A DNA stretch of 64,000 nt from Labia minor (lineage: Eukaryota > Arthropoda > Insecta > Dermaptera > Spongiphoridae). The stretch lies in the NCBI GenBank assembly GCA_963082975.1, contig OY720344.1, positions 88,040,107 to 88,104,106 of the forward strand. Direction: 5' to 3'. Below are positions 1-64,000 of the stretch, piece by piece. A program made the position numbers and the translations under genes. The notes below the pieces were generated by a model. It was given only the letters and a program-made list of their open reading frames with translations, was not told the origin of the DNA and made no database searches. How positions within the stretch are numbered: position 1 is the stretch's first letter; every line of letters starts with the position of its first letter.

Positions 1-95
1 TTAAAAGGCCAATAAGATCAATTGAGATATTGTAAATATCAATATATATATATTAAAAGATTTTACAGACAAAAACCTTTTTATATATATATAGA
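1..95 (-). mobile_element. Partial copy of the TCTATATAT-type Helitron 5' end
   Basis: The stretch ending at 95 matches, on the minus strand, the first 35 or so bases of the elements starting at 25897 and 63168 (TCTATATATATA then AAAAGGTTTTTGTCTG). The flanking base is not the expected A, and the match is lost by about position 60, so this is a degenerate remnant cut by the window edge. Confidence 0.45.
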
Positions 96-261
96 AAACC
101 TAATCTAATAATAATAATAATAATCACACCCCTATACCACCGATTTGATTTGCAGTATTTGAGGTGAAGAATCGGCTTGAATTAGATTGATCACACAATA
201 AAACCTGAAATCAAAATTTCTAACAAGACTAAAAATTAGGAAATAAAAAAATATAAAAAAA

Positions 262-540
262 ATAATTTCTTCATACATACCACGATTTCCTTATAATTAA
301 TCATATCTAAAAAATGAAAGCGTGGGCGCCAAACATACAGGGAAAAACGCAAATTCTACTTCAAATAGACATAGTTATCAATTTATAGTGGAAAATGAAA
401 AAAACAGAAAGGTTTGTGCATATACAAGGAAATGTCGTTCGTATTCTTTTCCTTTTCCTGTATGTTTGGCGCCCGCGCTTTCATTTTTTTTAGATATGAT
501 TAATTATAAGGAAATCGTGGTGTGTGAAGAGAAATTATTT
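262..540. mobile_element. Palindromic miniature inverted-repeat element
   Basis: Seen: two arms of about 85 bases (262-347 and 453-540) are near-perfect inverted copies, both including the GC-rich core TGGGCGCCAAACATACAGG and its complement. They enclose an unrelated spacer of about 100 bases. The open frame inside is an artefact of the repeat. Superfamily not determined; no clear target-site duplication. Confidence 0.7.
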
Positions 541-639
541 TCTCCTTTTTAGTGCATTAAAATAAAAACGTGTTTTTAAAAAGATTTTTTTATATTTTTT
601 TTATTTTTATTATACGCTTTTATTTATTTTCAAACTGTG

Positions 640-1036
640 TCCTGTCGTCAAATCATGCAACCTGAATTTGACTCACTGATCGAATGAGCTTAAATTTCGC
701 ATTCAAATGTAACTCCGATAACAATGCAATATTCTGGTTCATCCTAAGTCAGAGGTAACCTAGGAGGTATTATTTTTATCAATTAGTAATTACATATTTA
801 TATAATATATATAATATTGAAAAATAGTAATTTTATACATATTGCATAATATTGAAAAATATGTATGGGAAAAAACGACTGTTTTTAGGGTTTTCCCGGC
901 AATTATTCGATTTTTTCTCGCCTTAAAAACCATCCTTGGATTTCAACGAACATTTTAAAAAAAGAATTGGCAAAATCGGTCCAGGCATTATTGAGTAATA
1001 TCCAACACATTTTGCGATTCATTTTTATATATAAGA
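640..1036 (-). mobile_element. Putative Helitron-type 5' end and adjoining repeat
   Basis: Seen: read on the minus strand, the segment begins at 1036 with TCTTATATATAAAAATG preceded by A, the A|TC arrangement typical of Helitron 5' ends. No matching 3' hairpin plus CTRRT was found to the left, so the element is truncated or misassigned. GC-richer text around 655-770 appears to belong to the same repeat. Confidence 0.35.
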
Positions 1037-1976
1037 TTATATGAATGTTAATAAATGCTAAATTTTAGTAATAGTTTATATTTTTAAAATTTTTTTAAAA
1101 ATACCTCGTAACTATTAATATGTTATTCATAATCGAATGTACTCTATATCAGAACTACTCGCCATTTCAATTAAAAAAAATATAAATAAAATAATGGGTT
1201 CCTCAAGTCAATCATTGACTTTTGTATCTTATAAAAGTACGAGCGTGTGCTTATTTTGAAGGGACTTTTTAACTCGTTTCAAATTTTATCTTGAAAAATT
1301 GACATCATTTGAAAGCCTACTGTTTCATTTGATTTTGTTTGTTTTAATTAATGAAAAGCAATTCGTTGACCTGTCATTTAGTTTATTTTTTTTTTATTAA
1401 GTTGTTTTATCTTAATGACCATTTATAAATTGAAGGCTGGCTTCATTCAAATATTGATATGTTATTTCTTTTAATTATAAAATAATTCCTAAATTTTAAA
1501 TCTATAATCATAACTTCTTCAGGATAATTTATCTTAAAAATGGCAAAATCGATGATTTGCGGGCTACATCTGGCTCTTGTTTGGCTCTCTTTATTATATA
1601 TAATAACAATCACTATCTTAGTTTATTTACTTCGCAATCTGTAAAAATTAATACATAAATTATGTAACTGTTATTAAATATCTTAAAATAATAATTTGTG
1701 AATAAAAATAATATACGAATTTTTTTATACTTCAGTAATTTATTTAAAATAATTTTCTTAAAGAAAACTGCGACCACCTGAACTAAAATAATATTCTCAT
1801 AAAAAACTTATATGATAGATTAGAAAATTTTAATTGACCTGATTTTCTATTTTATTTAATAGAATGTTATTTTTTTCAAGAGCAAGAAATCATCAAGATG
1901 TTTCGTTTTTTTTTATTTCTATTTTAAAGGTTGAGCTCCTGCGATGTAATTGGTCTTTTCAGGCGTTCAAGTATAG

Positions 1977-2162
1977 AATAGGGTTGCTGACAGAGTAGGA
2001 CGGGGAGGTGTTGAGTGTGGACGAGGTGTCTTTTATATTGTCCTGCTGTTGGACGATGAAGAGGAAAAGCAACTGGAACAGGAGGGTCGAGATTCAATCT
2101 TTAAGCGACGTGGGCAGTCTATTGGCAATTTGTTGACCATTTTCGCCCACAACGCGTTGTAA
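1977..2162 (+). CDS. Stop-to-stop open segment, possible degraded coding fragment
   Basis: Seen: 61 codons between an in-frame TAG at 1974 and TAA at 2160, inside a GC-richer island (about 1930-2215). The translation carries a hydrophobic then acidic stretch (YIVLLLDDEEEKQLEQEG) followed by RDSIFKRRGQSIGNLLTIF. No initiating ATG is present, and I found no second copy in the window. Inference: a decayed transposase or gene fragment. The acidic-then-basic pattern is suggestive but I cannot assign a family. Confidence 0.25.
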   Translation, partial: NRVADRVGRGGVECGRGVFYIVLLLDDEEEKQLEQEGRDSIFKRRGQSIGNLLTIFAHNAL

Positions 2163-2351
2163 ACAGAGAATGAGAAAGAAGATGACCACTCGGACAACCT
2201 CTTTTAATACTATGCTTTCAATCTATTTCATATATAACCTAAAAAAAAATAAATTGAAAAGCATATTGAAATAAATGTGTTTTTTTATTATTATTATTGT
2301 TAAAATCAGTCAACATAAAACTATTAAATGCTTTTTTATTTGCGAGTTAAT

Positions 2352-2388
<37 letters not shown>

Positions 2389-2820
2389 TTGGTCACTTAA
2401 AATTAATAAAACTATTATGGGTCATAAGTTGCCAATCTATGAATTAGATATTTGTATATATTTCTGAACATAAAACCATAATTATTTTATTATATAGACT
2501 CATAAAATTCAAAGATTGGAATATGAGCAGGCGAGATTAAAACTTGTTCAAATAGAATTTTTTCTCCAATTTCTTTTGTATATATAGTTATGATTAATCA
2601 AACCAACTGAAAATTACTGGTAGACGATTCACATTCATTTCTTTTCGACACTAAAAATTACTAAATAACTGAGCAATACTATTACAATATAATATTATCA
2701 TTAAAATGGCATATAAAGATTAATTTAGACGGAAAAATTGTAATTTAAAACATCATATTATCATTTTTTATTTTTTTAATATTATAGATCACTTAATTAA
2801 ATTAAATCATAGTTTTATAT

Positions 2821-3440
2821 ATGTCGTTGGTAAATGACAATTTAAGGAAAATAGCATTTGCCTGAACAAATAGCTTCAACTATTATTTAATTTCAATTTG
2901 ACTAAGAAAATAGCATTTGCCTAGCATAGGCAAAAGCCATTTGGCTAAATCTTTGTTGGGCAAATAGTTTTAACTATTACAGTAGCCAATTACAAAATTA
3001 TTCAATGAAAATTATGTTCTTTATTGTATATTTATCTAAATTTAACTTGCCATAACTTCAGTGCAGTTATGAATTCTAAATCAATGTATATGTCAAAATA
3101 AAAATCCGTTTGATATAAATAAAATGAATAAATTATAAAAATTTAATATTGGACAGTAAGGCGATTTTTCAATTAAGTAAATCTTTCATTATCTAAGTGA
3201 TGTTTCCGTATTTTAATTATAGAATTTTATATTGCTTAAATAGCAGATTTTAAGATTATGTTGTGAACAGTTGTTAATTTGTAAATAATTTGCAAATAAG
3301 GCAGACACTCATCGTGTGTCTTGTTCACCTGTCATCGGTCCAATAAATGTCCGACATTTTATGAGCTATTTTCTTAGTCAAATTGAAATGAAATAATAGT
3401 TGAATGCTATTTTCCTAAAATTAGTATTTGCCTACAACAT
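2821..3440. mobile_element. Terminal-inverted-repeat DNA element, family F copy 1
   Basis: Seen: the ends are inverted copies. The left end runs ATGTCGTTGGTAAATGACA and the right end is its near complement ending in CCTACAACAT. Subterminal blocks containing GGCAAATAGC and AAATAGTTGAA-like text recur inward on both sides, so the element can fold into a long stem. It is about 620 bases, non-coding, and related throughout to 16546-17344. It serves as the empty-site reference for the hAT insertion in that copy. Confidence 0.75.
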
Positions 3441-4146
3441 AAGCATATATTTAACGTATCATATTTTATATAGGGAAAGGTTGTTATGAAGGAAATTTGG
3501 ATAATGGAATTGTTACATATTTATTAATGCAATAGATAGGTAATTATATTTATATTTCTTTTCACTCAATAGTAGACTCAGAAGTATTAAATATTCAATG
3601 TTAATTTTTGAAAAATTTAAAACCTGTCATACGCCCATTTAAGGAGACTGGTCTCCCTAACTAGGACGGGCACTCAGCCCGATTGCAAGGGACAAATGAG
3701 AACTAAAGCCCTCACCTTGTCGCTACAATATGAATTTATAATTAATAGCCTATTATTAATTTATAATTTAATTCAATTGTAAGTTAATTACCTTAATTTA
3801 ATCGGAAATTAATTATTCATTTAATTATTACACTTTAAAATTATTAAACAAAATAATTCTCGTTTATATTTTATTGCATTTATTTGGTTATTATAATCGG
3901 TTATTACATTCAATTATTATTATTATATTGTATTCATTTTGTTATTATTATCAATTGTTTTATTTAATTTATTTATTTATTACTATGAAACTTGGTAGAG
4001 GTGAGAGGCGGTTTTTTCCTCCTGGATATTCAAACAGTTTTGTAGAGTAGAAAAATGAATACAAACACTTTGCCAAACAACAAACAGATCACTTAAATAA
4101 AGCGGTTTGAAAAAAATACGAACTTATTCCCCAACCTATTAGTTTT
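3441..4146. other. AT-rich non-coding tract
   Basis: A short GC-richer segment near 3635-3725 (ACGCCCATTTAAGGAGACTG...) is flanked by ATT-rich simple sequence (3760-3980). No gene or recognised repeat. Confidence 0.5.
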
Positions 4147-4780
4147 ACCGACTGACGATAGTAAGGAAGGTATTGTTTTCACACCAAATTTCACATGTGG
4201 AGATTTTTACATATCTCCACGAATCATGCATTTTCTTAACAGAAAAAAGTATTTTTAGCATGATGTCTGTCCGTCCATCCGTCCGTATAGATGTGTACAG
4301 CCTGAACGGCTCAACCGATTTTGATGAAATTTGGTATATTTACTTAATGCATCAGTGGGATGAATTGATCAACTTTTGGTACAAATCCGGAAACCGGAAG
4401 TGGTAGTATTAGCGATCGACGATAGGAAGGGAAGGGTTATTTTCACACCAAATTTCACATGAGGAGATTTTTTTACATATCACCACGAATGTATTGGTTT
4501 TATCCTCGGGAAAAATCATCTTCATTATGTTTTTCTTAATTTAAAATTATATGACGTCACCCAGCCCTTCATGACGTCACAGCCTCGGGTAACGCCGGCA
4601 ACGCCGGCTACTTCAGCTATATATTATAAATAAAATAAAATTAAAAATATTTATGTTCTATCCATATCTGTTTTTTATTACATTAATAGATATATTAAAA
4701 TTATTTGAAATTGTTTCTGTAGCTGGAAATTAATTTACTTCAAACCGACGGTCGGTTCGGACCTGGCCACAGGTCAACTT
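4147..4780 (+). mobile_element. Family B repeat (GTCY microsatellite, HINE-like), copy 1
   Basis: Seen: it starts ACCGACTGACGATAG and ends with the complementary subterminal block around CCGACGGTCGGTTCGG. It holds a short (GTCC)n run at 4267-4286 and a pair of TGACGTCA palindromes at about 4552-4580. Near the second palindrome it carries GTAACGCCGGCAACGCCGGC, a hairpin-like GC motif also seen in copy 3. Subterminal inverted repeats plus (GTCY)n and a 3' hairpin are described for Helentron-associated non-autonomous elements (DINE-1/HINE); the assignment here is inference. The open frame inside is not a gene. Confidence 0.7.
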
Positions 4781-4928
4781 ATTTATGATTTAAATACGAA
4801 TAATCAAACCATTCAAGATTTTTTGGATTTAAAACCTAAAGGATCAGGATCTTGTTCATCCCTTTATGTATTTATATATTTATATTATAAAAAAAATTAT
4901 TAAGATATTCTTCGATAATCCATTAGAG

Positions 4929-5089
4929 CAGCGTTTTCCAACCATTTGAAAATTTTCGATTTTTTTTTTTCAATATGGTTCTAAAAAAAAATTTTGAATA
5001 AGGAAATTAGATTATTACAAAAGATAAGGGGGCGCAAAAAATTTTTTAACAAAAGGGAGGCGCCGGTACAGAAAGGCTGGAAACCACTG
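4929..5089. mobile_element. hAT-type miniature element
   Basis: Seen: terminal inverted repeats CAGCGTTTTCCAACCATTT and, on the other strand, CAGTGGTTTCCAGCCTTTC. The flanks CATTAGAG (4921-4928) and CATTAGGA (5090-5097) agree at 7 of 8 positions. The 161-base interior is T/A-rich with a short GGGGGCGC-like segment. It is non-autonomous with no coding capacity. Confidence 0.85.
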
Positions 5090-5097
5090 CATTAGGA

Positions 5098-6082
5098 GAT
5101 CCCTTAAGCGTGCATCAAGTTTTACTCTTTTTCCCAAAACCCATCGCATCTCATTAATTTGTCGAATATATGAATATATTTATATATATTTCGTTGATTT
5201 TATGAAACACGAATATGTTAAAGTTCACTCATTTCAGTTTAACCATTGAGATTAAATTTATGTAATTTAATTAATTAAACTAACAAACAAAAACAAGACA
5301 TATTCATGAAGCCACTTATCCTTTATATTATAATACACCAGTTAACTCATTAGTTGTTCATATTTTGCAAATACTCGCTAGTGAGTATCCCAACATTTTT
5401 TTTTATCGAAAAATAATTAAATACTATATAAATTATTATTTTAATGAAACTAATGAATAAAAATAATAAATAAATTAAATATCACAAAAATTAATCAGCA
5501 CTCTAAAATCCAAATTATAAATACTTCAATTTTATATAAAGTAAAGATAAATAAATGCATAAATTAAATGTATTTTTATAATGTAATTTACCTACACTTT
5601 GCTACCATTGAAAAATCTTCAACGATTTATCTACATAAGCAAAGAACTAATTATTTTTTTTTTTAAAAAAATCAAATAAGTAATTAACTATCAAACTCGG
5701 TAAAGTTAATATTAAATATTTATATTGATTAAACTTTTTATATATTGAACTAAATAGCTATTATATTTTGATTTTAATAATCTCATATTAATACATTTTG
5801 AATTTCTTTAATATATTACATTATTCTTCATAATCTCAAAGAACCTTAAAACATGTACCTATATGAATATTGAAAATTCTCCATTTTATTTATTTATTTA
5901 TTCTTGAATCGATTTGGAGAGGTTTATTTGAGTAATTGTGTGTGTGTCTGTGTGTATTTATTCAGTTCGTTAGAACTTCTTATCTAACATTTATTTGATC
6001 TTTCGTACTTTCAAACGTTTTCAAAGTCAAAACCGAATAAATTTGAACAATCAATTTTTCTCTCTAAATAATCAACTTCATT
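5098..6082. other. AT-rich non-coding tract
   Basis: Contains a short TG microsatellite near 5936-5956 and A/T simple repeats. Nothing else recognised. Confidence 0.5.
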
Positions 6083-6964
6083 TGCACATTAATTGACTTG
6101 AACTATATTATAATAAATTCAACACACTTTTAAATCTCATATTTCTTATTGTAATAACAAATTTTCTTTTCCAACACTATTTCAGAAATAAATTACAGGG
6201 GCCGAAAAGTCCCGGGATTTTTCAATAGATGACGATACTAGAAAATGAACATGACTAATTTCGTGAGGCTCATCTGTCACTAGTTTATGTATGAAGTATC
6301 ATGGCATTTCGTTCATTCGTTTACAAGCTACAGTCGTTTGAGTGACACTACTTCCGCCTTCATATGAAAAATTGAAAAACAGGAATAGCGCTCCTTGATT
6401 AAACATTGTTTTTAATGGGAAAAACTTGTCAACAATCATTGTGGTGGTTGCAGGAATGTTATTCCACATCAGCTCCTTCGAGAACAACAGTTTATCAAGA
6501 CGTGATATTCCTGTTTTTTCATTTTTCTTATGAAGGCGAAAGTGGCGTCTTTCAAAACACTGTAGCTTGTAAACGAATGAACGAAATGCCATAATACTTC
6601 ATACATAAACTAGTGACAGATGAGCCTCTCGGAATTAGTCATGTTCATTTTCTAGTAGCGTCACCTATTGAAAAATCCCGGGACATTTCGGCCCATGTAA
6701 TTTATTTCTGAAATACTGTTGGAAAAGAAAATTTGTTAATACAATAAGAAATATTAGATTTAAAAAGTTTGTTGAATTTATTATAATATAGTTCAAGTCA
6801 ATTAATATGCAAAGTAGGGTCACCCAAACGACTGTAGCTTGTAAACTCATTGACGAAATGTCATGATACTTCATACATAAACTAGTGACAAATGAACCTA
6901 TCGAAATGTTAATTTTCTAGTGGCGACACCTATTGAAAAATCCAGGGACTTTTCAGTCCATGTA
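6083..6964. mobile_element. Large palindromic Tc1/mariner-type element with an extra end
   Basis: Seen: an inner element at 6196-6697 is flanked by TA and has ends CAGGGGCCGAAAAGTCCCG and the complement of CATGGGCCGAAATGTCCCG. Complementarity continues inward to about 6410/6495 and outward through 6083-6193 and 6700-6812, so roughly 700 bases form an almost continuous palindrome. A further direct copy of the right end follows at about 6831-6964. Open frames on both strands (6299-6594) are mirror images of the repeat. Superfamily is inferred from the TA flanks and end sequence. No transposase motif was seen. Confidence 0.7.
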
Positions 6965-8490
6965 GTTCTTTTAGGTTTCGTGTAAATTTTTATTATTATG
7001 AGCATTTATTTTCAGGTTATATTGTGAGATATGAGTCTATTATTTTCAGCGCTCATTTGACACCATTTTATAGTTATTTTATGAGAGAATTTTTGAGATT
7101 ATTGGTCTTAGCCTGTGTGATCAATGTTTGAATTTTGGATTGAATGGTTAAAATGAGCACTAAAACGTCATGACTCAAATCTTACAATACAACGTTAAAT
7201 AACTTCTCATATCTATATAAAAAATGTTCTTTCAAAATAAAGTTTGTTTTAGTCTGTATAAGGCATTAATACCTTTAAAGACAACATAATATATGTTGAA
7301 ATCTGAACAGTAGAATCCCAGCACTTTTGAAATAATCCAAATCTGACAAAAGTTCCATTAATTTATTTAAGGGGAAAGAAAGGTTAACAGTAAACTTCAA
7401 AAAATTAAAATTCTCATATGAAAAATAAAAATAAATTATTTTTTTAATATATTACAAAAGAACTTTTATGAAAAAAAATATGAATGAAGATAATAAGTAA
7501 ACTAACTTATTATATTTTTGTTTTTAACAATGTTAGTTTACAATGCCAAAAAAAGTTTATTCATAATTGAAAACTTCATAACATCATTTGAATCTAAAAC
7601 GTTGATTATTATTTAAATTAAGTTTTATTATTAATATCGTTATCAATTATTAAATATTACACATATATCATTATATGACTATACATTTGGATAAATTAAT
7701 TATTTCCCATATAAAAGGAAATTTCTTGGAAGACAAAACATAATTAGCGATGCAAAAACTTTTATAACTAAATATTTTAAAATAAACTTAAATTAAGTTT
7801 GTTTATATTCTATAATACAACAAAACAAAAAAAAATAATCAAATTATATACTTTAAATAGAATTTTTACGGTTTATTTAAAAAAAGGATATAATTTAATT
7901 AATTAAAAAGTATAATTACGAAAAAGAATTCCAAATATGTTTTATAACTTCTTTTGATATTCGAAAAATAAATTTTTATATTTTTGAACTATTAATGAAA
8001 TTATTAATATACATATATATATATATATAATTATAAATAATTTTTTAAAAGGAATGGATGTATGAATGAAAACTCCATACGTTTTCTTTGTATATAAATA
8101 ATATGTTGTTGATTAATTATTTGACTAATTAGGAATATGTTTGATGAAAATAAAGAAAGTAATATATTAAATAGAAAATGAAACCTAATTTGTTTTTCAT
8201 CATTCATTTTATTCACTTAAATCCATAATTAGGAAATAGATATTACATTTATAATTAATTTTCAATAAACTTGAAATAATTTGATTAGAAAATATTTTAG
8301 AAATGATGATAACATACATATTTTTTCATTTTTAATTAATATAAAACTTTTTAATTGAAATATAAATTCAAATATTACAATAAATTGATTGGATTTAAAT
8401 TATTTATTAAATTATTTAAATGTATGTTGTTATGTAAAATGTATATTATTTAAAAATTATTTAGTATAAATATTTAACTTTGTCATTTTA
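6965..8490. other. AT-rich non-coding tract
   Basis: Long A/T stretches with a (TA)n run near 8010-8028. The minus-strand frame 8031-8216 is low complexity and unconvincing. Confidence 0.5.
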
Positions 8491-9082
8491 ATATCTCGCC
8501 AGAGAAAGTATTTCGACTCGGAAATTTTCGATGTCGAGATTTTGATGTTTTTATACGTTTTGAAGATTCCTAAGTCATTTTCACTAGGTTTAAGAAAAAT
8601 GTCTGTATATATATATATATGTGTGTGTGTGCAGACAAGATTACGCAAAAACGCTTTGAGCTAAAATAATGAAATTTGGTAACAGGGCTTTATTCAAAAT
8701 TCGTAGTTTTTTTTCAACTTTTGAGAAATGTAGCTCAACCGGAAGAGGGTCATTACTTACCACGTTTTGATTTTTTTTCCTCTAAAGTGACCATAAAAAT
8801 AAAGATATATGTTTGATAGTTTTTCACATGATTAAAAATTGTATAAAACTGCTATATATAGAATTTCGGCTTGATTGAATTGCTGAAAGTACCGGAATTA
8901 ATTTTTTAACACGATTGCCAGCACGTAACGTGGTGCCATCAACAAAGAGCCAAACACGCGCTGGTTTAATATATATTTATTAATTTTAATTTATAATTTA
9001 TAATTAATTAAATTTAACTTAAATATAATATTTTTTAATTAATCCAATTCAAATTTGCAGATTGTCTAGTGGAGACACTATA
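8491..9082 (+). mobile_element. Family C dispersed repeat, copy 1
   Basis: Seen: about 590 bases shared with 37145, 44690 and 47160. Landmarks are ATATCTCGCCAGAG at the start, a short TA/TG microsatellite near 8608-8630, the block GAGAAATGTAGCTCAACCGG, and a terminal segment containing AGTGGAGACACT. In other copies the end reads GAGTGGAGACACTC, a perfect 5-bp stem with a GAGA loop. A 3' hairpin and a central microsatellite fit a rolling-circle (Helitron/Helentron) derivative, but the class is not proven. Confidence 0.65.
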
Positions 9083-10446
9083 AAATTATTTGAAAGTTTT
9101 TAGATAATTAATGTAGTTTTTTAATATAATTTCAAATTCTACGTATAAACTATTATAAAAGACCTAATATAAAATTAAGAGATCTATCTTCTTTTTTGAT
9201 TGACTATTATTTAGGCTCCATTAGTAACTTTTAATATACCTAACTCTTAGCTACATTTTCTTTTACAAAAGAGAGGCCACGGGTTCTTTTGAAGTTTACG
9301 TGAAAAGAATAATTCAAGTTTTGTTGAATGTTGTAGTGTATACACAACTTCCTAATAGCCCATTATTCCCTTAGTACTCGAATTAACAAATTCTAAAAAA
9401 AAGTTTATAAGAGGGTATTTATTTAATTAATCCTTTCTTTAAATAAAAAACCTTTAGATAAATGAAGATAGAAGCGAGGGGACCGGAAGAGCACCAATTT
9501 AAAAAACAAAAGATGGCGCAGAATTGAACTTATTGGAAGGAAAGAATTATCTCTATCAAAGTCAATTGTTGTAGTATTTCACGTAGTTTGATTAAAGGCC
9601 AATAAATATGAGCAGATCAAAGCCTGAGTAGACTGATAATATATAAAAGTAGATAGTAAAGATTTTTGGTGGAAAAATAAATTTTTTGGGAGAGACTGTG
9701 GATCAGAAATTGTCCCAAAATTGAGTTTAATTTTATCACGTAAATAAATAAATGTACTTTAAAGAAATTTTTATTATTTATATATTTATAATCTGTTTGT
9801 TGCTTTTTAAATTTCAAGTTAAATTCTTTAAAAGAAAGCATCGTCTATATTTATTTAGTACTAAAAACCGCAGGATATTGGTAATGAATGGTTAGTAAGA
9901 TAAGAAAAGGCAATTTTCTCATTATCTTGAACTGATTATTTAATTTTTAAGAGTCAATTAAACAACTTATTAGTGGAAGTGCCTTGAAATTCAAAAAAAG
10001 ACAAAAATTTTTTCAGGTACAAATTAGTTTTCACAATTTACACAATTGGTAACCACACTTGGTTCTTGCCCACCATCTGAATTTTATTAAAATATTTTTT
10101 ATTTTTATTTTTTATTTAAAAATCAAAATATTTATTAGAAATTCAATTTATTTTAAAAACTTCAATATAAAATATTATAGAATTTTACTTTTTTAAAAAA
10201 TAGTTTATTATTAAAGGCAAACTAAAAAGTAATTTAATTACTTTTTTTTTAAAAAAAACAATTCATTAAATTTTCATTTGAAACGTAAATTGTAGATCAG
10301 ATTCTTTCGAAAAATATTAACTTTTATCTTGTTAACAGGAAAACTTTCTTCGTTAGTTAATTCTTTTTCTTGTATGACCTCGTGAATTATTTGATTAAAA
10401 AAAAAAAAAATTGTGCAAATGGTCAACATTTGAAGAAGTTCTCTAA
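9083..10446. other. AT-rich non-coding tract
   Basis: Minus-strand frames at 9617-9841 and 10274-10483 consist of Lys/Asn/Ile/Phe-rich sequence expected from AT-rich DNA; no motif. A mildly GC-richer patch at about 9470-9530 is unassigned. Confidence 0.5.
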
Positions 10447-10674
10447 GCAACTTTCCTCTTATGTGTTTTAATCCAAACAGCACTTTGCCAAGTTGAAATG
10501 AGCTATGAGCTGGACAAAGGACGAGCGAATGGGGGAGAACTGCGGCGGTCCACCTTCCTCTCCCCCACCCCGGGCATTCAACCTACAGACAGATTATTCA
10601 TGTCGAAAACTTACACACTGCCAGAGACAAAAGGGAATAGCGTTGATGGAGGAACAAACAGGTGGCCCAAATGA
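10447..10674 (+). CDS. Candidate exon or short gene, hypothetical
   Basis: Seen: a sharp GC-rich island with an open frame of about 75 codons that ends at TGA 10672-10674. The last 58 codons run from an ATG at 10498 (MSYELDKGRANGGELRR and on). The in-frame residues before the ATG are hydrophobic (TFLLCVLIQTALCQ) and look like a signal-peptide core, but no initiator lies upstream in this frame. An AG at 10479-10480 after a T-rich tract could be a splice acceptor, which would give an exon starting at 10481. The composition matches the coding exons rather than the flanks. Function unknown. It could equally be a conserved non-coding element that happens to be open. Confidence 0.3.
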   Translation, partial: ATFLLCVLIQTALCQVEMSYELDKGRANGGELRRSTFLSPTPGIQPTDRLFMSKTYTLPETKGNSVDGGTNRWPK

Positions 10675-11147
10675 AACTTTTTAATCTAAAAATCACCTCC
10701 ATCTTTGTTATGCACAAATATACATATATACAAAAAGCAGTTTCAATATTTCCTTTCCAATGACTAAGAAACATATTTGCATTTTATATAAAGTTTGACT
10801 TTAATTTCAAACATGCATCCTTATACATAAATATATTATAAATAAACCATTAAAAGAAATTAAGATAAGATTTCAAAAGTAATCAAAATCGAAAATAATA
10901 TTCAATTTAAATTTAAAAAAATTCTTATAATAGAATTTCTATAAAACAATTTATAATTCATTGGATATACAGAAGCTTATAATTTAATTAATTATCAAAA
11001 AGTTAATTCTTAGTATTGAAATACTTATTATTTAAAAAAATATAACTATTTAATAAAATATTATAACATTATATATAAAATTAGCTGGACCGACAGTCTT
11101 TGTCATGGCTTAACTATAAATATGTAATATTACATATATATATATTT

Positions 11148-12073
11148 ACTAGTTGAACCCGTTGCAAACGGTGTTTGCAATTTCAGTTTAAAATGAATTT
11201 ATCGTGGTTTGCAGCAATTAATTAAATAGTTCTTTGAAAATAATATTTTTCGTATACCTAATGATCATTTTTTAGTAATCTGCCTTGAGCGGAGTTTTCA
11301 GTGGAATTTTTGTTTTGATATTGTTCTGGTCGTGGATATTAAAAAAATTTAAAAAACATCTCTTTTGTCGATAAGTTCATGTTTAATATTTAGTTCAAAA
11401 AATATATCCGCTGCAAATTTTTTTGGAAATGGAGATTTCGCTATAGTCTGAAATTTTTCACAGAATAGAAAATGGTCAAACTTGTTTAATGTAATTTGTG
11501 TTTCAGACAATGGAAATGTTTGGCTATATGACTATACGATAGAATACATTTCCCTAAGTTGTTAAGTTGAATTCGTTAAGATAGCCAACAATATCTGTAT
11601 CAAATGCTAATTTCCATTCATTGTTCGACAACAGTGGCTGTACATAGTTATTTAGTTTTTTTTCGTTAAAAAAAATTTATATTACATTTCTGAGTTAGAA
11701 AAATCTTGATAAAACCTTTCAATTGCTAAGCCCTCGTATGGTAGGGCACTGTTGCAACTACTTCAATAACACATTAGAAATTGAGGGGTTTCCCACAAAG
11801 AACTTGCTGATGAATTATATAGTGAAATACCAAAGGTTTGGCTTCTTCGCAAGCCTTGAAAATTTGTCCAACTAATCCTTTTCCCGTTCCACACATATTT
11901 TTATTACCATCAGTACTGACACATTTTAACTGATTCCATTTCAAATTGTACTGTGTTATAAACCTCCTTGAAGATATCTTCGCCTCTAGTTGTTCCATGC
12001 AGGCTATTATCAAAGAAGCTAATTCTTCAGCCACTTCAAACTCAGTATTAACACCCCGAATAAGCACCAACAT
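11148..12073 (-). pseudogene. Decayed hAT-superfamily transposase fragment (ZBED/SCAND3-like), next to a Helitron-like 3' end
   Basis: Seen: minus-strand residues LVLIRGVNTEFEVAEELAS, then KWNQLKCVSTDGNKNMCGTG and KPLVFHYIIHQQVLCGKPLNF, match the order of conserved blocks in hAT transposases of the ZBED/GTF2I-like type (IRGV, TDGA.NM, H.IIHQ..LC). Beyond the first stop, frame-broken remnants continue toward 11260, including LLSNNEWKLAFDTDIVGYLNE and SETQITLNKFDHFLF. The N-terminal DNA-binding part is missing, and stops and frameshifts make it non-functional. At the low end, the minus strand shows CCGTTTGCAACGG, a short spacer and CTAGT, which resembles a Helitron terminus. The following base is A rather than T. 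Confidence 0.8.
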
Positions 12074-12222
12074 CTCTCACAACTTTTCTACTTGACTTAT
12101 TGGTCATTGCGTTAAAGCGTATAATTTAATTTAATTTTTTTAACGTAAAATTAAATTACCAATGAGACATTTTTTTTAATTATTACTATTTATTATTATT
12201 ATTATTAGTATATATAATCTAT

Positions 12223-12624
12223 TATTATTATTATTATTATTTGTTTCTGGACCATCTAGGATCACGCAAAGCTCCCATATACTAGGGTATTGATGTTAAG
12301 TGTGCCCATATATTAATGTTCTTTAGGTGTTAACTTTTATTCTTCTTTTTGAGTGCTCGTGAAGATCCGGATCCTCCAGGTGACGTGTGGATTAAGTACC
12401 AACTGGAGTTATTCTCATCACGATCCATTGTTGCTTATGGTTGCTTGTTTTTGAGGTAGTCCTGCTGGTGGAGGGTTGTATAGAACCATGGCTTGTCAGT
12501 TCCTGGAGCCGGAGGCAGCTGATGTTAAATTGAATTTATTAGAAAAATCCGTTCTTGGTTAGAATCGAACGCCGACTTCTTGTGTAGAAGGTTGCCACGC
12601 TACACTCTCGGCCAAGCCACCTCC
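12223..12624 (-). mobile_element. Full-length tRNA-derived SINE with 11-bp target-site duplication
   Basis: Seen: on the minus strand the element starts GGAGGTGGCTTGGCCGAG, continues with an A-box-like TGGCCGAGAGTG and a B box GTTCGATTC about 40 bases on, and ends in an (AAT)n-type tail at 12223-12241. Perfect duplications of ATATAATCTAT lie at 12212-12222 and 12625-12635. Established: such an internal pol III promoter identifies tRNA-derived SINEs, which depend on a LINE for mobility. The body contains GATCCGGATCCTCCAGGTG, a possible conserved central domain. No other copy is visible in the window. The box spacing resembles a leucine- or serine-type tRNA head; this is tentative. Confidence 0.85.
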
Positions 12625-12635
12625 ATATAATCTAT

Positions 12636-13610
12636 AGTATATACACAGCAATGAATAAAAATATTATATATATAAGATCTAAATATACATTAAATTATCT
12701 ATTTTTAATTTAATTATTAATTTTTTTTACTATTCTATTTTTCGTAAATGTTGATAATTTTCAAAAAAAAAAAACCTAAAAATTTCAATGAATTGACATT
12801 TAGGCAAATTTTCTAACTTCAATTAAATAATGGTATACAATGTGCAAGAAGATGGGGAATGATTAGAGAGAGAAACCCAACAAGCAAGCCAAATGAAGAA
12901 AGAAGAAAACGAAGACAAAAAAGACAAAAAAATGTGTTTCTAAAAACAATAATTATTTTTAATTAAATATTCCTTTAAAGAGGCCGAACGGGCCAAGAGG
13001 AATTTTAGAAGATAAATAAAATAATTAATAATAAATAATATTGAAAAAATACATGTATTTCATCAATATTATTTTTTGAAATATATTTTGATGTATATTT
13101 CTTTTTTACTTTACCAAGAATTCTAATTTGTTTATTATCATTCTGGAAAATAATTTGATAAACGATATAATTGAAACAGAAAATTAAATTTACTCTGTTT
13201 ATTTTGAATGGTAATATATGCCCAATTCAAAGAGGATATTATAAATCTAATTCAAAAGATTTGCTTTTAGATAAACTGATTTGATTTATTACAAAATATA
13301 TACCTCTACGGTAAATGATTAAACAGTAAGGTCAAAAAAAATCATCTTCCAATTTAAGATTTAAGCAAATGCTTAATGGTGAATTGAAGGATAAATCAAG
13401 CAGAAACATCTTTTTTAAATTTTTTTCATTCATGAAATAAATGTATATATGAATAATGATTTCCTAAAATTTCGAAATGACAAAAAAAACAAAAAGAAAT
13501 AAAATTTTTTATAAATAAATCTAATCATTATAAACATTATAATTTTGTTAAACTCAATCCACAGTATATTCAAAGAGAAAAACATTTAAATTATTAAAGC
13601 TTTGGTGGTT
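12636..13610. other. AT-rich non-coding tract
   Basis: Contains a purine-rich patch near 12845-12935 and otherwise A/T-rich DNA. No gene seen. Confidence 0.5.
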
Positions 13611-13860
13611 GTTTTTATTTATAACGGAATTTTGTAAATTAAACCACATATTGATATTTGTTATTGTAAATTTATTCAAAAAATACAAACATATGACACT
13701 TGACACTTGTCACTGGACGCTCGAACAGTGCAATCGCTTGATAACGATTGCAGAACCAGCAATCGAAACGTTGTGTATATGTTTGTATTTTTTGAATAAA
13801 TTTACAATAACAAATATCAATATGTGGTTTAATTTACAAAATTCCGTTATAAAGAAAAAC
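13611..13860. mobile_element. Palindromic foldback element
   Basis: Seen: arms of about 85 bases at 13611-13696 and 13776-13860 are almost perfect inverted copies, with outer ends GTTTTTATTTATAACGG and CCGTTATAAAGAAAAAC. They enclose a GC-richer loop of about 80 bases containing ACACTTGACACTTGTCACTG. The 86-codon frame here is a consequence of the palindrome. A LINE fragment with its own duplication abuts it at 13861. Confidence 0.7.
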
Positions 13861-13874
13861 ATTTATTAGAAAAT

Positions 13875-14438
13875 TAAACTATCTCTGTGGCTTTATGGAA
13901 CTCGATATTCTTGGACGCAGCAACCTCACTTCTCCAAGTATCCATATTCTGAGTCCCTACCCTCTCCCATCCCTTTCCCGTCCCTTCCTACATTATCCAA
14001 CCACCGCGTCTTCCAAGCGGACGTTTCCCACTCGGTCTCTCCACCAATATATTTTTCGCCATTCTTTCCTCTCCCATTCTGGCCACGTGCCCTGCCCATC
14101 GCAGCCTTCTCGATTTGATAATTTTAACTATCTGGAGATGCATAGAGGTCATGCATTTCATCGTTATGCAGTCTTCGCTATTCCCCGAAGACCTCATCTT
14201 TTTTTGGCTCATAAATGCTGCGAAGATACTCAAATACTCTAAATTTACTCTCATCTCCTAAGGTCATAGACCATGCCTCACACCCATATAATACAACCGG
14301 CAAAATAATTGTTTTATATATTTTAATTTTTATCCCCTTTGATAATAATTTTGACGCGATAAGCCCCTTTGTTGCATGATAACAGGCGTTTATTGTTTGC
14401 AACCCCGCTATAAATTCTTCTCGAATATTATTATCCTT
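13875..14438 (-). mobile_element. 5'-truncated non-LTR retrotransposon (RT C-terminus) with 14-bp duplication
   Basis: Seen: minus-strand residues KIYKTIILPVVLYGCEAWSM, then FRVFEYLRSIYEPKKDEV, then (frameshifted) VKIIKSRRLRWAGHVARMGE, the usual order at the C-terminal end of insect-type LINE reverse transcriptases. The 3' end runs into a short ATAG-type tail. Perfect 14-bp copies of ATTTATTAGAAAAT flank it (13861-13874 and 14439-14452). Only about 560 bases of the 3' end remain, typical of abortive target-primed reverse transcription. The plus-strand frames over it are shadows. Confidence 0.9.
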
Positions 14439-14469
14439 ATTTATTAGAAAATATTAAAATATATTTATG

Positions 14470-14720
14470 TAAAAGCTCCATTGTAGTCTGAGTCTCATAT
14501 CTGACTTCCTAAATCATGTTCTGGGTTCAGGTTTCCAGCCTAGCAAAGGAATCTAGGAAGCTAGGGTCGTTGGAAACGTGGTTCACTCAGCCTATCTAAT
14601 CAAATTTGGTAAACTACTTGAAAAAATAAGATTTACTGATCATTGAACACCATTTTCCCTCTTAGGTGATAACCGTCTTGATGGGGCTGTTCTATAATGA
14701 TAATGTTTAAAACCAGTGGT
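14470..14720. repeat. Dispersed repeat S, copy 1
   Basis: A moderately GC-rich stretch sharing the block TTTACTGATCAT(T/A)GAA with 15200-15460 and, on the other strand, with 58400-58470. A GGTTCAGGTTTCC segment resembles a pol III B box, but no A box was located, so a SINE origin is only a possibility. Confidence 0.4.
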
Positions 14721-14757
14721 TATTTCTTTTTTATATAATATTTAAATAAATAATGAC

Positions 14758-15180
14758 GTTAAACAGCCTGAGAGATAAAACAGTTGACTCATATCCTTGT
14801 TGGCAATGCGGGATAGAAATAATCATATTATTATTTAATTATACTAAATTTAACAATTATGATGTAGTAAATGAGGAGGAGGAGGGTTTAAAAGCCTTAA
14901 CACTTTTTGTTATGAATTTAAATTAAAATTGAAATTAAAAATTGAATATTTTTAATATTCAGAGTAAACGACTTTTTGAGGAGTTGGGCTTTTTTTAGGG
15001 TAGAGCACCTTCAGCTTCTCTTCAACTCTTAATCCCACCCTTCTTGTTTACTTAGCTACTTGGATATCTTCTGTCTTCAACTTCCTCTCCTTTCTAGTCT
15101 TTACACCATATTTTCAACTCTTCTGTATTAATATGGCTGTATAAATTGATATGTACTCCTTTCTAAATATAAATTTTAAA
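14758..15180 (+). repeat. Dispersed repeat R, copy 1 (unoccupied site)
   Basis: Shares long blocks with 30060-30660: GGCAATGCGGG..., AATCATATTATTATTTAA, AGCTTC..TTCAACTCTTA and TTGTTTACTTAGCTAC. It ends in an A/T-rich tail with AATAAT units, which suggests a retroposed element. No tRNA head or coding capacity is recognised. The sequence CTTTACACC near 15097 corresponds to the insertion site used in copy 2. Confidence 0.6.
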
Positions 15181-15199
15181 AAAATAATATTAATAATAA

Positions 15200-15460
15200 T
15201 AAGATATCACGCAATCAGGAGTCAACCTAATTGACTCACATCATCGTAGTCCTCGGTTAAAGTCCCAAGATTGGCAAGATAATTTCTCTAGCTGTTGTTT
15301 ATGCAACGGAGTCCACCAAGACCCGGAATCGAAATTGGAAAGCTAGTTGATAAAATCTAACGCCTCCGATCAAGAAAATCAAGATAAAGATTGAGAGGAT
15401 CCGTTTTACTGATCATAGAAGACCTTTACTTCACTTAATAGGCGCCATATGATGTGCAAA
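15200..15460. repeat. Dispersed repeat S, copy 2
   Basis: Contains CGCCTCCGATCAAGAAAATC and TTTACTGATCATAGAAGACC. Both blocks recur on the minus strand at 58400-58470, directly beside the hAT-type element there. Class unknown. Confidence 0.45.
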
Positions 15461-16545
15461 AGCCAGGTTTAAAAATAAATAATATATTGATATGCAATTT
15501 CAATATTAAAATGAATTATAAATTCTTCTTGTAATCATTAAATAGCCACTTCAATTCAAAACAAAATAAACCTATAATAAAATAAATACTTTCCTGATAT
15601 TATCTGACATACTATATATTGTTCGTATAATGTGAATGGAAGTCCTAAATATCCTCCTGGGCTTAATCAAAGGGTTGCAAACCTATTATTTATTATCTTT
15701 CTACTCATAAATAATCTATTCAATAATAGAGAAGGCTTATTATTAAATCATTCGCCTAATGAACCCTGAATGAATTTTTTATTTCTTTATTTATTCATGA
15801 AAATTCAATAATGAAAATCATCACCTGAAATTATTTTCGCTTCATTGTATTGATTTACATATATCAGAGCATATTTTCCAGCAGGACTTCCTCTTAGGGT
15901 TTCAAATAATAGATTGTATATTTTTTTTAAATAAAATATTTTATTTACATATAACAAATAACTATACTTCGTTCTTCAGGCACTGGGTCCCTTTTGAGAG
16001 GCTGGTCAAAGTGAATTTGATTGGCGCTCTGGCAAGATACCTTCTTCGTTGATGATTGAAGCGATTGCAGTCAGGGCGCTGGAATTTTAATGATGTAGCT
16101 TGATCACTTGTGATTTCACTTAGCCAATGAGAATACAGCTTTCGTTATTTCTTCTTATTGGTGAATAATTCATGGACTCTAATTCATCGATAGACCACTA
16201 ATCCATTCTCACGTTATTAAGAAATTAAATAATAATTATAATAATAAGATTAATATATTTACATTAATCGAAATATTAAAATCCCACATATATATTATTA
16301 TAGTCTTTATTATTTTATTTTTAAATTTAATTAAATTATATTATTTATAAAAAATAAATTAAAATAATTAAATATACGCATATAAAAAATATAGAATTTG
16401 ATTAGTGAGAATATTCTTAAAATTTGTCATTTTAAAACAATATTTTGTACAATTTTTTCTGAAAAATGAAAATGTCGGTTTTCTTAGTTATTTTGGAGTT
16501 TAAAATGAGAAAGATACAATTTACAATACAGAGAAATAAATGTAT
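15461..16545. other. AT-rich tract with one GC-richer island
   Basis: The island at about 15970-16210 (ACTGGGTCCCTTTTGAGAGG... and two CCAAT-like boxes) is single copy here and may be a conserved non-coding or regulatory element. The rest is A/T-rich. Confidence 0.3.
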
Positions 16546-17344
16546 ATGTCGTAGGCAAATAGCAATTTTAGGAAAATAGAAAGGGCAAAAGCCATTTGCC
16601 TGGGCAAATAGCTTCAACTATTATTTCATTTCAATTTGTCTAGGAAAATAGCTCAGAAAATGATGGACATTTATTGAACCGATAACAGATGAATCTTTTA
16701 ATCAATTAAAACAATTTAATAAGAAAACAAATATTTTTAAAAAAAGATATAAAGAAAATAATTTAATAAATAATTAAAGTAAATTCTCTGCTATTTTCGC
16801 TATCAAAAAGTATGGGGGTACCCTACTCTAAAGTTATAGCAAGCTGAAGTTAGATACAATAAAGAACATCAATTTTTTTGAATAATTTCGTAATTGGCAA
16901 CTGTAATAGTTTAAGCCAGTGATTCCCAAAGTGTGCGCTGCGGCTCCGCGATGCCGTCATTAGGCCGCCGCGATATATTCAATTAAATTTTCTAATATTT
17001 GAAATTTTGCGCCAACAATCTTGTAAGCTTTTTAATTATTCGCTGTTAAATGGGTAATTGCTTTTAAAAAAGAAAAGTTTTCCAATTTTTCAAGAAAGTA
17101 AAAAATTTATATAAAAATCTGATATATTATGGGAATCCGGAAAAAATCCGATTATTTAGGGAGCCGCAAACCAGAAAAGATTGGGAACCTCTGGTTTAAG
17201 CTATATTTGCCCAACAAAGATTTAGCAAAATGACTTTTGTTTAGGCAAATGCTATTTTCCTAGTCAAATTAATATGAAATAATAGTTGAAGCTATTTTCC
17301 CAGGCAAATGTTATTTTCTAAAAATTGCCATTTACCTACGACAT
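16546..17344. mobile_element. Terminal-inverted-repeat DNA element, family F copy 2, with nested hAT element
   Basis: Seen: it begins ATGTCGTAGGCAAATAGC and ends with the complement (TTTACCTACGACAT). The flanks are TA-rich and compatible with a TA duplication. Internally it matches 2821-3440 in reversed orientation, but it is longer because a 277-base hAT-type miniature element sits at 16917-17193. No transposase is encoded. The TA-like target suggests the Tc1/mariner or a related superfamily, but this is unproven. Confidence 0.8.
16917..17193. mobile_element. hAT-type miniature element with perfect 8-bp duplication
   Basis: Seen: the ends CAGTGATTCCCAAAGTG and, on the opposite strand, CAGAGGTTCCCAATCTT form imperfect terminal inverted repeats. 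Identical 8-bp copies of GTTTAAGC lie at 16909-16916 and 17194-17201. Family knowledge: CAG-starting repeats with a GGTTCCCAA-like core and 8-bp duplications characterise hAT elements. It is inserted in family F copy 2; the corresponding uninterrupted site in copy 1 reads GTTAAAAC. Confidence 0.92.
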
Positions 17345-19541
17345 ATATACTTACATTATAAAAAAATTATATAAAAAAAACTCAATTACTTTTATAAGTC
17401 AAATAGAGGGTTATAATCTCACCAAATTCATAAAAATTGATAATATATTATTTAAATTTCTAATGTAATAAATTTTAAACTGGGGCAAATTAAAAATTTC
17501 TTTCCAACACTAAAAAAGTGTTAATTATTAAAAAGTTTATGTGTGTGTGTATCATTTTCTTTTATTTTTATTTTTTGGAGATATAATGAGTTGATATTTC
17601 ATTCGATATAATTTATCGTTTAAATGAGGATTTATTCCCTTGATATCGTCTATATAGATATGTTTTTATGCTTGTGCGAGTTTTCTCTTTATTTATAATT
17701 TCGTCTTTTAATAAAATCCATGACATTAATTTATAAGATTGAAGTTAAATCATAGCCATTAATTTATTATTTCATAGAGTTCAATGACAGAAAGCTTATT
17801 TGGTTGATTTACTGCAATGTTGCTGTCTTCCTTTTTGGCAAGAAGGGGGGGGGGGAGGTCAGGGTAGATGAGGGGATGGGACTGCTTTTCAAGGAATTCG
17901 ACTTTGATCGAGTTGTGGGACGAGAGGCCCACTAAAAACGACGAGGGAATTGAAACACTACGAAAAATAACGATTGCCAAGTTCGTTTTTCACTTGCCAG
18001 CATTGACTTTTTGGAAACGAGTGAAGCCAAATGAATTCCTGAACTCACTTGCTTCACCTTCTCCTTCTCTATCCCGCTATCCTCTTACACCCTTACTTCT
18101 CATTCTGTCGAACTTCTCACTGCTTTTCACACTAAATCGTTCCCTAAACATAGAAGCAATGCTGCCATATCGTGAAACGAATCAGAGACAATTTCAATTT
18201 ATTTTTGAAAAAATAATATAACGCTTTACTTTTCAATTTAAATTAAAAAACATTATTTTATGCTTCAGTTAAAATGATTGTTTTGTGATTGTCACGAGTT
18301 TATTTATTTCAAATGTGAAAATTTGATCAAAATTTATTATAGTAAATATGTTTCTAAAGCTTAAACGAAAAGTTATGACATATAACAATGGACATTTAAA
18401 AGGCATTCTATGGGATCTGAAATTGTTTTTGATTAAGATAAATTTACGCAATTTAAATGGAAATTAAAATAAAATGATATTTGATTCGATTTTTGAAAAG
18501 CAATAAAAAATAATTTCAATTAAAGATCAATTGATAACAAATAATTATTGATTATTAATTAATTAACGATTATTTAACTAAAGGTGTAAGACAATCGAGA
18601 TATGTTAAAAATCGAAAGCCATAAAACAATGAGTTTGAATGTGAGGGATGGACAAGGGCTTTGAAATATGGGAATAAAATTCAAAATAAAATTTTTTCTT
18701 ATTTATGGACCAAGAAAATTCGAGGTTTTTGGGAAATAGTAGAGATTATATTACCAACAAAATTACATTTTATTTATAACATTTTTAATCATTGTTAAAT
18801 ATTATTTATTGTATAAATTAAATAGATTATTTTTAGTTAATGAATATTACAACTCATAAAAATAATAAATAATAAAAATTTCACGATTTGAAAGTCTGTA
18901 CCTCTACAAAGATGCTTCTATACTCCTTAGTTGGTTTTCTATGTTTATAAGAAAAATTAACAAAGATGTGGATTTAATTATACATCTGAACTCACAATAA
19001 TAATAATATTTACAAATTTGAATTCTATTATGAGAATAGTTTATTTAAAATCCAATTTTTATTAATCAGATTATTTTTCTAATCCGATACTATTGTAAAT
19101 GATGATTATGAATTAATATACTTAAGTAGTAGATTTAAATTAATAAATTATTAATATAATGATTGATTTTAAAAAAATAATTAAATAGGTAAAGGAATAT
19201 TTATTTGTTTCTTAATTATAATATATATATATATATAAATTTGTATATTGAATTAGAATTCCTAAACAATAAATAAAGCATTCTTTATTACGCCTTCATG
19301 TAATATTCTCCATTCTAATTTAGGTTAATTCATTAAAAATGTATGGATATGAAATTGCATTTACAATTCTACAGTTTAGATGCATTCCAGAGAAGATTGT
19401 ATTCCTAAAATAATATTACTAACAACTACTTTTGTTTACCCAATTTGATTTTATTATTATTATTATTATTAATATCCTATTTTTATTCTCATTATTAACA
19501 TAGTTTTATTGAAATTGATTATATTTATCTATTTCTTCCAG
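17345..19541. other. Upstream flank of the first firm exon
   Basis: Apart from the island and open frame at 17810-18221, the tract is A/T-rich with ATT microsatellite near 19451-19470. It presumably belongs to the preceding intron, because the exon at 19542 begins with an acceptor. No upstream coding exon was found. Confidence 0.4.
17868..18221 (+). other. 117-codon open frame in a GC-richer island, unassigned
   Basis: Seen: an ATG-initiated open frame of 117 codons about 1.3 kb upstream of the first firm exon, within a locally GC-richer island (about 17810-18185). The translation has no recognisable motif. The first half is charged and the second half Ser/Leu/Pro-rich, as expected from the pyrimidine-rich DNA. 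It is longer than chance frames elsewhere in this AT-rich DNA, but the base composition alone may explain that. It could be a 5' exon, a promoter-proximal element or non-coding conserved DNA. Confidence 0.2.
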
Positions 19542-19887
19542 GATTACAACGATGAAATCCGTCAAGAACAAATGTGGGAGATGCAAGTGTTGAACACTCA
19601 ACATTCTGTTGACGGCCTGGACCATGGTAGCGATCTCGGAGGTGGTGGGCCGGGCGGGGGCGGAGGTCCTTGCAGTGACAGTAGCAACGACGGTTCCGCC
19701 TCAACGCCACCCTCGTCCAACGCCTCTCAAATGCTCCACTCGTCGACACCTGGTTCTCCTCCACCCCCAGCTGCTCCACCAGGCGCTGCCGCTGCCGCCG
19801 CGGCAGCAGCTGCAGCTGCTGCAGCAGCATCTGCACCCCATCCCGCACTCCGAGATGCTGCCCAATCCCTTCTTGCTGGACCTCAAG
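19542..19887 (+). CDS. Internal coding exon of an unrecognised Gly/Ala/Pro-rich protein
   Basis: Seen: a GC-rich 346-base open frame in AT-rich DNA. It is bounded by a pyrimidine-rich acceptor ending in AG at 19540-19541 and a GT donor at 19888. It begins on a codon boundary and ends one base into a codon. The 115 residues start DYNDEIRQEQMWEMQ, which is charged and probably helical, followed by an acidic Ser/Gly stretch, a Gly run, a Ser/Pro segment, a Pro cluster and a run of 15 alanines. The alanines use all four GCN codons in mixed order, so the run is kept at protein level and is not a trinucleotide expansion. No catalytic motif, signal peptide or membrane segment is visible. The dangling G joins the next exon's GA to give a glycine codon. 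Inference: a regulatory protein, nuclear or RNA-binding. The family is not recognised. Upstream exons were not found. Confidence 0.85.
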
Positions 19888-19916
19888 GTAATCAACCAAA
19901 AACGATATGTTATATA

Positions 19917-21259
19917 GGGTGACCCAGCCAGTAGTTGAACAAATAAAGCCAGTTTACCACGGATCCTGTTGTAAGTTCTATACTATTAGCCGTAAAACTA
20001 AGCTAATGGATTTTTAACAAAGCTTTATTATTGTAGTTATTAAAAAAAATATTAAACAGTGCTTAACTGAAAAATAAAAAGCAAAAAAAAATTCACAACA
20101 TTTTTGATGATTTTATCCCAGTGGTTGAACAGACATGTCCAGTTTTTGAACGCTCGATATTCCAGTAATTGAACACCCGTTATTTCATAGTTTTTTTTTA
20201 TTTTAATTTTAGGTACACATCCAAAACGACTTAACAAATATCTAGGCCTATAGCTTGAACACTCATAACACAATACAAGGCTGATTCACATTCCAAACAT
20301 TGCTCAATGTTTAAATTATAATAATAATAATAACAATAATATATTTATTTATTTATATCAAACAAACACCAATCTGCAATATACATATAAGATACAAAAT
20401 TAAAAATATTTTTAAAATTTTTTAAACTTTTGATATGAAATTGCTTTGGAAGTCGAGTCCCGTTACTGCATACAGATTCCTGGTTTTACTTTACTTTACT
20501 TTAGGCAAGTCCGTTTGTCTTGAAAGTGTTGCTTGGATTGCACTAACATTCAATGCTGAAGGTGAGGCATCAAAATTATGATTAATTTCGGGCTCCTTTT
20601 CAATACACTCAGACAAAAGGCCATTTGTCTGAGTTTCATTAAGACATTTGCTCCGAAGCCTTTTCCAAAACTGAAACAGTTTACGGGCCTCAATATTACC
20701 CTCCCACTCTTCCCCTGCACTTTTCTGAATTCTTCAGACCTACCCTTGGGGGAGAGGGATTCAATGTATAAAAGGGATTGAACATTCACAGTCTGGTGAT
20801 CTTTGATGGCGGGCACCGTTCACCACTGTTCAAATACTGGAATTTGTGCATTTTAACAGTGCCATTAGTTGAACAGTCAGTTTAGAGCTCTAAAAAATAA
20901 AAAATATCTATACCTTAATATCATACTTCAAAATGTAGTCCTTTAGCTTTAATTTAAGACCAATTCGGTAAAAATATCTCTAAAAATGACTAGGATGCAC
21001 GTGGATTACTTTTACTTACCGTATTTTCAGTAGACTAGTCGTGAATGCAAAAACAAGCATTTCATTTGAGAAAAAAAATAATATCTCTGAGTACTTAAGT
21101 CACGTGCAGCAGACGATAGGTGTTTCAGTTGTGACAACATACTAACTTAAAAATAAAATAAAATTTCACGTTCCAAGCATGTTTCCTCTTGAGATTTTGG
21201 CGGATTTTTGGTAATTTGTTCAACTACTGGAAGGGGTTCAACTACTGGCTGGGTCACCC
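19917..21259. mobile_element. 1.34-kb Tc1/mariner-like miniature element beside a splice donor
   Basis: Seen: the left end GGGTGACCCAGCCAGTAG TTGAAC is the inverted copy of the right end (GTTCAACTACTGGCTGGGTCACCC), and TA lies on each side (19915-19916 and 21260-21261). Inside, the motif CCAGTxxTTGAAC recurs in both orientations near 20125, 20145, 20165, 20250, 20830, 20868 and 21220, so both subterminal zones are internally repetitive. Frames at 20550-20816 have no recognisable transposase motif. It sits in the intron, 29 bases after the exon end at 19887. TA flanks and inverted ends indicate the Tc1/mariner-like class; other TA-targeting superfamilies are possible. Confidence 0.75.
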
Positions 21260-21261
21260 TA

Positions 21262-22539
21262 AATAAATGGAAAACTGTTATTTTATGTAGAGAAATGTCA
21301 AATTCGTCGAATTTTATAGTTAGGTTAATTTGTTTGCATTGATACCATGCATCTTCACCAAAAGGTGTCGCTAATCAAAATAGATGCAAGCACCTATTAT
21401 ATAAATATATATTTCTGTTATATAAATGTTTTTCAATTTTATTTAAAACAATATTGACAACAATTCCCTATAAACAACTACATATTTATGTGTAACTTGT
21501 TAATAAAATTAATTTTTAAAAAATACAATCCACCTCCATTAACCTATGAAAATAGATAGTATTTTTTGAAATTAATTTAATTGAAAATTTGTTTACCCTG
21601 GTTAAATACTAATACTATGTATGCTTTGAATATGATTTTATGATATTTAAATAATGAAAATATACAAACAGTAATTCGGTGCCAAACGCTTCTATCAACA
21701 GATTTTTTTTTTGTTTTTTTTTTTTGTTATGTTTTTTTTTTTGTTATGTTTGTACCTTATACCTTACTCATTAGAATCCATTTAATTTAACAAATTAAAA
21801 ATGTAATCTGCAAATATATATTAATAAATTATATTATATGGTGAAATTTAGCTGTCCAGGTCAACGGATATACCGCAAATCGTGTCAAACGCCATGTCCT
21901 CACTCGTGACATTTTCCCTGAAACAAGGGAATAGAAACAATAGGGTTTGATATCTACCCCAACCCATTTAACAGAAATGATAAATTGTGTTTATTATTCC
22001 TATGAGTGTTTAAAACGTCCGTTATAAATCGATTCAAAAGAAAAAAGACAAATATTGAAGAAATTTATTAAGCAAAGTCCACTCTTCTCCTATTGATCTT
22101 TTTTGTCCATTTTTGATTTTATCCTTTTTAATGTTCAATATTAGACTTTAAAATGCAATTCTATATTTTCATCTAAAATTGAAAGTTAAAATATTACAAA
22201 TATTCGATTCACATTTCAATAAAATAACTACAATTCACATTTTATAGATTGTTTGTCCACATATGGGTAGTCTTTTTTAAAAATTAAAAAATTCTAATAA
22301 TTAAAGAAGAAATAAAAAATAATAATAATGATCAAATAAATATTTATATCTTTAAAAATAAAATCTGTAATTTTAAAATTTAGTAAGTTATTTAAGACTC
22401 GGGTTACATCATAAAAAAATAATTCAAAAAACAGAGAAAATTTCAATATTGGATATTTTAAAGAAAAATATTAATTATATTAAAGATTGAAATATATATA
22501 ATCAAAATAAAATCAAAAATGTGTTTTTAATATTTATAT

Positions 22540-22578
<39 letters not shown>

Positions 22579-22769
22579 GATTTAGTCCATTTTAGTCATC
22601 ATTAGAATATTATTATTAAATCTTAATTTAAAACATTTCATTAAATTGCACTTGATAAGTATGAATGCTCGACCATGAAACTATACTAAATTTTTTAATT
22701 TTACCATTCTTATCTGTTTTTCAGAATAGGGACAGTCATTACTGGAATCAATATCTTTCTAATAATAGA

Positions 22770-22806
<37 letters not shown>

Positions 22807-23005
22807 TATTGATTTATTAATTGATAAATTTGTATTTGGAATTTTATATGTCACAATATAATTAATATTTAATTTCCAATAATTGCGGAAAATGGCTAAA
22901 TTGGACATAGACCATAAAAGTTAATTAAATAAAATAAATAAAAACAAAATTATGTTTAAAAGAATTCTTTACATTTTTATTGAAAATTTAATAAATTAGT
23001 TGTTA
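21262..23005. other. Intronic AT-rich tract
   Basis: Contains T-rich repeats near 21700-21750, a GC-richer patch at about 21845-21965 and TA arrays at 22540-22575 and 22770-22800. No coding potential recognised. Confidence 0.5.
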
Positions 23006-25746
23006 ACTAGCTGCTCAGAGCGCCTTCGGCGCTCTTCACACCTAGACGGGGGCTCCGCCCCCTGTACCCCCGAGTTGTACATAGTATTTGGTGGTTGAAA
23101 GTATTAAAAGGTTTTCATCCATTTTGTTTCAATCAGTATATTACATAAAACATTCATTTCTTTTTGTGTTCTTATTTAAAAAATATATTTTAATTTAATC
23201 ACTATATTAATTATATATATTATTATTGTATATGTTATATCTATCTACCTATGTGGCTCAAAGATACTCTAAAGTTCTTAGCAGCAACAACCACATTTCT
23301 CCAAGTGTCCCTATCCTGAGCCCTTATTCCATCTCTCTTACGTCCCTTCCTACGCGTCATTGGTTTTCCAAGCGGACGTTTTCCAATCGGTCTTCCCACC
23401 AATATCTTTTTCCTCTCCCATTCTTGCCACGTGCCCTGCCTATCGCAGCTTTTTCCCTTTTATAACCCTAACTATTTCTGAAGATGCAGAGAGGCCATGC
23501 AATTTCTTGTTATACAGTCTCCCTCATACCCGGTGACCTCATCTTTCTTTGGCCAATAAATGCAGGGAAGAATCCTATTCTCAAATACTCTGAATCTACT
23601 CTCATCTCCAAGGGTCATAGACCATGCCTCCCACCCATATAATGCAACAGGCAAAATAATCTTTTTATATATTCCCTTTGATAATAATTTTGAAGAGATA
23701 AGCCTCTTTATTGCAGATAACAGGCGTTTCCCGATTGCAACCCCGATTTAAATTCTTCTCAAATATTATTATCCTTCGTGATTACATTCAATTTTTCTAC
23801 ATATTCAAATTCTACATTTTGTATCTTAAGATTTTGTATGTTAATACTCTTCCTCTTTGTTACTAAATATTTTTTCTTATCACTATTAATTTCAAACCTC
23901 CATTAAATTTTCCTCGCTATCTGTAATTGCAATTGCCGAATCTCCTATTATATTTAAGTCGTCTGAGTAACCTAATATTTTACAATTGATTTCCGCATCT
24001 TATTCTTTCTTTACTACCTTCAAGAGAAATTTGAAGATTGAAAATTTGAAAAAGTTTATCCGGATCTATTGAGTTATGCGTATGTTTTACTAAAGTCTAC
24101 AAATAATTAGTGAACAGAAATATTGAATTCGCGGTTTTGTTCCTAATATCTGTCATAATGAAAATATCTTAATTAATGTTGGTCGATTTGGCCTGAACCC
24201 GCAATGATATCTCCTAATATTTCCTCCGCCTATAGTTTATAAGTATTGTATATGTTATAATAGAGTATAATATTTCTTGATCATTACATTTTGGTATTTT
24301 ATTTTCATTGCTAGATTATTATTGAATATTTTTAATTATAATGAAACTTGAGAAAATGCAAAAATAGAGACTTGAGACAATTTATAAAAATTAACGGTAT
24401 AAAACTATAGATAAATGACCAATATATACATTCATTAATAGTATTAATTTAAATTAATTGATTTATTTGTTTTTTTTATTATTAAGTTCATTTATTAATT
24501 TTTCTAGATTTTAGTTAATTTCCTCCCTTAAAAGAAACTTATCTAATTCTGTGGTGCTAGGGGATTTGTAAATTATTCTTTGTAATATGAAGATTTCGCT
24601 TACAGTTTCTGTCATGTCTGACCTCCATCCAACAGTTATTTTTCTCAAGTTTCTTGCTTCTCTTAATCATGTGATCTATATATTTAATTTTTTTTGATTC
24701 ATTATAATAAAATTTAAACAAATAAAAATTTTTACTTTGTTAATTTATATAAATTTCAATATAAACTGATTGTGAGTGATACGCTTAGCCAATACTCTGA
24801 ATATTTTGTGTACAAAAATATTGAATGTTCTTAGCGAGATTTGATATAATGTTGTACGATTTGTCCTAAATCTGAATTAGAAGAAAATTATAAATTGCAT
24901 TAAAATGAGACCTTTTAGAATAAATTATTTAATTGAAATGATATTTAAATATAATAATTTAAAAAAATATTATATTCTTTGTTTGGCAATTGTTATTTAA
25001 TTATGTGCAACATGATTCGACTTGCACAGAGCATCGTTATTTTTTATTAATATCACATAATAAAAATGAATCTTTTAAACATAATAAATAAAAAAGACAT
25101 TTTAATAAATTTAAAAAATATACCCAATTTAAAAATGTCAAAAATTTAAAACAACTTTATATCATCATATTTTAATTTTTATATAATATATATATATTTA
25201 GTAATTAATAATAGAGTAATTAAATTAAAATAAAAAACAAAGATAATATAATTCAGTCATTTTAATTCAGGTTAAATAATATTTTTTTTTATTATTCAAT
25301 GATAAAATTTATATATTATTATATATATATTATAGAAAAGAAGAAATATTCAATTAAATAAAAAATAATTTAAGATAAAAATATGATCTAATAAATATTT
25401 TAATTAAATTGAGAACTTTTAGAATAAATTATTTAATTGAATTGATATTTGTATATTAGAATTTAAAATAAAAAGGGAAATATTATAATAATTCTTCGAT
25501 TGGGAATCTCTATGATAATTCATTGTTTGAAATGATTCCGCTAGGCCGACAGTGAGCCGCGAGCTGCTCTTGAATGAACAACACGGAGAATTATATAAAC
25601 TTTAAAAAATTAATTTCTGCGGTTATTGATAAGATATTAATAAAATTTATAGCCTATGTTACTCTAGAGGTATATAAGAATATTGTGATGTAATTTCAAA
25701 GAAATCGGTTCAGCCAATTCTGAGTCTATAAAATAGTAATTTTCCG

Positions 25747-25793
<47 letters not shown>

Positions 25794-25897
25794 GTGAAAA
25801 ATTCTAAAGTCACTTTTGGATTCTAGAGGTCATGAAACGCGAAAATTTTTAAATTCTGAGCAATGTGCAGACAAAAACCTTTTTTTATATATATAGA
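23006..25897 (-). mobile_element. Non-autonomous Helitron, about 2.9 kb, carrying LINE RT sequence
   Basis: Seen on the minus strand: it starts at 25897 with TCTATATATATA preceded by A, and ends at 23006 with the hairpin GAGCGCCGAAGGCGCTC, a 7-base spacer TGAGCAG and CTAGT followed by T. These are the hallmarks of canonical Helitrons, which insert between A and T without duplicating the target. A (GTCT)n microsatellite lies at 25747-25794. Toward the 3' end it carries a decayed LINE RT fragment (23240-24005) in the same orientation, including GYSDDLNIIGDSAIAITD, the YxDD active-site motif. No Rep-helicase is encoded. Pairing of this 5' end with this 3' end is inferred from orientation and flanks. 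Confidence 0.7.
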
Positions 25898-26260
25898 TGA
25901 TCAGAAAGAGATACTTAAAAAAAAATTAAAATGAAAAAAGAAGAAAATTAATTGAAGAGCTAATTATTTTTTTTCATAATTGTTTTGAAGCATCCTTTTC
26001 TATTCTCTCTTACTCATCAATTCCTCTTACTCATCAAATGTCGGTTATCATTTACTTTCATCATACTTCTAAATAATAATTCATTAACATCAAATTTTAA
26101 TTTTGATATTTCTTTAGTTTCATTATCCACCATTTATACTGAATTTCACTAAATTTTTTTATCAATTTCTTATCGATAAATTAAAAATTGTCAAAATTAA
26201 AAGATCTGTAATATTTATAACTAAAAATCTATATCTGTAATTATATATTATATAAATATA

Positions 26261-27395
26261 ACTAGCTGCTCAGAGCGCCTTCGGCGCTCTTCACACCTAG
26301 ACGGGGGCTCCCCCCCTCGACCCCCGAGTGGTACATAGTATTTGGTTGAAAGTAGTAAAAGGTTTTCATCCATTTTGTTTCAATCAGTATATTACATAAA
26401 ACATTCATTTCTTTTTGTGTTCTTATTTAATTAGTTGTTTTGGACAAAAAAATTCAATTTTTCTAACTAATTTTATAATACATAGAAATTGTTTGTTATT
26501 TTAATATTCTATTTATCTTATCTTATTATGCTAGTTAAAATTGTATGTTTGTATAGCCATGTGTTCTCAAAAACCGCTCTAACGATTTTTTTGAAATTCA
26601 CACTAGATATAGTATTTATAAAGAAAAATTAAGTTTTATTGATCACATCACTGGAAAAATACATCTTCCTTAGTTTTTTCTTAATTTAAATTTATATATG
26701 GATGACGTCACAAATGACATCCATATTGAAATTTGACTCCCGCTATTTTTTAAAGGATATTGTTTTAATATTTTTTTTATATATTTAAAATATTTTAAAA
26801 TTTTTTATTTAATTTCGAAATAAAATTAAAAATATATATATATATATATACGATATATATTTATCATTCTTCCAATAAAAAAAAATATTCATGCACTTAG
26901 AAACATACCTAATAACCCCAAGTTCCATTCATTTTAATCAGATTGATGCAATGATGCAACATTTAATAATTGTAATAAATAATTAAAGAATTGTATATCA
27001 GCTCGGTGTCTCAAGTATTAATATTACCAGCCAAACCCAATAATAATGAATTATTTTTTTTAACTTAATTACCGAGCCGAGGCTCGGGGTCCCGGTACTA
27101 TATTTTTATTTAATCTATACAACTTTTAAAATGTAAATATTGAATAGTATTATTAATAGAAAAAAATTTACTTTGTTTTATTAATATTCTGACCAAAATT
27201 GAAATTTAATGTTTGTCTAAAATGAGTAAGAAAAAATTATTTTTTCACTTTTCTCAAAAAGTATTTATTGTTTTTCAATGAATTTCCCGCTACTAATAGA
27301 TTAGCCCGAGGGCTATCAAATGGCATTGGAATGGCCCAAATCGCATAAGTCGTTTAGGAGGAATATGTGATAGAACTGTCTTTTAAATATATAGA
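26261..27395 (-). mobile_element. Non-autonomous Helitron, 1.1 kb
   Basis: Seen: the 3' end at 26261 has the same hairpin and CTAGT as 23006 and shares about 180 bases with it. The 5' end at 27395 reads TCTATATATTTAAAAGACAG after A. The interior carries GGATGACGTCACAAATGACATCC-type text near 26700, split by no coding frame, and a second GC palindrome CCGAGCCGAGGCTCGG at 27071-27086. The palindrome may mark the end of a smaller element (about 27065-27395) embedded in or fused to the larger one. Located in the intron. Confidence 0.6.
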
Positions 27396-27969
27396 TAATT
27401 TAAAATATATATATTAATATAGGTATTATATATAGGTATAAGTTAATGAAGAAATGAAAATGATATGATTAGCACTCTATTAAATAATATATATATATTA
27501 ATATTTATATTTAATAAAAGAAAAAAAAAAAAAAATTATTCAATTTATCCCTCCCTCTAAATTAATTTGAAATGTTATTTTGAAATTCTTTAATGAATGA
27601 ATGGATTAATTTGATTGATACTTCTTAAGGAAACAATTCCTTCTATTAGGTATTATATTACCTTGTTTTTGCTTGTTTCTTATTTCTATAATCTTTATTA
27701 TTATAAACTTCTCTCTCCAGTTATAATTAAAAGACTTGAACAACTGTTAAATATAAGATCGAAATAAAAATATTAACTTTTCCTTTCGTAAATTGTATCA
27801 TTCAATATTCTCCGACTTAAGAAGTATTTGATCTGATTGTAATTTTCTTTCACAAATGACTTTTTGTCTTCGACTTGAATTGTTTTCTGATCCGATTAAG
27901 TTCTTGGCATTGCTTTCTGTTGTCATCCCAGGTTGCTTGCTAATCGGCTTCTACTTTTCGATTCTTTAG

Positions 27970-28231
27970 GATGCGCGTTGAGCGCGTTGTCAGCAGCAGC
28001 AGTAACTGGTGCCGCGGCAGCAGCCATGGCCGTCACTGTCGGTGGGAATGGAGGCGGGGGCGGTGGGGGTGGCACCCCCATCCCAGCAGCTGGGTGCCGG
28101 AAGAGGCCGTTACTCGCCGGTGGCGGGGCCCGCCTCGCTATGAGCCCCACCAAACGGACGGTGCTCTCGATTTTGGCCCGGGCGCGGGCCACCCAGGCCC
28201 GGGAGCTCGCCGAGATGAACCTTACCACAGG
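27970..28231 (+). CDS. Next coding exon of the same unrecognised gene
   Basis: Seen: a GC-rich 262-base open segment with its acceptor AG at 27968-27969 and a near-consensus donor GTGAGT at 28232. The exon opens two bases into a codon, exactly the phase left by the exon ending at 19887. It closes with GG, so the next exon must supply one base for another glycine. The roughly 87 residues contain Ala/Ser repeats, a nine-glycine run, TPIPAAGCRKRPLL, and a basic block SPTKRTVLSILARARATQAR followed by ELAEMNLTT. The last block is the least repetitive and so the best candidate for a conserved helix or nuclear-localisation segment. An alternative upstream acceptor at 27930-27931 would put the joined frame into a stop within about a dozen codons, which favours 27970. 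The homologous family is unknown to me. Confidence 0.87.
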
Positions 28232-29449
28232 GTGAGTACCTACCTACCACCTGCTAACTTCAACCCCCACCCCCTCTGTCACTTTATCACCCCTTCTATA
28301 TATATATAGGTAATTAGCGGTCAGACAAATCGTTTTAATATTAATTCTAATTTTAATATTCCGTCTAAGTAGCAAACGGAATTATATCTCGTTATTTTAG
28401 AATTTATGATTTATATATTATCCTATAATATATTATATTTCATACAAGGAGAAAAAAGTTGTCAAGAGAAAATGCTTTCTATATATGTTTGTGAAATTTG
28501 AATGATACCTTATCTTATAATAGCCAATCTCAATTATCTTTAAGTCTAAAAGTAAAAATATGAATGAAAATGAAAGAGAAATGAAAATATGAAAAGAAAA
28601 CTTTCTACAAATAGAGACTTTTGTACAAAATTTATATCTATAGCTATGGAGGTACAGAGGTACTGCCTAAATGAGAATTTTGAAATAAGCAGACTGAACA
28701 GCTAATATATAAATATATGATCATAATTCTTTTAGATCTTTCAAAATGTATTGATTGATTTTGATCTTCTCAAAATATTAATTTCATTAGATAAACTGAT
28801 TTTATTTTTTATGCTTTAATCGTCGGAAAGATGGAAAAACCCTGCCAAATGTAAAATAAAAATGAATAATAATTATAATTTTTTAAAATGCATATTTTTT
28901 TTTTTTGTTTAATTTAAAATAAAATCGTGTAGTGATCAATCTATTTTTTTTTATTTATATAATATTATTTTAATTAAAAAAATGTCGAGATTTAAATTAA
29001 AAAAATAACATTCTAAATCTATCATATTCAATTTTAAAAATGGCAATATTATACCATAAATAACAGGATAGAATAGGAAAAAGGAATATTTAAATTATTT
29101 ATTAATTAATACATGAATAATATTATATGTGTGTATGCATATATTTTATTTTTATATTAATTAATGTAAAATAAAATGACCAATTTCTGTTAGAAAATGA
29201 CTACTAGATAATATTGTCCTTTTGATAAAAATGAAAAATAGTAGAAAATTTTTATTGATTTTATGGAAATACCCATGTGATAAATGTAAAATGAAGCGAT
29301 TACATAAATGACATGGAATAAATATTCTAATGAATATAATATTAGTTTTAACATATTTTAAATAATGAATACCGCCAATTTAAATAAAGATACATCGATT
29401 TATTTATTATATTATCTACTCTCTCTCCTATATATATATATGTGTGTAC
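28232..29449 (+). other. Start of the next intron
   Basis: Follows the strong donor at 28232. C-rich for about 60 bases, then A/T-rich with a TG run near 29440. No acceptor with a supported coding exon was identified here. Confidence 0.5.
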
Positions 29450-29720
29450 GTTTAGGCTTTCAAGAACGTTTTTATTATTAAAAAGTTATTTCCGGGTTAT
29501 TTTCACTTGGTTTTGTGAGATTTGTGTCTCGACGATTCGGCGCCCATTCTGGCGCTATTTCAAGTAAGTTTTTTAGAAGGGAATTTTTTTTTGGATTCTG
29601 GATCTTATATTGTTAGTCTGTGTAACCTTGTAATCTTTTACTTACTGGGTCCTAATGCCTTGAAAAATCCTCGGTACCATGACTCACAGAAATTTTCAAT
29701 AATATATAAGAAATGAAAAT
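29450..29720 (-). repeat. Repeat with hammerhead-like core, copy 1
   Basis: The minus strand matches 60080-60230: TTGAAATAGCGCCAGAATGG, GGCGCC, GAATCGTC, then similar flanks through AAGCCTAAACG. The pattern (CUGA-like, GC-rich stem-loop, GAAACGUC) resembles the hammerhead ribozyme core found in Penelope-like retroelements. Here the GAAA is changed to GAAT, so it would be inactive. The 64-codon plus frame is within the repeat. Confidence 0.45.
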
Positions 29721-30059
29721 AAATATTAAATTGTAAACTTTTTATAGTTAATATTAGTTAGTGTATTTACATATTAGTTAGTGTATTTTAATTTGTGAAT
29801 ATATAATAATAATTTATATATACATATACATATATATATATTTATATATATTTATTTATTTATGTTATTTAGTTATAATAATTATTATTTGATAGGGGAA
29901 TTTAAACATATATACCTATATATTCTTTAAGAATTAATTTTACTTAAAAAAATTTAATTGCTTAATTTAAGATTAAATAAATCCAATTTAATTGTATATT
30001 AAAGCATTTTGAATCCGTTTTAAATGGATTTTAGATGAAATTAAAACAAAATATTAATA

Positions 30060-30660
30060 ATATCTAAATTAGCAATGCGGGTTATATTAATAATCATATT
30101 ATTATTTAACTGTACTAAATTTATCATCAAACAATTAGGGTCGTAGTAATGGAAAAGGGGAAGGGTTAAAGGGCATAACACTTCCTTTATACTTTTTATA
30201 AATTAAAATTTGAAATTAAATAATTTTAATATTTAATATTTATTTTAATATTTTGGAGGTGAGATGTCTTCGGGTAGAGCCCATTCAGCTTCACTTCAAC
30301 TCTTAGTTCCTTCCTCCTTGTTTACTTAGCTACATGGATATTTTTTTTTCTTAAACTTCCTCTTTACCTTACTAATCCTTACACCAGTGATTCTCAACCA
30401 CTGTGCCGCGACACTTATGTGCAGCGAGATTATCAAAACGTGCCGCCAAATTTTCCAAATGTAAAGAGGCGACTTTTTTTCAATTTTTTCATAAAGGAAT
30501 CAGACTTTTACACGTATCTTTTTCTTTGTGTGCCGCCAATTTTTTAAACTGTTAAAACTGTTAAAAGTGTGCTGCGTTAAAAAAAAGGTTGAGAATCACT
30601 GCCTTACACTATATTTTCTAACAATATGGTAGTATATATATAGACAAGCAGCTCTTTAAA
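30060..30660 (+). repeat. Dispersed repeat R, copy 2, with hAT insertion
   Basis: The same repeat as 14758-15180, enlarged by the 217-base hAT-type element at 30385-30601. Its right part resumes as TATATTTTCTAACAATATGG, parallel to CATATTTTCAACTC in copy 1, and ends in an AAATAATAATAATA tail. Confidence 0.6.
30385..30601. mobile_element. hAT-type miniature element with perfect 8-bp duplication
   Basis: Seen: the ends CAGTGATTCTCAACCACTG and, inverted, CAGTGATTCTCAACCTTTT. Identical 8-bp flanks CCTTACAC lie at 30377-30384 and 30602-30609. The interior includes GTGCCGCGACACTT and its partner GTGTGCTGCG. The element lies in a dispersed repeat whose other copy (around 15097) shows the unoccupied site with a single CTTTACAC. 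Confidence 0.92.
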
Positions 30661-30869
30661 AAATAGAAATTTAAATAATAATAATAAAGGTAAATAAATG
30701 AAACTTTTAAGAATTTTTTCTATTTTAATTTTTAAAAATAATGACACATTTTTGTTTTTTTAATAAATAAACCAACATAAAATATTGTATTATTAAAATA
30801 ATACTGAGTTCTCTTTCTTTTAAAATTCAATTTTTCAAAAAATTTAGTCTTCATTTTTTTTGTTTTTTT

Positions 30870-31520
30870 ACCGACCGACGATAGTAAGGGAGGTATTGTT
30901 TTTACACCAAATTTCACATGTGGAGATTTTTACATATCTCCACGAATCATGCATTTTCTTAACAGAAAAAAGTATTTTTAGCATGATGTCTGTCCGTCCG
31001 TCCGTCCGTCCGTCTGTCCGTCTGTCCGTATAGATGTGTACAGCCTGAACGGCTGAACGGATTTTGATGAAATTTTGTATATTTACTTAATGCATCAGTG
31101 GGATGAATTGATCAACTTTTGGTGCAAATCCGGAAACCGGAAGTGGTAGTATTAGCGATCGACGATAGGAAGGGAAGGGTTATTTTCACACCAAATTTCA
31201 CATGAGGAGATTTTTTTATATATCACCACGAATCATGCACTTTGTATTGGTTTTATCCTCGGGAAAATCATATTTATTAGTTTTTTCTTGATTTAAAATT
31301 ATATGACGTCATCCAGCCATTCATGACGTCACAGCCTGGACTTGCATATATATTATAAATAAAATAAAATTAAAAATGTTTATATTTATTATTTATGTAT
31401 GCCTATCTGTTTTTTATTACAATTAATAGATATATTAAAATTATTTGAAATTGTTTCTGTAGCTGGAAATTAATTTATTTCAAACCGTCGGTCGGTTCGG
31501 ACCTGGCCACGGGTCAACTT
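30870..31520 (+). mobile_element. Family B repeat, copy 2
   Basis: A close copy of 4147-4780 with intact ends: ACCGACCGACGATAG at the left and its complement CGTCGGTCGGT near 31484-31494. The GTCY run is longer (GTCC/GTCT units about 30991-31029). Two TGACGTCA sites lie near 31303 and 31324. The GC hairpin segment present in copies 1 and 3 is replaced or lost. Confidence 0.75.
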
Positions 31521-32990
31521 ATTTTTTTTTTGTTTTTTATTATAATTGAATTTTATTATTTTCAATTATATTTTCAACAAGAGAAATGTCATATATTTTA
31601 TATTTTCATTTGAAAGTTATTAAAACTAGATATCCTTTATATTTATATCATTTACAAAGGTACACTTTAATAAATAAAAATATAAATATTCGGTAGTAAA
31701 AAGATGGACTATAAAAAAATCTTATATGACGATGCTCTTATACCTATATTTATAATGAAAATAATATATATTATATGCGTTTATAAAATATTCTATATTT
31801 TAACTATGTTCAAAATCCAATGAATTTTTAATATAAAGTTAAATACAATATTTATTTTATTTTACATTTTTATAGAGTCAAATCAGAAATAAATGTTCAG
31901 ATGTGACCTGAATTACTCAGTATTAATAGAGAAGCTCCTTTAAAATAAAAAAAATACTAAGAATTTATATTATTTTAAAAATTTTAATTTATTACAATTT
32001 CAACATCATCTCTAATTATAACAAATTTTAATGTTTGTCCAATTTTTTTGATTCAATTACATTTGTATTTTTTTACTTTTTTTTTTTTACTTTTTACTAA
32101 GTGAATTTTAAACATAGCTATAATAATATTAATATTAATAATAATAATAATACTATAAAAATATAATTAGTCCGTTTGCTTAAACCTTTTTTTTTTATAT
32201 TATTTAATTAAACTTTTCACATAGAATTAAATTTTCCACTCATTTCTAATTGTTAATTAAAACATTTTAAATGCTTTTTAAAAGTGCATTTTTCTTTTTG
32301 TTGAATTTAGAATTATGAAATTGGCCTATTTACATTGATAACCTTCGTTTTATGATTTGCTAGGTATGATTAGAGAAATACTTGGTACACTTTTTACTTT
32401 TAAATAAAACGTGGTTCACCCATTCAGATGATGCATCCATTCAATTAAATTAAATCTCTTGTGTAAATAGCCCGCACCAAATGCAATGGTGAACGAACGC
32501 TCTTCAGAGATAATTGAACCGGTCTTTATCACTTAACGAGAACAAATATCTTGTTTGGTGGGGTTGGCGTTTGTAATTCCCATCGAAGACATTTCTTTTA
32601 TTAAATCGAAATTGACATTCCAAAGTACGACGTAGAAAACAATATATTAAGTCATTTACTTTGGAGAAACAATTCCAGTTCATATTAATGATTTGTATTT
32701 ATTAAACGTGGAAAGAATAAAGAAAAAACAGTTAAAATCTTTTTAAGATAATTGTTGTTTTTAGGTTATTGATGTTGTAAGAAATCAATCAAGTATAAAT
32801 TGGTTCGTAGTCTGTTTCCCTGTAATCTTCATATAATCTATTAATAAATATTATCTTTCGTTTCAAATTTAAATTTTGAGTATAAACTCATTTAGTATAA
32901 CAATTGTTTGTAAATTATATATATATATATAAATTTGAATTTAAATAATGTAATGATAAAATATAATAATACAAATGAAATTTTCTAATG
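31521..32990. other. AT-rich tract with a GC-richer island
   Basis: The island at about 32405-32640 (includes GCCCGCACCAAATGCAATGG and TTGGTGGGGTTGGCG) is single copy and non-repetitive. It may be a conserved non-coding element. Remaining sequence is A/T-rich with AAT microsatellite near 32130. Confidence 0.3.
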
Positions 32991-33005
32991 TATTTTGAAA
33001 TAAAT

Positions 33006-33765
33006 CTATCTATCTCTGTGGCTCAACGGAACTCGATAGTTCGTGGCCGCAGCAACCACACTTCTCCAAGTATCCCTATTCTGAGTCACAACCCTCCACG
33101 CCCTACCCTCTCCCATCTCTCTCCCGTCCATTTCCTACATTATCCAACCACCGCGTCCTTGGTCTTCCAAGTTTCCCACTCGGTCTCCCCGCCAATATAT
33201 TTTTCGCCATTCTTTCCTCTCCCATTCTAGCCAAGTGCCCTGCCCACCGCAGCCTTCTCGATTTGATAATTCTAACTATATCTGGAGAGGCATAGAGGTC
33301 ATGCAATTCATCGTTATACAGTTTCCGCTATTTCCCGAAGACCTCATCTTTTATTGGCCCATAAATGCTGCGAAGAATCCTATTCTCAAATACTCTAAAT
33401 TTTCTCTCGTTTCCTAAGACCACGCCTCACACCCATATAATACAATCGGCAAAATAATTGTTTTATATATTTTAATTTTTATCCCCTTTCATAATAATTT
33501 TGACGCTATAAGCCCATTTACTGCATTATAACAGGCGTTTCCCGATTGCAACCTCGCTTTAAATTCTTCTCGAATATTATTATCTTTCGTGATTACAGAT
33601 CCTAAGTTTTAAATTTTTCTACATTTCGAATTCTACATTTTGTATATTAAGACTTTGTGTGTTAATAAGGTATACCTCTCTCTTACTAAACTTCTATTAA
33701 TTTCCAGCCCAACCTCTTTACTTGCTTCGATTAATTTTTCTACGGTATCTTTAATTTCAATTGCC
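33006..33765 (-). mobile_element. 5'-truncated non-LTR retrotransposon with 14-bp duplication
   Basis: Seen: minus-strand text runs from AIEIKDTVEKLIEASKEVGL (RT region after the YxDD motif) through the C-terminal block with IVRIIKSRRLRWAGHLARMG and GRPRTRWLDNVG, to a 3' end with the repeat GATAGATAGATT. The flanks ATTTTGAAATAAAT (32992-33005) and ATTTTGAAATTAAT (33766-33779) agree at 13 of 14 positions. Same family as 13875-14438 but retaining about 200 more bases. Several frameshifts and stops; inactive. Confidence 0.9.
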
Positions 33766-34099
33766 ATTTTGAAATTAATATTACATAAATCTATTTATTA
33801 TAAATATTTTTAATTTAGAAATTAAAAAGAAAATTAATTTTTGAAGAACATGATAAAGAATAATATATGTTGTAATGATTATAATCATGGAAAAAAATAT
33901 AAAATTATAATAATCCTTTCATCTACAAATTTAAAAAGATATAAATCGTAATTACATTAAAAATCAAGTTCATAAGCATGATGACTTTTAAAAACAAAGC
34001 AATTATCTGCCTCTCCCTGACAGATGTGGTTGCTAAGTTCTTCACTCCCGACAATTTAAACTGATACAATATATAAGTATATGATATAATATAATTTGA

Positions 34100-34480
34100 G
34101 AAAGTTTAGAATCGAATAGAATGGATTAGAAGGCTGACCAATCAGACATGTGACATGTGGTCACGATATAACTATCAGTAGACCACCAAGAAATAACAAG
34201 GATGTCAGTCAAAAAGTTCTTCAGCAACCTAACAATTTAGCTTGAAAGTGGGACCTATTCGTAATATGGATAGAATATGCATGGAGAAAATTATTAGGAA
34301 TTATAGGGTAAACCATTGCGATGCAGTAACAGACAATACAAAGAAAGATGAAAGAAATTTAAAGAGCGTAGAAATTGGATGGGGGTATCTTAAGGCAGGG
34401 ACAGTTCGAGGAAGTTTGTTTCTACGATCAAGGACTTATAAGTACAGAAGCATCATAGAGATAGATAGATAGATTGAGAC
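34100..34480 (+). mobile_element. Old divergent LINE 3' end
   Basis: The segment ends in a run of ATAGATAGATAG like the 3' tails of the LINE copies at 13875 and 33006. The preceding 60 or so bases align loosely with their 3' region (GACAGTTCGAGGAAGT versus GACACTTGGAGAAAT). A 76-codon frame lies inside but shows no clear domain. Probably an old copy of the same or a related LINE. Confidence 0.4.
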
Positions 34481-35870
34481 TATTTTACATTGAGGTGTAT
34501 TAATTAGTATTTTTATCTTATAAAGATAATATATAATATTCTCTCTAGAATTAGAATTTGAAGCTTTTCCTTTCATAACATTCTGGCTTAAATCAATGGC
34601 CAACTAAAGTAAAAAAAAAACAAACACATATTTTTAATATTGACTTGAAATATAATTTTTATTCAGGCTTCATCAATTTAATTTATTATAAATGAAATGG
34701 GAAGCATTTAAAGAATATGAAATATTTTTGAAGTGGAATAAAGAAAGAATTATGCAAATTCCTAATGTCCTCCGTCCTTTATTAAAATATGTATATATAT
34801 ATATATATATTCAAATCAAACCAAGTTATTACAATATTCTACCACTCAAGGCGACTGAGTATCCCAGGTTGTTAACTGTTAGTCGACATTTACTCCAGAG
34901 ATTGCCGGAACGACCCTTGGAAAGTACTATTTGAGGAAACGTGACATTGGATTGGGAATAGGGGGGAATCGAACGGTAGGACAATATTTAAGAAGTGTGA
35001 ATTGCCAGTTTATGTTAAATTAAATGTTGATAGTAAGCAATAAAAAGTAATGTAATTATCTGTGGATGTATAAATCGATCTTAGACTTTAAATGGGTTAA
35101 TTTAATTATCTTTAAAGTTTAAATACATCAAGTAAATAAATATTTTTTTTAAATAAAAAAAATATTCAGAGATTTATATGTATTTGTTAAGAAATTTAAA
35201 TAATATATAAAAGCTAATATATACTTATATAAACATAATGAATGATTAAATATATATAAGAATAATTTTTATTTTAAATGATTTAAAAAATAAATTATCT
35301 TTATTTAAGAAATATGAATAAATAAAAAAAAGATTGTTTTTCTTCTTTTAAAAAATTTTTCCTTTCCATTTAATTTTTTTTAACAAGGTGCTCCCTTTTA
35401 TATTAATATTTTTTTATATAAATAAATAATTTTTATATTTCCAAAATCTTTGTCCTTATTCAAACTTCTCTTTCTTTATAGAGAGGACCCCCGAACAGTT
35501 CTGCTGCTTCTATAGTTGAAATTGAGGAGCGTGCTGAATAGAAGGGTCAGCAACATCAACATTTCTTTGGATTCTTTACTCTCTAGTAGGAATATTTCTT
35601 TTTTTTCATTTATTATAATAATTTAAAAAAGGTTAATGTTAAAATAAATTAAATAAACCTAGAAATATTCACAAAATACTTATATCAAATTTATAATCTT
35701 TTCAAAAATATTTTTTTTGTTAAAATCATTACAAATCTACTAAATAAATAAATATTAACTCATAATATATCTAAAATAGAATTAACTATTTCTATTTTTT
35801 AAAAGAAATAGATTTCAGATTTTTACTATCAATTAGACAATTATATTTCCTTTTCAAAACAAATAAAAAT
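34481..35870. other. AT-rich tract
   Basis: Holds a TA array at about 34790-34810, a GC-richer patch near 34850-34980 without clear coding sense, and the weak exon candidate at 35482. Otherwise low complexity. Confidence 0.4.
35482..35515 (+). CDS. Low-confidence candidate terminal exon
   Basis: Seen: a pyrimidine-rich tract ends in AG at 35480-35481, and composition rises for about 90 bases afterwards. The exon ending at 28231 needs one base to complete a glycine codon, and this site supplies A. Translation then reads EDPRTVLLLL and stops. Two further AGs at 35482-35485 also fit the phase and stay open for 10 to 18 codons. Short open runs like this occur by chance, so this is only a candidate end of the gene. 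Confidence 0.15.
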
Positions 35871-36517
35871 AAGTTGACCTGTGGCCAGGTCCGAACCGAC
35901 CGACGGTTTGAAGTAAATTAATTTCCAGCTCCAGAAAAAATTTCAAATAATTTTAATATATCTATTAATGTAATAAAAAGCAGATATGGATAGAACATAA
36001 ATATTTTTAATTTTATTTTATTTATAATATATAGCTGATGTAGCCGGCGTTGCCCGTGATCATAATAAGGAGGCTCTGACGTCATGAATGGCTGGATGAC
36101 GTCATATAATTTTAAATTAAATAAAAACTAATAAAGATGATTTTTCTCGAGGATAAAACCAATACAAAGTGCATGATACGTGGTCATATGTAAAAAATCT
36201 CCTCATGTGAAATTTGGTGTGAAAATAACCCTTCCCTTCCTATCGTCGATCGCTTATACTACCACTTCCGGTTTCCGGATTTGCACCAAAAGTTGATAAA
36301 TTCATCGTACTAATGCATTAAGTAAATATACCAAATTTCATCAAATCCGTTGAGCCGTTCAAGCTGTACACATCTATACGGACGGACGGACGGACAGACA
36401 TCATGCTAAAAATACTTTTTTCTGTTAAGAAAATGCATGATTCGTGGAGATATGTAAAAATCTCCACATGTGAAATTTGGTTTAAAAACAATACCTCCAT
36501 TACTATCGTCGGTCGGT
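35871..36517 (-). mobile_element. Family B repeat, copy 3 (reverse)
   Basis: A full-length minus-strand copy running from AAGTTGACCTGTGGCC at its low end to the complement of ACCGACCGACG at its high end. It carries the GGACGGACGGAC microsatellite near 36379-36396 and the paired TGACGTCA palindromes near 36079-36105. A 71-codon minus frame inside is repeat sequence, not a gene. Confidence 0.75.
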
Positions 36518-37144
36518 AAAAATTGACATGCAATACCTATTAAATAGATAAATTCCATTCAATTTCCCATAAATGAAACAAATTCCTTCTAACATTTATA
36601 AAATAAAGTTAATTTTATAAAGGATTTACTGTATAAATCCAATGGTTGAGATTACATAGGATAGGGATTTTAGAATTGAAATGATCCTATAGCTTTTGTG
36701 TCATTTTAACTAATAGGTTGTTAATGAACCATAATACAAGACCGATTCGTTTTGGTCGATTAGGCAAGCACTTGGTATCTGACACCTGTACAAATATCTA
36801 CAATTCATTGAAACATTTATTTTCAGTCGGGAAATTAGTCACTCTAATATAATTAAGAAATTTATAAATATATTGTAGAAATAAATTAATAAATTTATTA
36901 TTGAAATAAAATCTACTCCGATGAAAATCGATTATTTTTTTTAATAATTAAGCATAGCAATTTCAAATGTGCAGATAATAAACAAATATTCTCGATTATA
37001 ATTATTATTGTCTTTTTCTCTGCTTACAATACAATATATACAACAATAAGTATTTTTCAGTCTCTTTTTAAATTATTTTTAACTAAATACCAATTCAAGA
37101 TGTGTACATGTGCTTCCCTTTCAGTCAGTTATGAAATTTTTACT

Positions 37145-37260
37145 ACATATTTCGCCAGATAGTATTGCGATCATGAAAATTTTCGACTTCGAGATTTTGA
37201 TGTTTTTATACGTTTTGAAGGTCCCTGAGTCATTTTCACTAAGGTTGAGAAAAATGTCAG

Positions 37261-37294
<34 letters not shown>

Positions 37295-37681
37295 TATGTA
37301 TGTCTGTCTGTCTGTGTGTGTGTGTGTCTGTGTGGCTGTGTGTGTGTAAACAAGATTACGCAAAAACGGTTTGAGCTAGAATAATGAAATTTGGTATACG
37401 GGCATTATTCAAAATTCGTAGTTTTCTATCAACTTTTGAGAAATGTAGCTCATCCGAAAGTGGGTCATTGCCTACAACGTTTTCATTTTTTTTCCTCTAA
37501 ACTGACCGTAAAAATAAAGATTTATGTTTGATAGTTTTTCCCATGATTAAAAATTGTATAAAACTGCTATATATAGAGCTTGATTGAATCGATGAAAGTA
37601 CCGGAATTAATTTTTTAACACCGCAAACAAAATTAATTAATTAATTAATTTTAATTTTTAATTTATAATTAATTAAATTTA
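37145..37681 (+). mobile_element. Family C repeat, copy 2, left part
   Basis: Matches 8491 onward, with an expanded TC/TG microsatellite at about 37260-37348 (source of several spurious open frames). It is interrupted at 37681 by a Helitron; its terminal segment resumes at 39073 and ends near 39138 with GTGGAGACACTCCAG. Joining 37681 to 39073 restores the sequence of the uninterrupted copies. Confidence 0.75.
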
Positions 37682-39072
37682 ACTAGCTGCTCCGAGCGCC
37701 TTCGGCGCTCTTCACACCTAGACGGGGGCTCCGCCCCCTGTACCCCCGAGTGATACATAGTATTTGGTTGAAAGTCTGTTTGTAAAAGATTTTCATCCAT
37801 TTTGTTTCAATTAGTATAAGTAGATAAGTCATGTATTTGTTTTCTTGTAAAATATATCTAATCCAAAACATACCTGTTAAAAAGGAGGCCAAGTTCCTAT
37901 CGGTTATTTGTTTGCCTAAAAAGGGTTCAAATCCATCCCAATGCCAAGTTTAGATGCACTTGTTTGTTAATTATCATCCCATGTCCCTTCCTTCATTGTC
38001 CACCCACCTTGGTCCTTGGTCTTCCACCGGATGTTTCCCAATCGGTTTCTCCCAATTTCTAGTTTCTCCAATTCCAACCATGTCCCCTTCCCATCCCAGC
38101 CTTCTTGATTTTATAACCTTAACTATATCTGGACATTATATCTCGTTATGCCATCTCCGCCATCCCCCTGTGACCTCATCTTCTTTTGGCCTATAAATGC
38201 TGCGAACAATATTAATCTCACAAATACTCCAAATCGTCTCCCAGAGTCATCGATAGGGTGACCAAACGTCCCGTCTTTAGGTGCTCTGTCCCAAAAAAGT
38301 CTTCGGGACACCCTACTGTTTTTTCAATATTTAGGACATTTCGTAATTTTTTTTTCAAAATTTTTTCAATTTAGTTCTAAAAAAAAGGTATACCGTTTGT
38401 CCCGGTTTGGTGTTTTCGAAATATGGTCACCCTAGTCATCGATCAACATGAAAAATAATTGTTTTATATATTTTAATTTTGATCCTCTTTGATGAGATAA
38501 GCCCCTTTAATGCATAATAACAGGCGTTACTCAATTACAACGTCGATTTAAATTCTTCTCGAATATTATTATCCTTCGTGATTAGAGATCTTAAGTATTT
38601 AAATATTTATACTTTTTCAAATTCTACATTTTGTATGTTAATTGTATGTAAGTCGTATCCGTATCATAATTCTTGAATTTTTTTGTTTAATTACATTTCG
38701 GTTGATTTTTCCCCAATTTCTCTAATCACATGTCTCCTCTTCCAGTCCAATTCATTTACCTGGCTTAAGAAATTTTTTAAAATTTTAAATAGAGGGAGAG
38801 AGAGAGGTTCTAATTATATATATATATCTGTTTCTATGACAACAAAAAAGTAAACAAATTACATACATACAAATACTCTCCTTTATATATATTTCTGGAA
38901 AATGGAACACCCGCAGCTCAGCTCAGGAGTTACCTAAGATTCTAATTTCTTTTTTATTTTTCATCATTTGAGGTACCCTTCACCTCAGAAAAATTTGGTT
39001 ACCTTACTCCTTGTAGTTTAGGCTCTGGAGTTTTTTGCGTACAGACGGACACTATCGTATTAAATATATAGA
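37682..39072 (-). mobile_element. Non-autonomous Helitron, 1,391 bp, boundaries proven by nested insertion
   Basis: Seen: on the minus strand it begins TCTATATATTTAATACG at 39072 and ends with the hairpin (here GAGCGCCGAAGGCGCTC followed by GGAGCAG) and CTAGT at 37682. The flanks are A (37681) and T (39073) and belong to one family C repeat; removing the element rejoins that repeat as AAATTTAATTTAAATAT, identical to the copies at 44690 and 47160. Inside are a second 5'-end-like sequence near 38893, a LINE RT fragment (about 37954-38640) and a hAT-type element (38254-38434) that splits the RT fragment. Confidence 0.85.
38254..38434. mobile_element. hAT-type miniature element with perfect 8-bp duplication
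   Basis: Seen: the ends TAGGGTGACCAAACGTCCC and, inverted, TAGGGTGACCATATTTCGA. Identical 8-bp flanks GTCATCGA occur at 38246-38253 and 38435-38442. It interrupts LINE RT coding remnants inside the Helitron at 37682-39072, so it is the youngest layer of a three-level nest (family C repeat, Helitron with LINE piece, this element). 181 bases, non-coding. Confidence 0.88.
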
Positions 39073-39138
39073 TTTAAATATAATATATGTTATTTATCCA
39101 ATTCATATTCCGAGATAGTCAAGTGGAGACACTCCAGT
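39073..39138 (+). mobile_element. Family C repeat, copy 2, right part
   Basis: Continuation of the copy that begins at 37145, displaced by the 1,391-base Helitron at 37682-39072. It contains the terminal hairpin segment AAGTGGAGACACTCC. The first bases TTTAAATATAA continue the AAATTTAA at 37674-37681, as in the intact copies near 44750 and 47225. Confidence 0.75.
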
Positions 39139-39659
39139 TTATTTTAAATAATATTTTCTCGCGCTCTTCTAGAGGTGCTCGCTCCACTGCTCTTTACTAA
39201 AATTTTAATTTTCATCAATTCATGTAGATATATGGGTAAGAGATTTTCTTAAGAAAGGTTTTTTTATTTCTTTTTGGAATCTATGTTCATTTTAAATGCT
39301 TTAATTTTTTTTCTAAATTTTTAGTTAAGTTGTTGAGGTTTGAATCTTCTTGGTTAACTCTACTCTCTGTCACTAAAAGTCTCTCCATCTATTTTTAATA
39401 CCACCCACGTTTGTTATTAAAATTTCTAATTAAATCTGATAACCCTTTTTGATATTTTTAATTCTTAATTCTGCTATTCTTGCTTTCATCTAACTCTAAT
39501 ATATTTAAGATTTCCATTTTCTTAGTTTTGATGGCTTTCGTTACTATTTACCTAATATTCATATATTTTAATCTATTCGCTTCGGGTTAATATCTCTATA
39601 TCTAAAATAAGTGCATTTAATAATTAAATATTTTGCGGACACGAAACTTAAATCAAATT

Positions 39660-40065
39660 TTATTATTATAATTTGGGACCTGATCTATCACGGATTCTAG
39701 TTCCTCATAAAATGTATCTTTAATTTTTCTTTTTTTTATCCTTTGTAGGTACATGCACATTTATTAGCGTCATATTATAAATTTTGCTCTTAAGTATTAA
39801 AATTAATTTAGTCCTAACATTTATGAATTCTATATTTTTAATTACTGTGGCTATACTGATTTTCTAATAATAAAGCCCAGTTGATGCTTTTCAGATCAGC
39901 CGAATAGTGTATATAATATAATCTTCCCTTTGCTCACCCACCTCATCTCCTGTAATACAATTATATCTAAATCAAATTTTTTGATTTCTCTTACTAAATT
40001 TTGAAATGCACCTAGGTTATATAAGCTACGTACATTCCATGTCTCTAATTTTAATTCCCTCATTT
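39660..40065 (-). mobile_element. LINE apurinic-endonuclease-like domain fragment
   Basis: Seen: minus-strand residues ETWNVRSLYNLGAFQNLVRE followed by KKFDLDIIVLQEMRW, then after frame breaks LILILKSKIYNMTLINVHVP TKDK and TFYEELESVIDQ. This is the N-terminal half of the endonuclease/exonuclease/phosphatase domain carried by many arthropod non-LTR elements, including the catalytic Gln-Glu of LQE. Broken by stops and shifts. DNA between 39300 and 39660 may be further decayed LINE, but I could not align it to a domain. Confidence 0.8.
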
Positions 40066-41831
40066 TATTTGCCCTAATCTCAATGTTATATAGTTGATGA
40101 TTGATGTCGTGCTGGTTTCTTTAAATGAGTCTCTGTATCTTCACAACTACCGAGTTTTGTAGCAAATAAATTAAAAAGAAGCAATTGAATAATAATCAAC
40201 GACTGAAATAATATCAACGTGAATTGTTTAGTTAAATATCACTTTTTCTCTCTCCAATTAGATTATTGTGTAAATAGTTGAATGTAACTCGATGCTAATT
40301 TATAAAGTCAATCTCAATACAAACATGTTATAAACAAAAAAAAAAAAGATATAATTTGACTAAATTTTCACGGTAAGGTTTATTTAAAAATAAAAAGAAA
40401 CATTGTAATTTTATTTATCTAATAATCTAATAATTTATTGTAATTCATGTATTTTAATTATATAAATTGTATATGTAGGGGTGAAATATTCTGTTCAATC
40501 CTTCACTCATAAAGACTGATTAATCCTCAAAGGAGAGGAATTTATTCACGAAACTTTAATAATATATAAATAAATATCGAACATGTTTTTTTTTTTAAAA
40601 GAGAATTATTGAAGCTAATTGCGTATTCGTTCTGTTTTCGAAGATTAACAAGATCTGACTGAAAACAAGCGAACATCCCGAACCCTTAATCCCTTTGAAA
40701 ATCATTGCAAATTGGCTTCTTGTTTATGTTTTACGTCAAGAGTATGTATATATGCTGTTTGGATTTTTTTTCCCTATTAAATTGAAGTACCGGTTCTTGG
40801 AATTCTAAACCCTTGCCGAGACTAAATTGAATCGGCATTAAATGATTCTGTCCAATGGTGTGTATGAGTTAAAGGCCGAGGTGAAATTGCTTCTGTGCCG
40901 ATGAGTGGCAGTTGATAGAAGGGAGACAGCCACGCCCAGGTGTTTACCGATTACAGTGTTACGCTGTTCTATTCGTTACTACCTCTCAAGTAAATTCTTA
41001 ACCCAAGCTTCCATTTAGCTATCAAGTTCAATTGAAGAATTTTCTTCCATCACTCGTTCGTTATTTTTTTTTTCTTTTTAAACTTTTTGAAAACGAAAAT
41101 AAGAAACTAAATAACCGTATCAATTTGGATTGAAAAACATAAATATTCTCTTTCCACCAATTTGTTTTTGTTTTTTGTTTTTTTTTTTTGTTTTTTATTT
41201 TCTAACAAGAATTTATGATGATCAAATCTTTGAATGTTGACTTAAATCTCTCTAGAGTATTTTCTTGAACGAAAACAAAATACTTTCTAATCTTCATATT
41301 ATTATTATTATTATTAGTAGTAGTAATAGTATTAGTAGTAAGTAAAAATAAAAGTAAGTCAAAGAAAGAAAATGAAAGAAAATTTAATTTTGATAATTCT
41401 AAAAATACATTATATAAATTTAGAAATAATTATTAATAACTACAATAAGCACAATTAATTCTGTATTGTAATAGAATAAGTTTAATAAAACAATATTCAT
41501 TCTCACTATATACCTAGTAATAGATTATGCATTCAAAAAGAAGGAATTATTTTAGTGTTTTTTTTATCACTTAAATCTGAAAAATTATTTCACCTGAAGT
41601 AATACTAGTAATTTTTTTTTTTTTGTTTCATAAAATAATATTTCCAACTTTATCTTTATGAGAGGAGAAAATTCACCTGGTGGATACTCGGAGAATATTT
41701 TCTATTTGTAAAAAAGATTATTGAGCTAATCACATTTTCGCTCGAAAGTTTTTAGCCGCAGCATTCACTTTCCTCCAATCCCGAAATACCATCCAACTCG
41801 TATTCTCTCCTAGTACCCTTACGACTGTTTT
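40066..41831. other. AT-rich tract with a GC-richer island
   Basis: The island at about 40640-41010 (contains AAAGGCCGAGGTGAAATTGC and CAGCCACGCCCAGGTGTTTA) is single copy with short frames only. It is a candidate regulatory or conserved non-coding element. ATT/AGT microsatellites lie at 41298-41345. Confidence 0.3.
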
Positions 41832-42220
41832 ACCGGCCGACAATAGTAAGGGAGTATTGTTCTCACACCAAATTTCACATGTGGAGATTTTCATGTTTCC
41901 ACAAATCATGCATTTTCTTAACCGAAAAAAGTATTTTTAGCATGATGTATGTCCGTCCGTAAATATGTAAAATCTCCTCATGTGAAATTTGGTGTGAAAA
42001 TAACCCTTCCCTTCCTATCGTCGATCGCTAATACTACCACTTCCGGTTTCTGGATTTGCACCAAAAGTTGATCAATTCATTATACTGATGCATTAAGTAA
42101 CTATACCAAATTTCATCAAAATCCGTTGAGCTGTTCAAGCAGTACACTCCGTAAAGGACAAGCACCGGACGGACGGACGGACAGACATCATGCTTTTTTC
42201 TGTTAAGAAAATGGTTTAAA
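41832..42220. mobile_element. Family B repeat, rearranged head-to-head copy
   Basis: Seen: from 41832 the sequence follows the plus-strand 5' end of family B up to the GTCCGTCCGT run at about 41951-41960. From there it switches to the inverse strand of the same family, ending near 42220 with the complement of the region flanking the microsatellite. The element therefore has two partial copies in opposite orientation joined near the microsatellite. The duplicated block TTTAGCATGATGT occurs in both arms. Confidence 0.65.
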
Positions 42221-42806
42221 ATATAGAGTTTTAGTTTTGAGTTTTTTGAGTTTTGGTTTAATTATCAAAACAAGAAAACAAATAAAATTATCATTTATTT
42301 TAGAGTGGAGGGGAGAGAGGATATTTATTATATATTAAAATGACTCTCTTTATAAATATATAGGTATATATATAATATGAATTATTTTTAATATTTAATA
42401 TTAGTATTTTTGTATTTTCATGTGATAAGTTTGGAATATAGGTATACTATATAATATTTCTTCTAGTTCAGGTTTGTTTCAAATAAATTTGTGTCAAAAA
42501 GAAATAAAATATTTTTTTATGTTAAAGTTATAATTTGATGATAACGTTTATGTTAATGGAATATAAATGAAGTTCTTTTGTCAATTAAAAAAAAAACTTG
42601 AATACTTCAATATTACTTCTTAATTATAAACCTGAATATTTGAATATTTTATCTCGTAATCTCTCAATTGAAAGGTGATCAATCATACGATAAAGTTTTT
42701 CGGATGGGAAACCGATGAGAAATCAAACTTTAATTTTTTATCAAACTTTTAGGATAAAAACAAAAATTATATTTTATAGGTTTTTTAATATTAATTTAAT
42801 CAAATA

Positions 42807-43598
42807 TCTATATATATAAAGGAGAGTGTTTGTATGTATGTATGTATGTAATTTGTTTACTTTTTTGCTGTCTCCTGACAGGAGGAAAAATTAATCGAGG
42901 TAGGAAAAGAGATGAGGTTTGAAATTAATAATGATAAATAAATATATTTAGAAACAAACAGGAGCAGTATTAACATACAAAATGTAGAATTTGAATATGT
43001 AGAAAAATTGAATGTAATCACGAAGGATAATAATATTTGAGAAGAATTTAAATCGAAGTTGCAATCGGGAAACGCCTGTTATCATGCAGTAAAGAGGCTT
43101 ATCTTATCAAAATTATTATAAAAGGGAATGAAAATTAAAATATATAAAACAATTATTTTGTCTGTTGTATTATATGGGTGTGAGACATGGTCTATGATCT
43201 TAGGAGATGAGAGTGGATTCGGAGTATTTGATAATAGGATTCTTCCCAGCATTTATGGGCCAAAGATGAGGACACCAGGGAATGACGTAAGAAAGATGGA
43301 ACAGAGGCTCAGGATAAAGACACTTGGAGAAATGTGGTTGTAGCTGACAAGAACTTTCGAGTAGATAGATATAACATATTCAATAAAAATATATATAATT
43401 AATTTACTGATTAAATTAAAATATATTTTAAATAATCACACAATAAGAAATGAATGTTTTATGTTATACATTGATTGAAACAAAATGGATGAAAACCTTT
43501 TACTACTTTCAACCAAATACTATGTACCACTCGGGGGTACAGGGGGCGGAGCCCCTGTCTAGATGTGAAGAGCGACGAAGGAGCTCTGAGCAGCTAGT
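42807..43598 (+). mobile_element. Non-autonomous Helitron, 792 bp, with LINE RT tail
   Basis: Seen: the 5' end TCTATATATATAAAGGAGAG follows A at 42806, and the 3' end CTAGT at 43594-43598 is followed by T. The 3' hairpin is decayed (GAGCGACGAAGGAGCTC) compared with the perfect 17-base version elsewhere. A (TATG)n run lies just inside the 5' end. LINE RT C-terminal sequence (42883-43372) includes KIYKTIILSVVLYGCETWSM and is oriented with the Helitron. The open frame at 43128-43343 is part of this remnant. Confidence 0.8.
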
Positions 43599-44689
43599 TA
43601 TAAATAAAATTGTATTAGTTTTTTTAAATATAATTAATAAATGGATTAATTAACTTAATTTAATCTTTATTTATTTGTTTCCATTTCTTTTTTTTATGTT
43701 CGTTTTGTATTATAAAAATTTAACTCATTTATTAACGAAAAATTATTTTCAATTAACTTAATTTGGTCCTCCACATCTTATATTAATCTTTGATCAATGT
43801 AAATTTGTCCAACTTTTTATTTATTTTGTTGTTTATTTTTCTTCCAGCCCTTTTAATTAATTTAAAATTATATACATTACTTTATTGACTTTGTTTTAGT
43901 TGAGAAAAGTTATAAAATTTTAATTTTTCTAATATTTCTATGTCATCTTTTTTATTATATTTTTTTAAATTGAACTATAAGTTTAATAAGAGTTAATTTA
44001 CTTTGAAATCTTTCATTTTTTTATTTCAAAATTAAACATTAATATAAAATATACTTTACTTGTATTATGGGTTTAATTAGGACTTTATAGTTGGATAAAA
44101 TATATTTTATATATTATATGCATTCATTAAATTATTTCAACATTCCTCTCTGAATGATATATTAATATATTAATATCTACCTTTATATTGTATTATTACT
44201 ATTATTAATAACTACTTATACACAATACTATATATAAATCATATATTTATTAATTAATTTTAATAACTTTGATGACAGTTTTATCAAGGTTGTTTCATTT
44301 GTTTATAATATTCAAAACTTTGTTAATCAATTTTTATGTGTGAAATGACACTCAAGTGTTTCATGATGTCAGAAATTCTTATATCATTTCAGTAAAATAT
44401 TAAAATTGACATTTGACAGTTGAAGAGAGATTGCGCCTCGGGAAAAATATTGAGCAAAATGTGATTACTTGCATAACTACAAGGGAAATATTATGTGATG
44501 TGAGAAAAAAAAATGTAAATAAAATTTTAATGTAAAAGCAATATATATCTGGGAATTATAATTGTAATTTAATAATTATATAAGAACATTAGAGACTTAT
44601 TTACAGGTATATATTTTATTAAAAAAATTAAAACTAAAATATTTTTTTAAATTAACCGTGAAATATCCTGTTTTAAATGAAAATAAACT
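43599..44689. other. AT-rich non-coding tract
   Basis: No gene, no recognised repeat. A slightly GC-richer patch near 44400-44490 is unassigned. Confidence 0.5.
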
Positions 44690-45195
44690 GGAGTGTCTCC
44701 ACTCGACTTTCTCGCAAATTTGAATTGGATTAATTAACAAATATATTATATTTAAATTAAATTTAATTAATTAAATTATAAATGAAAATTAATAAATAAT
44801 ATTTATTAAACCAGCGCGTCACGTGCTGGCGTGTGATTTGCAGTCGTGTTAAAAAATTAATTCCGGTACTTACAGCTATTCAATCAAGCTGAAATTCTAT
44901 ATATAGCAGTTTTATACAATTTTTAATCATGTGAAAAACTATTAAACATATATCTTTATTTTTACGTGGTAGGTCCTCATGGTCCACTTCCGAATGAGCT
45001 ACATTTCTAAAAAGTTGATAGAAAACTACGAATTTTGAATAATGCCCGTGTACCAAATTTCAACCATTTTTGCGTAATCTTGACTACATACTCACAGAGA
45101 CATTTTTCTCAACCTTACAAGTGAAAATGACCCAGGAACCTTCAAAACTTATAAAAACATTAAAATCTCGACATCAAAAATTTTCGTGGCGAGAT
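44690..45195 (-). mobile_element. Family C repeat, copy 3 (reverse)
   Basis: Minus-strand copy beginning with GAGTGTCTCCACTC (hairpin end) and finishing near the GGCGAGATA block at 45195. Compared with copy 4 it lacks the block around GGGTCAGTTTAGAGG and the GATGGGACCACG segment, so it has small internal deletions. Together with copy 4 it gives the uninterrupted reference for the Helitron insertion at 37682. Confidence 0.7.
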
Positions 45196-45495
45196 AGATA
45201 ATAGCTTACATTTACTTTGTCCCAGTAAATATGGTTCTTTAAAAAGAAACCAATAATTTTATTATTATTTATTATTTAATTTTTTTTTTTTTTTTTTTGC
45301 TGATTTTAAAATTAAAATGAAATATCTATAATTAAGGGACTTTCTCTTGAAAAGGGGAGTCATAATACAAAATAAATATATTTGACCATCTTCCTTCAAA
45401 TTAATTTATTATTTTAATAACATAGTATTCGAATAACATTTAAAAAAACGTTCAATATCTTTTAATTATTTAAACCTTGTGCCCTATTTAGAATT

Positions 45496-45730
45496 TCACT
45501 TTCTTTTATTCATTATATATTGAAAGCATGTTTCCACTAACCAGATGTTGCCCCGATGATCTGCTTTTTTGGTTGGATCAACAGTAATAGGGGAGATGCA
45601 AGAGGAACGTGGTGGGGTTGGTTTCAACCACGAATAAATTGCCTTTAAACTTAACCGGTTAACTGAGAGCAGTTGAGCAAAGTATTTATTCAACTTATCA
45701 GTCCGAGTGGGAATTCCTAGAAAATTTGCT
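45496..45730. other. GC-richer single-copy island
   Basis: A distinctly GC-richer stretch with a 65-codon minus-strand frame that ends near 45496 and shows no recognisable motif. It is not repeated in the window. It may be a conserved non-coding element or a lone exon. Confidence 0.2.
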
Positions 45731-46718
45731 TTTGAAACAAGATCATTAATATCACGTTAGTTATCTAAATAGTATGAAACATAATTTGGAAACTATTGTA
45801 TTCTAAATAATTTATTAGATTTAATTTCCGGGTTTATCAGAAAAGTTTGAGACAAAAGTTTTTTATTTATATATATAGTAGATTTAATAAATTGTTTAAC
45901 TAAAATAAAAAAACATTAATTTAATTAAAATATAAAAAATAATTATATTTGTGTTTTCTATTTTTGTTTAATTTGTCTATTATCAAAATTTCGGTTCGTC
46001 AATTAAAAAGATCATTACTAATCTCTAAATTGGATAAGATGTAACTTATTAAAAATGAGTAAATAATATAAGGAAGTATTAACATAAAGTATTAACATAA
46101 TAAGTAATTCTAAAATTATATTAAAAATATTTCATCAATGAATAAATGAAGACTTATAGATCAATTAAACTGTTTTCTTAAATTAATTTAAGTAATATTT
46201 TAACCATTTTATTTAGAATAGTTTAGATAGAAAAATCTTTGACAATCAGTTTGACAAGTGTCAGGCGATTTTATAAAATACTATTTTCATATAACTTTAA
46301 GTTATTAAATAATATATATTGTCGTATATAAGATATAAGGGGGTTGGTATTTATGAGAAAATTTGGGTTTAAAATAAGTTTAATTAATTGGTAGCACTCT
46401 GGAAAGAATTTTGCATAATTAAAAGGGTTATTGAATCCGCGTAGGTTGATATTGGAAATGATAAGATTGAATAGGTTCAATTAAAAATGCTATATATATA
46501 AAATTATAACTAAAAATTATTTATTTAATAAACTAGGAGAATTAAGATTACAATTGATAACAAAAGAAATCAAGATGAAATAGAATAATTGAATGGTACC
46601 GTAAAAAAAATATAAATTAAAAGAACTTTAATTTATATTTAAGCAATTGCAATGTTAATTAATTAATTATTAATTATAAAAGTGTTAACACTTAGCATGA
46701 AAGAAAGGAATGGAGAGT

Positions 46719-46982
46719 TCATTGGAGACTTTGAGTCTTGATTGTCTTCCTGCGGATTAGCTGGAACATCTCGTATGCAACGGCATCTCTCAACAAAAGG
46801 GGTTGGCCGCGGATGTCCTTCCTGCAGGGATATGTGTCTCCCTCCAATGCCTGATCAAGACTGCCTAAATATTCATTTTCACTAATAATGAAAACTTCGT
46901 TCCTTCCCCCACCTTGAACACATGGATGGGTCTCTGTACATGTGCAGACACATGTCCCATGACCAATCGTCTTTTTCTTCAA
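46719..46982 (-). other. 87-codon minus-strand open frame in a GC island, unassigned
   Basis: Seen: a GC-richer island of about 290 bases with an open minus-strand frame. The translation includes NEVFIISENEYLGSLDQALE and later LLRDAVAYEMFQLIRRKTIK, a plausible amphipathic segment. The N-terminal part (Cys/Thr/His-rich) looks like translated low-complexity DNA. An internal CAG on the minus strand near 46825 could act as a splice acceptor. No family recognised; no second copy seen in the window. Confidence 0.25.
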
Positions 46983-47159
46983 TTTAGCACGTGTTCAAAA
47001 ATGAAAGTTCTCGCTTTCGCACCCTTATATACATAAAAAATGTATTTTTTAGGATTATATATTACAATATAGTAATTGTAAATAAAAGTTATATATATAT
47101 TTAATATAATATATTATATATTAAAAAAAAAATATAAAGTTTACTAAATAAAAAAAAAT

Positions 47160-47708
47160 CTGGAGTGTCTCCACTCGACATACTCGCAAATTTGAATTGG
47201 ATTAATTAACAAATATATTATATTTAAATTAAATTTAATTAATTAAATTATAATTTAAAATTAATAAATATATATTAAACCAGAGCGTGTTTGAACTTTG
47301 TTGATGGGACCACGTCACGTGCTGGCGTGTGATTTGCAGTCGTGTTAAAAAATTAATTCCGGTATTTACAGCTATTCAATCAAGCTGAAATTCTATATAT
47401 AGCAGTTTTATACAATTTTTAATCATGTGAAAAACTATCAAACATATATCTTTATTTTTAGGGTCAGTTTAGAGGAAAAAAATCAAAACGTGGTAGGTCC
47501 TTATGGTCCACTTCCGAATGAGCTACATTTCTCAAAAGTTGATAGAAAACTACGAATTTTGAATAATGCCCATGTACCAAATTTCATTATCCTAGCTCAA
47601 ACAGTTTTTGTGTAATCTTGTCTACATACACACATATACACACAGACATTTTTCTCAACCTTACAATTAGTGAAAATGACTCAGGGACCTTTAAAACATA
47701 TAAAAACT
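47160..47708 (-). mobile_element. Family C repeat, copy 4 (reverse)
   Basis: Minus-strand copy beginning CTGGAGTGTCTCCACTC. It lies about 2.5 kb from copy 3 in the same orientation. It breaks off near 47708 before reaching the CTCGCCAGAG end, so it is truncated there. The 62-codon plus frame starting 47427 lies wholly inside the repeat and is not a gene. Confidence 0.7.
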
Positions 47709-49864
47709 TTGTGAAGTACTTAGATTCCAAGCTCACATTGTTTAGCTATGAGCTAAAGAGCTTGATAGCAACGACTCCAAATTCAAAAAATTCTTAAAAA
47801 TTAAATATTTGAATATAATATGAAATTGGAAATATTCTTATCAAGAATTTAGAATAAAACGTTAAAATAGCTGAAATGGAGCTAAATCACAATAAACTTA
47901 AAAACTTACAATAATTGAATATTTGAATAATTGTATTATAGGGTTAAATTTTATTTCCTCCCCAACCAATTAGTATTTCAAAATATAATTTTGCTAAAAT
48001 AATTTACAATATATATTTTATTCTAACCTACATGTGCTTTTTAATCTAATAAAAATAATTTAAATTTAAACTTTAAATAATAAACTAAGAAGAATACGTA
48101 AAAAAATAATAATTTCTTAAATTGACATTACGATTTTTCTCCTTTTTTTGGAGGTTATTACTTAATCAGATATTAATTTTATTAATTATTTCTTTCCCAA
48201 GGGAAATTAGATTGAAATTGACAACATCATTTAAGAGAATCCCAATCTTGTTCTATCTCGAAAGGATTTTGTCGGCTTTTAATTAACTGTCTAGAACATG
48301 AATTTGTGTTTTGTTTGTGTTTAATCAAGCCAGTGTGAAAAAAAAGACTTTCACGACTGTAGGAGTTTATAATTATTTTAACCTAAACATTGTTTAAAAA
48401 TATTTCTTATATCATCAGCGCTTCTTCTCCTGTAATCAGTCGAGATATCTAAATGTTAATTAAATTTTTATCTGATTTTTATTTTAATTTCAAGAAGTTT
48501 TTCTACTCATCTTAACAGAAGGCTTCTATTTTATTTTATTTTCGTTTTTTTAGAAAAAAACGCACTTTTTTTTAATAAGGATTGAATTTTCGTTTTAATT
48601 AAATTATCGCATCATGAAAGATCAAACTTGAAGATTAATTGAATTAAATTTTTTTTTACTTGAAACGTTTAGTATATATCTATAATTTGATAAGTTTTAT
48701 GAAAACACGAATTTCATATCGTAGTATTGTTTGTAGTTTCTGTCTCACTTGTTCTATTGTCTTCGTTCAATCTTCCCTAAAAGGTCTCTTTGGGATGATC
48801 ATTCAACCCTCATGCCATACGATATGAAGAGTTTAGGATTAAATCTAACTTTTCAACTTTCCTTAAGGCATTCGTTATATATATATAACAATATATATAT
48901 ATATAAACAGAAAAGGATGTGATTTAATTTTTTCCAACGATCATATCTAATAAAATTATACTTATTTAATGTTTATCAATTTATATATTCGTTTTTTATT
49001 CTTATGGGTTTTTCTTAATATAAAATGGAAAAATTATTATACAAATTTGAAAAATTTACAAAAATTTGATTTAAAATTTAAAATTTTATTCATTAAATTT
49101 TAGATTAATTCTAAATGTGAATTTTATCCAACTATAATTTTGATGTTTGTTTCGAACATCACAATAAGAATACTTTTTGAATGCAATTTTTTTCTTTAAA
49201 TTTTCATGAAATATCTCTAAAAGAACCTAATAAAAATTAATAAATCCAGTTATGGGACCAGAACGTTTAGCCTGATTTCGGGACAAAGAAAATGCATCGT
49301 CAACATATGAATAAAATATCAAATTGATATTGCTAAAAAAAAAATATTTATTTTAAAGCATTAAAAATTGAAATAACCATAATGTTTTGATTTAAAATAC
49401 ATTAATCCTATTATAATTATTATATTAAAAGATAAATTGATTTTATGAAAAAATAACATTGTTAATGAAAAATAATATTTATTTATCCAGAAATATATTT
49501 GATTATAAATATATATATATATATTGTTATATATTGGAGGCTTGGTTTGGGTTGTGTTATGAATAAATGGTTTTTTTAAAATTAATAAATATGAAGTTTA
49601 ATTTAATTTTGTAGTACTTATAATTATGAATAGAAAATAGTTGGGTAAATCCAGCGACGGTTGATAATGGAAGAAGTAAATTTGAATTCATTTAGAATAA
49701 AAATCAAATAATAAATTAATATAAAATTAATATTTTTATAATAAAAGAATTTAACATAATTATATTTGGCATCGTGAGAAATTATAAATAGGTAATTAAC
49801 TCCGATATATAAACACGTATATAAAATACAGTTATTTATTTAATATTATAAATTAAATCAAATT
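47709..49864. other. AT-rich non-coding tract
   Basis: Some moderate-complexity patches (about 48180-48350 and 48700-48840) but no open frame or repeat match that I can support. Short TA arrays near 48875-48905 and 49510-49525. Confidence 0.5.
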
Positions 49865-50260
49865 TTGTTTTTAATTAGCAATTGCAATTTATTAAGGGTC
49901 GACCACTTAGCTGTTATTGTTATTATTAAGTCAGGCGCAATGTGTGGACAACTGGTGAATCTCCGGTTATTCCTTCAGGCTTCAATGAGGCATCTTCTGT
50001 GGGCTGGCGACTGCTGGTGGGGGGAGTCGGCTGTGATGCCTGATTCTGGGACTATAAACCACTTAGGGGATGATATGTCTTTGCTCCACTCTATGACGAA
50101 GTCTAATCAACATTCTTGTTTACATTCATAAGGAAAACTTTTTACCCCCTCCATGTATCCTCTGACTAACTTTCCAATAACTCACCCCCATCTTCTAAAC
50201 ATGTATTCACTGGTCAATTCTCGCTTTAAAGTACCACACACATGTCATGTAATTTATTAG
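49865..50260. other. GC-richer single-copy island
   Basis: Seen: a GC-richer stretch with an 88-codon plus-strand frame (49865-50131) that has no recognisable domain. Neither strand shows a clear acceptor-donor pair in phase with the known exons. No repeat copy is visible in the window. It is a candidate regulatory or conserved non-coding element. Confidence 0.2.
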
Positions 50261-51321
50261 TGTGGAAATTGTATATAGATGTGGAGGATGTTAGATGATG
50301 GAAGAGGACTATTAAATCATTGTCGAAGATTTGGAGTCATAACTCAATTTATTGCTTCACACATCCTTACATTAGTTTTAAAAAGACGAATTCATGAAAT
50401 ACCTTCCTTTTCTCAATCGAAAATTATTTCATTTATATTGTCGGGTTTGTAGATCTTTTGTTCTATTAAAATTTTAAGAAACACATGTCATGAAATTTAT
50501 TAATATTTATAAGTTTAATTCATGACAATAGTTTTCCTTCTTCAATCGAAAACATTACTCTATATTGTCCATATGTCTTCGACCCAAAATGTGAGTGGAT
50601 GTGAATGAGTATTTGGTATAAATGTTTATTTATAGTATTTTAACTATATGTTCCTATTAAATGGCAATTTTATGCTTATATATTAATATATATCAATGTT
50701 TGACTTGAATAATAGCAGGTTAGTCATCTTCCTGGTAAAGAAGAAGGCTAAGAAAAACATGAATTTTTCTTATATATTTTTTATAGTTTTATGATTTATT
50801 TTAGAAAATAGGTTTATTTCTTAGGTTTATGTCTATCTGTATTAAATTTAATTGTAATTCCACCGTATCTTATTGTAAATATGTGAAAGAAATCATCGTG
50901 GCGTCACTGGTAGGCAAGCAACCAGCATTGTTACCAATTGTGAAGCGTTATGGTTATGAAAATTAATTTTTTCTAGAAGAAATTTGAGATTTTTTCAAAT
51001 TTCAAGGCATTTCCATAATGTGTTGTTTAATTGGGTATTAAAATTTCAAAATCAGTACCAGTTATTTAAAATATTTGTTACTTCTTCTTGTCTCAGGAAT
51101 GTTGTAACACCATGCCGTTTTCCCTACCAAAATACTAAATGTAAATATAACCATGTTATGCTTACACAAATAGATCTATTGATTTTTAATTTTTTAAATT
51201 TATTTTTACTTTAATTTCTAAATTCTGTATTCTATTTATTATCAACACAAGAACCGATTTATCTGTCGGATGTTTCACCAAGTGATTTCTTTTATTATAT
51301 TTTTTGTTTGTTTTGTTTCAG

Positions 51322-51373
51322 AAGGAGTGCCGCCTGTTTGGCAGAACCGATTCCAGGGACGAACCTCGTTTAA
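51322..51373 (+). CDS. Low-confidence candidate terminal exon
   Basis: Seen: one of the longest pyrimidine-rich acceptors in the window (T/G/C-rich tract ending in CAG at 51319-51321), followed by a brief GC-rich stretch. The first base completes a glycine codon in the phase left at 28231; the frame then encodes about 16 residues before TAA at 51371. An AATAAA follows near 51445. The other two frames are also briefly open, so the evidence is mainly the splice site. It lies 23 kb from the last firm exon. Confidence 0.15.
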
Positions 51374-51399
51374 ATCAAATCCAATCAATCACTTTTTTT

Positions 51400-53929
51400 A
51401 CCTAAACCACACCTAAGCAGACATACAACCTATATATTTGGGTTAAATAAATGGATCTCATTTAATTGGTATATATATATATATATATCAATGAAATTAA
51501 ACATATAAATAAATGTTTACCTTTATATATTATAATATGATGTCATATAATTTTTCTATTATAAATTTTATGGTAAAAATTCTATGGATGTATTGGAGAA
51601 TTGTGTGAATTTAAAAAAATCAAAACAAAACAAAAAAACAGAATTATATATTGTAAAATTATTATAATGGAGAAAGTAAGATAAAATTATTTGTTTCAAA
51701 ATCATTATATGTACATACATACAAATCTGTATATATAATGCTTAAGTTTCAAATAGAAATTATTTATTCAAATGTTATCTCTTTTTTCCAGATTGTGCTT
51801 TTAAAAGTTAAAGGGAAGTACTTTATTTTATTAAATTTTCATAAACTATGCATTTCAAAAATAATTTAATTTCTTAAAATTTGTTTAATATATATTTATT
51901 AACCGAAATTAATAATTTTTACTTTTATTATCAGAAAGAATCAGAAAATCAATTACAAAAAATCTTTTAATATTATAGGTAATATTATTTAAGGAGTTTT
52001 CTATAAAATAAAAATATAATAAAAAAAAATGTTGGTTATATGCTAATTACAAATTTTAATTAGAACATTTAAATTTAAAAACCTATTTTTTATTTTTCAT
52101 TTAAATACTTAAAAATTCATTTTATTATAATATATGCATTACATAAATTATAAATAACATAAATTTAAATATAATTATTTGTTTCGAAGCAAATCACTAT
52201 ATTTTTAATAATAATCCATTTTAGGTCTCCTGTTTACTCAAGAACTACTCTGTTCTTATCAACATGGTAAAACAACCATAGAATATGGTATGTTAATTTA
52301 TTTAAAATGATAATCAGTGATTTATACAATCACCAAAATGTTATTAGAAGACATTTGTTCATGTTGGCTAGCTTTGTTTTATTAAACGGAGATAGCCTAT
52401 CCATCATAAAAACTCCCCTTAAATTCAGATGAGTATAAATCGGAATTGGCAGAGAGACTACCCTCATGTAATTCTTAAATCAAATATATCAACATTTTTA
52501 GGGAGCTGCTATCAATTTTTTTTTCTGACAATGCAATCAAAAACGAATAATTCTTTTTTTTTTCTTAAATTAAACACTAATTTTATATTTTTCAAGTTTA
52601 TTGTGTTGAGAGCTCTTTTTGACTTTCTATATACATAATTATTTTTTTTTTACATTTATAGAAAGGTTATTTTAACAAAAAAATATATAAAAAAAAATAA
52701 AAAACTTTTTTAATCCCAAAATATTAAGTGAATCTGGAATCTAATTAAAATATAAAGATGAAAGTAACTTTGAAAGAATAAATTTCTTTTATAAATTTGT
52801 TAAAATTATTATTTAATTATATATATATATATTTAAATAATAGAATAAAAGATAATCAAGATCAAAACAGCGTTTTAATTATTGAATAAATTCTTTTGTT
52901 GCTGTTTTATAATTATAAATATATAGTTATAAATTTAAATTAAATATTAAATTATTAAAAAACAAAAAAACAAAAAACATAATTAACATTAAATTTTACA
53001 CAAAGCACCAGATTTTAATATTACTCACACATCCAAAACACACATATATATTTGAACACACATACATTATATTACCAGAAACAAAGACTACCAACAAATT
53101 CACCTTTAAATTCAAAATATCATTTTTAATTTTCTTCATATTTTCAAAGTAAACAAAAAAAAATCCTAGTTAAAGATGAGTGATTATTAACAGTCAATCA
53201 AATTTAAAGAGTATTAATATTCAATTGAAAAAAAACGAAAACAATTTTATTATACGATTGAAATTTTAAAATAATTTAATTTTCTTAAATGTAACAAATC
53301 GTGTCTAATTTAATAGATATTTTTATATTAGAATGTTTCTTTTTTTTATATAGCTACTTTTTATATCTTTTTTTTTATCATCTAATATACAAAAATATTA
53401 ATATTTTATTTAACAAATGTATATTTATATTTCATAAGGGAAATCATTTATTTTAATTCGATATATTTATGTTTATTTTCATGAAATTACTTTTATGTAA
53501 GCAAATATAACTTTTATAAAACATGGACAATTTTATATAAATATGAAAATGATGCAGATGAATTCATTAAAACAGAAAGGTTCCGGTTGTTGGAGAGAAA
53601 AACCAAATACAGATCAATTTATAAATATACTATATGTAATATACAATTAACTCTGAATTTCTGATTGTTTTTAGATCTCTTTTTCATATAAAATTTAATT
53701 ATAAATATTTAAAAACAATTTTTTTTTTAATTTTTAAATTTTTAAATAAAAGAAACTTCATTTGCAAAATTTTAAAATTTTGGAAACGTCTTCAGTTCTA
53801 CATAGGAACAATGAGATGGTCACCCAAAGAAGACTAATTCAATCTATAAATGTAAATGAAAATTAATAATAAAATTAAAAAGACTAATGGATGTTATTAA
53901 TGAAAGTTATTAAAAACACCAGGTTTTAT
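51400..53929. other. AT-rich non-coding tract
   Basis: Almost entirely A/T-rich with TA arrays near 51469-51488 and 52820-52832. The frame at 52429-52638 is Phe/Asn/Leu-rich and low complexity. Nothing supported. Confidence 0.5.
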
Positions 53930-54010
53930 GTTTCAAAATAAATTTTTTTTATTCAACTTAATGTTCATTTCGACAGTTATGACATCATCAGAAGTTTGAA
54001 CTAACTTATA
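53930..54010 (-). repeat. Hammerhead-like motif
   Basis: The minus strand has an intact CTGATGA followed 13 bases later by GAAA (CTGATGA, TGTCATAACTGTC, GAAATG). The intervening stem II is weak in the present sequence. The flanks show TTTATTTTGAAACATAAA. A degraded hammerhead or Penelope-type end is possible. Confidence 0.3.
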
Positions 54011-57000
54011 GTACTATTTTTAATTTATTAAGATTAATTTCATTATGTTTTTTTAATTAACTATTAATCAAATTTAGTCTTAAAATAATACAGTTGTATT
54101 TTTTTAAATTCTCTAGTTCTGAAATTCCCTAATAACTAGGCCACTAAAATGAATTACACTTGAAATATTAATTTGAAAATATAATTCAATTTAATTATTA
54201 ATTTTTTATATTGTTAAAACAATTGAAATAATTCAAAATGGAGGTCTAAATACGATAGAAGAGATACTCCTTGTGCCAAAAATTATATATTACATATGTA
54301 TATATATCAGGGTTTAGCAAATATATTGTATTTGAAACGTAAGGACCAATGAATCAAACGATGTAATCTTTTTCATAAAAAAAAGAAAACTACATAAAAG
54401 TCAAATTCCAAATCAATTCAAAATATATTGTAATGTAGAAAAGTTTTATCTCTGTAATAAATAAATCCGCATAAAATAGATTAATATTTTAATCTGATAA
54501 TTTTTTACATAAGTACATAAAATTGGGGGTAGATATCATCTTGATTCTTTTTGTTCTGATAGTATCTCTTTTATATTATTTTATTATATCAGAATTACCT
54601 TAATAATAAAAAAAAAATAAAGAAACAATCGTTTATAAGTTTGTATCTTTATTTATTTTTAAATTAATTTTAGAAATAAAAAATACAGATAATAATACTA
54701 AAAAAAATAAATTAGAAAAAGAAATCGAAAAACTCCACAAATATTAAAATTGTTAAACAATTGCTCAATATTTTGACACCAAAAATGATAAATTAAATTT
54801 AAAATTTTTAAATAAATATATATGTTTTTGATTGAATAAGGTGAGAATATTAATTATTATTAGTTGTTTTATAATATACTTCAAAAAATATTTATCATAA
54901 ACAGAAGTATGACCATGAAGAAATAAGTAAGAAGAACAAGTAAGTATTTATTATTTTAATTTTTTTTTATGATTATTAAATTTATCTTTAAAATAAATAC
55001 TGAAATAAAATAAAGTTAATTATTTTGCAATTTGTAGAATGTATTTTTTCTGTATTTTTGAAATTATTTTCTTCCACTTTATCTTCTAAAAAATATTTTA
55101 CAATACATTGATTTATTTATATTATTTATTATTGATTTTCATTATAATAATTTATAAAGTAATAAATTGAATAGAGTGGATTAGTAAAAAACGTAAAGTA
55201 AAAAAGTCAATTATAAATATTTTTAAAAGCATTTTGTGATTGATAATTGAAATAAATCTGAAGCGATAAATCTATTTTTTATTATTTTAAATAAATCAAT
55301 AATTGACATTTATAGAGAAGAAATCAAGATGCAATCATCATAATTTAATTTGAATTAGTGTTTGCCAATGAATTCATTTGTCATAAATTAATAATTTAAT
55401 TGCACTATATATACTCATACCTTTTATGGTTCTTTAATAAATTATTTAAACTTTATTTGTGGAATATTTTATCATAATCACTACAAATAAATACAATTAT
55501 TTGATTATCTTGAATATATAATTTATTTTGATATAAGATTAATTGTATTGGTTGATTGAGTCATTTATACTTTATTATATATTATATTAAATACTTATAC
55601 AATTCAAATTTCCAAAACGATATTTATAAAAATATTTAATAAAAATAATAATATAAAAATATATTGAAATTATATAAAAAAATTACATATATAAAAGAAA
55701 TTGAGCTAAAAAAAGAGTAAATTTTAAAATTCTCATTTTTTATGAATTTATTTCAAAAATATTATTTCAATAATATGTTAATTATTTAACATTTTCAATA
55801 ATTTTCTGTTGTTCATTTATTATTACGATAATTATTCTTAATAATTCTTACTCTATTTTTTATTATCAAAAAAAAACAAAAACAATATATCGAATCAAAA
55901 ATTTAAAATGCTCAAAATCACGATGTATTATTTACCCCTCACAAATGAATCTAATGCGGAAATAAATTTTACACAATCAATTTATAAAATTAGAGATGAA
56001 ACTTTTTCACAAAATTAAATATTTCTTGTGTGTTATATTAAATTTAATTTGAAGAAAAAAAATTATTATTTTACAAGTCTTCTTCTTTCATTTTTTAATT
56101 GTTAAAGTGCATATCAGCAAAAGTAATTTTATATAATAAGAAAAAAAAAATAAACATCAATCTCTTAATAAATACATACAATAGAAAGAAGAAGATTCAA
56201 ATAATTTATTTTAATGAATGTATATAATATATGAACATGAAACATATATGGATGAATTTATTTATTATAATTAATGATTGAATAAAAATGAAAGTGTATC
56301 TCAGTTATTCACATCGAAATGATCTCTCCTTTAAAATTCAAATAATAATAATTTGCTATACAATAAAAAACATATACCATAATAAGGATATAAAGGATAT
56401 AAATATCAATTATTAACATTTTCTAGTGAAAAAAGATTTGTTTTTTTTACTATACTATAAATTAAGTAGCATTATTTAGAATTTAGACGCTTTTTAGATA
56501 CATAAATATAGCAATGTCAAAACAAAAACTCAAAAAAAACAACATAATTTTGATAGTTATTTTTAAAGCAATATTATTTTTTAGTATATTTTTTTTTAAA
56601 TTTCTCCCCTAAATGTGAATTTGATTTATTCATATTATAAAACATAAACTTATTAGATATTTTTTAAATTAAAAGGAAAATCTAATGATTTCTTTATATA
56701 ATATGAATAATATTTATCAAAAATGAAACTCGACTTGGACCATTGAAAATATGACAGCTGTGAGTATAAATTTACGCTCTATATGACTTTTTCTATCTCT
56801 TTCTAATTCTTTTTTTAAATATGAATTATTTTATATCCATGTATAAATAAATTTTATTCTTTTCATGCATTTCTGAAAGGTTTGGATTTCTTTTTTATCT
56901 TATTGATATAAAAAATTCAAATTTTTCTATATGTTTAATTTCAAAACTTCTCGTTAGGAGAAAGGGAGAGACTGTTTTTAATTATTAAGTTTTAGCCTAT

Positions 57001-57993
57001 CAAGGCATTTTCTTATTCATTGTTGTCATTGAGGTTAGAATACATGACGTTTTTTTTTCAACCTCAAGGGATTTAAAATTTCAATCAATTAAAGTCAATT
57101 AAAGTTTAAAAAAAGTATATCTTAAATTAAAATCTGTATTAAGAGATATATTTAATTATAATTTAAATCTTTCGATATGCATGAAGTGAAGTAATTTACT
57201 CAATTATTGTTGATTTATCATATATTCACGGCTGTTGTTATTTAGATTTATTTCTATAATTTTTTATTTGTCATTTTATTTGATCATACCTATTTGTTTT
57301 ATAATTTTTTAATTCAATCATTAATATGTATATATATATATATAAGCTTTTTATTTTTAAATTTAATTTATTTCATTTTTTTTATTTTCCTCTATTGATT
57401 TACTCTAATTTTGTTGATTTATTTTAATTTTTCCATCTCATAACCTCTCCCATATGATAAAATATAAATATTATAAAAAAAAATAAATAATAATTTTTAG
57501 CATTATTATATTAAACAATTATTATATAAAATAAATTAAATCATAATCTATGTCAAAAAAATTAAGCCTAAAATTGATATAAATAAATATTATAAAATAA
57601 ATTTAACAATATAAAATACTTTAAAATTTTATTTCATTAAATAACTATTGTTTTTGTTTCTAACTAATTTTTATTTTTATTTTTTTTTTAAACCTATATA
57701 AAATAAATAATGAAGAATGAATGTGAAGTGTAAATGTGATGAATAATTGTGAATGTTATTCAGTTTGGATTTGAAGTTGCATCACTAGAAGATATCCGAT
57801 AGATGAGAACTACCTTGGGTGTCACTATCACAGGGGTGGCATCCAATTTATTAAATTAATAGTTTTAACTAATTGCTAAATATAGAAAATGAAATTAAAA
57901 TAAACATATTATGAAATTTAATAAATTTAACAAAAAAATAACCTCCGACTCATATATCCTTACGAAATGTCAGCGCCTATCAAAACGAATTCT
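54011..57993. other. Long AT-rich desert
   Basis: Four kilobases with no GC-richer island, recognised repeat or convincing frame. Only simple A/T repeats are visible, including a TA array near 57329-57344. Confidence 0.55.
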
Positions 57994-58001
57994 GTTTAAG
58001 A

Positions 58002-58389
58002 CAGGGATCGCCAAACTTTTTTGATCATCGACCCCTATAGAATTTTTCGAAATCTCCGTCGACGGCCAAAAAGGTAATTTTCAGGGAATTAAAAGAAAAA
58101 ATATTTATTAGCTTTAAAATTTAATAAATCACACACACAGAAATAATAAGTAAAGTAGCTACAGATTTTTTACTTCTTTTCACCCGAATAAATATATATA
58201 CGTTTACTATTTTATTTTCTATAAAGAAAATGATATTAAGTCAATTATAAAAAAATTTAAAATTTCACATACTCAATTAGGTATGTGTGATTTGCATATT
58301 AAGAACTGTTTTTTCCTCCGAGTCCCAATCGACCCCTACTGTTGTTAAATAGGCACTGAGGGTCTATATAACCACTTTGGCGACACCTG
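58002..58389. mobile_element. hAT-type miniature element, older
   Basis: Seen: the ends CAGGGATCGCCAAACTTTT and, inverted, CAGGTGTCGCCAAAGTGGT. The flanks GTTTAAGA (57994-58001) and CTCTAAGA (58390-58397) agree at 6 of 8 positions. It contains two related GACCCCTA blocks near each end. The weaker flank identity suggests an older insertion than the elements at 16917, 30385 and 38254. Confidence 0.75.
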
Positions 58390-58394
58390 CTCTA

Positions 58395-58470
58395 AGATAA
58401 AAAAGATGTTCTATGATCAGTAGAAAGGGTCTTCTCAACTGATTTTCTTGATCGGAGGCGCTACTTTTCT
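58395..58470 (-). repeat. Dispersed repeat S, copy 3 (fragment)
   Basis: The minus strand reads GCGCCTCCGATCAAGAAAATC-like text and CTACTGATCATAGAACATC, matching 15360-15430. It is cut on its low side by the hAT-type element ending at 58389. Confidence 0.45.
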
Positions 58471-59019
58471 TTAACATTTTTAAAAATGAATTACTAAATT
58501 AAAGTCTAATGTTTAATAATAATAAAGTTATTTTATGATATAAAATAAGGTAAAAGAGAGATGAAAATAAACCACGAGTGGTTTAAAAGTTTACTTTTTT
58601 TACCCTGTGAATACTGTTTCAATTTACTATTACTCTTTTATCTTTTTTTATAGTTAATCCAGCCCTAAGAAATCTTTTCTTTTTCTTTTAATAAAAAATA
58701 ATAAGTATATTATTTTAAATTTTAAATTAGTTATTTTTATTATATTGATATAAATTCAATTTATAAATATAAAAATTACCATGGTACAATTTTATTTCAG
58801 TATTAGATCTTGAGTGAAGAAATTTGGATATGAATATAATACAATTTTAAAAGAATTTTAGGTCCTTCTAAACTATAGGGGTATAAATTGAAAAGAAAAA
58901 TAGTCAAAATTTATTTTATTTTTTTTATTTATTTATATCATAAGGATCAAAACTTATTAAGAGAATTTTTATTAAAAGACCACATTATTTGTATAAAATT
59001 ATTTATTAAATTAAAATAA

Positions 59020-59070
59020 TTGTACAACGTTTCAACTGCTTATTCTGCAGTCGTTTTCAGAAAACTTACT
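59020..59070 (-). repeat. Hammerhead-like motif with strong stem
   Basis: The minus strand reads CTGAAAACGACTGC, a seven-base loop, GCAGTT and GAAACGTTG. The stem GACTGC/GCAGTT (with one G-U) sits between CTGA(A)AA and GAAA at the positions expected for stem II of a hammerhead; one base (A for G) departs from the CTGANGA consensus. Confidence 0.35.
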
Positions 59071-59703
59071 TTATTAATTTTAATATATACCAATATATTA
59101 CAAAAATAAAACAAAATATGTAAATAAAAATCCTCTTTGAGCTGCATTATATATATATTTTATATTTTAATGCTCCATCACACAGATTATTTTAAAAATA
59201 TATTTTTTTTTTCAAACGTTCTGTAAAGTTATAATAAAGGCAAAATATGTTTAAATTGCAATAAGTTGGAGGAATTTTAATAAGCTTGAAGAAATTAAGT
59301 GAAGAGTGTTTTTGACACTGGAGAAGCGATCGATTAATGTAAAATCTATAAGATCAAAAAGAATTCCAATGATGTTTATAAGAAATAATTCCCCAAGTAA
59401 TTTCGATTTTCTTAAATTTATGATCTCAAAAGAAACTTGTTTTAACTTTAATTAATTATTAAATAACTCTGGATTAGACAACTAGATTATAATTAAATAA
59501 AATTTAAGGTAGATAATAAAAATTACAATAATAAATAAACTTTATTCAACAAATTTATCGGTTTTAAATAATTTTTAAATTGTAAATATATTTAGTTCCA
59601 AGATGAACAGTGTAGAATAAAAATCTATAAAACAAATATTAAAAAATATCTGTATCTGGCAGCTACTTTTTCAAATAACAAACTTTTTCTTGAATATTAA
59701 ATG

Positions 59704-59741
<38 letters not shown>

Positions 59742-59929
59742 ATACTAATTATGAAAAAAAAGTTTTTGTTTCTAATTAATGAAGGCTAAAATATATAGTT
59801 TGAAATTCTAATCCAATGATTCTATATTTGAGGAAAAGTTACATCAATATACTTATATTTATTATATTAAAAATATTTTAATTAAATTTGTCTATAAAGA
59901 TATATAGCTCTTGATGATTCTAGTCAGGA

Positions 59930-60235
59930 GCAGATGTATTTTGATTTTAGTCTTGGAGCCAAGGATTCTCGGAGCTTCGGAACACAGTAAGTCCAAAAAC
60001 ACACACCCATTTATCTAAAAATCCCATCATCAACTCTTAGTCACTCAGAATAAAATGCAGAATCCCTAAAAGTTCCCTCCTAAATATACTTTCTTGAAAA
60101 TAGCGCCAAAATGGGCGCCGAAACGTCTGTGATGCAAATCTCATAATTAAATTTTATTAAATTACTTGGAAATGGAAGTATATAATAATAAAATCTTTCA
60201 CGGAAACCTAAACAGACAAAGTATATATACATATA
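59930..60235 (+). repeat. Repeat with hammerhead-like core, copy 2
   Basis: Contains at 60093-60127 CTTGAAAATAGCGCC, a six-base loop, GGCGCC and GAAACGTC. The stem GCGCC/GGCGC and the GAAACGTC element are intact, while the first core block (CTGANGA in ribozymes) is degenerate. It ends near 60225 with GAAACCTAAAC, like the other copy. Penelope-type 3' end origin is inferred. Confidence 0.45.
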
Positions 60236-60724
60236 TAATATAGTGGTACCTAATTGAATTGAATATTATTATACATAATTTTATATATATTATTTTTGAA
60301 TTGAAAAAATAATGAATTTATTAGGAATTCAAAGTTAATTAATAGCTATTTAATATTTTCTAAATATAGAATATTTCTAACTTACATTTATTATTTATAA
60401 TATTTATAATAATTATTTGTAAGATATTCAAATGTGAATATTTTTTAGAATTTATTATTACAAATTTGATTTTTTCTATTATGTATTATAAATAATATAT
60501 TTAAATTATTATTTTCTATTTTTCATTTATTTTATAATATATAAAATTATTCCCGTTTTAATAAATATTTAAAAATCATGTGTAATTATTTATTATTTAG
60601 TAAAATTATTTTTTTTAAATGTTTAATTATATACATGATTCAAATTAAATCCATTTTATTATTTTTATTATTTTGTGAAGAGAAGAAAACTGTGTGAATT
60701 TGATAAAAAAAAAAATTATTTTTA

Positions 60725-61164
60725 CGAAGGTGGGGTGAAAAGTTTCCGGCCTAACCAAGAAAAACGATGTTTTTAAATTTTTTTTTAACTTTATTTTTCC
60801 ACATTCAAGATAGCTGAACGTGTGCGAAATATTTTGCACAACCATTTGAATATGGAAAGCTGTGTGCAACGTGGGTGCCGCATTTGCTAACTTTAGACCA
60901 AAAACTGCTTCGAAAAACCATTTCTACTGACAATTTGGCGATGTAGGCGTAATCCAAACGAATTTTTGCGTCGATTCATAACTGTTGATGAAACTTAAAT
61001 TAAATTAAATCAAATTTAATTAATTAATTAAATAATTAATTAAATTTTATATGAGACATGTACAGTGTTGATGGAGATTATGTTGAAAAATATAGAAAAA
61101 AAAAAAAAAAAATTAAAAACATCATTTTTCTTAGTCAGGCCGGAAACTTTTCACCCCACCCTTG
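60725..61164 (+). mobile_element. Internally deleted mariner element with transposase remnants
   Basis: Seen: inverted ends CGAAGGTGGGGTGAAAAG / CTTTTCACCCCACCCTTG with TA on both sides (60723-60724 and 61165-61166). The interior retains mariner transposase text in broken frames: RRNPNEFLRRFITVDET, which includes the first catalytic aspartate region, and near the 3' end SVDGDYVEK, resembling the usual VEGDYVEK tail. The central catalytic region is missing, replaced by an AT-rich stretch (about 60996-61050). Open frames near both ends read across the terminal repeats and are not genes. Confidence 0.88.
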
Positions 61165-61166
61165 TA

Positions 61167-63167
61167 TATTATATCTTGGAAAAGTTTTATCTAAACTTTC
61201 TATTCTATTCTATTTTTCAATTTTTTTCATCTATAAACCTCCACTCTAAATTTAACTGAACTACATATTTTTTTCTTTTAATTTAATGTCTTATTTTTCT
61301 AAATCGAAATTATTTGAAAATTATTTTTTTATACTTTATAAATTCACTATTTTCTTTTTTAATGTAAAATTTAATCATAATATTTATTGAGGTAAATTTA
61401 TAAAATATTCCCAGGCGACCTTTTAATCCATTTCTGAACAGCTATATTAAAACGAAAAAAGATAAAAAAAAGTGATATATAAAAGTAATCATATTTAATA
61501 GGAAGAAGAAAAAAATTGAATCAGCTCGGAAAAATTATTTTCAACTTAATTTACATATTATTATATTAATGTTGATTTTTTTTAAAGTCATATTTTATTT
61601 TTTAATTAATCTATTTCATAATGTATTTAAATTGTATTTATATTTTCAGAGAAGTTTAATCCCCAATTCTTATTCCAATATCATATTTCAGTGTGCATAA
61701 TAAAAAGAATACCTTTGAGAATACACTAGAAGGGGGGAAAGATGGTGGCTATGTGTAAATCGAGATACTACAAAAGGATCATAATTTAATGATCCTGGTC
61801 CGTAATATGCATAACCCCGATATTTTGAATATTATAAAATTATTCTAATTAGAAAAGTCTATTTTTTACCTCTTAAAATGAATTATTTTTAATTAAATAA
61901 AACCCAAATAATTTATCTTTTAAAATTCAAAAAAAAAGAATATAAAAAGTTATTGAGCTATCTAATTTTGAGACATTTTAATGAATCTTATATATATTAA
62001 GATTTCGAATTTTGATAATTCTAAGATATTGTAGACTTCATCAATATATAAACATAAATATATATATATATATAGAATTTTAATAACTGAATATACATAT
62101 GTACATATGTATAACTTCAATAAAATTTACTGATATAATTTACTAACCTATCCTTAACCACATCCATCCAATTCTTACTTTCTCCCAATTCCCTTAAATC
62201 TACCTTTATATTATCATACCACCTTTACCTTCGTGTAACAAGCATTTATTTTCTACGTTTTTTCCTTTTCCAATCCATCTTTCACCCAACTTAATAGGAT
62301 ATATATAGATCATTTCAAATATTAAGGCGAGTTTTAATATAAAAATTACCTACTTATCTAATATTTTACTCAAAACTTACTTTCTGGTCTATTATATTAT
62401 ACCTTTAAACTAAAATGTATTTTATTTTCTATTAAATGTTATTTGAATTAGACTTAATATTAAAATTTTATCATTTTAGTCTTATGTGATTCAAAAATTA
62501 AACAAGTGAAGAATATTTGATAGAAAACAGGTCTAATGTTTTTTACATATATAACAAATGCCAGTAATTAAAAATTGCAATTAACATGATCAATTTTATT
62601 TAGAAAATATATTGATTATTTTGAAAACAAAGTTGTGTTCCATTTTAAATTTAAAGCCACATTTATGTTTATTATAGATGCAACCTTAACAGATACTGTC
62701 CAAAAATGATCAATTTCGATGCATTAAATTAATCTCCCGCAGAGGCCTTAACTGTTTAGCAACCAACATTATACAACAACCACATTGTTTGTTGAGACAA
62801 CGAGAGAGAATCAAGGGGATTTGAATTTTCTAAAAACAACGAAATAGATCCTCTAATCATAAACATACGATGTCATTATATTGATTATTCATGAGTCCAA
62901 AATGAAGATCTTTCTTTGCCCAAAAATATTTATTATAAATTATAATAATATATTAAAAACAAAATTATAATTTTATTATAATTCAAAAAAAAAGAAAAAA
63001 TATTTGTATAAAAAATAAAATCTCCACTCAAAAAGTAATAATAAAAATACTAATAATATTATATATTTATATTTAATATTTTACAAATTTATATTATTAG
63101 TTTGTGTAAAATTAAAAATCTTAATAAATTAATATATACATCCGCCTATCTAATCTTATTATATTAA
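61167..63167. other. AT-rich tract with small GC-richer patches
   Basis: Besides the LINE tail at 62147-62233, patches near 61680-61815 and 62690-62850 are less AT-rich, single copy and unassigned. No coding frame supported. Confidence 0.45.
62147..62233 (-). mobile_element. LINE reverse-transcriptase C-terminal tail fragment
   Basis: Read on the minus strand, 62233 down to 62147 gives RWYDNIKVDLRELGESKNWM and DVVKDR, the block that follows the RWxGH motif in many arthropod LINE proteins. One in-frame stop interrupts the start. Upstream minus-strand sequence to about 62300 is probably the same decayed element. Different subfamily from the copies at 13875 and 33006. Confidence 0.6.
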
Positions 63168-63281
63168 TCTATATATATAAAAAAAGGTTTTTGTCTGCAC
63201 ATTGCTCAGAATTTAAAAATTTTTGCATATCTTCGCGTTTCATGACCTCTAGAATCCAAAAGTGACTTTAGAATTTTTCAC

Positions 63282-63352
<71 letters not shown>

Positions 63353-64000
63353 CGGAAAATTACTATTTTATAGACTCAGAATTGGCTGAACCGATTTCTT
63401 TGAAATTACATCACAATATTCTTATATACCCCTAGAGTAACATAGGCTATAAATTTTATTTATATGTCAACAATAACCGCAGAAATTAATTTTTTAAAGT
63501 TTATATAATTCTCCGTGTTGTTCATTCAAGAGCAGCTCGCGGCTCACTGTCGGCCTAGCGGAATCATTTCAAACAATGAATTATCATAGAGATTCCTAAT
63601 CGAAGAATTATTATAATATTTCCCTTTTTAATTTAAATTCTAATATACAAATATCAATTCAATTAAATAATTTATTCTAAAAGTTCTCAATTTAATTAAA
63701 ATATTTATTAGATCATATTTTTATCTTAAATTATTTTTTATTTAATTGAATATTTCTTCTTTTCTATAATATATATATAATAATATATAAATTTTATCAT
63801 TGAATAATAAAAAAAAATATTATTTAACCTGAATTAAAATGACTGAATTATATTATCTTTGTTTTTTATTTTAATTTAATTACTCTATTATTAATTAACT
63901 ATATATATATATATATATTATATAAAAATTAAAATATGATGATATAAAGTTGTTTTAAATTTTTGACATTTTTAAATTGGGTATATTTTTTAAATTTATT
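63168..64000 (+). mobile_element. Helitron 5' portion, continues beyond the window
   Basis: It begins TCTATATATATA after A, then TTTTTGTCTGCACATTGC, a (GTCT)n array at about 63283-63352 (longer than in the related copy) and a GC-rich block near 63525-63560. The whole 830 bases is a near match to the 5' 800 bases of the minus-strand element starting at 25897, including its AT-rich parts, so the two are recent relatives. The 3' end is outside the window. Confidence 0.7.

Follow-up and report, generated by a model that had tools for sequence, protein, structure and literature searches.

The 1390-bp element that interrupts a family C repeat in the window (the whole 64,000-nt stretch of Labia minor DNA analysed, with a G+C content of 26%) is best explained, taken as a whole, as a recently moved non-autonomous canonical Helitron with T-guided targeting and a replaced 5' end (probability about 0.93). 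In the source genome (604 Mb in 71 contigs), 38 of 38 full copies have the form A/TC...CTAG/T, where slashes mark the junctions with the target. The 5' TC and 3' CTRR ends, insertion between A and T with no target duplication, and a hairpin 11 nt before the 3' end (~10-15 nt in canonical Helitrons) place the element in this class. The first-pass annotation had proposed A/T insertion without duplication from the window and had assigned the 5' end and the hairpin-CTAGT 3' end to one unit; both proposals are borne out, since the two ends bound all 38 full copies, and in none of these was inner sequence seen to run on past either end. Its interpretation, canonical Helitron ends included, is supported. 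Features are listed in Table 1.

Table 1. Coordinates of the Helitron, its host repeats and related features in the window
Feature	Position	Strand	Basis or remark
Non-autonomous Helitron, 1390 bp	37683..39072	-	TC at 39072 to CTAG at 37683; family C rejoined exactly, and 38 full genome copies
T of A/T target, adjoining CTAG	37682..37682	-	A on + strand
A of A/T target, immediately ahead of TC	39073..39073	-	T on + strand
Interrupted family C repeat, left part	37145..37682	+	Sequence comparison
Interrupted family C repeat, right part	39073..39138	+	Sequence comparison
Family C copy	44680..45188	-	Empty site 44756/44757
Family C copy	47152..47707	-	Empty site 47228/47229
Family C copy	8491..9079	+	Empty site 9017/9018, junction with one mismatch
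Present left terminal sequence (LTS), 180 bp	38893..39072	-	Less diverse than interior
Dead ancestral 5' end within element, TC lost	38829..38892	-	Aligns with 5' ends at 42807 and L081
3' terminal hairpin GAGCGCCGAAGGCGCTC	37694..37710	-	7-bp stem, 11 nt ahead of end
Second GC-rich hairpin GGGGGCGGAGCCCCC	37724..37738	-	Sequence
Decayed fragment, presumably of a non-LTR reverse transcriptase	37988..38642	-	BLAST pieces; split by MITE-like insert
MITE-like insert in that fragment	38255..38433	.	Ends AGGGTGACCA/TGGTCACCCT
Related Helitron, ancestral-type 5' end, same 3' end	42807..43597	+	Sequence comparison
Related Helitron, same 3' end	26262..27395	-	Probable 5' end TCTATATATTTAAAAGACAG
Related Helitron, same 3' end	23007..25897	-	5' end candidate only
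Empty family D hot-spot site	35958..35959	+	Sequence comparison
Empty family D hot-spot sites	4692/4693 and 31432/31433	-	Sequence comparison

Excision of 37683-39072 gives AAATTTAATTTAAATAT and restores an unbroken family C repeat. As had been reported for the copies near 44750 and 47225, this 17-mer occurs exactly at 44748-44764 and 47220-47236 (minus strand); at 9010-9026 it has the single mismatch noted earlier, the target base having changed in that 8.5 kb copy. The first-pass annotation had removed 37682-39072 and held both ends to be fixed to the base. Cut pairs over 37672-37693 x 39062-39083 were scored against the three window family C copies, and 37683-39072 scored highest (121), followed by 37685-39074 and 37682-39071 (120 each); the pair 37682-39072 scored 111. 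The exact rejoining and the right bound therefore hold, the left bound moves by one base to 37683, and apart from that base the original observation is confirmed. The near ties arise because the AT-rich ends permit sliding, and it is TC and CTAG that decide.

In all three family C copies the alignment crosses the junction for ~77 bp and, with 200-bp flanks, extends over 289 to 333 columns (E 1e-60 to 1e-69). When 1390-bp segments were excised at random from the window and their 60-bp flanks compared without a low-complexity filter, 59 of 500 excisions likewise produced a match across the junction at E<=1e-5. Because such matches are this frequent in an AT-rich window, AAATTTAATTTAAATAT alone is no proof of an empty site, and the window's empty site, though real, is weaker proof than had been claimed. 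The two-sided alignment is far stronger than the 17-mer, and the other genome copies are decisive.

Three genome searches provided these copies. With the whole element as query, 59 matches were listed, and scoring covered the best 40 of 3697 candidates; the LTS search (5' 180 bp) scored the best 40 of 1056 first-look candidates, and the RTS-likeness search the best 40 of 531. Since only the best 40 were taken each time, the samples lean to close relatives. In the first sample, L002-L008 were the same places as L009-L015 and were dropped; L030 (3' end missing), L047 (5' end missing) and one of two L046 copies lie outside the 38. These 38 elements fill 39 rows, as L020 is counted twice owing to a tandem 5' piece. 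The second sample was chosen for an identical LTS on one contig, and 3' ends were found for 22 of its 28 members (15/20 by fixed-distance fetch, 7/8 by reading 2.5 kb). The third was chosen for RTS likeness. All further 5' junctions follow A (28/28, second sample) and all further 3' junctions precede T (22/22 and 29/29, second and third samples). Viral contigs had no match to either end pattern.

Flanks of the 38 full copies differ, save where copies share a repeat family. In 10 of the 38, the two flanks, once joined, align through the junction with an uninterrupted stretch of the window (L001, which is 37683-39072 itself, L012, L023, L024, L027, L032, L039, L040, L045 and L046). The alignments of L040 and L046 have small gaps a few bases from the junction and no added base at it, and L024, aligned with three D copies, passes cleanly through the junction in one. 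Strong junction-spanning window matches were found for 3 of 22 second-sample copies (L095, L096 and L098) and weak ones for L083 and L106. Nothing is shared across the junction in 27 of 38 rows; in the other 11, 2 to 13 nt are shared (2 nt in six, 3 in two, 5 in two and 13 in one, L025, within an ATT-rich run), which looks like chance in AT-rich flanks. As a separate observation, a 260-bp 5' piece of the element lies head to tail directly ahead of the full copy at L020, an arrangement that a backward jump of the replicating strand would give.

The copies fall into two subfamilies, with 26 and 12 members, and most of what separates these is one internal block. From the majority sequence of its subfamily a copy diverges on average by 0.8% and 1.1%, respectively, and copies this nearly identical (~1% divergence) point to a young, recently moved family. 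Where the two subfamilies can be aligned, they differ by 0.9% in the LTS, 2.3% in the interior and 2.0% in the RTS; the overall figure of 6.8% counts the replaced block of ~120-150 bp. Diversity within the larger subfamily is lowest in the LTS (0.008), against 0.0165 in the interior and 0.012 in the RTS, and all 40 scored LTS matches are identical over 180 bp. The interior carries what we take to be a non-LTR reverse-transcriptase fragment, also found at other window places: IYKTIILPVVLYGCEAWSM and RLRWAGHVARMGE occur in a related place at 14.0-14.5 kb, and similar words at 33.1-33.6 kb. The MITE-like insert within this fragment is flanked by 10-bp direct repeats AGTCATCGAT at 38245 and 38434.

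Element positions 181 to ~244 match the 5' ends of the related copy at 42807 and of a damaged RepHel locus (L081). The live form of this end starts TCTATATATATAAAG; in the element it reads GAAATATATATAAAG in 39 of 39 rows (38 elements), 36 of them identical across the 26 nt compared. TC has been lost here, and therefore the present 5' end lies ~180 bp outside the older one. We infer an order of events in which the upstream TCTATATAT would have taken over from the mutated older 5' end ~180 bp inside. That the older 5' end persists, dead, within the element indicates that a Helitron family can acquire a new left end and stay mobile; a literature search on shifted Helitron 5' ends returned nothing relevant.

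The new end may have been acquired by nesting: the ancestor would have landed within another Helitron, and a later move would have started at the outer 5' end and stopped at the ancestor's own 3' end. The outer 180 bp are less diverse than the interior, as expected of a working LTS, and other Helitrons in the window share this 3' end but differ in their 5' ends. Against this, all 8 loci with the LTS that were followed up have the interior of the Helitron family (three with extra inserts, one with no 3' end found), and no donor family bearing the present LTS was found. Nesting is thus a tentative proposal, rated somewhat below even odds, and chance use of an upstream TC is an alternative to it.

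Some copies occupy the same base of another repeat, family D, which has a HINE-like (Helentron-derived) structure. Its 11-bp subTIRs, ACCGACCGACG and CGTCGGTCGGT, are exact in D31 and D36 and have one change on each side in D4. The palindrome GACCTGGCCACAGGTC (one change in D31) lies near the 3' end, T runs flank the ends, and a GTCC microsatellite array is present in D31 and, in shorter form, in D4 and D36; these are the features of HINEs. The 3' subTIR lies 27 nt from the assigned 3' end, against ~38-60 nt in mite HINEs (PMC4067079). D4 lengths were left out of use as an earlier occurrence of AACTTATT was matched there. Family C has a terminal hairpin, a script found no 9-bp inverted repeat between its ends, and it is unclassified.

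A single base of family D carries 5 of the 38 first-sample copies, all oriented alike relative to D, and likewise L095, the one second-sample copy (of 22 with 3' ends) at this site. In addition, L030, which has lost its 3' end, has the 5' flank of the D-site copies, and L088 is inserted 2 bp from the base; the third sample contributed 0 of 29. In total, 6 of 89 read 3' junctions lie at this base against about 0.015 expected, a figure that assumes 28,000 D copies (three in the window, scaled up) and would be lower still with the 2056 first-look candidates.

Could one old insertion have been copied along with family D? The shared base and orientation are what such an origin would give, tree counts leave gains and losses indistinguishable, and copies lying in D may have been the source of those found elsewhere. 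On the Helitron tree, however, separating the five D-site copies from the other 33 takes 5 changes; well-supported branches force 4 of these, and a single D-site clade is rejected (AU p 1e-6). A common clade for the filled copies is likewise rejected by the host tree, at p 0.011 over all 9 rows and 0.006 when L012 and L032, which are long, unsure rows, are taken out, although few of its branches are well supported and those that are require just 1 or 2 changes. L027 groups with the empty D copy at 4.6 kb (support 97/98; 90/96 and 84/96), and the outer flanks of the D-site copies differ. One old insertion is therefore improbable. From these comparisons, repeated insertion at one D base would be the simplest reading, with parent copies within D possible. 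Further re-used sites are suggested by the flank pairs L033/L143, L118/L130 and L112/L086, and four first-sample insertions in family C lie within 14 bp of each other (47215-47228, C47 coordinates).

Target choice beyond A/T is revealed by the 3' flanks. In 34 flanks (one of the five D-site copies retained), compared with the 17,290 A/T sites of the window, T was present at +8 in 32 (p 8e-11) and at +7 in 29 (p 1e-6), this being the discovery sample; the 5' flanks showed nothing comparable. T at +8 recurred in 21 of 22 flanks of the second sample (8.9 expected) and 26 of 29 of the third (12.7 expected), so that 2/34, 1/22 and 3/29 copies have another base there. A weight matrix built from the first 28 flanks (leaving out five D, four C, L024 and the second L020 row) gave an AUC of 0.82 and 0.90 on the two later sets. 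The statistics show that 3' bases help to determine site choice, T at +7 and above all at +8.

That this signal is a mere effect of AT-richness or of A/T context is very improbable. The first 10 nt of the 3' side are indeed 96% AT, against 81% at window A/T sites, but TT at +7/+8 was observed in 24/28, 15/22 and 22/29 flanks against AT-matched expectations of 6.3, 4.3 and 6.4. Moreover, positions +2 to +6 and +9 to +11 are weaker, and the 5' side is without a comparable signal.

Other sources of specificity were considered and set aside. Hairpins spanning the target site were in no excess over permuted flanks or A/T sites. When the 3' flank was compared with the 5' end of the element itself, a 3-nt-shifted match reached z 6.9, and other shifts were also raised, up to 4.6; the resemblance seems to reduce to a TTAAT-like core and is not claimed. 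The +7/+8 motif was rejected as the cause of the D hot spot, since it places that site only at the 67th-85th percentile of A/T sites, and a motif-driven hot spot is also countered by the 0 of 29 in the third sample. Three of the four family C insertions are likewise ranked only at the 47th-82nd percentile.

It is somewhat favoured that the transposase reads its target ~6-11 nt past the nick, on the 3' side, and that some repeats, above all a HINE, present one base which is hit repeatedly, one rolling-circle family thereby preying site-specifically on another. A preference at a fixed 3' distance, together with a re-used base, offers a concrete handle on how RepHel proteins pick targets. As a Helitron the element is ordinary; its positioned target preference and the re-used HINE-like base are worth specialist attention.

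Helitron-like elements in Lepidoptera reportedly disrupt (GAAA)n microsatellites, going by the title of Coates et al. 2010. That family, as far as the title describes it, likewise has a recurring target context, which is a microsatellite, where the present element re-uses a fixed position in a dispersed repeat. In the relevant passages of the papers compared, Helitrons are said to target A/T in AT-rich DNA: Helraiser uses A/T targets, its AT-rich preference being most marked on the 3' side (PMC4778049), Xuan-Feng Helitrons of wheat prefer A/T (PMC13286980), and a silkworm survey describes an AT preference with no distinct within-chromosome bias for most Helitrons (PMC3789558). The listed titles and abstract openings, and the passages cited, yielded no single-base Helitron hot spot or positioned target motif. 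As this comparison covered text, and insertion logos are published as figures, the novelty of the T+8 rule is provisional.

The bat elements Helraiser and Helibat1 share with the present element TC/CTAG ends, A/T insertion, a 3' hairpin and the lack of duplication (PMC4778049, PMC5876387). Unlike them, it is non-autonomous, has T at +7/+8 and re-uses a repeat base, although the Helraiser logo may show something similar to its target preference. Xuan-Feng Helitrons, as portrayed in the sections compared, are also non-autonomous, moved by a RepHel relative and A/T-preferring; their activity was shown by experiment, whereas that of the present element is inferred from near-identical copies (PMC13286980). 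HINEs, described as having subTIRs, a palindrome near one end and T-rich (T-T) flanks, and the DINE-1 Helentron derivatives match host family D, not the element (PMC4067079). That the element is itself a Helentron or HINE, which like canonical Helitrons are rolling-circle elements with a 3' hairpin, is hardly credible, since it has TC/CTAG ends and A/T rather than T-T targets (38/38) where HINEs have subTIRs and T-T flanks (PMC4067079).

Going by known Helitrons, an unlinked RepHel protein would nick ahead of TC and peel off one strand, stopping past the hairpin and CTAG, and the freed strand would be joined into an A/T site; the protein would presumably contact the target strand around +7/+8. 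RepHel genes are abundant in the genome, which has 104 Helitron_like_N matches, and one frame of 1652 aa includes a 1288-aa stretch matching Helitron_like_N and PIF1. A RepHel gene with both the LTS and the RTS of the element was not found at 30 Rep loci within +/-1.5 kb or at two within 7-10 kb, and by eye none of the listed LTS- or RTS-search places is near a Rep match. One damaged RepHel locus (L070/L081) has a related 5' end, of the ancestral type. The 10.5 kb read for the 1652-aa RepHel element contained no hairpin-CTRR terminus.

Seven RepHel loci (L054-L060) have the same Helitron_like_N score (195.7 bits), and their open frames are 1651-1652 aa in six cases and 1537 aa in one; this uniformity suggests recent spread of an autonomous element. 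At G000:C5:46739897-46792979, Helitron_like_N matches are spaced 9817, 9817, 5689 and 5687 bp apart, in what looks like a RepHel segment repeated in tandem.

Elsewhere in the window, 25202-25793 and 63306-63897 are inverted 592-nt copies, 99% alike and 37.5 kb apart. At 6128-6765, two 283-nt arms, 90% alike, lie inverted on either side of a 72-nt spacer and form a fold-back structure. The open frame at 19473-19922, with no Pfam match, has glycine-, serine- and alanine-rich runs and is perhaps an exon.
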